Of a DNA stretch of 64,000 bases, positions 1 through 64,000 are shown one piece after another. This stretch comes from Bolinopsis microptera. Its lineage: Eukaryota > Ctenophora > Tentaculata > Lobata > Bolinopsidae. The notes beneath the pieces were generated by a model. That model was not told where the DNA came from and searched no databases. It saw only the letters and a program-made list of their open reading frames with translations. Each line of letters starts with the position of its first letter. Position 1 is the stretch's first letter. The translations under genes were made by a program, and so were the position numbers. The stretch covers positions 16,525,919-16,589,918 of the forward strand of contig NC_087076.1 of assembly GCF_026151205.1 (NCBI RefSeq). The letters run 5' to 3'.

Positions 1-832
1 CCGGAACAAGCCGGGTGCAAGTGCAATCGTGCCAAAAAGTGCAGGGAAGCTGTACATAATACATATTGATACCTTTCTTGCAACTGTTTCGGTTTTCGTA
101 ACTTCCTAAAGTAAAATAAATATTGTTTGCTATTTGTGTTGTTGTTGTATGAGAATAGCCCTGTACATCTGCGAGCACAACTTTTAAAAATATCGATCCC
201 TACTCACAGCTGTTTGGGCTTCCGTACCGTCCTAGAGTAATAATAAACTGTATGATCAAGAGTAAAGATATAATTCCAATCTATTTTCAGTATGCACAAG
301 TATTCCACTGGACTGGATAATGGTACAAGGTCCCCAGCCGGATACATTCCCCCTCAGATGGGGCGGTGTGGTGCCAGTAGGGTGTCCGAGTGGTGTTCAC
401 GGAGGTGAAGTCTTGATCACGTGCTACAGTGGCACCACCTTTACTTTTACTCGACAACCCGAGTGTCACTTAGGTTAGTTTATGATATATTTGTCTTCCA
501 GAGAATTCGACAGATACAACAAGACGATTTACAATAACGGAAAGGGGAGGGAAACTGTAAACAGTTTAACTGGGTAAGGAACCGGTTTGCAGTAAATTGG
601 GGAAAATTGGGAAATTTTCCAACCTTCAGCCCACTTTCCCCATCCCCCCCTAACCCTAACCCCCCCCCCCCCCCCCCCCCCGATCCACATACCTTTCATT
701 ACCCTCCTTAATGATCAGATATCTAAAAGATCAGATGTGTAACAGCAGTTACTGATAACAATCTGTGCTGTGTCACTCTTGTGATATTAATAATAAATTA
801 ATAATAATTATACAACGTAGGTTATAACATAC
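1..832. other. Left edge, no exon recognised
   Basis: This stretch lies downstream of the last visible exon of the minus-strand ABCC gene, so it is probably intron of that gene. I found no exon continuing the transporter (TMD2 and NBD2 are not here). It holds a 22-bp poly-C run at 660-681, preceded by two CCCTAA units, and a GC-richer block around 330-440 that I could not classify. Confidence 0.5.
660..681. repeat. Poly-C tract, 22 bp
   Basis: This is an uninterrupted run of C next to a short CCCTAACCCTAAC motif. It is one of at least nine G or C homopolymers of 12 bp or more in the window. The true length is uncertain because such runs are hard to sequence. Confidence 0.8.
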
Positions 833-3800
833 CTTGTCTGCTGAAGACTCCTTTCTGGCTATATCCTCGCTGACCTCCTTCTCTTCCTCCTCCCCTTTCT
901 CGGCCAGATTTTCCAGAAAGTTCTTGTAGAATTGAGATTCTTTCTCGTATAGTGTGTGATCCCCGACGTAAGATAGCTTCCCGTGAGCTATCTCTATCAC
1001 CTAAAAGAAAATACCTTTCATAATCTAAGATACGAGCAAGCACATTTTTATCAGCCAGCCGGACCTAGCCGGCATTTGTTAAATAATAGTTGTGAATTTA
1101 ACTCGGTACGTATGAGAAAATTTAAATTTTTAAAATGCGATTGAAGTTGAACCCAGGCCAAGGTTATTATATTTCATAAATAATAATAACTCACATCTGT
1201 CACTATGGCCTATATAGTACATTGCTTACTGTACTTTATATTTTCTCGGATTTTGAGTCTTCGAAGATGGTATTACTCACGCCTGAACTTTTTCAGTTCA
1301 TGCCTGTGAGGGCATGGGACCCGCGTTAATGGTGTGCATTATTACCAGGGTCAGACACCCTGTACCATTTTTTGCCAGACAACACCATGGTTTGGTGATC
1401 AGTAGTTCCTTTTTGGTTTTTGAGAACTGCCCCCGACGGGGATCGAACTCGCAACCTCTGGAATAGTAGCTCACGTTGGCTTAAACTGGCATTTTAACCA
1501 GCTGAGCTACTCAAATCATGGACCATTTAAATTCATGACTGACGTTAATTAAACTAACCAGGTCTGCATCCGAAAGGTACTGGAGATGATGTGTAATAAG
1601 AACAACAGTTCTTCCAGACTCTGCTAAAAACTTCTTTATTCCCATCTCAAACAACTTAGCACCCACGTGTGCATCCAGCGCCGAAAGCGGGTCATCTAAA
1701 ATAACAAGGTCAGATTGGGCGTATAACGCCCGCGCTACACTGACTCTCTGTCGCTGACCACCACTAAGGTTAATACCGCGCTCACCAATCTCAGTTTCAT
1801 CACCACCTGGCAAGGTTTTGAGATCCAAGTCTAGACATGATGCGGCACACACTTCTTTGTAGCGTTTTTCGTCCAGCGGCTGCCCAAATATTATATTTTC
1901 CTTTACAGTTGAATTGAGAATCCATGGACTTTGGGCGGCGTAACTTATCTTGTCACTTCTAATGTGGTTGGTTACTTTGCCCTGTAAAAATGTTTGTCAC
2001 AACGCTGTATTGTACAATATAAATCGTTCAATAATTATAAGTTATCACTTATTACAACTATTACTTGACCTAACTTGTCCTTAGGTAAATCGAATAAATA
2101 AAATAATTTAAAATCTGTACATTCGTCAAATAATCATGAGAGCCAAAACAGAACTTACAGATACGATGTGCATTTCGTTTAGGAGCGCGCTGACCAGAGC
2201 CGTCTTGCCACCTCCCACCTCTCCAACCACTATCGTCAGCTTACTCTTGGGTATCTTCACGTCTATATCTTGTAGTATAACTGTTGCGTCTTCAGCAATG
2301 TCCCACGACAGACTGGCGTTAGTAAACTCGACTGCTACTCCACTGTCCGAGTAGCCGTTACTGTCGTGGTAGCCATTTTCAGCTCTAGGGATAGGATTGT
2401 CAGTTAAATCATTTGGTTTAGAAAAATACAGAATTCATCATGTGTTTCTTTCAGATAAAATTTAGATTACAATCTGAGCTGATCACCATGTTGTAGTAGT
2501 GTCCAATTAATATCTTACGTTTAACTGATCAACAATAATAATACATAGTACTAACGGAGTGCCATTCAGCATTTCACTTTGCATCGGTAACTCAGGTGCT
2601 TTGAGGAACTTGGTGATTCTCTGCGCACATGCTCTACCAGAGACAAACGCTCCGATAGCAAAAGGTATCAAGATGAAGGGTAGCCTCAGAATGTTTAGCA
2701 GTGCTAGGGTCCTGGGAGGGTGAGAATTTTAGGATATTTGGAACGATATCCTTTAAGAGAAAATGTATCAATACATTTCAATTGACTCATCACTAAATCC
2801 CTAGTAAACTATGATTAAAAACCAACCTGAGGGCTAGAGACGTAGTGAGAGGTGTGTGTTTACCAGTATCTGGATCTATAGGTGAAGTAGCACTGTACAC
2901 CACGAAGATAGAACAGGCCATGATTGTTGGCATGACGTTTGCTATGAAGATAAACACTGCTCTCAAAGTCATCTGAGTTCGCAAAATCTTCGTCTGAAGG
3001 ATCAGAAATTAGTTTTTGGGAGCTGCATCATCGAGTTGAAATTTTGATATCACGGTTTGTCAACTGGGACAAAAAGTCAGTTTTAAATTTAGATAAATAT
3101 GATGATTAATATAAACCTCTTCTTTCCTAGCGTTGACAATCATCCTCTCAAAGATAGGCTCCCAACTGTACATCTTGATGCTCTTCATCCCTAACAGCAT
3201 CTCGTTCATCACCTTCATTCGCTTATCTTTCGCAAACATTATCTGAATACGATATAAGTATTATGTTTCACATTGAATCTTCTTAGTTTAAATTGAAAGA
3301 CGTATTCCGTTATTGAATTTATGATATTTTTGTTTCAAAGGACAGGGTGTACCCACAGATTTCTTATAATAAAATACTTCAACAATGAAATGAGGCATTA
3401 GTTAAATGAAAAACCGACCTTTCGTTGACATTCGCCCATTTTCTTGGCAACCATTCCATTGATGGGAAATGACGCGAAGAGGAAAAATATTCCAATCAAA
3501 GACACCCAACCGATATCCAAGAGAAGAAGGATTATACATCCAATAATCTGATGATGTAAACATTTTAGTGAAGAAAAGAATTTAAACCAAGTTACACATG
3601 TCGTATTCAAAATGAAGTTGTTACCTCGAATTCACTCTTCTTATCATAAATAGAAAACCTAGCAACAATTTACAGATAAAATACCATTTTATAATTATTT
3701 TGGCTGTGTAAAACATTATCTTACCATGACAGGTGAGACAACAAGGAAGTTGACGAAGTAGAACATGAAATGGTACTGCTGGGTGTCCGTACTCATAACG

Positions 3801-6800
3801 TTCAGTATTTTACCTGGATAAAAGTTGGGTTATGTACGTGCACCAGAAACAGCAAGTGATGTCTGTGCTGTATCAGATGTTCGTGAGACGGAATAAGTTC
3901 GCATTTCATTAAAATAATTGTTAGATTGTCTTTACCTTGAGTTAGATCAGGATCTTTGCTAGCCCAGGAAGCCAGCCGTAAAGCCTTCTTGAAAACAGTG
4001 AATTGTAGCAGGGACCTCACGTGAGTTGCTCGCCAGAAGTTCATAAACATTGAATATCTCGAACTGGAGGGGTTACACGTTACATTATGGGCTTTTGGAA
4101 CATTTGTAGTTAATTAATCAATCAATTAACTAATTGGTTATTATGTTACCAAACTCATGAGTCGAGTTTGTGTGGATTTACCTGAGAATACTTTGGGAGA
4201 TTCCAGTTAGAAATATCACAAAGCAGAGAAAGAACCCATTTTTGAAAAACTCTGAGACTATCATAGGTTCGTCTTGGACCATTGAACTAGATTCAGTTAT
4301 GTTCAGAGACGATGGATTGAGCTGTAGCGCCTTGATGTTAGCCTGAGAAAGGAATCCGTATTATTTGTGCACCAGTTTCAGTAAAGTAGAATAAATAAAA
4401 TATCTTTAATAATTCAATAAACGCGAATTTACATGGACTTTGGGAAGATTCATTTCTGACCGGAAATAATACCGGAACAACATATCATCAGTTAAGTCTT
4501 GATCCCAGAAGCAGTGTTACCTGTTTAGTTGCGATGTATATGTTTATGCCACTGATAGCAAAAGGTGACAAGAATGCCATTCCATCTCCAATAACTCTCA
4601 TAATTATGGAAATATAATAAGTTTCCTTGAACAGCTTCAAACAGACTATGATAAGAGAAGGACTCTTTTTCTTTACCTCTTCTGTCCACAACTTGTCGAA
4701 TTGTTGAGCTAAAGGACCACATTGGTCCACCTGAGATTACCATTCGTAAAATAAATAGAATATTATCAGCCTTACGGAATGTATCAAGATGCCAGAACAA
4801 ACGGGTTGGGATCAAAACAGCTACTAATATAAGTTGATGATAATATTTTATAACATCAAATTTAATCGAACGGATATTTCAACAAATCAAAAGTTTAGTT
4901 ATAACTAAACGTTAGATTGTTGAGATAAATATATCAAAATGGAACACTGAAAAGTTACACTAAGAAATTACCTGAGGAGGAGCGCCAATATCTGACATCT
5001 CCAGGGGCTTCTTCCACCCCTTGATCAGCAGCCCCCTCATCCAGGCAAATGTCAGACGAGAGGGTAAGGCTGCTGTCCAATGTTTGTTACACGTATCTCT
5101 GTCCGCCACCTTTGTCCACGATAGTCGACCTTTCTGTAGTAACCACGTGATAAGGAGTTTTGTACATTTTAAAAGTTGGATAATTTAACTGCCGACAGAA
5201 ATTTGGTTAAATCAAATATAAAATTATGTTTATAAGATTACGTACGATGATGTTGGCGAAGGATATGATGGTTAGAACGAAGTAGAGGAATGTTCGAACC
5301 ACTGAAATGATCACCCTAACATCTAAACTACCAGCACTTTCAGCTTCAAACTGGTTTATCAGCCTCTGAAATAAATTGGTCGTATCAATAATTTAATTTA
5401 AAAGATAGCTCTGTATGCACTAGATAAATTCAGGAGCGCGAGCGTGTTAGTCTGTTAGATGAATGATCAAAATGAAGAAACCGAGTAATTCGGTTGTATA
5501 AATAATACAGTTTAAATAATATTTGACAGTATCTCACCACAATGATCATGACATTAGCGACGAGGGATGTGATATAAGAAGCGGTGAGGATGATGAGAGG
5601 TAACCTCCTGGCTGTCCTCTCTCCTCCAGCATACATGACACCCGTTGCTACCATTCCAAACACCTGGTATTTAAGCAGTATTAATTAAAAGTTCATAGTT
5701 GGTTCGTGCGCAAATTTCTAAAAGTGCGTAAAGTGCGTTGTGTTTTAAAAGTGTGCACGAACCAACTGTAGTATCAGTAACAATTCAGTGCACGTTTTAG
5801 TTTCAGATGGGGTGAGCTTATTCAAGAAAAGTCTAGTTCGATTTGGTAGATCTGTTTAGCGGTTTCGACCCTCTGTTATTTTAAGAATACCCAAAATATC
5901 TCCGGGAAGAAAGAAAGAAAAACTGCAACTAAATTTATCTATTTTAGTTTTTATTTCCAATTACAAACTTTTGAAACAATATCACATTACCTGATACACA
6001 GAGTTTAGAACGACGAATGCTTTACCTCCAAATAAGGTATGCCATAATATTATCTCCACAATAACAAGAAACAACGATCCAATCAAACACGCATACTGAA
6101 GACTGTGGAACCTGCATTCAAAAGATAAGATTCAGTTAAGTCTTGATGTGAAAAGGGATAGGGGGGGGGGGGGGGCCAAGTGGATATTTGTAGATATTTG
6201 TAGATTAATGTAGAGTGGATAATCCACGAAAAAAGTGGATGACATTCTACAAATTTATACATTTATCTCCAAAAATTCAGTCGAATTTCTGGGCACATAT
6301 TTGAGATTCCATTTTTTGTAGATAAATGTAGATATTTGTAGATTATTGTCAATGGATAATTCACGAAAATTCTACAAATTCTACAAATTTATACATTTAT
6401 CTCCAAAAATTCAGTAGAATTTCTGGGCACATAATTGAGATATACATTTTTTGTAGATAAATCATAAATGTAGATATTTGTAGATTATTGTAATGGATAA
6501 TTCACGAAAAAAGTGGATGACATTATCCAAATATCTACAAATATCCACTTGGCTCCCCCCCGGGATACAATGATACTAGTTTGTGTTATCGTAACCATTC
6601 AAGTAGTAATTATAAAGATATGGATAAGTTCAATGATGAATCTACAATATTTAATCTGAAGAATATTTTATAAAAGTAAATTTGTCCCCTACCAGAATCT
6701 GACGAGTCGCTTCTTAGCGACACTATTAAAGTAGTAAAGCACAATAGCGCATAGGATTACAAAGGAGTTACTGATTAGTTTCACGAACTCTGGCGTACAC

Positions 6801-6841
6801 AGCCCGTCAGTGTTGGACCACCCTCTGCAATATCTCTCCAT
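833..6841 (-). CDS. SUR-like ABCC transporter, 5' two thirds (partial gene)
   Basis: Sixteen exons join in phase into about 887 codons: 6841-6693, 6111-5991, 5663-5538, 5365-5246, 5133-4972, 4730-4521, 4342-4182, 4063-3936, 3813-3725, 3547-3419, 3242-3117, 2993-2827, 2711-2556, 2384-2159, 1981-1559 and 1000-833, all with GT-AG introns. The start ATG at 6841 opens a short extracellular-type N-terminus and a hydrophobic TMD0, then a linker, TMD1 and NBD1. NBD1 shows Walker A GEVGGGKT, signature LSGGQRQR, Walker B VILDDP and an H-loop LITHH. Aspartate where the catalytic glutamate would be is normal for ABCC NBD1. The TMD0, the linker and the wording around the signature and H-loop resemble sulfonylurea receptors (ABCC8/9) more than drug-export MRPs. 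A SUR would be the plasma-membrane regulatory subunit of a KATP channel; that role is inferred. TMD2 and NBD2 lie beyond the left edge. A general MRP is the alternative. Confidence 0.85.
1280..1518 (-). mobile_element. tRNA-derived SINE in an ABCC intron
   Basis: On the minus strand the element starts near 1514 with a tRNA-like head carrying a box A-like TAGCTCAGCTGG and a box B-like GAGTTCGATCCCC (tRNA-like part about 1514-1431). The acceptor-stem ends do not pair and no CCA-adjacent structure forms, so it is not a working tRNA. A non-tRNA body follows towards 1280. Both ends are approximate. It lies between exons 1559-1981 and 833-1000. Confidence 0.65.
6161..6561. mobile_element. Poly-G/C-bordered inverted-repeat element in the first ABCC intron
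   Basis: The element opens with 15 G followed by CCAAGTGGATATTTGTAGAT and closes with the inverted copy followed by seven C. Its interior repeats a roughly 130-bp module rich in TGTAGATATTTGTAG and its complement. GGGATA occurs on both sides (6155-6160 and 6562-6567), a possible 6-bp target duplication. No coding capacity. It lies between exons 6111-5991 and 6841-6693. Confidence 0.7.
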
Positions 6842-8239
6842 ATCTTCTATCTTTTATATTCCTTATCTCTTCATATCACCCTGCAACTGCTGGGGGTGCT
6901 ATTTAAGGATTTAAATTTGATATTACTCTAATGTTACAAAACTGTAAACCAAGTGAAGGTTCACAGGTAAGGGTTAAATATGAAAGGAATTTCGAACTCA
7001 AACTTATTCTATCGAACGAATTACGAATATATAATAATATGTAATATGTAATATTACGGATACCTTAAAACTAAATTAATTCCTGGGCAACCACGTACGA
7101 CCGTACGTGGTGAATTACAGGAATTACAGGAATTACAGGAATCTAATGTTCATCGTGACGTCGAAAGCGTTGGTTAACTCTAAAACCAATAAAATGGTTA
7201 AGTGGTAAAGTGTGTGGTTACTTAAATAATTTAGCTTCATGAACCACCACATCATTGAAAGGATTTAAACAAGATACAATATCAACTTTTTAAACTCATT
7301 AAACTCTATGTACATTGTACATTACAGTTTATACAAATAATTGCATAGTTTCAGGGCTCAACCGAACTATTTAAACTGCCGCTACACTGCCGAATGTGTT
7401 CGATGAAATATAAATCGACTCGAGTAAACGATCAAGAAGAAGAAAGATGGCGGTAGGTAGCTGCTACATACACGCTACAACTACAAAAGGCAAAAGCAAG
7501 AGCAAAATAGAGAAATATACAATATGCCGTGCTTATGTACTACAACTTGAGGCAAACTTACAAGTACAGTTCATACTAAAGAGCTGGACATTACACAACG
7601 TCTTACACAAGTACACATCAGTAACTGAGCTGGTAGTAGTACACACTCAGTTCAGTAAGTAAGATACTAACTACACAGATAACAGATTTGTACACACATC
7701 ACAATCATCATTCACCAAACAGATTAACAATTATCACTCTCCTCACTACAAGACAACAGGCAATTAAGCAAATTAAGCACTGAGAAGATAGTGGCCAATT
7801 ACTGTTACTAGGGTCAAGATATACTGATTGTTGTGTACTTGTAGTTCAATATTGAGATTAAGGAAATCCGAGAGTAGACGCCCGCTTATAGAAATGTATA
7901 GGACGTGTTGAATGTATATGTGTTACTTGCCCTGATTATACGACTTAAGCCTAGGGATACACCTTTCATTTAACAACCGGTAAAAGAAGCACAGTACATA
8001 TTAAAGCAGGGACTAACAGGAAACAGATAGAGAATGCTGATAGTTTCAAACAATAAACACGAAGCAGCTCATGAGAAAAGTCAAGATACACTTCAGATAA
8101 AACTTCAATGAATAAAAGAAATGCAGCTCACTATAACTTCGTAGTCAGCTGTAGGAGCAGCTCAATGTAACTTAATAGTCCTCTAAAAGATCAGCTCACT
8201 ATAACGTTATAGACCTGTATCAGCTGTAAGCCCAATTAA
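6842..8239. other. Upstream region of the ABCC gene, no gene seen
   Basis: This presumably contains the 5' UTR and promoter of the minus-strand ABCC gene. I see no convincing exon. A short (GAATTACAG)n run lies near 7110-7140, next to a small palindrome around GTACGACCGTAC. Confidence 0.5.
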
Positions 8240-8703
8240 GGGGGGTCTTCATCAAAATTCTCTCGAAATTGACTCTATAGTTATTTCTGATAGATGGGAG
8301 TGATATCTACCAGCTGCTTTTGGTCCCATGGAAAAATATTGCTCCTAGCCGAAATTATCGCCGGTGTAAGGTTAACGCTTATGTGTAATTGATTTTCAAT
8401 CGCAAGTTCTAAAAATCTTCTCCTACATTATTTTAGCAATCACCCTCAAACTTTCAAGATATGTTCTAAGGACCATTTAAAAGAGATCGCTCAGACAGAA
8501 TTTTGAGATAGGCCTTTAAAAATTTTGTATTCAATTTTGAAAATCTTTGACCTCAAAAAATCGTCAAAAAACGATAATTTCGGCTTGGAACAAAATTTTT
8601 CCATGGGACCAAAAGCAGCTGATAGATATTAGATATCCCCTCTATCAGAAACAACTATAAAATCATTTTCGAGATCATTTTGATGAAGACCCCCCCCCCC
8701 CCC
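8240..8703. mobile_element. Large fold-back element bounded by poly-G and poly-C
   Basis: The left arm begins with six G and TCTTCATCAAAAT at 8240. The right arm ends with ATTTTGATGAAGA and 14 C at 8703. The arms run about 115 bp (about 8246-8365 against 8570-8690), including an exact shared TTTTGGTCCCATGGAAAAA and GCCGAAATTATCG, with scattered mismatches elsewhere. A loop of about 200 bp lies between. It has no ORF. The transcript would fold into a long hairpin. I saw no clear target duplication. Confidence 0.75.
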
Positions 8704-11700
8704 ACCGGCCCCCTGAAATACAACCTGAGACACGTCAATATTCAGATTTACAATCTTGTAACATGATATATAATGAATGACATGACGCAATATTATGAGG
8801 CTTTATTGATCAAAAGTTGAAATAAGGATTTTCTTTTGATTAAGGTCATGGCTTCATGGTAACGAACGAAATACCCAAAAAACGTCGAATAAAAAAGCCT
8901 GGCGAATCGCCCAGGAGAATTAAAAAGGAAGTAAAAAGAAATATATGTGTGGCATATAAAAATCGAATGGAGGTTAGAATATTCAAGCAATAGTTAACCC
9001 CTTTAATGCGCCTGGTAAGGTTAAATAAGAATAACTTTGCAAAGACATCACGTACTAATAACCACGTACCAAACATCACGTACTACAATGGAGAGGTCTC
9101 ATACATCGGAATAAGGAGTTACTGTGTGGTGCAGGCCAGTCCAACGATTAGGAGAAGACCTTTTCAAGAACAAGTAAGTAAGTACTAATCAGATCCGTAT
9201 GTGACTCACTAAAATTAGCACTGAGCGCGTACACCACTACTCGTATAGTGTACAGGCTGAGTTTTAGATGAGCTTCAGATGCATGGCTACAATCATTGTC
9301 AGCTCCTGTAGTAAAACGATAGCTGCGTACTATGCAGACATTGACTTCGTGACAGAAGACAAAATATTTCATATCATTTTCAGGGTCAGACATGAATTCT
9401 TTGAAAAACACTTATAAAAACGTTTGATAACACAATAATATCTTGATCGATGCTAATCCAGTCTCATTTTTAAGGTCATAGAGTAATTAATATAAGCATA
9501 GTTTGCAGACTTGCGAAGTCAACAGCCACATTGGTTCAACAACCAGACACGAGAAGGGCACCTTTAACAGACAGATCATATAAGGAAGCTGGGTTCATGA
9601 ATATTTGGCAGGCGGCAGCTGAAATAAAATTTGGTGCGAAGAATATTGGAACAAACTGTAAGATGAAAAAACAACAAGTCGTCGATTAATAAAACTAGCA
9701 GGAACCCGTATAATATAACCCTAAACGGTGTCAAGACTCAAAATACTAAAATAATTATTACCTATTTAATTGGCGTTTTTGACACCACTTGGGGGTCCAA
9801 ATTTTAGGCTCTAAAATCATTATTCCTTGGCCAATTTTTTATTTTTTCATGCTGATTTGAAGGCCATTAAAGCATTTGACCCAGCCAAAAAAGTTCCAGT
9901 TGTATATCTTTTACGGTTTTTGCGGAAAGTCGCGTTAAAGTTGATGCCGTGGTGTCAGTAAAATGGCACAGATATATATATATATATCGTCTCGCTTTAT
10001 ATATAGTAAGATGGTACTGTATATATACGTATATATGTATATGTATGTATACATATATACGTATGGATGGTACTGTATATATATATATATATGTATGTAT
10101 AGTAATATTATGGGTCGGTTGGAGCTGCGCGTGAGGACTTGTGCGTGAGGACTGAGGTCATCGTGATCTCAGTTGACAGTCAGGCGCTGCTGGCTCAGAT
10201 TTCAGATATGGTTCCTGATAGTGCCTGATAGGACTGTGACGAGACGGTGACGCGACGTGAGATATGAGACTTGTTGGCAACCGGCCCGATGTTTACTCAA
10301 AATATATATATGATATAATATGTTCTGGTGAAAATTAAAATATTCATCGAATGAGACAGATTCTTTCCAGATGAGTACACGAACGGTAACCAATATTCGC
10401 CTCGACGTAGCGTTGAAACCCAACGAGCAACAGCGACTGAAAATATAATACACAACTATGACCTGATGTCATGACCTGATGGCAGTGCTATATAAGAACT
10501 AGGAACTTAAATTCGATAATAAAAGGCAGGGTGGTGCGACCACGTCCGGACAAATCATTCTCAAAATAGAACGGGCTAAAGCAGTGAAAGTGCACAGCAA
10601 GTTAAAGAAGGAACCTAAACCGCACGAAAGAGGTTATACCATTCAGTATACACTATACAGTGTATACTCACATCATGTTATGCATAGTATGCTTCTTCTT
10701 GAGTTATGATATGAAAACTGCACATAATTGAGTATGATACACAGAATATGGCACAGCTAGAAATTTAATCAAGCAACACTTGGAAAATATCAAATTTCAG
10801 GGTTGATAGCAATCAGGCTTGTCTTATCTTGTTTTCAGATTGGATTTGCAACACTGGTCACAAGGTTTAAACGTCAAATTAGATGAAATTTATTCTAGAC
10901 TATTCTAGATCACTCCAGAGATTGGAATTCACTGTACAGATTGGAATTCACAACTCGATCCAGCCTGACAGCCGAATGTTTAGACGCACTACTGGTCAAA
11001 AGTAGAACTTGGTAATCTGGTGGATTACAGCTCTGCACGATATGAAATAATATTATATTCGGGTGCAATACGTTATCAGCTTCTTCTCAAATAAAAAAAC
11101 ATGATAAGCCCAAAACCAGCTCAACAAAAAAAAAAGACGTACGTCGTTCAATACAAACAACAATTATTGCAAAAACAATCAATGCGACAGAAAGTATAAC
11201 AAAGCTAAACTGCAGCGCTAGCAGAGTGTAACGTTATACCCTGTAACTACATAATTGATATTGCTTGTCTACTAATATATAGTATATAGTAGATACCATG
11301 CGACCAGGATACACATAATTTTATGTATAGTGTAGAGAATGCCAACCTCTCATAAAACTACAGATGCATGTATTACAAAACATCAACAAGATATTTTAAC
11401 CACGTACACACTAATTGTACACCAAGCTACAAAGAGGCGCTAATTAGGTGCACAGATCTGCCCTATAATAACACAGGTAACACCATAAGAATAAGACGTG
11501 AATAACACACAGATATAATCGGATACTTGTTACGTCATTCACACCAAATTCAGCGAAAATGATAACAATAATTCTATTTGTGCAACAATTAAAACCAAAG
11601 ATTACTGTAAGAATTCATCAGGTACAGAGATAGAGACAAAATATTCAAGAGAACAAGAATGGCGCATCAGAGAGAGAGCAATATCGTAGAAATGATATGT

Positions 11701-12247
11701 ATTATAAACTGGGTATGCTACAACACTAATATCATGTACAGCGGAAATTTGATACTCCAATTTAATTGACATTCAACAATTTTGGTCTCTTTTTAAAGCG
11801 AGACCTGCATAAAGACGACTTTTTGAATAGGACGCATTTCTAGTGTGACATACTATATATTACGAAGCATATTATACCTTTTCGAGAGAAATCAGCATTA
11901 TATTGAACGGAGAGATTTTGGAGACAATAAAGTTGGATATTAGTGGGGAATTGATAGTGACTGGCCAATAAGCTTCAGCAGCGATATCAAATTACCAACA
12001 CCCCAGCCTATGTAATGATAAAGCTGAGCAATTCTCAATTTTCCACTGGAGTCGGGACAACTATTTACAATGAAAATGGGGTTTTTATCTCCACCATCCA
12101 TGCTCGTCTTACAATACAATACAATGCAAATGGCATATTATCAAATAGCATAACTTATATATAATTACTCAATTTCATCAGTCTTGATTATTGTAAAAAT
12201 GTGAAATATGTCAAAAGATATTTATATATGTCAAAACATATTTATAT
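8704..12247. other. Intergenic, AT-rich, no gene supported
   Basis: I found only short low-complexity ORFs here. One open stretch from 8859 encodes a 45-residue, very basic peptide (KKRR, RRIKK) with no recognisable family, and I do not call it a gene. There is a TATATAAG at about 10490 without a supported gene downstream. A small tandem motif, ATATGTCAAAAGATAT with variants, occurs three times at about 12205-12260, at the edge of the LINE. Confidence 0.5.
9966..10110. repeat. TA-rich microsatellite cluster
   Basis: Runs of alternating TA are interrupted by ATGGTACTGTATAT repeated twice. Short ORFs through it are artefacts of the repeat. Confidence 0.8.
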
Positions 12248-13800
12248 ATGTCAAAAGATATAATCAAAGAAAGTGGAATTAATTGTTCACCTAATGATGT
12301 CTTACCACAAGATCTTGTCAAAGATAATATCACTTCTCTGTTGCATGTATGGGTTGATCTAGTTAACCAATCGCTGTCATCAGGAAGTATGGATGGTGTG
12401 AAACTAGCTGATGTAATTCCGCTAATAAAAGATGATTCTCAGGATCCGAATATATTGAAAAACTACAGGCCAGTCTCAAACCTTACATTCCTGGGAAAAC
12501 TAATTGAAAGAGTAGTTTTAAGAAGACTTAACGAGCACCTTAGTCGGAATAACCTTAATTGTCAGGAACAGTTTGCTTACAAAAAACACCATAGCACTGA
12601 AACACTCTTGATTAAAATAGTGAACGATGTCTTAATAGCAGCAGATGACAAAACTGCTACTGTGGTGATGCTCTTGGACCTGAGTGCTGCCTTTGATACT
12701 GTGGACCATACTTTGTTACTCCGTATCTTGAAGCAAGAAATAGGAATCAGAGGAACTGCTCTTAGCTGGTTCACCAGCTTCCTTAAAGGACGTTGTCAGC
12801 GGACTAGACTCGGCAAATCTGTCTCTGAAACAATAACTATCCGATTTGGAGTACCTCAGGGCTCTGTTTTAGGCCCGGTACTCTTTAACATCTATATCAG
12901 ATCGTTGTACAGATGTGTTAAAGAATCTGGTTTCTCCATTATTGGTTATGCAGATGATCATCAAATCATGAAATCTTTCAAACCCTCTGATCAGGTCAAA
13001 ACCTTAACCAATCAGCTGAGAAACTGCTTCTTGAGGATAAAGAATTGGATGTCACAGTACTACCTGCAACTGAATGATTCTAAAACACAACTCATAGTCT
13101 TTGGACCTAGTAAAGTGCTCAGTGAGATAGAACTTCATGGCGTTGATATAGCTCCTAACACTTTGGTAATGTTTGTGCCTACTGTTAAGAACCTTGGATT
13201 AGTAATGGACAATCAGCTGGTATTTGATAAACAGATCGTAAATCTCAAGAAGAAATGTTTTCATACGTTACGTAATATCAGAAAAATCAGATTTCTACTG
13301 AGTCCCAAACAGATTAAGATCATCGTTAACAGTCTAGTAGTGTCATGTCTAGATTACTGTACAACGGTCTGTACTTTGGTATCGGCGAGAAGCTGCTGCA
13401 TCAGCTCCAGTTACTTCAGAATGCTGCTGCAAAAGCTGTCACTGGTAAATATAAACATGACCATCTTGATGATGACCTGATAAAGCTTCACTGGTTAGAT
13501 GTAAAGAAAAGGATTGTCTTCAAAATCTTATTACTATCTCACAAGTCACTGTTAGGATTGGCACCAATTTATCTGCAGGACATGTTCAAGTATGCTCATC
13601 ATGGTCACTCATTGAAGCTTATTGTTCCTTCTTGTAATTCAAAGTTTGGTGAGCGTAGCTTCTCTGTAGTGGCTCCAAAGATCTACAATCGTCTGCCTGT
13701 TACCATCACCTCTGCTCAATCTCTGGAATGTTTTAAAGCTTTTCTAAAAACTTACCTTTTCAAAATGTCTCCAGATGAACTTGAAAAACTATATCGATAA
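12248..13800 (+). pseudogene. 5'-truncated CR1/L2-type LINE reverse transcriptase
   Basis: The protein carries the core RT motifs: AAFDTVDH, FGVPQGSVLGP and YADDHQ. It lacks the apurinic endonuclease that should precede them, so the copy is 5'-truncated near 12248. The frame breaks close to 13365, where LDYC switches into the frame that continues NGLYFGIGEKL to the stop at 13800. The thumb and C-terminal region (APKIYNRLP) is intact in that second frame. The 3' tail reaches a (TTA)n run at 13992-14010. It resembles the element at 17956-22400 but is a separate, diverged copy. Inactive. Confidence 0.9.
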
Positions 13801-14474
13801 CTATTGTGGTCATATTTGGAATTCGATATTTGCATGATATATTTAAGTACCATTTTCGGGCTTTAGTATTGACGATATATTTCAAGCATATGTTATTTTT
13901 TAGCTCAGTATTCATGATATTTTCTGGGATGACTAGTTCAAACACTGCTGAGTATAAGATTTATCTTAAAAGCGGTGTTATTAAATTTCAATTTATTATT
14001 ATTATTATTTGTTTGAAACGACTAACCTTTCTTCGATGGTTTAAAACTGTTTATCAACCATGATTTTCATTAACAAAATCGGGATCAAATCTGAGCTGAG
14101 GATATACTGTTAATGATATTTCAGTTTTTCAGACAAGCTTACAAATTTCATGATGAATTGTATAAATTATCATATTTGCTGAAAATGTTTCAAATATTGT
14201 AATGTTAAGTTTAATTCGGATGTTTTAATAGATTTCGGTGATCCTTTGAGATGAATTTTAAGAAAAAATATAAACGAGCTCAATAATTTCCAATTTGAAA
14301 TAATAAGTTATCATATTAAAAATAAAACTTTACACTTGCGAGAGCACAAACTATCATTAAACAGTTAACGTTTTAAATGATAAATCAGGGTCAGTTCCAC
14401 ATTAAAAACATACTGTCAGTTCATATTAAAATCGACTGAAATAAAAAGTTTATGTGATAAGAGTAAAAAAGATT
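13801..14474. other. LINE 3' tail and intergenic gap
   Basis: About 13801-14010 is the 3' UTR and (TTA)n tail of the LINE. The remainder up to the CSTF1 stop is AT-rich and should include the CSTF1 3' UTR on the minus strand. Nothing else was recognised. Confidence 0.5.
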
Positions 14475-15770
14475 CTATATTCCTCGGTAGTACCAGAACC
14501 TGGCTCTGAAATCGTCACTGCATGAGATAAAAGCAGGCATGGTCGGAGAATGAACAGCACCTCTGATCACATTGTTGTGACCAGACACCAAATGTGGATG
14601 TGGTTCTGCTGTACGAGCATCCCAGCACCCTACCGCCATCCCCTTTTCATCAGGTGCTATTATCAGATCCTCGGTGTGGTTGAACTGTGCGCCAGTTCGG
14701 TGGTTGTGCTGTGTAACTCCAACATACTCGTTCAAGATGTTCCCGCTGGTCACCTCCCAAAGTTTCACAACACTGTCCTTACCGCTAGATAGCACATACT
14801 TGCCATTCCTCGAGAATTGGACACTGGTCACCTCGGCTCCATTGTGAGCATCATCAAATGTTTTGACGCACCTGTTACTGACACCATCCCACATTTTGAT
14901 TGACCCGTCACTACTGCAACTTGCGTACATGGTGCAGTCAGTGTTCCAACACAGTGCTAAGACAGGACCTGAGTGCTGTGACAGACTGTTTGAACAGACG
15001 TAGCACTTCAAAGTAACATAATCATACAACCTAATAACTGGGTGATCAAGCGCCATGAGCAGGTAATCACCTGATGAGTGGAACGCCAAACTTCTTACTG
15101 AAGCACCTTCCTCGAGACTTTTCACTGCTTTCTTGACACTGGCTTTGGTGAAGTCGAATACTTTGATGGTACAATCCTTAGATCCGCTCACCAAGTGTGT
15201 TGTGACAGGGTGGAAAGTAAGAGCAGTGATGGAATCAAGATGATCATAAAGAGTTCTTATAACAGGATGGTTTTCATTCTCTTGACGTTGAGCCTGTTGG
15301 GACTTTGTTATCATCCGTTCAACATCCATTATTTTGAGACTTGCATCGACGCTTCCAGTGGCACAAAGTTTACCATCAGCAGTAAAGCAGGCAACACGGC
15401 AAGGAGCTTTGTGGGAAGTAACATAGGCAGTTTCATATTGTATGACGGTGGGAGAAGAATTCATGTCATCTGTATCATACTCCAAATCCAAACCAGGGCC
15501 CAAATTAGTCGCTTTCTCCAGCTTTTTACTGTGTGTCTCAGTCTCCTCATTGAGTTCCTCATATTTCAAGCCATATTGGACTAACTGACTAAGTCTATTC
15601 GTAGGAGCACTTTGTATCATAAATCCACCAGTAGCATTCTTAAGAGCTACTGTCAACTCATATGCAACAGTTTCAAATTTGTCACTCCTTAGTTGGCCGA
15701 TTATGAGCTTGTATAACCTTTCCCTCTCCTTCATCACTTCAGAAGCGCTCAGTTGATTTGGTATAGGCAT
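14475..15770 (-). CDS. CSTF1: Cleavage stimulation factor subunit 1 (CstF-50)
   Basis: A single uninterrupted 431-codon frame, the same length as vertebrate CstF-50. The N-terminal 45 residues (RERLYKLIIGQL) match the CstF-50 homodimerisation domain. Conserved blocks follow: YVTSHKAPCRVA, NHPVIRTLYDH, then WD repeats with GSKDCTIKVFD, SSDGSIKMWDGVSNRC, LSSGKDSVVKLWE and, at the C-terminus, SCSDDFRARFWY. CstF-50 is part of the nuclear complex that binds the downstream element of pre-mRNAs during 3' cleavage and polyadenylation. A TTTCAG lies just 5' of the ATG, so a 5' UTR intron is possible. The coding region has no intron, unlike the ABCC and DMGDH genes in this window. A retrocopy is conceivable, but there is no poly-A relic or damage. 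Confidence 0.95.
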   Translation of the reverse strand: MPIPNQLSASEVMKERERLYKLIIGQLRSDKFETVAYELTVALKNATGGFMIQSAPTNRLSQLVQYGLKYEELNEETETHSKKLEKATNLGPGLDLEYDTDDMNSSPTVIQYETAYVTSHKAPCRVACFTADGKLCATGSVDASLKIMDVERMITKSQQAQRQENENHPVIRTLYDHLDSITALTFHPVTTHLVSGSKDCTIKVFDFTKASVKKAVKSLEEGASVRSLAFHSSGDYLLMALDHPVIRLYDYVTLKCYVCSNSLSQHSGPVLALCWNTDCTMYASCSSDGSIKMWDGVSNRCVKTFDDAHNGAEVTSVQFSRNGKYVLSSGKDSVVKLWEVTSGNILNEYVGVTQHNHRTGAQFNHTEDLIIAPDEKGMAVGCWDARTAEPHPHLVSGHNNVIRGAVHSPTMPAFISCSDDFRARFWYYRGI

Positions 15771-16861
15771 TCTGATAGCTGAAATATTTCATTATTTAAT
15801 ACTATAGCAGACATTATTTCAAAAAGTCTAACTGAGCTGTGCACCCCTGATTAATCAGGGATATAATTAAATTGATAAATTTTATACTGCAGTGTAAAAG
15901 CTTTATAGGTATTGAAGTGTAGAAGTATTCACTGCACACAAAATATTAGCCCATGCCAACATAAAGCCCAGCGTTTTTCAGTTACTTTGTTGGAGCAAGC
16001 TCAAAAAGTCTGCAGCATCAAATCAAATCAAATAATAATGACACAAAACATCACCATACAAAATAATGGAAAAGAACCCATGTGGCTCTTGCTTGTGAAA
16101 TTTGCATATATACTACCCAAGGCGAGGGTTGCAGTCAAGATGCAGTCAAGATGCTGGGCTGTTGATTTTCCTCTGATTCCCCTCAGCGCAATGAGTGTGC
16201 TTCTTAACAGATAAAATCTGAATCGTGTTCTGATATGATTTTTGACCTGACTCATGGCTTATTTTTTGTTGTCAGCTAACATCCCAGAAACACGATCTAC
16301 AAACAAGCAGTCCCATAACTCCAGAAGTTGTGAAGACTAGAGGGACAAAAGATCCTTTCTCTGACTACTGAAGTACTCTCTCTTTCTTCATACAAATCAT
16401 TCTTTTCTTTCTCATGCTTACTGTAGATTTTATCTAGTGGCTTAATTAATGTATTTGAGTTGCAGTCAGGATGCAATGTGTGACCATAACGTCAAAGAAT
16501 GTTCTTTCAAAGGGTGCATACAGTCTTGGAGGAAGAAAGCAGCAGTGTCTCTTATGGCATTGTGGCACATGAAAACCTAATTTCCAATCAAGGGCGTGAT
16601 AGACACTGTTTATATTTCCGTAAGCACATTTAGAGGGCACTCTTTTGATCTTCTGACCATACTGTAGAGTGTAGATGTATGCTGTCTTGGAACTCCTGCC
16701 TGTTTAGAACAAAGTTGAGGTCTTTCAGAGGTAGTTTTAGGAGCCATGTTGAGGCTCCCTTCTCTCTTGCTTGGCCTTGGTGGTTTTAGGTCGATGATCT
16801 GACTCACTATGGACTATAGAGCAACTTAAACCTTTGGGAGAGAAACTCCTCTTTCTGTTCC

Positions 16862-16959
16862 CTCAGATTCTCTTTCTTTTCTTTCATCTTGGCCAGGTCC
16901 AGCTTGGTGATATCCAAGCTGGACCTGGCCAAGATGAAAGAAAAGAAAGAAGATCTGAG
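16862..16959. repeat. Near-perfect 46-bp inverted repeat
   Basis: Arms 16862-16907 and 16914-16959 are complementary with only one or two mismatches and a 6-base spacer. The arms read through CTTTCATCTTGGCCAGGTCC and its complement. It could form a cruciform or be a local inverted duplication. Confidence 0.85.
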
Positions 16960-17184
16960 GTGATATATTGGTTGATCAAACCTACTAATTGCTATGGCTT
17001 TAGTTACTGCTACTGAGTAAGCATATGCATAGCCCGCCACATCAAACAGGAATTTCGAGGGTATCTCTATCGTGCTGGGTGACTGGACCAATGAGGGCTG
17101 GAATGAGCACATGATGCATGATCTTGCTCTCCAGTGGGGCAAAGTACTTCTTAGCAACATGGGATTAAACATAGGACATTCATT

Positions 17185-17290
17185 AGGCTTTTCTTTATTA
17201 ACAACGTAATTAGTTCCCTCAATTCTTCCTTAAACTTCATTCGAAACATTCCAAAAATAACTATCATTTACTAAAGGTTTAGAAATCAAC
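17185..17290 (-). mobile_element. 3' fragment of the CR1-like LINE
   Basis: This closely matches the 3' coding end seen at about 22490-22590, sharing TTCATTCGAAACATTCCAAA. The minus strand would read FWNVSNEV. It is a short, degraded copy of that family. Confidence 0.7.
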
Positions 17291-18409
17291 ATTTTCAAAA
17301 TCCCAAATAATAAACATATACACACATGTACAATAAATTAAATCTGGTGATGCATTTGGCAGAGCACAAGCACAAATCATGAGCAATAAATATCATCTAC
17401 CCCTTGTAGCTCTTCATCTCAGGTATCAGGTTGAAGGAGACTGGATATAGGGGCCGCCCATGCCTTCTTCTAATATAGGTGGCCTTAAGTTTGGGTCAGA
17501 TGCCAGGAAATTATTTGGACAATGGCTCCCTGGAAAGCAGTACTTTGCACTAGCACACTCCTCATTATATCCATGCTCAGGCGTGTCCTGTTACACATCA
17601 CCTAGCTACAGTCCTCCTTCGTCTTGGTGGATATCTACACAGCAAGTCGACTAATGAAACGTTTGGCCTCAGGTGCCGGCCATTCCTCTTTTAGTGGTAA
17701 ATACAAGGGGGACGAATGACCCTTTCTTCAGTTGTAGCACTCGGTTCATATATACTGCAACTGGTTTTTATTTTCATTCTCATGTTGAGTGTAGACCTGT
17801 GGCATGGTCTTTCCTTGATTAGCGCATGTCACATTCCACAAATTCATTTCACAACAACAAGTGTTTCATGCCCTTCCCCATCAAACTTTCCCCGACCTTT
17901 TATAATCTAGGAGTGATCAGATTAAGGTTCAAATGGTTGGTAAAGATTTTGCACCTAAGTAAGTAAGTAAGTAAGTAAAGATTATGACATAACATCATCA
18001 CAAGTGTCTACAAAATATCATTGCACTAAATAAAAAAATAATTTAAATAAATATATTTTTCCATCAACATTAATAATTTATCAAATTCAATTTTATTAAT
18101 TAATAAAATCTAATACATTATCTATAAATAATTCATTAAATAAATAATAATAAAATTTGGTAGCTTAAACACAAACTCTAAGCCCAGTGGATAAACCACA
18201 AAACTTATGCTCTATTGTGTGAAACAAAGATACTAGATCAAGATAACTATCAAGGAGTGTATGCATAGGACATAAAAAGTTTTGGAACGAAGATGACATG
18301 CTTGTGAAGCGAGCTAACAGTCTAATTGCTAATAAGTTCAAAAAGATCATGACATTAGGTTGCATCCTAAACAGTTTAAGCAAATAACATAAAGTTATTA
18401 TATTGTCGA

Positions 18410-21262
18410 TTAATCGCTCATGCCATAACTTTTCTTAAACAGGTGAGTTTTTAATAATGTTTTGAACAGATCAACATTGGAACAAGTCTTAATTTCAATT
18501 GGTAGTTGGTTCCAGATTTTCGGAGCGACAGTCTGAAACGCTCTTGGGTGTGATCTTGTAGATCCGACGGGTAGGTGTAAGGAGGAAGTTCTTCTGCTAC
18601 TCGAACTAACAAATGTTACTAGATCACACAGATATGCAGGAGCAACACCATTGACTGCTTTGAAAATCAGTAAGCATAACTTAAACTCAATCCTCTCCTT
18701 CACCTTGAGCCAATGAAGGGATTTGAGCTTCTCCTCGACTGAGTCTCTCTTCTTTAATCCAAAAACCAGACGGCATGCTCGGTTCTGAATGTTCTGCAGC
18801 TGCGTAATTGAGGCTTGACTACAACCATAGTAAAGTGCATTGCAGTAGTCAAGCGATGAGATTACAATTGCTTGAGTCAGTGTTCCCATCTGTTTGGTTG
18901 TGAGGAATGTTTTCATCTTAGCAAGGTCTCTTAGTTTCAGAAAACACGATGTTTTAAGTTGCTTGATTTGCTCACCAAAGTTTAGTTGAGAGTCGAGACG
19001 AAATCCGAGGTTCTTTGCAACAGGTGACAGCCTGACACACGTCTCAGAGTTAACAAACACGCCCCCTATAGACAGCTGCTGGAGAACAAGCGGTGTCCCA
19101 AAGACAAGAATCTCGGTTTTTCCTGCATTGAGCTGTAGATAATGTTTTTTCATCCAGTCATTAATTTCTTGGAAACATTTGGGAACATCGTTGATAAGGA
19201 CGGTGGGCTCCTCGTTTGGCTTGAAACTTTTATACAGCTGATGATCGTCGGCGTAACCCTGGATGGAGAAGTTCAAATCATGTGCTGCTGAGTACAAAGA
19301 GCGAATGTAGATGTTGAACAGGACCGGACCCAGCACAGAGCCCTGTGGGACTCCAAACTTAATCACTATCTCATAAGATTCCTCATTTCCAACTTTAATC
19401 GTTTGACATCTACCTGTGAGGAAGCTGCTGAACCATTTCCAAGCTGTCCCTGTTATTCCCAACTCATTTCTGAGGATGTTCAGTAGTTTGCAGTGGTCAA
19501 CTGTATCAAAAGCTGCGCTGAGATCTAGGAGAAGAACAACAGTTGCCTTGCTTTCTGTAGATGCAATGAGTAGATCGTTAACAACTCTCACAAGCAGAGT
19601 CTCGGTGCTGTGTTTTGATTTGTATCCAGACTGCTGTGGGATGTTCAGGTTGTTGTTTTCTAGATGTTCATTTAGACGCCTGAGCACTACTCTTTCTATC
19701 AACTTGCCCACAAAACTAAGGTTAGATATTGGTCTGTAATTCTTGAGATTATCACTATCTAATCCCTGGCCCTTGATCAGGGGTGTGATATGAGCTAGTT
19801 TAGCGCCATCAATACTGCCAGAAGATAATGAAGCATTTACTATGTCAACTAAGACGGGTAGTAGAACCTCAAGGTTTTCTTTAAAGATGTTTGCAGGTAG
19901 AGGGTCAATTGAAGAAGACTTGATCTCAGATGCCTTGATTATCTCCTCTAGTTCTTCTAGAGTAGTTGGAGAGAACTCAGCTAGTTTTTCTCCGCAGTAA
20001 GAGGGCGTTTGATCGTCAGACTCCACATGATCAAAGTTATTTCGTATTGCCTTTATTTTCTCCTGAAAATATACGTTAAAGTTTTCGACTGTGACCTTGA
20101 GAGACTCCGACGAAGGCAACACAATGCTTTTATCCCGATCAAGAAAGGTGTCCACAAATCTAAAAAGACTCTTAGAAGAATAGGAATGCTTTATGAATTC
20201 GACTTTGAAAAACTCATGTTTCTTCCTGTCTGAGAGTTCTGTGCACTGCTCTCTGACTGATTCATAGTGTTTCTTGTCAGTTAAAGATCCGGAGATTTTC
20301 CACTTTGTCTCGGCTTTTCTTCTTTGGCTTCTAAGTGCTTTATATTCACCATCGAACCAAGGGGCAGACTTACGTTCTTTGATTTCCTTTGTGAGGAGAG
20401 GAGCATGGTTATTCAGCACAGTTAGGCACTTAGAGTTGTATAGGCTGATGCGGCTTTCAAATGACGGCATTTCAGCTTGTGATAGACCCTCAGGATCCAT
20501 TACAGTAACCAATTCCTCAGCAAGATTATCCGCAAAACAATTTTTGTCAATTTCTTTGACATTTCTGAATGTGATAACTTTTTTCTTGTTGAGATTGCTT
20601 GCAACTGTTTTTGTGAGGCTAAAAGTAACCGGGAAATGGTCACAGTTTGGGAACATTTCCGAGGTGTGCGAGTCTACTGTGACACTCTTTGGATTGACTA
20701 TCTGATGGGAGGAGATTACAACATCCAGAATATGTCCTTTGTTGTGAGTTGGATCTCTCACGTATTGATGCAGTCCATAGCTGGCCAATACTTCAGTCAG
20801 TTTGGCCGTGTTTCTTGATTTATGATCATCCAAATGAATATTAAGATCACCACAGATTAAAAACTTCTTGTATTTCATGAATATGTTCCCAATAAACTCA
20901 TCCAAATCTTCAAAAAATACATCAGTCAATGACCCTGGTCGGTAAACACAAGCACAGAGGACAGTATCACCCGATGAGTCTCGAAATTTGCCTAAAACTG
21001 CTTCAAACGTATCTCCACACTTATCAAACACAGGAGTAAGGTTCAAATCACTTGAATTGTAAATAATTCCAACTCCTCCGCCTCTGCATTTAGCGGAGTC
21101 TTTCCTGATGTAGTGAATCAAGTTATAGCCGTAAGACTTGATGGTAGCAGTAACATCATTCTTCATGCTGGTGAGCCAAGTCTCAGTGACAAAAAGGACA
21201 GAGATTCCTTGGTCGATTATAGATTCCATGATTGGTTGAATCTTATTATTGAGAGATCTCAC
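18410..21262 (-). CDS. LINE ORF2: AP endonuclease and reverse transcriptase
   Basis: 950 codons from the first ATG. The N-terminal 230 residues are an exonuclease/endonuclease/phosphatase-fold domain: VLFVTETWL, GGGVGIIY, ICGDLNIHLDDH and the histidine block NCDHFPVTF. The RT follows, with NYRPISNL, LLDLSAAFDTVDH, FGVPQGSVLGP and the catalytic YADDHQ. The C-terminus carries SLDYCNALYYG and APKIWNQLP, typical of CR1/L2-like elements. The annotated ATG cuts off the first endonuclease strand: the same frame stays open upstream and encodes GCCWNVRSLNNK, but has no ATG before a stop near 21350. Translation therefore probably enters from ORF1 (see the heptamer at 21319-21325). No disabling mutation was seen. 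Confidence 0.92.
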   Translation of the reverse strand: MRSLNNKIQPIMESIIDQGISVLFVTETWLTSMKNDVTATIKSYGYNLIHYIRKDSAKCRGGGVGIIYNSSDLNLTPVFDKCGDTFEAVLGKFRDSSGDTVLCACVYRPGSLTDVFFEDLDEFIGNIFMKYKKFLICGDLNIHLDDHKSRNTAKLTEVLASYGLHQYVRDPTHNKGHILDVVISSHQIVNPKSVTVDSHTSEMFPNCDHFPVTFSLTKTVASNLNKKKVITFRNVKEIDKNCFADNLAEELVTVMDPEGLSQAEMPSFESRISLYNSKCLTVLNNHAPLLTKEIKERKSAPWFDGEYKALRSQRRKAETKWKISGSLTDKKHYESVREQCTELSDRKKHEFFKVEFIKHSYSSKSLFRFVDTFLDRDKSIVLPSSESLKVTVENFNVYFQEKIKAIRNNFDHVESDDQTPSYCGEKLAEFSPTTLEELEEIIKASEIKSSSIDPLPANIFKENLEVLLPVLVDIVNASLSSGSIDGAKLAHITPLIKGQGLDSDNLKNYRPISNLSFVGKLIERVVLRRLNEHLENNNLNIPQQSGYKSKHSTETLLVRVVNDLLIASTESKATVVLLLDLSAAFDTVDHCKLLNILRNELGITGTAWKWFSSFLTGRCQTIKVGNEESYEIVIKFGVPQGSVLGPVLFNIYIRSLYSAAHDLNFSIQGYADDHQLYKSFKPNEEPTVLINDVPKCFQEINDWMKKHYLQLNAGKTEILVFGTPLVLQQLSIGGVFVNSETCVRLSPVAKNLGFRLDSQLNFGEQIKQLKTSCFLKLRDLAKMKTFLTTKQMGTLTQAIVISSLDYCNALYYGCSQASITQLQNIQNRACRLVFGLKKRDSVEEKLKSLHWLKVKERIEFKLCLLIFKAVNGVAPAYLCDLVTFVSSSSRRTSSLHLPVGSTRSHPRAFQTVAPKIWNQLPIEIKTCSNVDLFKTLLKTHLFKKSYGMSD

Positions 21263-21312
21263 ATTCCAGCAACAGCCAAGAATCTCCGCCGGAGAGGATT
21301 TCAGACCACTGC

Positions 21313-22296
21313 TTACAAGTTTTTTGAACTGTAGTAATTGATAGTTTTGCGGAGATGCTGCTGTTCAGCAACATAAGCTGGACATGTCCTATCAAATGCT
21401 GTGTGTGTGTTTCTTTCATCCCGATACTTGCCCTTAGAGCAGTTAATGCAGCATGAAATATGACTATTAGTTTTCTTTTCTGGACAATCTTCTGACGTAT
21501 GATTCTTGGAACAATAACCACAAATAGCTTTTTCTGATTCACACTCCGACCTGTAGTGTCCAAAACCTTGGCAGTTGTTGCATCGTTTTACATGAAATTG
21601 ATCATAAACTTTGCAACTAAACGAACTGATGTATAGCCGATCTCCCTGTTGTTCTATGATTTTCCTGATATTGTTACTAACTCGTATAGTAGCTTGATGC
21701 TTGCTGCTGTTTTTGATCTGAGGTTTAACTTTTAGTACAGAAAATGTTTCACCCTGGGATTTTAATGCCTTAATGTTGGGGTGAGCTTGAAGGAGCAGGT
21801 CTTCTAGATCTTCTTCAGAATAATTATCAGCAAGGTTAGCAACAGAGATTGTGGGCAAACGTTCTGGTGGCTGGTGCGTTATCATTTCTGGAAGTTGCTG
21901 GGATACTTTCTTGACAAGATTTTCCCTGTCAGCTGTTGTCGGACACACAACCACAATGTCCCCTTTCTTATTGACATACCGTTTGTCAGCATGAATGGCG
22001 TTGTCTTTGATGATTTTGTCAACTTCTTCTTGGCGATCTTTTGCTTGATTTTCTGGTGCTTTGCTGGACATGATTAATACAGAGCGATATGAAGGGGCAA
22101 CTGGTGCTGGAGATGGAGGAGAAGAAATTTCAGTTTTGTCCGGAGATGTTTTCATATTCACAACTTTCATAAGTAAACCCTTCATGTCCTCCATAGATTG
22201 GGTCAGATTATCTACTCGCCTGTCAATCAGGTCGACTTTACTTTCGGCACTGACTGCGGAGTTCTGTTCAGAGTGTGTCTTGCAGACATTACACAC
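21313..22296 (-). CDS. LINE ORF1: zinc-knuckle nucleic-acid-binding protein
   Basis: 327 codons. The N-terminal part holds a short cysteine pair (CNVC) and a coiled-coil-like stretch (DLIDRRVDNLTQSMEDMKGL). The middle is a basic domain. The C-terminus has consecutive zinc knuckles: CNNCQGFGHYRSEC (CX2CX4HX4C), CGYCSKNHTSEDC (CX2CX3HX4C) and a third cysteine set near CCINC. Such proteins package the LINE RNA into a particle. The reading frame stays open upstream of this ATG towards 22400 with further cysteines (AVICPRTFF), so the true start may be further 5'. It ends in TTG TAA directly after the slippery heptamer. Confidence 0.85.
   Translation of the reverse strand: MCNVCKTHSEQNSAVSAESKVDLIDRRVDNLTQSMEDMKGLLMKVVNMKTSPDKTEISSPPSPAPVAPSYRSVLIMSSKAPENQAKDRQEEVDKIIKDNAIHADKRYVNKKGDIVVVCPTTADRENLVKKVSQQLPEMITHQPPERLPTISVANLADNYSEEDLEDLLLQAHPNIKALKSQGETFSVLKVKPQIKNSSKHQATIRVSNNIRKIIEQQGDRLYISSFSCKVYDQFHVKRCNNCQGFGHYRSECESEKAICGYCSKNHTSEDCPEKKTNSHISCCINCSKGKYRDERNTHTAFDRTCPAYVAEQQHLRKTINYYSSKNL
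21319..21325 (-). promoter_or_regulatory. Candidate -1 ribosomal frameshift heptamer A AAA AAC
   Basis: On the minus strand the ORF1 codons read TCA AAA AAC TTG TAA. The heptamer A AAA AAC is in the correct register for tandem -1 slippage. Slipping back one base gives AAA AAA CTT GTA AGC, exactly the ORF2 frame, one codon before the ORF1 stop. A small GC-rich stem (TCTCC, loop GGC, GGAGA) lies about 20-25 bases downstream. Function is inferred. Confidence 0.6.
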
Positions 22297-22408
22297 AAAC
22301 GTAAAAGTCCCAAATCTGGAACTGTTAACACCCTTGGTTGCGTTTCTGTCGGAGTATGCTTTGAAGAAAGTGCGAGGACAGATTACAGCATTATTGATCC
22401 TATCTTTA

Positions 22409-23155
22409 TTAATACTTCCCAGTGGAATAAAGATTTATGAAACGCTTCTTTGCCACAAAAGGATGAAACCAAAGATATTCATTATGTGTCTCCTTATTGC
22501 TTAAATAACTGGGTCCTTCAATTTTCCCTAAAACTTCATTCGAAACATTCCAAAAATAAAAATCATTTACACTGTTTTTAGAAATCATTTCTTTCTTAAA
22601 TCCTTCCAATCTAACTTTAAAGCTTAAAACTGTCGAGCAGTTCTTGACATCTGAAGGGAGTTTGTTCCAGTAAGGAATGACTCGCTCCGGAAGAAAAGAA
22701 GACTGGAGATTCTTAACTTTAGTTACACTCTTATTACACCTATTGGTTGAAACTAGATTAAGACCAGATCTGCTCATTCTGAACAAACCCGATCCATATT
22801 CAGTCAAACCACTAGTTACTTTAAAAGCTTCGATAAGGTCCCCACGTATTCGCCGCTCTGCCAGCGTTGTCAAATTGAGGATATCCAGTCTGCAGCTGTA
22901 TGGAAGAGTACCCACCTCATCAATAAGACGGGTAAACCGCCTCTGGACGCTCTCCAGCTCCAAAACAGTCCCCCAACTTCCATGAGCCGCAACTGGATTC
23001 CACAATTGGACACAATACTCAAGATGAGGTCTTATCAAAGCTTTATAAATAGCTATCATTACAACCTTTTCTCTAATAACTAAGTTCCTTACAATCCAGC
23101 AGATCATACGATTTGCTTTAGAAATACATGCTTTTATCTGTTCATTCCAAAGCAA
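22409..23155 (-). pseudogene. 5'-truncated CR1-like LINE RT, C-terminal part
   Basis: 248 codons of the RT thumb and C-terminal region only. Typical motifs are YKALIRPHLEYCVQLWNP, LESVQRRFTRLI, RRIRGDLIEAFK and IPYWNKLPSDVK. The palm and endonuclease are absent, and the frame can be followed upstream only to about 23215. This is a different family from the CR1/L2-type element beside it. Small 3' fragments of the same family are at 17185-17290 and 56262-56335. Confidence 0.88.
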
Positions 23156-23999
23156 GGAGCATACACCTATGTATGCTATAACCCCTGATAGAGATTCAGA
23201 TACAAGTTCTGGGCAGATCGAATTGCAGTCTGCATCTGCTAAACGAAATTAAATTGCAGTTTACAATTTGCAAATTTGTATTCCTTAATACTAGTAGGGT
23301 GGACATGGCTTTCTCTAGGTTTAGGACTCTAATCAGTGGCGTAACGAATGGCCCTGCTCAGTGGCGTAACGTTGCCTGTTGGCGCCCCCCTGCCGAAAAG
23401 GCGCCCCCCTGTTGGCACCCCCTCCCTTTTTGGTGCCCCTCCCTAAAATTGAACAAATTAGGTGATTTTAGAGGATAATAATAATAATTCTATACTGTTA
23501 CATAATTTAAAAATTATGGCCCCTTATTGTGGGCAGAGTATGTGTCTTTATTTAAGTGTCCTGATTTAAAAATCATCTGAGTGACTGCATTGAAATAATT
23601 TAAGGAGAGTACCATAAAAACGTTAAAACAAAAGGAGTAACAACTAGAACATACTTATATTAATATCAACATTAGAACAAAATACAGTCACCTAATTCTC
23701 TTCTCCTACGGTTGAGTATAGAGGAACCATCTTTGGCGTGTATTAGGGACTTAGACCATTACAAATACCCTGCTGTAAGTTTGCAAGGTATGTGGACTAA
23801 GTGGGTCGAGAGTACTTGACTTGGAAGTGGGTGTTGAGAATTCTCAACTAAACTAGAAGATAATGATGTCCAGAAGATGAGGCAGTAGATGGAGTAGTAA
23901 AGGAGTAGTAGAGGCTGAAGGGGGAGTGATGTCATAAGGAGATGTCGGACATGAAGGGGGATGGAGGTGAAGGAGCACTAATAAGTATAAGTATCAATT

Positions 24000-24908
24000 C
24001 TATGATAGTTCATCGATGGCGATCTGTGCTAAAGATCGGAAGGCAGTGATGCTGCCATCACTACCATCTCTTAAGATAGACCAGCATGGTTGGTCACTAG
24101 TGGAGTGCTCTTGAATGGTTTCTCTGTAGGAACAGCGGTACAGTGGACAAGAGAAGATTCGATGGTAATTGTTGTCCAACATCTGACAATTCGGACACTG
24201 AGGGTCGCAGTTGTTGGCAACCCTTGCCTTGAATGCTGTGAAGGTGATGTCATGGCCATGCAAGAGAGACATTACTTTAGTGTCTGTGCTCCTGCTTGAG
24301 TAGCGAGGAAACAACTTTTTGCTCCTCTCATCGATGTTATCCAGTATCTCACCCGGATTTATTCTAGGGTTCAGTAGGAGATGTTTATTCCAAGTGAAGT
24401 CCATAAAGCGGGTTATTTCGTCTTTTGAGTAGCTGACAACACCGTTGTGGACACTAGTCAGAAGGTCTATTCTGCTTCTGTTGAGCTCGTTGGACCCCCT
24501 TGTCCACGTTAGGAACTTACGTATCTCATCAATATGGTGCTGATATCGATGGGCCTTTGCCTCCTCTAGCTGTAAGATGAGTCCTTGCATAAATGGGTCA
24601 CTTGTAAGTGCTTTTATTATGAATTTTATAGTGATCATCTTGTAGGATATCTCAAGGGGTGGAATTCCAAGCGCGACAGATGTCAAATCTTTGGGAGGAT
24701 GGTGAGTGGATCCACTTATTTTCAAGAGGACCCTGGCATAGAAGTCTTTGAAAGTGTCTAGGTTATCTTTTAGCCATATTGGAGCAGCATATAGAAGTTT
24801 TGTGAGTACTACTGTTTTGAAGAGCATTTTGAGTGAGCTTGCATTCAGGCCTCTGTGGCGGGTGGAGTTTTGAGTGATCCTGTACCAGGCAAACCAGCAT
24901 TGTTTCAA
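24000..24908 (-). pseudogene. LINE RT C-terminal region with zinc-finger-like motif
   Basis: 302 codons covering the post-palm part of a non-LTR polymerase: VVLTKLLYAAPIWLKDNL, then LTSVALGIPPLEISYK, a long helical region, and a C-terminal CPNCQ...HRIFSCPLY motif like the cysteine-histidine finger of several LINE clades. RT catalytic motifs are absent because the copy is 5'-truncated. The clade is uncertain. The 302 codons lack internal stops, which suggests a fairly recent insertion. Confidence 0.8.
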
Positions 24909-24934
24909 TTTAAATTTGAAACAATGCTGGTTTG
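24890..24934. repeat. 45-bp fold-back at the LINE 5' end
   Basis: Near-perfect palindrome: CAAACCAGCATTGTTTCA on the left and its complement on the right meet at an AATTTAAATTT centre. It sits exactly at the 5' junction of the truncated LINE. Confidence 0.85.
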
Positions 24935-25140
24935 CTGGTTTTAGAGGATACGCCGGTAAAATCTCTAAAAAAGTGTGTATCTAGAGTAAAACGCGCATTT
25001 TTCTAGTACTTTAGTTAAGTTTTCGAAATTGTCCCACATTCAAACGAAGATTTGGCGCCCCCCTAAGACGGCGCCCCCTGCACAGCGGGGTCAGCAGGGC
25101 CCTTAGTTACGCCACTGGCCCTGCTGAACCCGCTGTGCAA

Positions 25141-25164
25141 GGGGGGGGGGGGGGGGGGGGGGGG
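25141..25164. repeat. Poly-G tract, 24 bp
   Basis: Uninterrupted G run inside the outer hAT-like element, at the place where the inner copy has only a short G/C-rich run. Confidence 0.9.
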
Positions 25165-25785
25165 CGCCATCTTAGGGTAGCTTTGTTTGAATGTGGAACA
25201 ATTTGGAGAAACTTAATCTAAGTACTAAAAAAACTGCGCGTTTTGCTCTAGAAGCACACTTTTTAGAGATTTTACCAGCGTATCCTCTAAAATCATTTAT
25301 TTGTTCAATTCTAGGGAGGGGCCAAAAGGGGAGGGGTACCACTGAATCTACTCACGTTTTTGTTCTTCTCGTGAGTTTGGTACATCTGTGAGTGCTCTTG
25401 TCACTGTAGCTTGGGGGTGAAGTACCCTTACATCTGTGAATGCCCTGTCCAGCAGCTACCAGAACAATCTCGCGCTGATGTCCAGTCTTGCACCATCTTT
25501 GCCTATTTCGTTTGTACCATTTGGTAATGTGAGTGATGGTGGAACCACGTATTTACCACTCTGCTAGAGTTCCCTCCCACTAAATCGCTCACCCAAATTT
25601 TAAAAAATTCTTATGAAAAGGCCAAGAGGGTGTGAAAGTAATCTAAATCGGTGTATTTTTGGACGCTGATTCCGAATTACCCCCAAGTCGTAGACTAGTC
25701 GTAGACTAAAATCCTGATCGCATGGTACCGTAACACTGGAAAGATAGATAATCACAACTTTCAAAGCAAACCTTACTGACTGGTC

Positions 25786-25926
25786 TTGACCATTGTTAAT
25801 GGTCTGGCCCAGCGCGCGCTACTTCGTAGCACTTGCCGTCGGGCCATAACATTTCGAGAAGAAACATTTCGAGAAGAAAGCGGCGCGCGCTACTTCGAAG
25901 AAATTTAGACGAGTAACATCCGTCAA
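25786..25926 (-). mobile_element. MITE family B, copy 1
   Basis: Ends are TTGAC...GTCAA, with a second copy of the terminal motif inverted (TTGACCATTGTTAAT against TTGACGGATGTTACT). Flanks TGACTGGTC (25777-25785) and TGGCTGGTC (25927-25935) form a 9-bp target duplication with one mismatch. The interior holds CpG-rich GCGCGCGCTACTTCG blocks. Confidence 0.75.
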
Positions 25927-25945
25927 TGGCTGGTCGTGTTATGTG

Positions 25946-26020
25946 TTACTGGGCCGCGCTCAGCCTGTCATTCCGCCGAATCTCTATTTTATGTCTATGA
26001 ACATAATAGCCTGAGGTCCC
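25946..26020 (-). mobile_element. MITE family A, truncated copy
   Basis: Begins TTACTGGGCCGCGCTCAGCC and carries the family core (TGTCATTCCGCCGAATCTC). It stops at GAGGTCCC, where element C begins, so its far end is lost. Confidence 0.75.
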
Positions 26021-26065
26021 TTGTCATACGTTGTATGACCCACCGCGCACGAAGTGCGCGGCTCC

Positions 26066-26258
26066 TTGACGGATGTTACTTTACCTGAGGACCCCAGGCT
26101 ATTATGTTCATTAACATATAATCCGAATAAAGATTTGGCGGAATGACAGGCTGAGCGCGGCCCAGTAAGATGTTACTCGTCTAAATTTCTTCGAAGTAGC
26201 GCGCGCCGAAGTAGCGCGCGCCGCTTTCTTCTCGGGCCATATCATTAACAATGGTCAA
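26066..26258 (+). mobile_element. MITE family B, copy 2, inside element C
   Basis: TTGAC...GTCAA ends, flanked by exact 9-bp CGCGGCTCC (26057-26065 and 26259-26267). It is itself interrupted by a family A copy. Confidence 0.85.
26081..26168 (+). mobile_element. MITE family A inside family B copy 2
   Basis: TTACCTGAGGACC...CGGCCCAGTAA, 88 bp, flanked by an exact 9-bp duplication GATGTTACT (26072-26080 and 26169-26177). Undisrupted family B copies have GATGTTACT once at this point. Confidence 0.9.
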
Positions 26259-26606
26259 CGCGGCTCCCCCACCATAGTGAAACGACCGTGGGGGTCGCAA
26301 CGTGATACAAGTCAGTCGTAAGGCGTAAGCAGCAGATGATCTTAATTCCTATCACACGCGGATCGTATAAAGACATATATCTGATTTGGATAACATTAAC
26401 AAGTTCATATGCTTGAGCCATATATAATGTCACGATGATTCTACCGAAGCATCAAATAACATGTTTACCTTCATTCCTGGACTTACTTCTGGTTCAAGAA
26501 ACTTTATCCACGACGAATACCACTACTGCCTGGATAAGAAGCGCGACGACAAAATCTACGACGACACATGACAGTTGGTGACTGTCCAGTGTCCACGGAC
26601 TGTATC

Positions 26607-26736
26607 TTGACGGATGTTACTTGTCTAAATTTCTTCGAAGTAGCGCGCGCGCCGCTTTCTTCTCGAAATGGCCCGACGGCAAGTGCTACGAAGTAGCGCG
26701 CGCCGGGTCAGACCATTAACAATTAACAATGGTCAA
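26607..26736 (+). mobile_element. MITE family B, copy 3
   Basis: A compact 130-bp copy with TTGAC...GTCAA ends, flanked by an exact 8-bp ACTGTATC (26599-26606 and 26737-26744). It contains two direct copies of GAAGTAGCGCGCGC. Confidence 0.88.
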
Positions 26737-26908
26737 ACTGTATCATGCATCATGACGGCTGGAGAATTCCCCTCGCATTCGGCTTACTCCCCGGAAAGAC
26801 GCAAGCCCATTGCGAAGCCCCCTGTATGAGCTTGGAGGTTTTTGCACTAGGGTACGTGTCGCACTACAGTAGGGAATCTTAATCATCATCCGGAGATGGA
26901 GCACGACA

Positions 26909-27010
26909 GGGGGGGGGGGGGGGGGGGGCGATTATCAGGGGTCAGATTATGTCACCAATCAGTGACGTATAATTAGTGATGAGATCCATCAGTAGAATTT
27001 AATTGGGCTA
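26909..27010 (-). repeat. 20-bp poly-G plus dispersed repeat fragment
   Basis: A 20-G run (26909-26928) precedes CGATTATCAGGGGTCAGAT and about 80 bp matching, in reverse, the start of the duplicated block at 38430-38510 and 41005-41120. Confidence 0.75.
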
Positions 27011-27151
27011 AATATTGTACAGTTCACATGTCAATCATTATGTACATCATAGCTGTCTGCTCGACTCGTAGAGTACTGGTACATACTCCGCACTTTTGAT
27101 TTAAATTAACAAGTCAATAGACATTTTCTCGAAGGATAATTAATCAAAATT

Positions 27152-27474
27152 ACTGAATACTGAATACTGAATACTGAATACTGAATACTGAATACTGAAT
27201 ACTGAATACTGAATACTGAATACTGAATACTGAATACTGAATACTGAATACTGAATACTGAATACTGAATACTGAATACTGAATACTGAATACTGAATAC
27301 TGAATACTGAATACTGAATACTGAATACTGAATACTGAATACTGAATACTGAATACTGAATACTGAATACTGAATACTGAATACTGAATACTGAATACTG
27401 AATACTGAATACTGAATACTGAATACTGAATACTGAATACTGAATACTGAATACTGAATACTGAATACTGAATA
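27152..27474. repeat. (CTGAATA)n heptamer satellite, about 46 copies
   Basis: A virtually perfect tandem array of CTGAATA. Three units equal seven codons, so it yields a long stop-free peptide (repeating SIQYSVF on the minus strand). I treat that as a repeat artefact, not a gene. Confidence 0.95.
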
Positions 27475-27709
27475 CATTAATTAAAATTTACTACATATTG
27501 TGCCCGAACACTAAGGCTACAGAAAACAAATACCTATTACATATCCACTCGAAGCGATCTTTGAGTACATTTTTAAAGTTTCTTTAGTCTTAATACCTGA
27601 TCATTAATAAATTAATTTTTTCCACAGTTTGTTTGTTGACAACATTGATTTTGAAAGATTGGCCTGATAATATAACGTGAAATATAATTTTACTCTTTAC
27701 TTTTTGCAG

Positions 27710-29293
27710 ATAAATGTGTTCATAGGATTGGGGCTAGCATCACTCCTTTTTTCGGGAGCGGGAGACAAATTTGGCAGGAAGCCAGTAGCTTTAGCTGGAG
27801 CTATATAGGAGTAACCATAGCAGGACTGTTATGCGGACTCGCTACAAAATACTGGCATCTGGCTGTGCTTCGTGGACTTGTAGGGGTGTTCATGGGGATT
27901 GGGATGGGACCTGCTATCGCTCTTACAGGTAAGCCCGGACAATTCCTGCTAATTTTATTCCGAAATATTGCTCAGTGCCACGCTTTGTCATGTTATTTTG
28001 TATTCAGTGTCCGTTACCACCCTAATGTTACGAATTAAGATACCATAATATCGAGTCCCCTTAGCATCCCCGCACGTGGGTTAATGCTCTGCACGTGGGC
28101 TAGTGCTCCACACGAAATAAATTCTAACTATTATGTATTGTAATGTGCAAAGGTTTCATAATAGAAGAATGTAGTCGTATGATATGCACTATTCATCAAG
28201 GTAATTTAAAAGGCGTACAATAATTATCAGCGATCACTGTTCACGAATTGTCGTGGACATGTCGGATAACATTATTAAGTAAATTTACTTTTCTGTCCCA
28301 CACTCAATTAAATTAATTTCAGCGGAAATAGCAACAGTCAAATGGAGAGGCTTTCTAATCTCCTATATTTCCCTGGCGTGGGGGACTGGTGCCTCACTGA
28401 CAAGTGCTTTGGCGTACTACGTCGTTGATCCCTACGGCTGGAGAGGTCTTATGGTAGGAACTGCAATCATGTTCTCTCCGTCAATCTTCTTCTTGGCCAT
28501 CATGCCAGAGTCTCCGAGGTTTGAAGCTAAGAAGAGGAAATGGGACAGAGCGGAAACTACAGTGCAAACCATCGCTAAGTTCAACTGCAACAGCGGAAGC
28601 GGTATTATCAAATTGAAAAGGGAAGAAGATGACGATGACACCAATAAGAATGAAACCGGATTTTTCGGTGCCTTGAACTTTATCAAGGCAACAGGACGTA
28701 TGAAGGATCTGGTAGTGGTCAATGCGTTGGGATTCACAGCAATATTCCTCTACTACACCATCAGCTATTCCATGCCCCGATTTCTTAATGAAGGCTACTG
28801 TACTGGTGTAACAGTGACACAAGATGCGTCTTGTGTCTTCGATAAAAAAGTGTTGTTTGACCTGGGTGTCATCAGTTTGTTTGAACCTCTGGGGGTGCTG
28901 GTAGAGGTTGTACTGATGGAGATCATTGGCCGGAAGAAGACATTCCAATCATCTGTGTTATTGCAACTGGTTGCTCTTACAGCGTTGTACTTCTGTGTAA
29001 GCGACAACTACTCATTTGCGTTTTTCACAATAGCGAAATTCCGTGCAGCCCAGTTTGGACTAAGCCCATTTATACTGGGGGCTGAGTATTTCCCAACTGA
29101 AGTGAGATCTTTTGTAGTTTCATTTGGGTTAGTTTTTAACAGAATAGGTGCATGTGCTGGTATTGCATGTTCTCAGTTTATCTTTAATCTCAACCCGAGA
29201 CTTGTGCTAGCATCGAATCAAACCGCGGCTGTTGCCGTCAGTATTTGTCTGTGTGAACTGGGAAAGGAAACAGCAGGAACTCACATTGAATAG
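27710..29293 (+). pseudogene. SVOP/SV2-type major facilitator transporter, partial and frameshifted
   Basis: Two exons, 27710-27928 and 28323-29293, joined by a GT-AG intron in phase 1. Exon 1 carries the MFS signature loop GDKFGRKP and RGLVGVFMGIGMGP. Exon 2 has LPE-type motif MPESPRF, a charged cytoplasmic loop with DDDDTNKNE, the second-half motif EIIGRKKTF and AEYFPTEVRS. This pattern fits the SVOP/SV2 or SLC22 branch of 12-helix transporters; the substrate is unknown. Exon 1 reads into TAG at 27806-27808, and removing one apparent single-base deletion there restores the frame to the splice site. N-terminal helix 1 was not found upstream, where the heptamer satellite lies. Either a recent pseudogene or a sequence error; the rest is undamaged. 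Confidence 0.75.
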
Positions 29294-29359
29294 GGCAAGG
29301 TGGACTTGCCCCACTCTTTTAGTGGAACATTTTTAGTACAAATTGTGGGTTGTTAGTTG

Positions 29360-29452
29360 TTACTAACATGAACATGTAATTAGCTCAGCCGGATTTGGGC
29401 TTAAGCCGGATGCTAATTGCCGGCCGAGCTGATAACATGTTCATGTCAGTAA
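29360..29452. mobile_element. Small palindromic MITE, 93 bp
   Basis: Inverted ends TTACTAACATGAACATG and CATGTTCATGTCAGTAA, with a partly complementary middle (AGCTCAGCCGG, CCGGCCGAGCT). It lies just after the transporter stop codon. No clear target duplication. Confidence 0.6.
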
Positions 29453-29757
29453 GGAAAGGGGGAAATTATTGTAATATCTATTGTTATCTGTAAATAGTGA
29501 TGATTTTCCTTTATGTCACTTTTACCAAAAAGAACTTTCAATTCCGTTATCATTGTCGAAGCAGTGTTTTGTAAAATTTTAACTCTGTAAATCTGAGATT
29601 TTCCTATTAAATTCAGAAGATGCCAGATTTTGAACTCGTCATTATCAGTGGAAATTCATAAATTAAATCGGGGCTCAGCTATCCCTCATACTACTACTCC
29701 ATTTTTTAACATTCGCCTTCAGGGAAGATGAGACAACACTTCAGCGAATCATTTATT

Positions 29758-30092
29758 GGGGGGGGGGGGGGGTCAACCTCATCCCAATTTTGCCTTTTTT
29801 GGCTGCCCGAATGAGGTAAAATGAATGCAAATTGCCTCATTTAACCTCATCCCAATTTTGCCTTTTTTGGCTGCCCGAATGAGGTAAAATGAATGCAAAT
29901 TGCCTCATTTAACCTCATCCCAATTTTGCCTTTTCGGCTGTCCGAATGAGGTAAAATGAGGCAAATCTCGGCAAATTTTATCCCAGTCCCTAAAAGTCCA
30001 AGAGACTTTAAGTTTTCTTCTAAAAAGGACTTAAAAAACTAGATTAATTTGCCTCATTGAATGAGGTAAAATGAGGTAAAATGAGGTTCGCC
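29758..30092. repeat. Poly-G-headed element with 68-bp tandem units
   Basis: 15 G are followed by a 68-bp unit (starting AACCTCATCCCAATTTTGCC) present twice in full and a third time in part. ATGAGGTAAAATGAGG at the right end is complementary to the AACCTCAT starts, giving a fold-back design like 6161-6561 and 8240-8703. Confidence 0.7.
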
Positions 30093-31236
30093 AAAAATAT
30101 ACCGAATTAGATTACTTTCATACTTCCAGGGCCTTCATACAAAAATTTTATTAAAATTTGGGCGAGAGATTTAGTAGGAGCGGTAATGAATACCTTCCCT
30201 AAATAATGTTTATCCCAGGTTCCTCAATTGTCTTCGTGTGTGTTTGATTGAACAAATCGTATCGTAATCAAATTATCCCGCTTATAATCTCAAACCCACA
30301 TATCCAGGTATGTGATATCGTATCATGATCAAGTTACCCTTCTCCTCCAGTTGCTCCCGCTGAATTGTGGTTGCCAATAGCCCTATCAAGCACACAACCG
30401 CTCCCTGTGTTTTTTTTTGTTTTTTTTTTTCTCGAACCCAAGTACCTTTATACCCACGTTCCTATATCTCTATATGTAAGTACGTCATGACTTCGTCTTT
30501 CAAAAGAGGCACATTTTTCAGTTTTCAGGCTGTTAATGGTTTATCAGTTAACCACTGTATCTTGATTATTTTCACTTTAAGAGGTCTAAATATCTCACTT
30601 CAGTTATTTAACTAGGCGCACTCCCAAAATAGCTCCACAAGCGGAGATAATACGGGGCATATCAATTATGAATTACATTTTTCCAGTTAGAGGCTAGGAG
30701 GCAGAATAGCATATACGTCATGTGTAAAATCACCTGATTTTAATCGTCCAGAACAAATTTTCTGTTATTTATATTTTTTTAAAACGACAAGATTACCATC
30801 GGGTATAAACCATTATATTTCACATATCTTCCTAAAATTTGGTGTACAGTGATTAATCTAGTTCCTACAAGCAATTAAAGACAGCTCACTTCACGGAATC
30901 TGAATGTAAAACGATCAGTGTTCAATTTGTTTACTTTCGTTCTGTCTTTGTATTCTAACGCTTGCGAACGTGTGCTTTCTTGAATAACGTTTTATGTGTA
31001 GACACGAACCTTACATATGTATCCGTACCCCATGATAGATAAACAGTCTTATCTTCCAATTAATAAGTCAGACCTGTTACAAATTTCCGCGTTTGTTGTC
31101 GACGGCACGTGTTTTTAAAGTATAGTAATAGCTCAAGCTCAATTATGACATGACTAAATATATTAGTTTAGCTTCATTCCCTTATCACTGCAACAAATCT
31201 TTACTATTTAAATTTTATCAAAAGGCGGTTGATAGT
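30093..31236. other. Intergenic, no gene recognised
   Basis: AT-rich sequence. The right end is the original upstream flank of the THAP relic. Confidence 0.5.
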
Positions 31237-32848
31237 AAATCATTGTGCAGTGGGATTTTATGCCTGTGGTACAATACCATTGATTGATGCAGGAAACATT
31301 GAGAGAAATGTGACTCAGATCTGGTATGCTGATGACTCTGCTGCTGGGGGAAAACTGGAGGAAATAAGGAAGTGGTGGGATAACCTCTGTATTAAAGGAC
31401 CACTCTTTGGATACAACCCTAAATCTTCTAAAACATGGGTGATAGTCAAGCCTGAGCACGAAGAGAAGGCAAGAACCCTATTCCCAGATGTCAATGTGAC
31501 AAGCATTGGTCGTCGATATCTGGGCAGCTTCATCGGAACAGACCAAGGAAAAGAGGCTTTCATTGAGGAAAAAGTTCAAGAATGGTGTCGTGATCTTAAA
31601 CAGTTAAGTGATATAGCATCAAGAGAACCTCAAATAGCATACAGTGCATACATGTATGGGCTTAGTAAAAGATGGAACTATGTGTGCAGAACTACCCCAG
31701 GAGTTGCAGATAGGCTCACTCCTCTAGAACAAGTAACACGTGATGAGTTTATCCCAGCTATCATTAATAGGCTGTTTAGCTGCACTGATGAACTAAGGAA
31801 CATAATGGCTCTACCACCAAGATATGGAGGATTGGGTATACCAGTTATGATGGAAATGGCAGACCGAGAGTACAATTTCTCATGTAGAGCCACAAAACCC
31901 CTTAAAGAAGCTATTCTCAAGCAGATAGACAACTACACAGAGGACTGGAGACACAGTAAAGGAGTGAAAACTGAGATAACGACTGAACGAAATCTCTTCT
32001 ATCAACAAAAACAAGCAGAAATACGCCAGGAGCTCGAGTCAACACCACTGGCAAAGTTGATGTTCCAACTAGCGGCTGAGAAAGGGGCAAGTGCTTGGCT
32101 AACAGCACTACCTTTAAAAGAGTATGGATATCTGATGAATAAACAACAGTTCTCAGATGCAATAGCTCTCAGATACAACCTGAACTTAAAGGACTGCCCT
32201 AAGACATGTACGTGTGGCCAGAAATACTCAGCAAACCATGCGCTCATCTGCAAACTTGGTGGATATGTGTCACTGCGGCACAACTCGCTGAGAGACACCT
32301 TTGCAGAACTAATGAGAACTGTGAAATGCAAGGATGTGCAGACGGAGCCAGTTCTTCTACCAGTTGATGGTCTAGAATTACCAAGGGGAACAGTCCTAGG
32401 AGACCAAGCCAGGCTGGACATTTCTGCAAGATCGATTTGGAATGCTTCAGAGAGGGCATTTTTTGATGTAAGGGTATTTCATGCCCCAGCCCCCTCCAAT
32501 GCAAGCAAATCGATACCAGCAATGTACCTTTCCCATGAAAATGAGAAAAAGCGATGTTACAATGCAAGGGTTCTTGAAGTGGAGAAAGGAAGCTTCACAC
32601 CTTTAGTGTTCTCGACTTCTGGTGGAATGGGTGGTGAAGCTGAGAGACTGGTCAAGAAGCTGGCCAGTAAGATGGAGTACCACACTGGCCAGAGGTACTC
32701 AGACGCTGTAGGATACATCAGAAAGCGCCTTCGCTTTGAAATCCTTAGAACAACAGTGATTTCTCTCCGTGGAGACAGCGGTGCAAGAAAAAACATTGTT
32801 GATATAAACAGTCTAGATCTTAACTTGGAGCCACAAGGCCAAGGGTAA
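31229..32848 (+). pseudogene. Retroelement polymerase C-terminal half with YADDSAAGG motif
   Basis: 539 codons without a stop. The first eight residues come from the target site; the element proper begins at 31252. It has the RT catalytic box IWYADDSAAGGKL near residue 31, then WWDNLCIKGPLFGY, a helical thumb (ALPPRYGGLGIP), a cysteine-histidine motif CTCGQKYSANHALIC, and a C-terminal domain with ARLDISARSIW and ERAFFDVRVF. That arrangement resembles LINEs with a C-terminal restriction-like nuclease, but I could not assign the clade with certainty. The palm N-terminal to the YADD box is missing, so the copy is not active. Confidence 0.8.
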
Positions 32849-32955
32849 TTTTTGATTGTTAAGGGAATTTTTTGAATTCTTTAAGGGTTGATTTTATATA
32901 GGGTCATTGCTATATTATGTGTATATTGTTTGAATAATTTTATTATTCTAAAAAA
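31252..32955 (+). mobile_element. 5'-truncated retroelement inserted in the THAP relic
   Basis: Bounded by the exact 15-bp direct repeat AAATCATTGTGCAGT (31237-31251 and 32956-32970), which reads NHCAV in the interrupted THAP gene. The right end has an A-rich tail. A truncated left end and a target duplication are what target-primed reverse transcription produces. Confidence 0.9.
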
Positions 32956-34140
32956 AAATCATTGTGCAGTCGGAGGTTGTAACAACCGTCAGGGAAGAGA
33001 CACCAGTAGCAGGAGTAGCTTTCTGGTCTTTCATACCGTCCCAAGAGATGCAAAAAGTCGGAAAGCATGGGATAAAAGAGGTTGACCATGACATTAGGAC
33101 TTAGGAGGTTAAAAACCTATAGAGTCTGCAGCGACCACTTCAGCGACAGTGACTACCAAAAGAAAGACTAGGAGCACTACGAAAAAAACAGGTGCAGGGA
33201 ATGTCACAAGTTCTCGCATGAGGTTGAATGACACATGCATCCCCAACACCGACCCCAACACAGGCGAGATTTGTCTATATTTGTCAGCCGAGAAATTCAT
33301 GATGATCACGCAGATTTTAACAAGCCGTGCGACTTAGACGACATTAGTCATTTTGAGCCAGATATATATCCTGGATCCGACATGGTTACCCTCCTATTTA
33401 CAATAGTGACGGTGAAGAATATGAAATGATAGATAGCGCATTTTTTGCAAACATTACGCAAGACAGATTGTCGAAATCGGTTAACGAATGGTGTACTTGT
33501 AATTAGTGCAAAATGATGAGTACTGAGAGAGAGTTGGTTTGTTGCAGTGATTCCTTGACTATACATCGTCACAGGGGTTCGCTGAAATGTGTCACAGAAA
33601 AAGAGATGTTTCAGCATTTGACGGCCCCAACGTGCAACGTTAATGTGGCTCTTGCTATGTGTTGGTTCAGCCGAATTAATTATTATGTAATCAAGTTTAT
33701 GTTTCTCTTTCAGTTAGTTGTCATCCGGCCAAACATTAAGCAACTTATATTGCAGTTCCATTTATCTATTAGTTTATCAAAATATGTCATTGTAATTTTG
33801 CATGGCTGAAATGTAACGCTTGATTTATATATAATAATTAATTGAATTTTCAAATAAAATAAAAAATATGGTCTTATCTGAACAAGGACTTAGATATTCA
33901 AGATACCTGTTTAGTTTCACCATCAATGATTCTGTGAAACGGGAAGACTATCTAAAAGCACATATGACACCAAAAAAGTGGAGATATTTAGCCTACAAAT
34001 AATTTGTGAATTTGATAAGCTCCCAAGATTTGGATAGAAAGGTTCGATACGTACTCCCATCATGTGTTGTGTCGGCGATCCGGGAAACATTTCCAAACAG
34101 ATTGATCAAGATACACAGGTTTTATCTGAATCAGAACTGA
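32956..34140 (+). pseudogene. Decayed THAP-domain / P2RX7_C-like gene
   Basis: The stretch from 32956 reads a THAP zinc finger: NHCAVGGCNN, then a basic loop, FHTVPRD and KAWDKRG. A frame jump near 33085 leads to YRVCSDHFSDSDY, the conserved THAP second half. After a low-complexity acidic stretch, another frame reads NEWCTCN, a TAG, then CKMMSTERELVCCSD, which resembles the cysteine-rich domain of the P2X7 receptor C-terminus (P2RX7_C). Further on, WRYLAYK, a TAA and VRYVLPSCVVSAIRETFP match the end of that domain. At least two in-frame stops and two frame changes mark it as a pseudogene, unless undetected introns remove some. A retroelement sits inside its first THAP codons. Confidence 0.7.
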
Positions 34141-34909
34141 TGATGGACATATCTTGCCATGAACTAAACAAGTCATTGTTTGTATCAAGAAAAAATATTT
34201 ATATTTTAAGGTTAGTTTAGGTAATAGGTTCTTACTAACGTGTATTGTTATTAATTAAGCATTTTTATAATCCAATGTTTTCTTTCCTACAACATTACAC
34301 AACAGTACGTAAACTTTTAAGACAGTTATTTGATGCTTGTGTATATTTTGGACATAGTACAGCCACAATGGTCGAAAAACAAAAGTCAAATCAATTAAAT
34401 GTCGTTCATTTGAAGATTTTATCAATTAAATTGGCGCCAAAGCACATGAATAAAAATGTGCATTTTAACACTGTTTATATTGCGGTGTCTGACAATCAGC
34501 CTCTCGCGAACAAATTAGAGCGATCTTCCTGTATTAAGTTACGAATATGGGAATTCCGGGCCCTATTCTTATATTAGTGTTTCTATGTGATAGAATATGT
34601 GAAATGTTTTGACGATTAAGTCGGGGACACTTCATAATCCCTTTAACACAATTTAGCAGAATTTAGACAGATTCTATTGTCCGCCTATTTGGTTTCGTGA
34701 ATTTTAACAAGCAACAAGTGAGACAACGGTTAACCATGTTGAGGGATTGATCAGCATTCACAATGTCGACCATTGTCCAGATTGCCAAGAACACGAGAGA
34801 TAAGATTATCATTGACCATGTACTGTCCTTTTTTGGATTCTATGAGACAAGCAGAGTGCAGACAAAGAAGGACGTGTCGACCATCAAAAACGCCATAGGT
34901 TATGACTAT
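34141..34909. other. No gene recognised
   Basis: AT-rich gap between the relic gene and the 52-bp repeat array. I saw no supported feature. Confidence 0.5.
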
Positions 34910-35056
34910 AATATGTCATAATAGGCGACCATTTCAAACTAATCTTGACCTTGTTACATACTATATGCCATAATAGGCGACCATTTCAAACTAATCTTGA
35001 CCTTGTTACATACTATATGCCATAATAGGCGACCATTTCAAACTAATCTTGACCTT
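34910..35056. repeat. 52-bp tandem repeat, about three copies
   Basis: The unit contains ATAGGCGACCATTTCAAACT and CTTGACCTTGTTACATACT, with starts at 34921, 34973 and 35025. The array is interrupted in its third unit by a LINE and resumes at 35865. Confidence 0.9.
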
Positions 35057-35864
35057 TTTTTTCTTTCTGTTTTTTAAGAGAGGCTGGGCCAAGATGGCCC
35101 ACGAGAGTATAGCATTGAAATGCTCTGCCTACCTCTGGGGTGTAGCAACCCTGGGAAGGGTTGCCGGGGAAATCAGAGTGAATGGTGGGGGATGGTGATA
35201 AAATTGACGTGAATCATGGTGGTACGCTTATAATTGTGTTAGCTGGGCCTGGAACAGTAAGATGAGTCGAGGCAGCGCATGAGCTATAATCTACGTCACC
35301 CCGGTCTGATCCAGCTCCTCTGGCACACTTAAGCGTTTGGTGCGGTTTGCGAAATTGACAATGGTGGTGATGTGTTGATTGTCGAATATGTCGTTGACAG
35401 AGAGGTAATAGTCCTGGAAATATTGCCCTCTTATTTGAGCAATTATAGCCGGACACTGTCCCAGAAAGTGTGGGACAGATTCCTCTTCGTCGCCGCACAT
35501 AGGACAAGCACTAGTGTTTGATTTGCGAATGGTATGAAGGTGTTTGTTTAAGCCGCAGTGTCCCGTGATAAGGTGAACTGCAGTTCTGTAATTTTTTCTG
35601 TTGTTGCTGAGTGTAGTGTTTAGGTTTTTGATGATTTTGGCGTGTTTGTGACCGAGTGTTAGTTTGGTGTGTCTGGGACCGTCAGTTAACCAAGATTCCT
35701 GATTCAGTCTGGTGACTTTGTCGTTGATAAGGCGTTTGATGTGAGATTGTGGAATATGGCATTTCAAAGTGGATTCACTGGTTCTAAAAAGCTTGGCCAG
35801 ATCATCCGCTTTTTCGTTTCCCCACAATCCGATGTGTGCTGCTATCCATCGGATAACAGCACAT
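35057..35864 (-). mobile_element. 5'-truncated I-type LINE with RNase H remnant
   Basis: Inserted within the tandem array. Flanks AATCTTGACCTT (35045-35056) and AATCTTTACCTT (35865-35876) form a 12-bp target duplication with one mismatch. The left end has a T-run, the poly-A tail of a minus-strand element. The protein at 35827-35291 (178 codons, continuing upstream as VIRWIAAHIGL) shows the end of an RNase H domain (GNEKADDLA) and a downstream finger CPMCGDEEESVPHFLGQCP. RT and endonuclease are lost. Confidence 0.88.
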
Positions 35865-36123
35865 AATCTTTACCTTGTTACATACTATATGTTTTGATGT
35901 CCTTAGAAGGGTATTCTTCTAACAGTTTCTGACTGACTTTAATGTCCTGCACAGCAGTTTCAAGCTTCTTTAAATTAATTTTATTCTTATTGTATTGTTG
36001 TATAAATTTAATTCTAATTCTGATTCTAAAAGGGTCCCTTGCAGGTGAAATTACAAATTAAACTGAATCGTTGTACTTTTGATCCTTACTCACCATCTAA
36101 CTAAACAACTTGCAGTTCCAATA

Positions 36124-36981
36124 ATGACGGGTAGAGAAACTGCTGCTCCCCTCACTACTGAGGGATATGCGAGGACATTCGCCAGGCTGTCAGCTAACAC
36201 CACTGAATATGATCTTATGGCTAGCATCTCCAAGAAGGTCATTCTAGAGAACAACTTCGACAAGGAGCCGGCACGGATGTTAACCATTGGAGCTGGGAGA
36301 GGGAACTTTGAGGCGATGTTGGTCCGGGAACTGGGGCTGAAGTTGGGGTATATCTATGCTATCGAGCCGAATGCTGCCCATGTTCCGCTGTTGGAGACTG
36401 AACTGAAAAGTATTGGTGCCAAGTATGATATCGACACATCATTCTTTAACAAAGAGTTTGAGTTGAAATATAAGACTGAGAGTCCTCTATTCGACCTCAT
36501 ACTGCTATCACACTCCTTGTATTCATTTGAGGACCCATTTGGGACAGTTTCCCACGCAACCAAGTTTCTGAATCCTCGTGGTAAAATCCTCATATTCCAC
36601 CAAGGAGACACTGCAAGTTCTGAGATGTACATCTACATGATAAACTGAAGTGATCCAAACATCTTTAACACTAGTCTAACCCTATCAAATCACACACTCA
36701 CAGCCTCACAAATAACCTCTTTCATCCAAGTAGAGCACCCAGAATTGATAGTTACTGTCCAGGAGGAAATCACTCATATCTGCGTGGATGAGTTTGTTCG
36801 AGATGTGAATGGGTCGAGAAACGATGAGCTTATCTCCTTCTTCTTGCAAGCTGAGTACCAGGATTTAAGCGAGGAGGCTAGAAAACATGTTTACGAGATT
36901 GTGCTAAGAAATTGTGATGTCGTTAATGATAAATACCTTATACGACACCCTTGCGCAGGGATTATTATTTCCCTGAAATAA
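36124..36981 (+). CDS. HNMT-like SAM-dependent methyltransferase with an in-frame TGA
   Basis: The first ATG after a TTGCAG acceptor-like site is at 36124; the frame runs 286 codons to TAA at 36981, broken only by TGA at 36646-36648. Motif I is LTIGAGRGNFE, the acidic end of strand 2 is YAIEPN, and DLILLSHSLYSFEDP matches the histamine N-methyltransferase family, whose members are about 290 residues. The segment after the TGA (TVQEEITHICVDEF to CAGIIISLK) still aligns with the family C-terminus, so the stop interrupts an otherwise whole gene. Three readings are possible: nonsense mutation, recoded stop, or a 48-base intron (36627-36674, gtacat...cactag) that would remove the TGA and keep frame. 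The substrate is unknown. Confidence 0.75.
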
Positions 36982-37930
36982 TGAATAAGAATCAAGATGT
37001 CTCTTCCCTGCCGGACCTCAGACTTTTGTGTTTATAATCGCAATTGAAGATATGGTGGAATGACAGTGGACAGCCCCAAAAAATTTTAATATTATTACTT
37101 TTTATATTTCCGACGTTTTGAATTAATGGGAATGTTTTATTTTTGTCAAAGTAATCCATTGGTGATTTTATATTTTTACTTAGTCGTTTAATTTTGTTCG
37201 CACTTGAGATTTCCTAGCTTATCAACTTATTGTAATTGTCAATTAATAAAACAAAAGTTAAATTTATTACCAGTTATTCAATGAAACATATCATAAATTC
37301 TAATATTGAAAACACTGCACAGAATTGATGTCTTAAACTATAATTTTGTTGTCACTAATAATCTATTAACTTTCAAAGTTAAATTTTAGTTAAGTATGAG
37401 ATGTCACCACTTCATAGTTAGGGTAAAACATTATTCTTTAATTATAGAATTGAGAAGATTACTCGACGACATGAAATTTAAAATTTAAGCAAGAGCTACT
37501 CAATCTTGCTAGAGTATGTGGAGTAAAATGAACAGATATCGTGGAGTTGGGTATGGCAATTCCTTCGCCTCGTAGCGGGTGCCAACACTCAACCTGTCGA
37601 TGTGAAAGTCAGTAATGACTTGCTGCTCTCTGATAGCTCGCACATACTCTTGAACAGATCAGAGGGCTTTGGGCGATGCACTCGGGATTTAAATCCTCTG
37701 TGAAAGCCCTCAACCATGTTCGAGGTTCAAGGGAACTCCGGATCCCGAATGATTCTGGCGAAATGGTTCCAGAATCCTAAGGGATATGCAGGGAGAAGCC
37801 TCACCTCACTGTCCACAATGACTGACCCAAGGTCGCCGAAAGAGGTTGATCTGCAGCTTTCATTTTCAGGGATGTTAGGACTTCTCTTCGTTCACGGGCT
37901 GCAAGGTCTGCTTCGTGGTTGTGAGTTTTC
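36982..37930. other. No gene recognised
   Basis: Methyltransferase 3' flank followed by AT-rich sequence. A 91-codon open stretch at 37716-37991 has no recognisable domain and overlaps duplicated repeat sequence, so I do not call it. Confidence 0.5.
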
Positions 37931-38263
37931 GTACTCAATTAGAGAGAATCGTCTGAGAGGGATAGATAGCACAGACACGGACACTTCGTAGGAAGTTTGT
38001 GCTTGCAGCACCGCCAATCGCCATGCAGATGTGAGGGCCGAATCGCTGTTCTTCTTCCGACAGTAAATGTATCTGTCAGATCAGCCAAGTAGCTGTTGAG
38101 ATCCTGTCCGACCAGAGATGAATTTGGAGAAGGTAGGATAGAATGTAAGAATGCGATATTAACTATTGTCTTACATCTTCAAGTATATATACCTAAGAAC
38201 ACTTGATCGGCTCACTCCCGTTGCATGCCTTTGGCACGTACGTTTCACATCCCTTGATACGAG

Positions 38264-38265
<2 letters not shown>

Positions 38266-38295
<30 letters not shown>
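38266..38295. repeat. Poly-C tract, 30 bp
   Basis: The longest homopolymer in the window. The paralogous site in the second duplicate (39928-39942) has only 15 C, so the tract length is unstable. Confidence 0.9.
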
Positions 38296-38550
38296 TTTAG
38301 CAAGAGCTCCCGTGCCTTATGTGATCTACGAGTCGAGCAGTCAGATCATGTTTACTTTTTAATGTACAGCTATGATTTACAGAATTGACATGTGAACTCT
38401 ACCCTATATCTAGCCCATTTCTGGGTCAATTAAATTCTACTGATGGATCACATCACTAATTATACGTCACTAATTGGTGATATGATCTGACCCCTGATAA
38501 TCGGAGGCCCCCTTTGTCGGCCTCCCGCAAATACTATGTCATGTATATAC

Positions 38551-38629
38551 AGGCTATTATATTTATGTTCATAATCATATCCACCGAATAGAGATTCGGC
38601 GGAATGACAGGCTGAGCGCGGTCCAGTAA
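38551..38629 (+). mobile_element. MITE family A, diverged copy
   Basis: Family core GAGATTCGGCGGAATGACAG ending in GGTCCAGTAA. The left terminus is lost. The paralogous copy is at 41164-41243. Confidence 0.7.
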
Positions 38630-38883
38630 TGTACCATAAGGTCTTAGAAGTAAGATTTGGAACTATTATTAGCACCAGGAAAAGGATATCAGAAGTTCTG
38701 TAAGGTTGCAGGAGAAAAACTAAGGATCTAATCAGCGAATTTGTTTGTTTAGGCTTTTAAGAATATAATTGAATTGAAATCATTTCGTTTCCACAAAGGA
38801 GCAGAATAAATTCAATTATATAAGTAACAGTTAACACTGCAGTGTCACTATCAGTATTAGTAAATCTACCTCGGCCTCATTAC

Positions 38884-38957
38884 TTGCCTGGGGACCTCAG
38901 GATTTTCTGTTCTTATTGAAGATGCGGCGGAATGACAGACTGAGCGCCGCCCAGCAA
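38884..38957 (+). mobile_element. MITE family A, TTGC/GCAA variant
   Basis: TTGCCTGGGGACC...GCCCAGCAA, the family core with both terminal TTAC motifs changed symmetrically. Flanks CCTCATTAC and CTTATTTAC agree at six of nine positions. Confidence 0.7.
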
Positions 38958-39016
38958 CTTATTTACTTTGTACTCCTTTCATTTGTGCGTGTTGTTTAAT
39001 GTTTATACAGTTACTA

Positions 39017-39737
39017 GAAAGCCCGTGGGAACAGGTATGAAGCTAGTAGGTTTCTATTTTTTTGGTAGTCAGTTTTTTATAGAGTTATAGCATCAAAAGT
39101 CTCCGTCATAATCGAGTATACAGCCCATTGAAATGTAGCTCGCACTGAAGTCTGAACTCAACGTAATTACCACAAAACCGATCAAAAGATTAAAACGATC
39201 ATTGCACGTGCACGTACACATTTCAACACCGTTACCGGACCATGGTTACTTTGCAACTACCTATTTCTCATCTATTTGCACGTGGGCGGTCGTACAAACA
39301 AAAATAATTCTCTGAATTATAGTAGTACTAGAAAGCCCGTGGTAACAGGGACGAAGCTAGTGGTCTTCTTTGAAAGAAAGTTTTAATCGCATCAAAAAAT
39401 ATCCATCCCAACCGAAGATACAGCCGATTTAAATACCTATAAAACACTTTAAACACAACGTAATTACCACAAAACCGATCAAAATGACGTTAAAACAATC
39501 TTTGCACGTGCATGTGTGCATTAAAACACCGTTGCTACGGAACCTTCTGGTTGTTACCTTAATTCCTATTTTTCGTCTGATTTGCACGTGGGCGGTCGTA
39601 CAGTGTACGTACAAACAAAAATAATTCTCTGATTCTGAATTATAAGTAAGATAGAAGACTAGAAAGCCCGTGGTAACAGGGATGAACTCATGAAGCTAGT
39701 AGTTTTCTATTTATTTGGCAGTCAGTTTAGCATAGAA
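39017..39737 (+). repeat. Tandem ~315-330 bp units starting GAAAGCCCGTGG
   Basis: GAAAGCCCGTGG begins at 39017, 39331 and 39662. Each unit contains ACGTAATTACCACAAAACCG, TTGCACGTGCA and TTTGCACGTGGGCGGTCGTA. Further copies start at 41670 and, more diverged, at 56383. No coding capacity; family unknown. Confidence 0.8.
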
Positions 39738-39927
39738 GTACTCAATTAGAGAAAATCGTCTGAGATGGATTGATAGCACAGACACGGACACTTCGTAGGA
39801 AGTTTGTGCTTGCAGCACCGGCAGGCAGATGTGAGGGCCGAATCGCTGTTCTTCTTCCGACACTTCTTCCGGCTCACTCCCGTCGCATGCCTTTGGCACG
39901 TACGTTTCACATCACTTGATACGAGAA

Positions 39928-39942
39928 CCCCCCCCCCCCCCC
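39928..39942. repeat. Poly-C tract, 15 bp
   Basis: Paralogue of the 30-C tract at 38266-38295. Confidence 0.85.
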
Positions 39943-40082
39943 TTTAGCAAGAGCTCCCGTGCCTTATGTGATCTACGAGTCGAGCAGTCAGATCATGTTT
40001 ACTTCTTAATTTACAGCTATGATTTACAGAATTGACATGTGAACTCTACCCTATATCTAGCCCATTTCTTATTAATCAACTA

Positions 40083-40758
40083 CAGCAGGGTGTCAGAATT
40101 ATTGGCGTGTTTGAAATTTTATGTGTATTTTATGATGAAATCAATATTTTTCGACGGGTCATAACTTTACTTCTGAATATCGAAATTACAAAATTCAAAA
40201 ACCGGTCTGTAAACAATCGTCTGAACTTTTTCTTAATTCAGAATTTTGTGTTGATGTACCTCAAAACCCATAATTTAGGCCGTTATTTAAAGGGTCGATT
40301 CCATACTTGGTTAGATTTACGAAGGAGTAAGGAATTTATGTGTAATTTTTTTTCGGTGAATTTTTTCTGAAATTATTCTTTAGACTAAAGTGCACAGCTC
40401 TTCAGGCGATAGCGAAACATATAGAAAACTATAGATTTTATAAAAGCTCTCTTTCTCCTCTGACTGACGCAATAAAATATAGTCGGGCGGACTCTTCCCG
40501 GATTTCAGGGGAATCAGCCGAAGGCTTTAAGTCCAATAATCCAAATTTTTCTCTTTCGTCGTGATTATCGACGAAATTTAACTTCTTTCGGACTTCGTTT
40601 TTAGACTAAACTGTAGTATGAAGGATTATCTCTCGAATGATCAAGACTCCATAGGAAACTGATCCTCAGAAGTTAAGTTATGATCGTTTCTAAAAGCTTG
40701 GGTAAGCTAAAATTTTACGCAAAATTGTCTACGCGCCAATAATTATGACACCCTGCTG
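40083..40758. mobile_element. Mariner/Tc1-like non-autonomous element
   Basis: 676 bp with terminal inverted repeats of about 28 bp: CAGCAGGGTGTCAGAATTAT at the left and its near-perfect complement at the right. TA flanks both ends (40081-40082 and 40759-40760). It carries no transposase ORF. Confidence 0.85.
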
Positions 40759-41163
40759 TATATACAGCAAACACAAGATAATAGGATTTAAATCATAAAA
40801 TCGAGTGGCCGAGTAGTCTCGACTCACCCATAGCTTCTCCATAAACGTCTATCATAAGCTTTGTACACTAAATCGTTGAAATTACTTAACTAAATCTTTT
40901 ATTTACAATCACAATAATATTCTTCGTCATAATGAAATAAATTTGAACGAGGTCTGCCCCTCTTTCCTTTGTAGTCAAGACATCCTAAACATGCAAATCT
41001 GGGTCAATTAAATTCTAGTGATTAAATTCTAGTGATGGATCACATCACTATAACTGATGGATCACATCACTAATTATACGTTACTAATTGGTGATATGAT
41101 CTGACCCCTGATAATCGGAGGCCCCCTTTGTCGGCCTCCCGCAAATACTATGTCATGTATGTA

Positions 41164-41243
41164 CAGGCTATTATATTTATGTTCATAATCATATCCACCG
41201 AATAGAGATTCGGCGGAATGACAGGCTGAGCGAGGTCCAGTAA
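41164..41243 (+). mobile_element. MITE family A, diverged copy (duplicate)
   Basis: Paralogue of 38551-38629, carried by the segmental duplication. Confidence 0.7.
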
Positions 41244-41487
41244 TGTACCATAAGGTCTTAGAAGTAAGATTTGGAACTATTATTAGCACCAGGAAAAGGA
41301 TATCAGAAGTTCTGTAAGTTTGCAGGAGAAAAACTAAGGATCTAATCAGCGAATTTGTTTGTTTAGGCTTTTAGGAATAGAATTGAATTGAAATCATCTC
41401 GTTTCCACTAAGGAGCAGAATAAATTCAATTATAGTTAAACTGCAGTGTCACTATCAGTATTAGTAAATCTACCTCGGCATTATTAC

Positions 41488-41561
41488 TTGCCTGGGGACC
41501 TCAGGATTTTCTGTTCTGATTGAAGATGCGGCGGAATGACAGACTGAGCGCCGCCCAGCAA
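41488..41561 (+). mobile_element. MITE family A, TTGC/GCAA variant (duplicate)
   Basis: Paralogue of 38884-38957. Flanks CATTATTAC and CTTATTTAC agree at seven of nine positions. Confidence 0.7.
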
Positions 41562-42018
41562 CTTATTTACTTTGTACTTGTTGTTTGTTTGTTTGGGGAC
41601 TGGTTTGTAAGCCAGCCAATGTTTACGAGTACTCCTTTCATTTGTGCGTGTTGTTTATACAGTTACTAAGAAAGCCCGTGGGAACAGGGATGAAGCTAGT
41701 AGGTTTCTATTTTTTGGTAGTCAGTTTTTTATAGAGTTATAGCATCAAAAGTCTCCGTCATAATCGAGTATACTGATACAGCCCATTGAAATGTAGCTCG
41801 CACTGAAGTCTGAACACAACGTAATTACCACAAAACCGTTGGTGGTAAGTGGTTTAATTAATGGTTTTGTACCACAAATGTGACATAAAATGGCTCACTT
41901 TTTCTCCCTCCTCGCTCTCTCTCCCATTACTGCATATAATATGCAGCGTGGGTACATAAATCATAATTAGGTTAGCCGCGAGAATCACTGTCATGTAATA
42001 CTATAAGCTTATTAGAGA

Positions 42019-42030
42019 GGGGGGGGGGGG
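42019..42030. repeat. Poly-G tract, 12 bp
   Basis: Lies about 290 bp upstream of the DMGDH start codon, within purine-rich sequence. Confidence 0.85.
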
Positions 42031-42315
42031 AGAAAGTGAAGTCCCGGCCGTAGGCATAAGGCACAGGTTACACTAGTATCATCATACAAATGAAGCTCAT
42101 GCTTAATCATTACACTTACAGAAAGCACACAGAGTAATGCTTAAGTTCGGTAACAGAAATAATTTTCTAAAGAAGGCATATAATTATTCTCGCTCTCTCT
42201 CCTCAAAACCAAACGGATTCCTTGAGCAACACGAAAGGTATGACTATTGAAACCTATCACTCATGTCATACTGCACTAACGATTCCAAAGTAATGCCAGT
42301 CTTTCTTATTGAACA

Positions 42316-45300
42316 ATGAACAATGAACATCCGAATTATTTGCGGACTCAATTTCTCAGTGTTGAAACAAGACATGCTAAGGACAACGCTGAGGTTGTAA
42401 TAATTGGAGGAGGATGTGTTGGTACTAGTTTGGCGTATCATCTCGCAAAGTTTGGAGTGAAAAATGTGGTGCTTCTTGAGAAAACTGAACTCACTGCTGG
42501 ATCAACATATAGTGCAGTAAGTATCGTCATCTGTATGAGATTTTGTTGAAACATTCGAGATTTTTGATTTTTTTCTTCAACTATTATTTCGAAGTAATTT
42601 CGGACAAAATCTTGTAGGCTGGTCTGACAACATACTATAATCATGGTATCAACATGCGGAACCTACATTACGAGTCACTTAAGCTTTTCGAAACAATTGA
42701 AGCAGAAACTGATCAGGTAAATCATAAACTATAGATGAAAGAATTTCAAATAAGTTTCACCATCTAAAATTTTTTGGATTTTGAAGTTTTGCTTTTTTAC
42801 TCATTAGAGCTGAATTTATCCCTAAAGTTGACGAAAATGTTAATTTCAGGAAATTGGATTTAACGCCACTGGTTCACTCCGTTTGGCCCATACAAAAGAA
42901 CATTTCAACGAGTTCAAGTAAGAATATTTATTATGTAGCAGTTATAGATACTTCTCTTGCAATCAAATGAATTAAAATTTATAACTTGATATTGATTGTT
43001 GAATTCCGACAATTTGGCTGAAATTCTTATATTATAACCTATGCAGTAATCTTTGACACGATTACAAATGCATCTAATCATCAGATACTGATAATGGTAA
43101 TGATTACCTCTGAACCATCTTTCTGTCCAGATACATGATGAGCCGACATACGTGGCACCGAGCCAACGAGCATCTAGTTGACCCCGACACTATAGAACAG
43201 ATGCATCCTTTTCTGAACATGGAGGGAATTAAAGGGGGGTTATACACCCCTGGTGATGGTCATACCGACCCTTATAGTCTTACTATGGTGGGTTCTATAA
43301 TAGTCATACCTTCTAAAACAACACCATCTAAATCAAATTTTTATTACCTTTAAAAAATTCGCCCTAACTGAAAGGTCTTATAACAACCGTTCATGCAGGC
43401 GTATGCTAAAGGAGCCCGAATGTATGGAGCAACATTAGTGCAAGACTGTATAGTCACTGGCACTAAACAGAGGGCTGACGGAACATGGGAGGTAAGGTTT
43501 TGTTGACCTTTGTTAACCACTCCAATTACTCCAAAATTAATTTAGTGAGTGTTGTTGTGTATCACATCTCTGCTATTTTATGTGCTATTAATGACGACAA
43601 TTTGGACAGGTGGATACACCTTCTGGAAAAATAAACACAAAGCAACTGGTGAACGCTGCCGGATTCCACGCCAGAGAAATCGGGCAGATGTCGGGGCTTA
43701 ATCTACCTCTTGCTCCTGTACACCATCAGTACGTATTGGTTTTCAAATTGAGCTAAAATCTATGACATTAAAGACAAAATGTTATAATTGAATTATAATT
43801 GAATTATAATTGATCAATTATAATTGATGAGTGTGATTGGTAGTTCAAAATTGTAGTATTGCATGTTAGCTTCTCATTGTCCTAATATTAGTGACCAATA
43901 ACACTAATTGGTCACTAATTAATCACACAAATTAACACAAATTATAACAATTAATCAACACCTCAGGTACCTGGTTTCTGCAAGTGTTCCCTTATTGGAA
44001 GACTGGCAGAAGAACCAGAACGGTCGTCAGATTCCAACTATTCGGGATCTTAGAGGTTCTTACTACGTGAGACAGGAACGAACAGGTTGCTAGTCATAAC
44101 TATAAGGACAATATTGTAATGTGTGCTGTTTTAACGGGTGATACTCGTAAAATATTTGTTCCAAATATTAGGACCGTCGACGAGTCCAACTCGGCGCGCG
44201 TCCTGGTAGGTTATAAACCTACAAGTGCTGTTGTGACATTGTTTGATAAATTAAGTCCCCAAGAAGCCTGAAGCTAAAAAAATGAGTTGGTTTTGTATTT
44301 TTGGCTGCAGATAATGCCAACCAGAAATATTATAGCTGTGGTTCACTAAAGACGCTTAATTAAATTCTTGTATTTGTGTTTCTACTGTATTCCATCTACA
44401 ACATTGTGACAACGTTAACAAAACCAGGACTATTGATTGGACCGTACGAGGCACCAGATAAGATGAAGATTCAGGAGGACTGGTATGATAACGGCATCCC
44501 TAGAGGTTTCTCTAAAGAAGCATACGAAAGTGATTTGGATCGTATTGATAGGTGCATAGAACATTGTATGGAACTGATGCCAATAATGCAGGAAACTGAA
44601 ATTCAGGTTAGCAGTTAACTTATTTAGGTTAGGATTTTAGATCCAAGAAATAGAAATTTGACCAAAACCCATAATCATGGGTAGAGTGAACCGCTGCCGG
44701 TGTCTCTCTTTTCCAAACAAAAGGAAATGATATTAATTTGAGGAACCGTCCGCAAATGCAAATTGATACCGAGAATAAAATCGGTCGCTCGCTTTTCCCA
44801 TTCAATAAGCTTTATTACAATTCGTAAGCCGATTTTTTTACAGTAGATTTGGTCAACGTCTAGACGCCCTGTAAAATTTCAGATCTCTAACTCATTTTTA
44901 ACATGGTTTTTAAGGCACCTGAATATGGCGATTTTGGGTTTTTTACCTAATTTCGTATAACATGCTGGCCCGTATTTTGCGCAAATTTCTTAAAAACCTC
45001 CACATAACTATTTCTTATTCCTGTCATCTTTAACATTGAATTAGAATGTTTTGAACTTAAATATACCTGCTGAACTACTTTCGATGAGTCTTAATGCCTG
45101 AAAAACAATAAAGGGGATATAATAGTATAGGGGGTAAATAGTATTGTGAATATAATGGCAACGGTAATGCTTGCCAGCATTGTGATAGACTGTTGTAAAT
45201 AAAACCCTCATTTAATTTCGCTTTTAAGAAATTAAATCTTCCGGTAATATTATACCCAGAATAATTGCTATCGCTAACTTAAGTTCAGAGAAACCTGGAA

Positions 45301-48300
45301 TTTCTAGAAATACTTCCGCAGAACGCGATAGCAGGACCGATTACATACTCTCCCGACATGTTACCGATGATGGGACCAACTCACCACCTAACTAATTACT
45401 GGCTAACAGTCGGATTTGGCTGCTTCGGTATTGTGCATTCTGGAGGTGCTGGAAAATACCTTGCTAGGTCAGTTTTCTCGCTAAATTCCTTGCTACATTA
45501 CCTGCTTTTGGGCAGTTAGGATAGCTTAGCATGTAATTGAATCTCATAATGCAAAATAAAACTGGTAAACATAATATGAATATCTTATGGTACGGCACAA
45601 GCACGTGGTAGTCGAGTGACGTAGTCACGAGACATGCCCCCGTGACACAGCACTCTGCTGCAATGGCCATTCACAAGCGTCTCAGAGTAAAACCGGTTTT
45701 TCTGAATATCTATGTGAGATTAGATTCACAATTCACATCCTTATAGTTCTAGAGAACAGCACGGGTCAAGCATGAAGTATCATTTTAAATGTTTTAAATT
45801 AGAGTAGATCGGAAAGGAACTACTTTCATAAATTTGAACAGGAAATTATCACCAACAATAATTTGAAAATATATTCAAGTTTTATTTATCAAAACTACCT
45901 GGTAAAGCGGATTTAAATAAAGCGCTTTTTTCACTCCTAATAATTAAGGCGACTAATCATTTCTTAAGAACAAGCACCATCGACACACTGTTTTATGCAG
46001 GTGTAACGGAAACTGACATTATTAAGAGGACCAGACACAGGAAGATGTGGACTCACCTATCGGATGGAACCCTGAATAAGTCTCAGTTAGACTTTATTCT
46101 AGTGAGGAAGAAGTGGAGGAACAGTGTCAAAAATACTGAAGTCTACAGCTTCTTTAGTACACTGGGTACTGATCATAGACTTGTTTTGTCTAAGATCAAG
46201 CTATCTCTTCGACGAGCAAAAAAGCAACCCAAGAAAACCTGGTATAATTGGGGAGAACTTAAATCGGATGAAGACCTACAGAAGAGATATGCAGTAGAAG
46301 TCAAGAATCGGTACTCTGCTTTATGCGAGCAAACCGATGAAAGTGAGGTTACGGAACTGTATGGGCATTTTGTTGATGCGATTGCTGATACCAACAAAGC
46401 CATACTGCCTAAGAGAGAAAAGAAGAGACGTGACGATTTCGCGGGTGATCAGCGAGTTCAAAGCGTGCGTACAGCCTTGCAGCAAGCAGAGACTGTCTAT
46501 CACCGAGATCCTAGTGAAGACAGTCGACTGTCTGTTAAGCTACTAAAAACTGAACTGGATCAGGTGTACCAGGACATCTTTGAAGAAGATCTAGTTGCCA
46601 AGGTTAGAAGGGTCGAAATGGCTGCAGACAGATGCAAAAACAAAGAAAGTTGGAATGTCATAAATGAGATAACTGGCAGGAAGGCCAAGGGGGCAACTCA
46701 AATAAGGGGCAACGGAGCCGAAGAAAGGAAGAAAAATTGGCTTGGACATTTCACGAATCTGTTAGGGAGTATACCGGATGTGGAAAACGAGCATCCTAGG
46801 ATCGAGAATCAATTTGAAGGACTCAACATCAGTACAGAACCTTTTACTGTGGATGAGCTTAAAGCTGCTAAACACAGGATAAAAGAAGGTAAAGCACCAG
46901 GTGATGACGGCATACCACCTGAAGTCCTCAAAAGATGCGACCTGGATGACATCGTGCTGTCCTTCTGCAACAAAGCCCTGACAGATGGTATTGCGCCAGA
47001 TCAGTGGAGGATAAGTAACATCATCCCGGTTCCCAAAAAGGGAGACCTGACCAACCCTGGAAACTGGAGGGGGATATCTTTGACTTCTCTCGTAGCTAAG
47101 ACTCTTAATAGAATGGTGCTTAATAGGATCCAGCCGGCTATAGAGGGGGTACTTAGGGACACTCAGAATGGTTTTCGGGAAGGACGGTCCACTACTAGTC
47201 ACATCTTGGCACTCAGAAGGATTCTAGAGGGGGCTAGACAGAGAAATTTACCGGTAGCTATGGTGTTTGTTAATTTTAAGAAGGCCTTTGATTCACTTCA
47301 CCGGGGAATTTTGATGCAAATACTAAAGGCCTATGGAATACCGGACAGTATTGTAGATATCATTAATCTTCTCTATGTCAACACGAAGGGCAAACTTATA
47401 ACACCAGATGGGGATACCGAGCTATTTGATATCCTGGCAGGAGTTCTTCAAGGGGATACATTAGCACCATACTTGTTCATTGTAGCCCTTGACTATTGCA
47501 TGAGACAAGCCTTAAGCAAGCATCCTGAAATAGGATTTACCATTAAGCCTTATCGGAGTAGGAGAGTCAAGGCGGAGAAGATAACAGACACTGGTTTTGC
47601 AGATGACATTGCTCTGATAGCAGATACTGTAAAGGAGGCAGAGATGCTGATGCTAGAGGTAGAAAGAGTTGCTGCTACAGTGGGACTTAAAATGAACGAA
47701 GGGAAAACCAAATTCATTACTCAGAACATCGAGAACCCTGATACCATCAAGTCCCTGGGTAACAACACAATAGAGCACGTGGAAGACTTTACCTATCTTG
47801 GTTCTAGAATCAGAGACAGTGAGAGTGATATCAGGGTTAGGAAAGGAAGAGCATGGGGAGCATGCCACACTCTCAAAAAACTTTGGAAATCTAACCTTAG
47901 AAAGTCTATCAAGACCAGAGTGTTCACAGCACTAGTCGAGTCGGTACTGAACAAACTGATCCTCTGGAAGCCGAGTCATGGGCATACTAACAGGGGGCGA
48001 CCTTACCTAACACTACTAGATAACCTAAATCAGTAGATGAGATAGCTAGACTGATGGAGGACAGAAAGCTGTGGAGAACTGTTGTCAATGGATCTCGGGA
48101 ATACTACCCGCCTTAAGTCAGTCAAGTCAGTCAGACACAGGAGCGTAGTCACGAGACGTAATGGATGAGACATCAAAATAAATGAAAATTCCTGGCACAA
48201 AAAGATCGAATAGGACCGGGTCCTTGCACGCTAATCCTCTCAATCTCACCTCAAAACTCAATTAAAAGATCTGCCAAAAAATGCGTTACTCAATAAGTTG

Positions 48301-51300
48301 TTTGGAGTATACAAACAACTTATTGAGTAACTAAAAACCGGTTTTACACGTGCCCACAAGTAAGCATCCAATGAAATAGAGGAAATCTTTCACGTGACAC
48401 GCAAGAATGATCATGCTATAGGCCACGTGGATCGTCTCTGATTGGTCAGCGTTACGGAAGAAAATAGAAAAACGTGTTTTTTTAATTGTTAATTAAGTCC
48501 AAATTTGTTTTTTTGTCGCAAATTGTAGCCTTATCTATCTTGATTTTTTTATTAAATACTTTTCAAATTTTACAGAGTACAGCAATAGATGAATATAAAA
48601 TAGAATCGTTCAAAATATCGCCCCCATCTGTAAAATATGATGGGCACCCAAACACGGTAAACACATACTGAACTATGTCCGCAGTAACTTGGACCCATTA
48701 CATCGAATTAATCTAAATCCAAAAATTTATGAAAAACTATTTAAGAACAAACAAATCCATGGTGAATAACTGTGGATATAGAGTCAAAATTGGTATTTCA
48801 ATACGTCAAATTCCAGATACATTAGATAATAGATAATAGATAGATGTGCCGTACCATAAGTAAGTTATGGAACAATTGTCGGAACTCGTGCCTTCGGCAC
48901 TCGTTGCTCCAGCAGTTCCATAACCTACCTTATAGCTCACTCCTTGCAAATTGTCTATCAGATGGATGATAAACGGAGAACCTGACTACGACCTGATAGA
49001 ATGTGATCCAGATAGATTTTCTGACTGGACGGACAGGAAGTTTCTAATGGAGAAGGCTCGAGAGTCCTACGGAATGAACACCTCACCTGCGTATCCTAAA
49101 GAGGAGAGGTGGGCAGGACGACCTACAGAGAGGGTGAGCGGAGCTTACCAGGAAATTAAAGAAAGAGGAGCTGGTAGGTGCAGAGTTCCTCACTTCTTTT
49201 TTAGGTAGGTTCAGTCTTTTTAGTCTTTTGTTCACTTTAACATTTAAAACAAGCGACACATAATGCTAGATTACCTTTTAACTACAGCGTTTGGGTTCAA
49301 TGCTGGGTGGGAACAGGCGCGCTTCTTTGCAACTCAAGGGGAACTCAAGACCACACCAGCCTGTTACACGAGGAAACATTGGCATGATGCCGTAGGCAGA
49401 GAAGTTGATCTCCTTCTCAACGGAGTTGGTGTAGCTGATCTCACTTATTTCGGGAAGTTCATTTTGGAAGGTCCAGGTGCAACTAAGTTCCTCTCCTCGA
49501 TGGTTGCTAATACTCTACCCAAGGTCTGTAAATGGTACAAAACAAATGCTAATGTTCGTGTAAACTGTGCCAAATGTTCACAACTCAAAACCCACTAATA
49601 TTCAGCCACCGTCAATATTGAATTCAACGTTCATTCTCTATCAAACATCTGATGATACGAATATTTACAGGAACAACAAGTTAACCTGTCTCACATGCTT
49701 ACTCCTAACGGTAAAGTTTACGCTGAACTAACAATATCTAGACTTGGAAAAGAGCGGTATTATCTAGTGACAAGTGCTGGCAGTGAATTACATGATCTCA
49801 GGTAGTTATACTACTAAAAACAATATCACCCCAATAACTTATAGGGGTGATATTGTTTTTGGGCAATCTGGTTTAGCCGTATTTTCAAGACCAATTTAGG
49901 AAGTGCGCTAAATTCGTTTTTTTCACTCACTATTATGTCTACTTTCACACGCGTCTAATACTTCAATCAATGAGTGTTGATCCAAATGACCAGTCTAAAC
50001 AGAATAAGTAAACAAAAATTCATGTGACAGGTGGCTGAAGCATCATATGCCTGAGAATGCAGAGTTTACACTGCAGAACGTGACCGATCAAATGGGAGTT
50101 CTAGCAGTAACTGGGAAATATTCCCGTGACGTCATGACCAAGCTTACTGACAGTGCTATGTCTCATGAAGATTTCCCGTTTTTGGAATGTCGTGAAATGA
50201 GTTTGGCCGGATATGATGTTCAGGCAACAAGGATTTCGTACACTGGTAAATTATAATGACTAGCAGGAACCCCGTCTAACCCTAAACAAAGTGACCCAAC
50301 AATATTTAGTTCAGGATAAGTTAGAACTCAAGGAATGATTCCTCGTAAAATGTACATTTAATTAATGCATACTTTAGATTCTAATATTTTTGTAAACTCC
50401 AGGTGAGTTAGGATGGGAAATTCATCATGATCGAAACGACACAGGCGCCCTTTACAAGAGAATTCTAGAAGCAGGAGCTGAATTTGAGATCGGAGATTAT
50501 GGTTGGTTTGCAACAAACTCCTTAAGACTTGAAAAAGGATTGAGGCACTGGGGAGACGAGGTGACTTTTGCAAATTAAATCTTTCTCGGTTTTAATGGTC
50601 ACATACACATCGGATTAAATCGGAATAAGGACAATAAGATTGTTCAATTTCAGGAACATTTGAAAAACTGCCAACATTTAAAATGTATTCTTCAATTTCA
50701 GATGAATCTGGATAAGAACCCCTTCGAAGCCGGTTTAGGGTCCTTCATAAAAACAAACAAAAAAACACCTTTCATCGGTCAAGAGGCTTGTAAGGAAATG
50801 CTAGGTAACGAGTTGAAGAGCAAATTAGTGATGTTGACTGTTGATACTCATGGTTATTTGGATCCGGAGGGTAACGAGACTATTTGGTTTGACAACCAGG
50901 TATGCAAGAATTTAAACCTGTTGCATAGTTGCTTAACATATTGCATCATAATTGATGAACAAATATTTTTCCCAGTTTTCTTCTCAGGGTCAATTTGTTA
51001 ATAAAATGAAATAGTAGTCGACCCTGTTATTTAGTTAACTAATTAGTTAACTAATTAGTTAACTAATTGCCAATTGGTCAACTAATAGTGAAATAATACA
51101 GGTGGTTGGTAACACTACATCTGGAGCCTGGAGTTACAGCGCCAATACAAGTATTTGCATGGCATACCTCCCAACCAGTCTTACTGAACTAGGTTCCAAT
51201 GTGTACGTTGAACTCCTAGGCAAGAGGTAAGACTTAGGTAAACGGGTTAGATAGATCTCAGTGTATTGTGAAATGTTCATGATGAGGAGCAACCTGTAAG

Positions 51301-51522
51301 GAAATGACCGGTTTGGTTCTACACTCTGTGATACGTTGTCATGGAAAATCTGCACCTGTATATCCAGTATTTTAACTTAACAACTCATCCAACCAGTACA
51401 GGCTAGTTACTATTAAGTATTATTTCAGATACAAAGCCACTGTAGTCAACGACCCGATGTACGAGACAGAGGCAGTTAGATCAAGAAATGATCTCAAAGA
51501 AGACCGAGCTGATTTCAGTTAG
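42316..51522 (+). CDS. DMGDH: Dimethylglycine dehydrogenase, complete 17-exon gene
   Basis: Exons 42316-42516, 42618-42716, 42850-42917, 43131-43287, 43399-43491, 43610-43728, 43967-44085, 44428-44606, 45289-45467, 48962-49173, 49288-49523, 49671-49801, 50031-50245, 50403-50560, 50702-50899, 51102-51226 and 51429-51522 join in phase to 860 residues, close to the vertebrate enzyme. An upstream in-frame TGA fixes the ATG. The FAD-binding motif IIGGGCVG is at residues 29-36; [13 protein letters not shown] and [15 protein letters not shown] follow in the oxidoreductase half. The C-terminal half is the folate-binding aminomethyltransferase-like domain ([48 protein letters not shown]). The family enzyme demethylates dimethylglycine to sarcosine in mitochondria, passing the methyl to tetrahydrofolate. 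The covalent-FAD motif WHAAG reads YSAAG here (residue 66 is Ser). The presequence is short. SARDH is less likely. Confidence 0.95.
45960..48120 (+). mobile_element. RTE-like LINE in a DMGDH intron
   Basis: It occupies the intron between DMGDH exons 9 and 10, in the same orientation as the gene. The left end is cut within the endonuclease. The right end is near 48117, after YYPP and a stop. Boundaries are approximate and I found no sure target duplication. Confidence 0.8.
46045..48036 (+). pseudogene. RTE-like endonuclease-RT remnant
   Basis: 663 codons. The N-terminus has only the end of the AP endonuclease ([20 protein letters not shown]). The RT has [55 protein letters not shown] and the catalytic GFADDIAL. 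After [10 protein letters not shown] the sequence jumps directly to [12 protein letters not shown], which is normally about 80 residues further on, so an internal deletion has removed the segment between them. The frame then stops at 48036, while another frame continues [19 protein letters not shown] to about 48117. Truncation, deletion and frameshift together make it inactive. Confidence 0.88.
48285..48331. repeat. Perfect 20-bp-arm hairpin in a DMGDH intron
   Basis: GTTACTCAATAAGTTGTTTG (48285-48304), a 7-base loop and the exact complement (48312-48331). Confidence 0.9.
49816..49860. repeat. 17-bp-arm hairpin in a DMGDH intron
   Basis: AAAAACAATATCACCCC (49816-49832) pairs exactly with 49844-49860 across an 11-base loop, 15 bp after an exon end. 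Confidence 0.9.
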
Positions 51523-53259
51523 TGACTCAGAGATATACACAGAAAACTTGTGTCAGGATCTGCAGATGCATATCCTAAATCTAAGTTTTAAATATTTTGA
51601 CCATCGCCATTAAAGAACGAAATCTGGACCCAAATCATTTTAATTATTGACAGGGAGTTTATACATTTTTAAGGTTGTTGAACAATACATATTATTAAAA
51701 TTATACTGTTTTTTAACGATTCGAAAAAGAAATCGCACCGTATTTAACATTTAAACAATTAACCAAAATTCTCGTAACCATTTATCAGTGTCTAATTTCT
51801 CCGACAGTATATCGTCCATATCAAATCTCTGAACGTGTACGTGTATCTAAAAAGATAAAAGCGTGAAGCGTAAGCTAGTGAACTTATTTTTTCTCTTGTA
51901 TCTATATTATAAACTTGACGAAATCTCCCTGGAAACGGTGACCATAAAAATGACCCTCTGGCATGACCAATTTCAGCTTGCAAATAGAGTTGAAAACTGG
52001 TGATTTTTAGCGAGGTTGCAGAAAAAAGAAAAGGAATAGAACACAGCATTTTTAGAATTTTGATTTAGGCTTTAGATTTTTATAATTAGCGTCGAAAGAG
52101 AGGAATAATTAGCGACAGAATAATGGCGTTATTTTAGCAAAAGTTAAGTGCGTCGTTGCGTAGCAACAGCAAGAGATTTTACGGGGACCTCAGGCTATTA
52201 TGTTCATAAATAGAGATTCGGCGGAATGACAGGCTGAGCGCGGCCCAGTAACAAGAGATTGTACGTACATGAGCTTTGAGCAAGCATAGATTAACAACTC
52301 GCGTTTACGTCATAATAATATCGGCATTTGTTCACATACAACCGCACTCCTGGTAGTATTCAAACGACAGGGAGGATCTCAACAGCTGGTGGACGTGACA
52401 CGGATGGGTACATCTACTCCAGAAAGAAGCCTGAAGATACAGCAATCTACTCAGACTCTGCTTGGCGATGCCGGAAGAACAACCCTCCTACCAAGTGTTC
52501 CTGTCATGCCTACCTCATCCTGTCAAATAACTCCGTATCCCTTGGCTCCAGACCTCACAACTTATTGGTGCCCTGCGCCCATTATTGATTATGGAATCCG
52601 TCTAATAAGTTAAGTATTAAATATACAAGAACTGGAAGGAGTTTAACGGACATTCACATCTCGAATAGTAGAAACTCAACACCTTGTTTACTGGGGGAGA
52701 TTGGAAAAACTTTCGCACTCATGTTCATGATTTTAATTCTACAGTTAAATTTGCCGTTAAACTATACAGCTTATACTGTTTACTTCATGATTGGGTCGTA
52801 ATTCAAAATTAAAAGCTAATTTGACAAGAAGTGGGGCCATCGGTGAGGCTCATCTTTTGCCATGCTGTCTTGCGACTGAACAGCATGGCAAAAGGCATAT
52901 GATCTTTATATGAAAGATTCTTGTGTTTAGCTTGTACTAGTAGCCCTAATTTGTAATTGGGTACTTCTTCATCATTCATGCGTTATGATCCCAGCAAACC
53001 TTATAACTTGTTGGCCTTGTTACTAGATCATAGGAGGTATAATTTAAACAGACGGTTGAGCTTGCGCGCGACATTAAGTGATTTGCACGCGTGGCACATT
53101 CCAATTTTCAAGCAGCCAGGCACGTGACAGTGACACAATTAGGCAATTAGACGACAAAAATCTGCACAGTTAAAGTTGTAAACTTTTGATCGCCCCAAAA
53201 TAAGACTTTTCTGGAGATTTTGAAATAACTCAAACATAAAAATTTACAATGTCTCAATA
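51523..53259. other. DMGDH 3' flank and intergenic
   Basis: No further gene supported. Open stretches near 52330-52610 have no recognisable domain. A hairpin with 14-bp arms (TTTTGCCATGCTGT, 52855-52868 and 52880-52893) is present. Confidence 0.5.
52180..52252 (+). mobile_element. MITE family A, clean 73-bp copy
   Basis: TTACGGGGACC...CGGCCCAGTAA flanked by the exact 9-bp duplication CAAGAGATT (52171-52179 and 52253-52261). This copy best defines the element ends. Confidence 0.92.
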
Positions 53260-54106
53260 GTAGAGGCTCTTACGGGCAAAAAGACGTGTTTTCTGCTACG
53301 AGTTTAGAGACCTAACCGCTAATTGGACACAATAGTATGATGTCTAAGGATCGATAATATGTTAAGAAGTATAAATTTGGCCTTATTAGTCACGTGCTAT
53401 ACCAATGCGCGTTTTAAACTTTGACAGTCTATTACTCTAAGGCAAATAGAGTAATTATATTCATATTTTGTCAGCAATAAGATCACATTATTTTCTATTT
53501 AGTGTGAAAATATGAGCTAGAACGGACATAATCTCGCTGAGTTATAGCTGTTTGAAATTTATGATGAACGCGCGGGTGCCAATTGATAACAACTAAATGC
53601 TTTTGCGCGTAGTGCGCGTCGAAAATTTGGCAAAAACGCTTGCGGAGTGAAAATATTCAAACTTCGATAAAGTATATGATGTGGGTACTTCTCGGAAAGG
53701 AAAAATTTAGGCAAACACGATGTGACTATTTTTGGGTTGATTTAATACAACTGCAAAAAATTATTCAAACTTAAAGCAAAAAAGTCAAAATTTTTACCAC
53801 TTTTTTGGATTTTTACCTCAGAACAAATAGAGGGATTTGTTTTATTTTTATACAATCTTGTGCGGCTGTCTTTTAGCTATCTTTATGCAAGTTTTGCCGA
53901 CATGCCAACAAAATTAACTTGCTCAAAATATCAAAAAACATGGTTTTTTGGCCCAAAAATCGGTTTTTTTGCGATTTTACCCCAGAACAATCAGTCCAAT
54001 CATCTTGAAACCACTTTCAATCGATTCTACGGTCAAAAATACGTGTAGTAAGGTGTATCTGGGGTCCCTAACGTATCGAGCAGACAATGCCCGTAAGAGC
54101 CTCTAC
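53260..54106. mobile_element. TA-flanked inverted-repeat element, 847 bp
   Basis: Ends are GTAGAGGCTCTTACGGGCA and its complement, with TA on both outer sides (53258-53259 and 54107-54108), as in Tc1/mariner elements. The interior is AT-rich and non-coding. Confidence 0.8.
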
Positions 54107-54117
54107 TACAAATTTCC

Positions 54118-54363
54118 TTGACGGATGTTACTCGTCTAAATTTCTTCGAAGTAGCGCGCGCCGCTTTCTTCTCGAAATGTTGGCCCGATGGCAAATGCTA
54201 CGAAGTAGCGCGCGCTTGTATCACGTTGCGACCCCCACGGTCGTTTCACTATGGTGGGGTTTATCGTCCTGACGATACAGGGGGAGCCGCGCACTTCGTG
54301 CGCGGCGGGTCATACAACGTATGACAAGCGCGCGCCGCGGGCCAAATCATTAACAATGGTCAA
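54118..54363 (+). mobile_element. MITE family B, copy 4, carrying element C
   Basis: TTGAC...GTCAA ends 11 bp after the preceding element. Flanks AAATTTCC (54110-54117) and AAATTCCC (54364-54371) differ at one base. Split by a family C insertion. Confidence 0.82.
54216..54327 (+). mobile_element. MITE family C inside family B copy 4
   Basis: TTGTATCACGTTGCGACC...CATACAACGTATGACAA, about 112 bp. GCGCGCGC on both sides could be an 8-bp duplication, but it lies in a low-complexity CG run. Confidence 0.75.
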
Positions 54364-55650
54364 AAATTCCCCCCTGGGGCCGGGGGAAATGTTACAAACA
54401 ACAAATCGACCATTTTGCAAATAACCGGAAGTCTCTAGCTCTTTTACTTTCGAAGTTGGCCCCTGCCAGTATATATATATATATATATATAGTAAGGTTT
54501 CTTGGGTAGGTGAAGTATTTTGGCTATATTAATTGTTAGTATAATTTGGGGGACGTCGCCGCTTTGACGCGCAGCGCAAACTTTCATTCTTACTTCGCAT
54601 CGACTATCATTCTGACTAGATCATTGCTTTGTTAATTTGCAAAGCAACGATCTGGAAGGGTTGACGTTATCAATCAACTATGTAATATAAATACAATTGT
54701 GAAGAGACAACTTTTATTAATCATCATGTATTGTGTAAATTGTAAATATTACTTAAATATTACTATTGAGATGCATGAATTTGACAATATTGATGTACGA
54801 ATTTAGAGTTGTTCAAATTTACATCATACATGAACATCATGATCAAACATTGTTTACCTAAATGGACGATGTTTACTGTACTTTGTATAAAAGCATTTTT
54901 ACCTGGTACGCCAATCTCTGTGCCATGTACGCGCGGCGCTCTTTTCAACCTTCATTGTTCATGCGTATTAAAAAAGCGAGCAATAAACTAAAAAGCTAGG
55001 TAAAAAGCATTAATTTGGGGAGGTCGCCACTTCGACGCGCCCGTGAACAGTTGACAGTGAATTATCATTGCATCAATGAAACAAGACACATGTTTGGATG
55101 ATGATTAATAACTCTACATGATACACATCCCTAACAAAAGTATGTAGTGAAACCTTATTAACCCTAACGAGAGATTAGATAAACTGCCTTATACGGTCAT
55201 ATCACGTGATCGAGACAGTTTTTCACCAATACAGGGGAGCATTTTAACCCTATGTCCTGTAGGGTGACTCGGAATCAGCGTCCGAAAATACATCGATTCT
55301 AGTCGGTTTCAACTGTCGGGCCCTTATACTTATAGACAAATCTCGAAGATCGGGTGTAATTGACATACGTTGCATGCCACTTTTCGCGCGCGAAGCATGT
55401 ATCAAGGGTGTAAAGTGATTATATTAAGCACGCTCGGCCATTTTTCAATGAAACAAGAAATTTAATTTTAGTACAATGGAAATATAACCAATAATGCTCA
55501 TTTGGTGTATGACTTTTTGTTTGCTAATTAATTGGGTTGTGAAAGGACATGCTAGGCAACTAACAAAGCAAGGATCGAATGTGTGGGTCTGAAAGCTTTT
55601 GCATACACCGAAAATGCTATAGACCAGAGCTTGCTTTACTTTGAAATCGT

Positions 55651-55796
55651 ATTAATAAAACAAATATAATAAAACAAATATTTATTTTTACGGCATAATC
55701 AAACAATATCAATAATAAATAAATCAGGGGAGGCTTGAAGAGGTTTCTAGTGCCAAAGGCCACTGCTTATCTTTAGGATTTGAGAGTGACCTTATT
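55651..55796 (-). repeat. Dispersed repeat, copy 1
   Basis: About 140 bp nearly identical to 63831-63974. On the minus strand it ends in AATAAATATTTGTTTTATTA, which looks like the A/T-rich 3' end of a retroelement. Confidence 0.8.
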
Positions 55797-55860
55797 GTCA
55801 TCGCCAAGAAGATACTATTCAAAAACTACAATTAAAGCTAAGCAAAGTATAACGTATAAT

Positions 55861-55949
55861 TTACCTGGCCTGTAATAGAGTTTAGGCTTTTTTGTTTATA
55901 AACTGAAGCTATGGCGGAATGACAGGCTGAGCTAAGAGCTGCCTAGTAA
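55861..55949 (+). mobile_element. MITE family A, diverged copy
   Basis: TTACCTGGCC...GCCTAGTAA with core GGCGGAATGACAGGCTGAGC. Flanks show only a weak ATAAT match. Confidence 0.75.
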
Positions 55950-55976
55950 AATAATTTCATTTAGATATGGTTAATC

Positions 55977-56057
55977 TTACTGGGCGGCACTCAGCCTGTC
56001 ATTCCGCCGAATCTCTATTTATGTTTATGAACATAATAGCCTGGTGTCCCCAGGTAA
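55977..56057 (-). mobile_element. MITE family A, complete copy
   Basis: TTACTGGGCGGCACTCAGCC...CCCCAGGTAA. GGTTAATC occurs directly before the left end and five bases after the right end, a possible displaced duplication. Confidence 0.8.
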
Positions 56058-56149
56058 GCTAAGGTTAATCCTAAACGTTCAACTGATACTCTCGATTTAA
56101 GTGATAAGTAAAGTAAGGTAAGCAGCGACTATTGAAAATTGTATTTTCA

Positions 56150-56229
56150 TTACCTGAGGACCCCTAATATTGTTAATAAACACTTGATTGAAGCTGCGGC
56201 GAAATGACAGGCTAAGCGCCGCCCTGTAA
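56150..56229 (+). mobile_element. MITE family A, diverged copy
   Basis: TTACCTGAGGACC...GCCCTGTAA with core GGCGAAATGACAGGCT. No target duplication seen. Confidence 0.75.
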
Positions 56230-56261
56230 TTCGTTTAGTGAAATGTGAACGTATGGAAAAC

Positions 56262-56335
56262 GAGAGTAATCATAATGATTATCTGTGGTTCCATCCATAT
56301 TTATCAAAGAAGAAGTTTATTAATTTGAACTAGGG
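56262..56335 (+). mobile_element. CR1-like LINE 3' fragment
   Basis: Reads NDYLWFHPYLSKKKFINLN, matching the C-terminal end of the LINE protein at 22409-23155. Confidence 0.75.
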
Positions 56336-56382
56336 CTGTTTGAAATGTCTGATTTATTAAAATTAACTTTATGAAGTTATGA

Positions 56383-56645
56383 GAAAGCCTTTGGTCACCA
56401 GGAGAATTCTTTGATAGTCAGTTTTTATTGCATCAAAAAATATTCATCACGTCCGAAGATGCATCCCATTAATGTGTAGATTGCACTAAACACAACGTAA
56501 TAACAACAAAACCAATCAAAACGAAGCTATAAAATAGTAAAATCTTTGCATGTCCACCTGTGTGTTTCCACTTGCGTTACTATGCAATTAACTTCTTACT
56601 TCTCATCTTATTTGTACTTGGGCAGTCAAAAGCACAAAAAGAAAC
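56383..56645 (+). repeat. Diverged GAAAGCC-type repeat
   Basis: Matches the 39017-39737 units (GAAAGCC, ACGTAAT, CAAAACC and the closing TACTTGGGCAGTC). Older than the tandem copies. Confidence 0.7.
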
Positions 56646-57660
56646 TATTTGTTCCTTTGAGTAAGTGCATTAGCCTATCTTAATATTTTTAAAAGCTTTT
56701 AAAAGCAACTTCACTATATATATAAGCAAAAGTGGTTTTCGTAGTTAAATGTTCGATGCTTTGGCTTTATTAGGGCTGTATGTTTAACATGTGGATTGTG
56801 GTACACTAAGGTTTTGCATCTTCATCCACCTCTGCCTTGATTGCTATTTTTGGCTTGATTTGATTCCGGCTTTTATATCCGGTTCTTTTCTGGTTTAGAA
56901 GCTGCTAGGCAGGATATCAACCGTAAATTTAAAGATTTGGTGTACTCAGGTAACATTCCAGGTCCTCACAATCTGATCTCAATACTTGAAAGCATGTCTC
57001 GAGATATGGTACCAGTAAAAAAGGTGCATGATGAATCCTTAGCATAGAAACACAGGGTTTAATGGCATGAGGTTCACGAAATCGGAAATTTCAAAACTTT
57101 TACCATACATTTTAAAATTTTCGGATATAGATTGATATCCTACATACCGTTTCAGGTCAAGCAGCCAAATCCCTAGACTGGTACTCGGTTCTTAGTCGTT
57201 TGTGATTTGTATTGAATATAGTGTACTTTACAATATAGATCTATACAATGGAGTACAAGTTACCAAGGGTGCCATGACAGCCTCTTATCTTTTTACATAG
57301 TTCCTAAATGTGCTAACTTACAATGGAGTCTGTCTAATCCCATTAAGATTACACTTACACATAAAATAGTTGAAAAGCATGAGATAAGTGATTCTATTAT
57401 CATGTGACAAAAACAAATGACAGAATGACCTTCCCAATTGATTATATATCCTGATACTGGTCAATGTAGTGTTCCTTTTGTTTTGCATCCAGAATTGTCT
57501 ATCATTATCTGGACCATACTATTATTTGCCTATTGAACAAATCTAGTCTTAAATTTCAATTTGAACAACCTTCTCATTGATGATATCATATAGTAACACC
57601 TATAAAAAAGATGCTCTTGTTCTTAAACGATAATACTATGCAGATGACCTGAAAGACAGA

Positions 57661-60600
57661 ATGGCTTATGCAACATTAGATAGTCGCTACAAAAGACACT
57701 CTAATGACCGGTATGGAAATGGGTTCAGTTCATTGAAACGAGCTGTAAGTTCAAATTCCTTGGGGAGGTCATCTTCACTAAATAGATCAAATTCCATAAT
57801 TAGAGCAGCAACAGCATTCCAGAACAGAGACTCAACCGCAGTAAAAGACAAAGCGAATCAATTGCAGCTTCATGTTAAGATCTCTGAGAAGAAACTAGAG
57901 GTTAGCTGTCAAACGATCTTCATAACTTTCTACATTTACACAAATTTTATCATTGCTTTATTGTAATACAAGTTATAAAAACTGAAGAATCAACTTTTAT
58001 TTTAAGTTTTAACTGTATTATGTATTTGAGAATATTGACTAGAAAAGTGTAGCCTGTAAGTCAAGGTAGTTGACGCGTCCCCACACAACAGGAAACAGTC
58101 TAATTGTCACCTTACTCTGCTTCAATACACATACCATTGTTACAAATATTGGCTCTTCCTCTATTCAATTATCAAGTTTCTTTTAGGAATTCAAAATTTA
58201 ATGAAAACAAGTTTATGACACATTGCGATATCTTGTTATCAATTACCACTTTCAGTCTGTCATCACGGTCGACATCAACGCAAAGATATGGGAAATCAAA
58301 AATCAGATCGTACTATCATTATGCCCCGTAAGTGAAATAAATAAATTTCACATGTTGCCCATAACCAGGCTATATTACTCTAATAAAAAGTATCAAAAGA
58401 CAAAAGACTCCCATTACTTTAATCAAAAAGTTATTGCCCCTCATTACAAGTTTTGAACTAATTGTTCCTTATTGTGTAAGTTTTCAACTAATTGTTCCTC
58501 ATTACAAATTTTTAACTAATTGCCCCTACTACAACTTGAACCTGGTTTTGTCTATCACACAGTGTGATAATCACACTATCCACCAAGTTAAACTGACCAG
58601 CAGTTACGTGTCACGTGTTAATGACACGATAACACATGTCATTAACACGTGACACATGACACGTGACACATGACACGTGACAACTGACACCTTGTTTCCC
58701 TGTCAGGAGCTGGACGAGAGTTTCAACTTTGGGTTGTACCTGCCACCTAAGGAGAAACGTCTGGGAAAGTACATGTCTGAAGACAGATGTATCCGAGAGT
58801 ACAGGCTCAGCGGCCTTCCTCCTGTCGTTCTCGTAAGTTATGTTACAACTTATTACAGCTAGACGTTCTGTCAGCAATAAGTTATGTTACAGCCAGACTC
58901 TATGTCTCGGTAACACTATTTCTTTGTAACTGTTTTCCCGCCAAAATTGTGCTTACCGCTGAAATTATTATTTAGTTTCGTTTTAAATTGCTGGTAGATA
59001 CAGTTATTAGATTAAAAGTTCTCTTTGTCTTGCTTTTTTGTATTTTCGTTCTGCACATTTGCCAGAAACTGCGAGACTGCATCGCAATTTGTGATTGCAA
59101 AAAAACTTACCAACATGTATGAGTAATTTAAAATAGTCTTTCCAGGGCGTTGGAGCGTGGTTGATATATAAAAATATACCACCATTGAATATATTATATT
59201 CGGTGTATTAATGTGGGAGTACATATTATTATTATAATGTTATATCTGATATATGTTAAGATTATATTGTTTAATTGCATGTGAGGTTATATCATTGATA
59301 AAATTGTTCCACAGCTTGGTTTCTATCGGTGATTTTATTTAACATTTGTCTCTTGGGAATGAGCCGGTTCTCTTTGTGCCTTATTTGACATCACGATTGT
59401 TTAATTATCACAGTTTATTAATTTTAATTAATATTAACATATATTTCATGGCCGGTTTTGTAATTTGAGACCATCCCTACCGTCTATAAACATTAAATTT
59501 TAAACATTAAAAACATAAGATCCTTATGGTTGACTGTGGAGGTTGTGTTAAAAATAGGTAATCGTCATGATTACCTGGTGGTGCGAGACTCAGAGGTACT
59601 TTGAAATGCGTCATTAATCGTCACCAGACAAAGCACTCATCTCTCAAATTGTCACGTGCTACAATGATTTGAGCTGATGTGGAGCCTGGCTGTATTTTTG
59701 GTGCATGACCTCTGGTGTACAGTTTTATCCGGTTGTCCAGTTTGCTGTCCCTCTAATACCTATTCACCTTCACAGTGTCTTCTTCTTTAGGTCTTATCTT
59801 GTTAGTGATTTCTGTTTGCTTGTTACTAAATTGCCTCTACTTCTTAACTGATGACTAATTGCTCTCCTTAAAAATCAGCACTGTGACGCGTTTAAGATCG
59901 TTATAAGATCGTCATTTGATGATATTTTGTTTTAACACTTGGAGGTGTATTTATTGTCAAAATGCTTATCATTCCAGCATGTCTGGTTACATCCTCTTAC
60001 TACGCAAAGTATGTGCTCTAGTTGTTAGTTTTAACTTGTATTTGTATTCTTATTTTGACATATTTGACAATTTTAACATGCATTACTTTTTAGGTCGAAT
60101 CCTTTTATCTTGCTTTTGCTTTTTTTTGTTGCATTCAAACATAAAGAATTTGAAGAATTCCACTTGTTGCAACCTCATGCCAGGATCATCCCAAATTGTC
60201 AGTAAATTTAGCTCACTCTTATTTTAGATTGTCTACATCGTAATCTGTGTTAATTTCCACACACTCCGCCACACACTCCCCGATGTGGAAACAATTGTCA
60301 TTGCGATTGAAACTTGACGGAAACTCTCATTTTTAGAAACAATGCAAAGACTTCAGACGTGCAATTGTGTAAGAGACATTGTGTGTTATCGTAGGAAATG
60401 CTGTCTGTGCTGCTAATATTAGATATTGTCGCATTATTCGCATTATTACTGAGTATTTGATCCGATCATTATCTTTGTCTGGGGTGGAGAAAAATGTAAC
60501 CTCCTAGAGCAATTTTTATTAGATTCAGGTGTGAGTAAATTAAATTTGTTTTGAATTATCTCAACAGATCAAGGATAAATTGTCCTGAAGAATGTAAGTG

Positions 60601-60702
60601 GCATTCTTTTGAAATAACAAGCGGCAATTTCAGTTCAAATACTACTCGAAGTACGATCACAATCCGAGGGAATTGTCAAAGAGGATGATGACTAAAGCCA
60701 AG
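57661..60702 (+). CDS. SHANK-like scaffold protein, N-terminal exons (partial)
   Basis: Exons 57661-57900, 58256-58327, 58707-58832 and 60634-60702 join in phase 0 into 169 codons. A serine/arginine-rich leader of about 70 residues (SSNSLGRSSSLNRSNS) precedes a ubiquitin-like fold. The key block is FNFGLYLPPKEKRLGKYMSE followed by DRCIREY, matching the SHANK SPN (Shank/ProSAP N-terminal) domain, where vertebrates have N-[YF]-G-L-F-x-P-P and a conserved R-x-G-K-F. FKYYSKYD and MMTKAK correspond to the SPN end. In SHANK proteins this domain binds Rap/Ras and precedes ankyrin, SH3, PDZ and SAM domains; here those exons were not found and may lie beyond the right edge. Talin-type F0 domains have a similar fold and are the main alternative. 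Confidence 0.7.
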
Positions 60703-63117
60703 GTAAAACAACGATTAATTTTATTAATTTATTCAATAGGAAGATAAAAATATACAGATATTGCAGAGTCGGACAAGGGATATTGAAAGTGTTGCTATTG
60801 AACCCTACTGAGGATATTAATGATGATATATTAATATTATATGAAGATAGTACCATCTGTTTTTACGCATGGAAAACTGAAGGAAATCAGTTTTGTACCA
60901 ATCAATGTACTAACTGCAGCTACTAATGCTGGAAATCGCAAGTAAATTTGTACCCTTACAATCACAATTAAATGTAACTGCATTTCTTATCTAAGATCTG
61001 CCGCCATCCTACTCAATATATAAAGATAACACGAAATGTAACAGACTAACAGTGGTGTTATCTAACAATCGATCTGCTGATTATTCTGTCTATTATGCCG
61101 CGCTAGCGCTATTTTATAGTCGCGTATACTTGTTACTATTTGTGATATTTCTCGTTGATAATTATTAATTATCGATGGTGAGTCATTTTGGGTGGCACAT
61201 ATGAAATACAAGGCAATAAAGAGATCACTTGTTTGTTTTGCGGGCCGTCTGCAACAGCTGACACACAATCCAAACACAGATGATTGAGTCTTGTAGTGTA
61301 ATTACAATAATAATTAAAACAACTAATTATAACCCGGAAGTACGTCTAGCACCTTGCTTGCCACTGAGCATCTCATCAGTAATGACTGGTCTGTCAAACA
61401 TTGCGTCAAACATTGAGTACGTGTGAACTGTCGCTTACTGGTCAATTATCGTAATCACATCTTAATTGTCCTGTTCATTGTAATAACTTCTTAATAGCCC
61501 CGTTCATGCCTTACAGTGAGTAATGACGATTTTTTCACATCTCCTGCCGCCTTTTCGCTTTGCTTCGTTGCCCACCGTATTTGCTGTGCTTACGCCTTTC
61601 GGGTCTCGTGAGAATATGTCGGCCGTTTACAGTTTCAAATAGTGCCGTTTTGTCTTGTTTCTAGTTTTAAACTTGTAAAAAAAGCCTCGCTGTCTCTCAC
61701 TGTAAAACTGACTCTCATTAGAGAAGAATGATGAGAGAGACTAATGATGCCAAGCTGAGATTATTAGAACGCTGAGAAATGTAGGGATCACGTAAAAGAA
61801 GCTTTGTAACCCATATCGGTTAAGTTGCAACGCTCTGAGTTGGTTATTGCTGCCTTTATTGACACGTATTGAAGGTTTCAAGTTTGACTGACGAGTATAC
61901 TGACATGAAACGACAAATATTCTCAACTAAATCACAGAACAAGGAACAGGTTAGAGACGAAAGACAATTAAAAAGCAATTTTCTCCTGTAAATTACCATG
62001 AACTCAGGACCTTTTAAATTTTAAACATCGTCGAACAGCTTGCTCGGCTCTTCAAAACATTTTCAACACCTTTCTGTGATGATCTCCTTTCTGTTAAAGG
62101 TTAGCTTGCTACAGATCTCTGCTAACTCACTTTCAGCTCGGTTAATTAATTGAACCTTTAGTTATTTAATTAATGAAATATGTGGTGTCCCGGTCTGGGC
62201 AGGATACCTTATACCACTGGTACAACAGCTGTGCCTGGGTGGAAACCACTGTATTTACTGCGCAAACACAATAGAGCTGCTTGGCTGAAATCACCCGGTA
62301 ATGCTAGGAAATTCGTTAAATTTCCAATTCCTGATCGCTGCAGTACATTTATATCGCTCGGGGAGTGTACGCAACAGATGTAAGTTAATTAATTTGATCT
62401 CGACTAATTGCTCTAGCACGTCAGCTTTTCGTTATTGCTGACGGGAATTGTACAGTAGTCTAGCTTTCACCCTGCTCCACATAATGATCTCCTGTTATGT
62501 AACGTGTGAGAAAACTTGTTTCTTGTACGACAAAATGTCGAGCTTACTATTTCCAGGGTTAAACTCTGAGATAGCTAACGATCATTTACTTGGTTTGGAA
62601 ATTTACCTATCGCGTTTTGTAACTCTGCCAATCCTTGTCGTCGAGAAGATTCCTTGAGCAGACATTCTTAACGTTTGCTTGACAGTTAATTTCGGCTACA
62701 TTTCACGTTTGCTCCCGCTAACTGTCCAATGTATAAGCAAGTAAAGATCTACAAGTTAACATTTGTGGGGAAACAAATCACCAAACCTTATATCGAGCAA
62801 GCAACTGATCGGCATTATAATCTTTAAAGATATAATACTATTTTAAGAAGATATAACATGATTATATGATTATGATGATATGAATAGTTGACACACTGTT
62901 TCGCTTGTAGCCGTGTAGTACTCCAGTCACGTGCCCCACAGCCCCTCTTTCATTGGCCCTCTGATTTGCTGTACATGCTATAAGATCAGCTAGAGCATCA
63001 GATAGTCGACCACCACATTAATACAATAGCGCAGTGGCTATCATGATGTGCGGATAGGTGTGTTGCAGTGTGGTGGGCCTTGCTCTGAGATGTGCTTGCT
63101 GTGTTTGACAAGTTGTG
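60703..63117. other. Probable intron of the SHANK-like gene, no exon seen
   Basis: The exon ending at 60702 has a GTAAAA donor, so at least part of this stretch is intron. I could not identify the next exon (an ankyrin repeat was expected). A 67-codon open stretch at 62180-62383 has no recognisable domain. Confidence 0.45.
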
Positions 63118-63392
63118 TTTAGGGATCCTCTCAGCTTGTTTAGGGGTCCTCTCAGCTTGTTTAGGGGTCCTCTCAGCTTGTTTAGGGATCCTCTCAGCTT
63201 GTTTAGGGATCCTCTCAGCTTGTTTAGGGGTCCTCTCAGCTTGTTTAGGGGTCCTCTCAGCTTGTTTAGGGATCCTCTCAGTTTGTTTAGGAGTCCTCTC
63301 AGCTTGTTTAGGGGTCCTCTCAGCTTGTTTAGGGGTCCTCTCAGCTTGTTTAGGGATCCTCTCAGCTTGTTTAGGGGTCCTCTCAGCTTGTT
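63118..63392. repeat. 21-bp minisatellite, about 13 copies
   Basis: Unit TTAGGGGTCCTCTCAGCTTG plus T, with G/A variation at one site. Because 21 is a multiple of three, two forward frames stay open (repeating ACLGVLS and FRGPLSL). I regard the resulting ORFs as artefacts. Confidence 0.92.
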
Positions 63393-63830
63393 ATGGGGAC
63401 CTCGAAGACGGTTTTTATCGACTTGCCCTTTCTTCGTATCTACTTCACTACTCTATCGAAGGCTTGATTAGTAGACAGTTAGTTTTACTGTTTAAGTGTT
63501 TACGTTCGAACTGTTTCGCAATCAGCCTTGTGAAGTTGGAAGTTGTCAGGGTTCTAATGTAGTGTAACATATCTTTATAATAATTTGTTAATCGTTCAAA
63601 TATAATCGGACTTTAAAAGGCACCTGGAAATTGACCGAACCTGTTGACTGACGACTTATCTGACTGTTGTAACCTCTTTAATGTTTAACAAAACCTCTAA
63701 TCATTTATCGATAGAAATACAAATTATTTACGACACCGGGATTTACCGATATCATCTACTAACCTACTGTAATATTTTTACGTCAATTTGAATTAGTGTT
63801 CAGTCCCGGTCACAAACGATCCCAGAATAT

Positions 63831-63974
63831 TTAATAAAACAAATATTTAATAAAACAAATATTTATTTTTACGGCACAATCAAACAATATCAATAATAAA
63901 TAAATCAGGGGAGGTTTGAAGAGGTTTCAAGTGCCGAAGGCCACTGCTTATCTTTAGGATTTGAGAGTGACCTG
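63831..63974 (-). repeat. Dispersed repeat, copy 2
   Basis: Near-identical to 55651-55796, including TAAATCAGGGGAGG and GGCCACTGCTTATC. Confidence 0.8.
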
Positions 63975-64000
63975 TGCTTGAAACCCCCTCAACCATCCAC

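Follow-up and report, generated by a model that had tools for sequence, protein, structure and literature searches.

The window, that is, the whole 64,000-nucleotide stretch of Bolinopsis microptera DNA analyzed here, contains genes that include a CSTF1-like gene and non-LTR-type reverse transcriptases, with reverse transcriptase-domain open frames at 12197-13480, 18410-21364 and 45862-48036; one reverse transcriptase open frame is 984 aa long and carries an endonuclease domain. Two tandem repeats are present, one at 27106-27487 that reads YSVFSIQ in two frames of the minus strand, and one at 62998-63562 with several open frames on both strands (on the minus strand, for example, AERTPKQ units). 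A repeat of ~860 bp at 53258-54108 (641-1491 of locus L001) has perfect 20-bp ends, TAGTAGAGGCTCTTACGGGC, and is found in about nine of 90 loci at 92-99% identity; its 3-bp duplications (CAA, TGC, CAG, AAA, ATT and ATA) differ by locus and suggest a PIF/Harbinger- or CACTA-like non-autonomous family.

Nested insertions in the window

Copies of three short repeat families, A, B and C, are stacked at 25786-26310. The stack was checked both by direct reading of the letters and by alignment, and empty sites were rebuilt by deleting an insertion together with one of its two duplication copies and then aligning the rejoined flanks. The outermost element is a family C copy on the minus strand (26021-26310) with both tips intact (TTGTCATAC... 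and ...GTGATACAA). It is interrupted by a plus-strand B copy (26066-26258; tips TTGAC...GTCAA) that is bounded by an exact 9-bp duplication, CGCGGCTCC, at 26057-26065 and 26259-26267, and the flanks rejoined across this B copy match C. The B copy is in turn interrupted by an 88-bp A copy on the plus strand (26081-26168; tips TTACC...AGTAA) with an exact 9-bp duplication of its own, GATGTTACT, at 26072-26080 and 26169-26177; removal of this A copy leaves rejoined flanks with a 100% match to B. The order of insertion is C, then B, then A, and the A copy at 26081-26168 is the youngest insertion in the stack.

The upstream neighbor of the stack is a full-length B match of 141 bp on the minus strand (25786-25926), flanked by a 9-bp duplication with one mismatch (TGACTGGTC at 25777-25785 and TGGCTGGTC at 25927-25935). 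Between it and C lies a minus-strand A copy that abuts C and is truncated at one end (25946-26019; 86% match to A positions 9-87), where it lacks the terminal 8 bases. The C copy does not show a duplication of its own, its left flank, GAGGTCCC, and right flank, GTCAGTCG, being non-matching; for this reason its insertion event is unreadable, and its arrival beside the truncated A is not readable from the flanks. A further B copy lies downstream on the plus strand (26607-26736; 8-bp duplication ACTGTATC).

The reverse nesting occurs elsewhere in the window, where a plus-strand B copy (54118-54363; outer duplication AAATTTCC/AAATTCCC) hosts a 112-bp plus-strand C copy at 54216-54327. Here the rejoined flanks give a match of 97% to B that spans the junction, and the 8-bp duplication, GCGCGCGC, falls in a GC repeat, in which its exact limits are ambiguous. 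The preliminary description of this DNA had proposed A in B with a 9-bp duplication, B in C with another, C in B, and a truncated A and a second B adjoining the stack, all of which the two readings reproduce; its further claim that B and C were mobile over overlapping periods holds from nesting in both directions, and the periods of A and other families overlap with these too. A 94-bp plus-strand element at 44131-44224, with an 8-bp duplication (GTGCTGTT), has the same tip architecture (5 and 7 of 7 pairs in its palindromic tips) and belongs to a fourth family, D.

Genome-wide dispersal and duplications

The genome assembly (264.65 Mb, 232 contigs) was searched with A, B and C, and for each family the best 40-41 scored places of ~1,100-1,400 candidates were retained; recruitment as best matches means that young copies are over-represented. 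Duplications were tallied over 90 loci plus the window, with a few copies counted twice in overlapping loci. On this count 136 of 167 full-length A, B and C copies carry 8-9 bp duplications, exact or with one mismatch. Among 72 A copies, 35 have exact 8-bp and 22 exact 9-bp duplications, and three have 8-bp duplications with one mismatch; the 45 B copies include eight exact 8-bp, 17 exact 9-bp and ten one-mismatch duplications, and the 50 C copies 35, one and five, respectively. Duplication length differs by family, with 8 bp in 40 of 41 for C and 9 bp in 25 of 35 for B (Fisher p ~5e-11).

Six further families, D to I, were found by clustering direct-repeat-flanked segments on their end 8-mers, a procedure that is blind to palindromes. 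Every one starts with TT, stops with AA and has 8-9 bp duplications; across the whole set, 8 bp is almost the only length in C and E and the prevailing one in A and D, and 9 bp prevails in B, F, G, H and I. The 5' ends of F, H and I are similar, as are the 3' ends of F and H, and the nine families are therefore not all independent. The exact 19-base 5' tip of B occurs 1,493 times genome-wide and its reversed control not once, while a detector for palindromic tips with duplications returned 115 matches in the loci and none in reversed sequence. Chance is excluded by this detector control and by the many dispersed copies with discrete ends, matching duplications and unrelated flanks. Most retrieved copies are ~50-140 bp long and non-coding, most have duplications and copy number is high, as in MITEs; with respect to the inverted repeats of MITEs, the match between the ends of an individual element is only partial. 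A to I constitute at least nine MITE families, in line with the mobile, MITE-type families that had been proposed from the window. None of the open-licence papers searched describes such MITEs from a comb jelly, and a search of phage sequence gave no match.

Approximately 38 separate nested events (43 lines, of which five are F/H double calls) were recorded among 264 called copies, a set in which F and H are partly double-called. The combinations are many and include A in B or C, B in A or C, and C in B; a C copy in A is seen through its duplication in loci L058 and L096. The two stacks in one window might suggest that A, B and C occur only together, as one composite repeat, but the varied combinations of nesting and the dispersed single copies with their own duplications and unrelated flanks lead us to reject this reading with near certainty. 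Neither outcome that the preliminary description had named as refuting, a majority of copies without 8-9 bp duplications or a fixed composite arrangement, occurred. Nested copies make up ~15% of the total, and A-I elements cover 13% of the locus flanks. As the rate of nesting is close to the local MITE coverage, a preference for nesting or special targeting is rejected, and random insertion into MITE-dense DNA fits. A-I elements cover 21% of the sequence up to 500 bp from a recruited copy, 9% at greater distances and 2.5% of the window; from the fall away from the copies we conclude that the elements cluster.

Two long candidate elements were rejected as nests of other repeats. The 569-bp candidate (L035 1050-1618) is a C element split by a long fold-back repeat with abundant AACTGCTACAAACTGGCAC units, and an A element is also nested there; the 523-bp candidate (L043 140-662) is a D element that contains a partial E element together with a SINE-like stretch, tRNA-like by eye only.

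A palindromic tip shared by most families

In eight of the nine families the terminal 19 bp have a common layout, in which TT is followed by a 7-base arm, a 3-base spacer and a second 7-base arm, with the axis at base 11. The 18 consensus tips form 89 of 126 possible pairs between bases 3-9 and 13-19 (71%), whereas every other center tested gives 18-36%. When inner halves were exchanged between tips, 44 ± 6 of 126 pairs formed, and 89 was reached in none of 20,000 trials; with similar tips removed, the values are 70 of 105 pairs observed and 33 ± 5 after exchange, again with none in 20,000. The exception is family G, which has its axis at 9.5, 5-bp arms and a 4-base loop, and the tips I3 and C5 are weak palindromes. 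Such a tip would be a plausible binding site for a transposase.

Variable centers in families A and C

The arms of well-kept A and C copies differ from the consensus at only 0.9% of sites, yet no central junction is shared within any of the identical-arm pairs (307 in A and 56 in C). An anchored A pattern has 205 matches genome-wide, and 53 distinct junctions are found among the 100 listed. Of these 100, 54 are simple deletions of a putative two-hairpin parent, whose junction would be the point where the hairpins meet, and the other 46 have insertions of 1-10 nt; the commonest deletion junction (19 matches) lies at a 4-bp AATA microhomology. For C, the corresponding anchored pattern matches 53 times; many of the junctions are distinct and some are shared, and fold-back extensions, GTGAAACGACC for example, are among them. 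Length variation is also seen in F, G, H and I. The junctions of A and C are like copy-specific scars of end joining. Many retrieved B and D copies, those of B having been chosen as best matches to one center, share one dominant junction, which indicates that a move does not always write a new scar.

The variable center might instead be an ordinary mutational hot spot, in which AT-rich slippage or cruciform breakage acts in place after insertion and is unrelated to transposition. The AT-rich centers of A, the variable C runs in centers of C and the hairpins that adjoin the junctions of both would suit such a process, but the centers of C, F, G, H and I are not AT microsatellites, and segmentally duplicated C copies keep identical junctions (L065 and L085, flanks 98.6% identical; L074 and L089, 96%). 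These two segmental duplications hint that the junction does not keep changing in place and that the scar is made at movement, and we regard the hot spot as doubtful.

Candidate transposases

Domain searches of the genome gave at least 88 MULE, at least 150 hAT-dimerization and at least 58 IS1595-type transposase matches. Three MULE loci and three Merlin-type loci, few of all those present, were read; no transposase linked to the families was found among them, nor a TT-palindrome pair with a duplication. Two MULEs, both intact-looking, have readable ends: one of 2,051 bp (L091 993-3043), with an open frame of 482 aa, an 8-bp duplication (GTTATTTG) and tandem subterminal repeats, and one of 2,468 bp (L098 255-2722), with an open frame of 501 aa, an 8-bp duplication (GCATCAGA) and ~170-bp inverted repeats. 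Both have GG... ends. The preliminary description had proposed a search for a transposase ORF flanked by family termini, and in searches with the tips of B and C no larger element was found. Only four matches with another tail stand beside the 1,493 exact B 5' tips, and they were rejected as larger elements, the tails resembling small changes of B; two of 27 matches to the C tip were fetched and were rejected as C variants.

It had also been suggested that all families share one transposase with 8-9 bp duplications, possibly Mutator-like. The range of lengths stands, but a single enzyme common to all families is not supported; the lengths of the duplications differ by family. The Mutator-like part fares unevenly. 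If the families were MULE MITEs moved by the genome's own autonomous Mutator-like elements, the 8-9 bp duplications in all nine would fit the ~8-11 bp expected, and potential sources would be at hand in the MULE domain matches, many with open frames, and in the two readable elements with their 8-bp duplications; Muta1 of Aedes, with duplications of 8 or 9 bp and a palindromic tip, is a precedent (PMC5225508). The readable MULEs nevertheless have GG and long or tandem-repeat ends without the TT-palindrome tip, and the lack of a larger element with a B or C tip in these searches also weighs against this assignment, which we consider tentative and somewhat short of even odds. Less probable still, and in our judgment unlikely, is membership in Merlin (IS1595-type) or in an 8-bp superfamily such as hAT. 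Merlin elements make 8-9 bp duplications, and hAT elements make 8-bp duplications and have CA/TA ends. The lengths seen here fit Merlin, several of the IS1595-type matches are multi-copy intact frames, and hAT-dimerization matches occur as well, with C and E suiting the 8-bp rule; however, B, F, G, H and I depart from that rule, the CA/TA terminal dinucleotide is absent from all nine TT...AA families, and the three Merlin-type loci of ~3 kb are without paired TT-palindrome ends and duplications, although the ends of these elements may lie outside the sequence that was read.

Discussion

We propose that A to I are non-autonomous cut-and-paste MITEs that one transposase, or several related ones, move in trans, and that their center is often a scar of repair, a reading to which we assign a probability of roughly 60%. 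The transposases would make staggered cuts of 8-9 bp and, in most families, act on the 19-bp palindromic tip. When an element leaves, the sister would serve as template for refilling the gap, and copying from each side would stop short; central hairpins may slow this copying, or might instead be a by-product of repair. Closure of the remaining gap by microhomology or end joining would write a new central scar, and gap repair would leave a copy at the donor site. Nesting would need no special targeting. In the literature, internally deleted elements have been explained by abortive gap repair that uses microhomologies (PMC5490172). A more radical version, in which one transposase or a small set reads the folded shape or the dyad symmetry of the tip (TT, 7-3-7) and not its letters, so that unrelated sequences of the right geometry become mobile while rounds of movement rewrite the center by end joining, strikes us as a long shot.

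Several known systems share parts of this pattern. Muta1, a Mutator-like element of Aedes aegypti, shows no sequence preference in its duplications of 8 or 9 bp and carries at its tip a 10-bp imperfect palindrome with two unpaired middle bases, inside a 145-bp TIR with tandem repeats (PMC5225508). The ctenophore families resemble it in their duplications, palindromic terminal motif and non-autonomous derivatives with variable interiors, but they differ in that TT precedes a 7-3-7 palindrome and the inverted repeats are short, and, unlike Muta1, whose transposase is known, they have no linked transposase. The Tm1 Mutator/Foldback elements of Meloidogyne likewise have 8-10 bp duplications, MITE-like members and a reported nested insertion, and differ in their composite TIRs, ~14-bp tandem repeats and predicted 496-aa transposase (PMC3169594). 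Conserved ends and internal breakpoints with microhomology are shared with derivatives of abortive gap repair, such as the aphid mariner MITEs (PMC5490172) and Ds; those derivatives fall into sublineages that share breakpoints, and for most of them a parent can be identified, unlike A and C, in which most retrieved copies have a breakpoint of their own and a parent was not found. The frequent MITE-in-MITE arrangement is similar to that of the MITE multimers of rice. Those multimers belong to other superfamilies, with other duplication lengths, than the families described here. They amount to 11% of rice MITEs, a figure that we take from the citing article (Jiang and Wessler 2001, as cited in PMC10664404).

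MITEs are common, and both the enzyme that moves them and the way in which such tiny elements multiply are often obscure. Nine or more families of mostly unrelated sequence with one tip geometry provide a structural clue for finding the transposase, and the scars in A and C would preserve a natural history of how breaks were repaired in an animal lineage that branched early.
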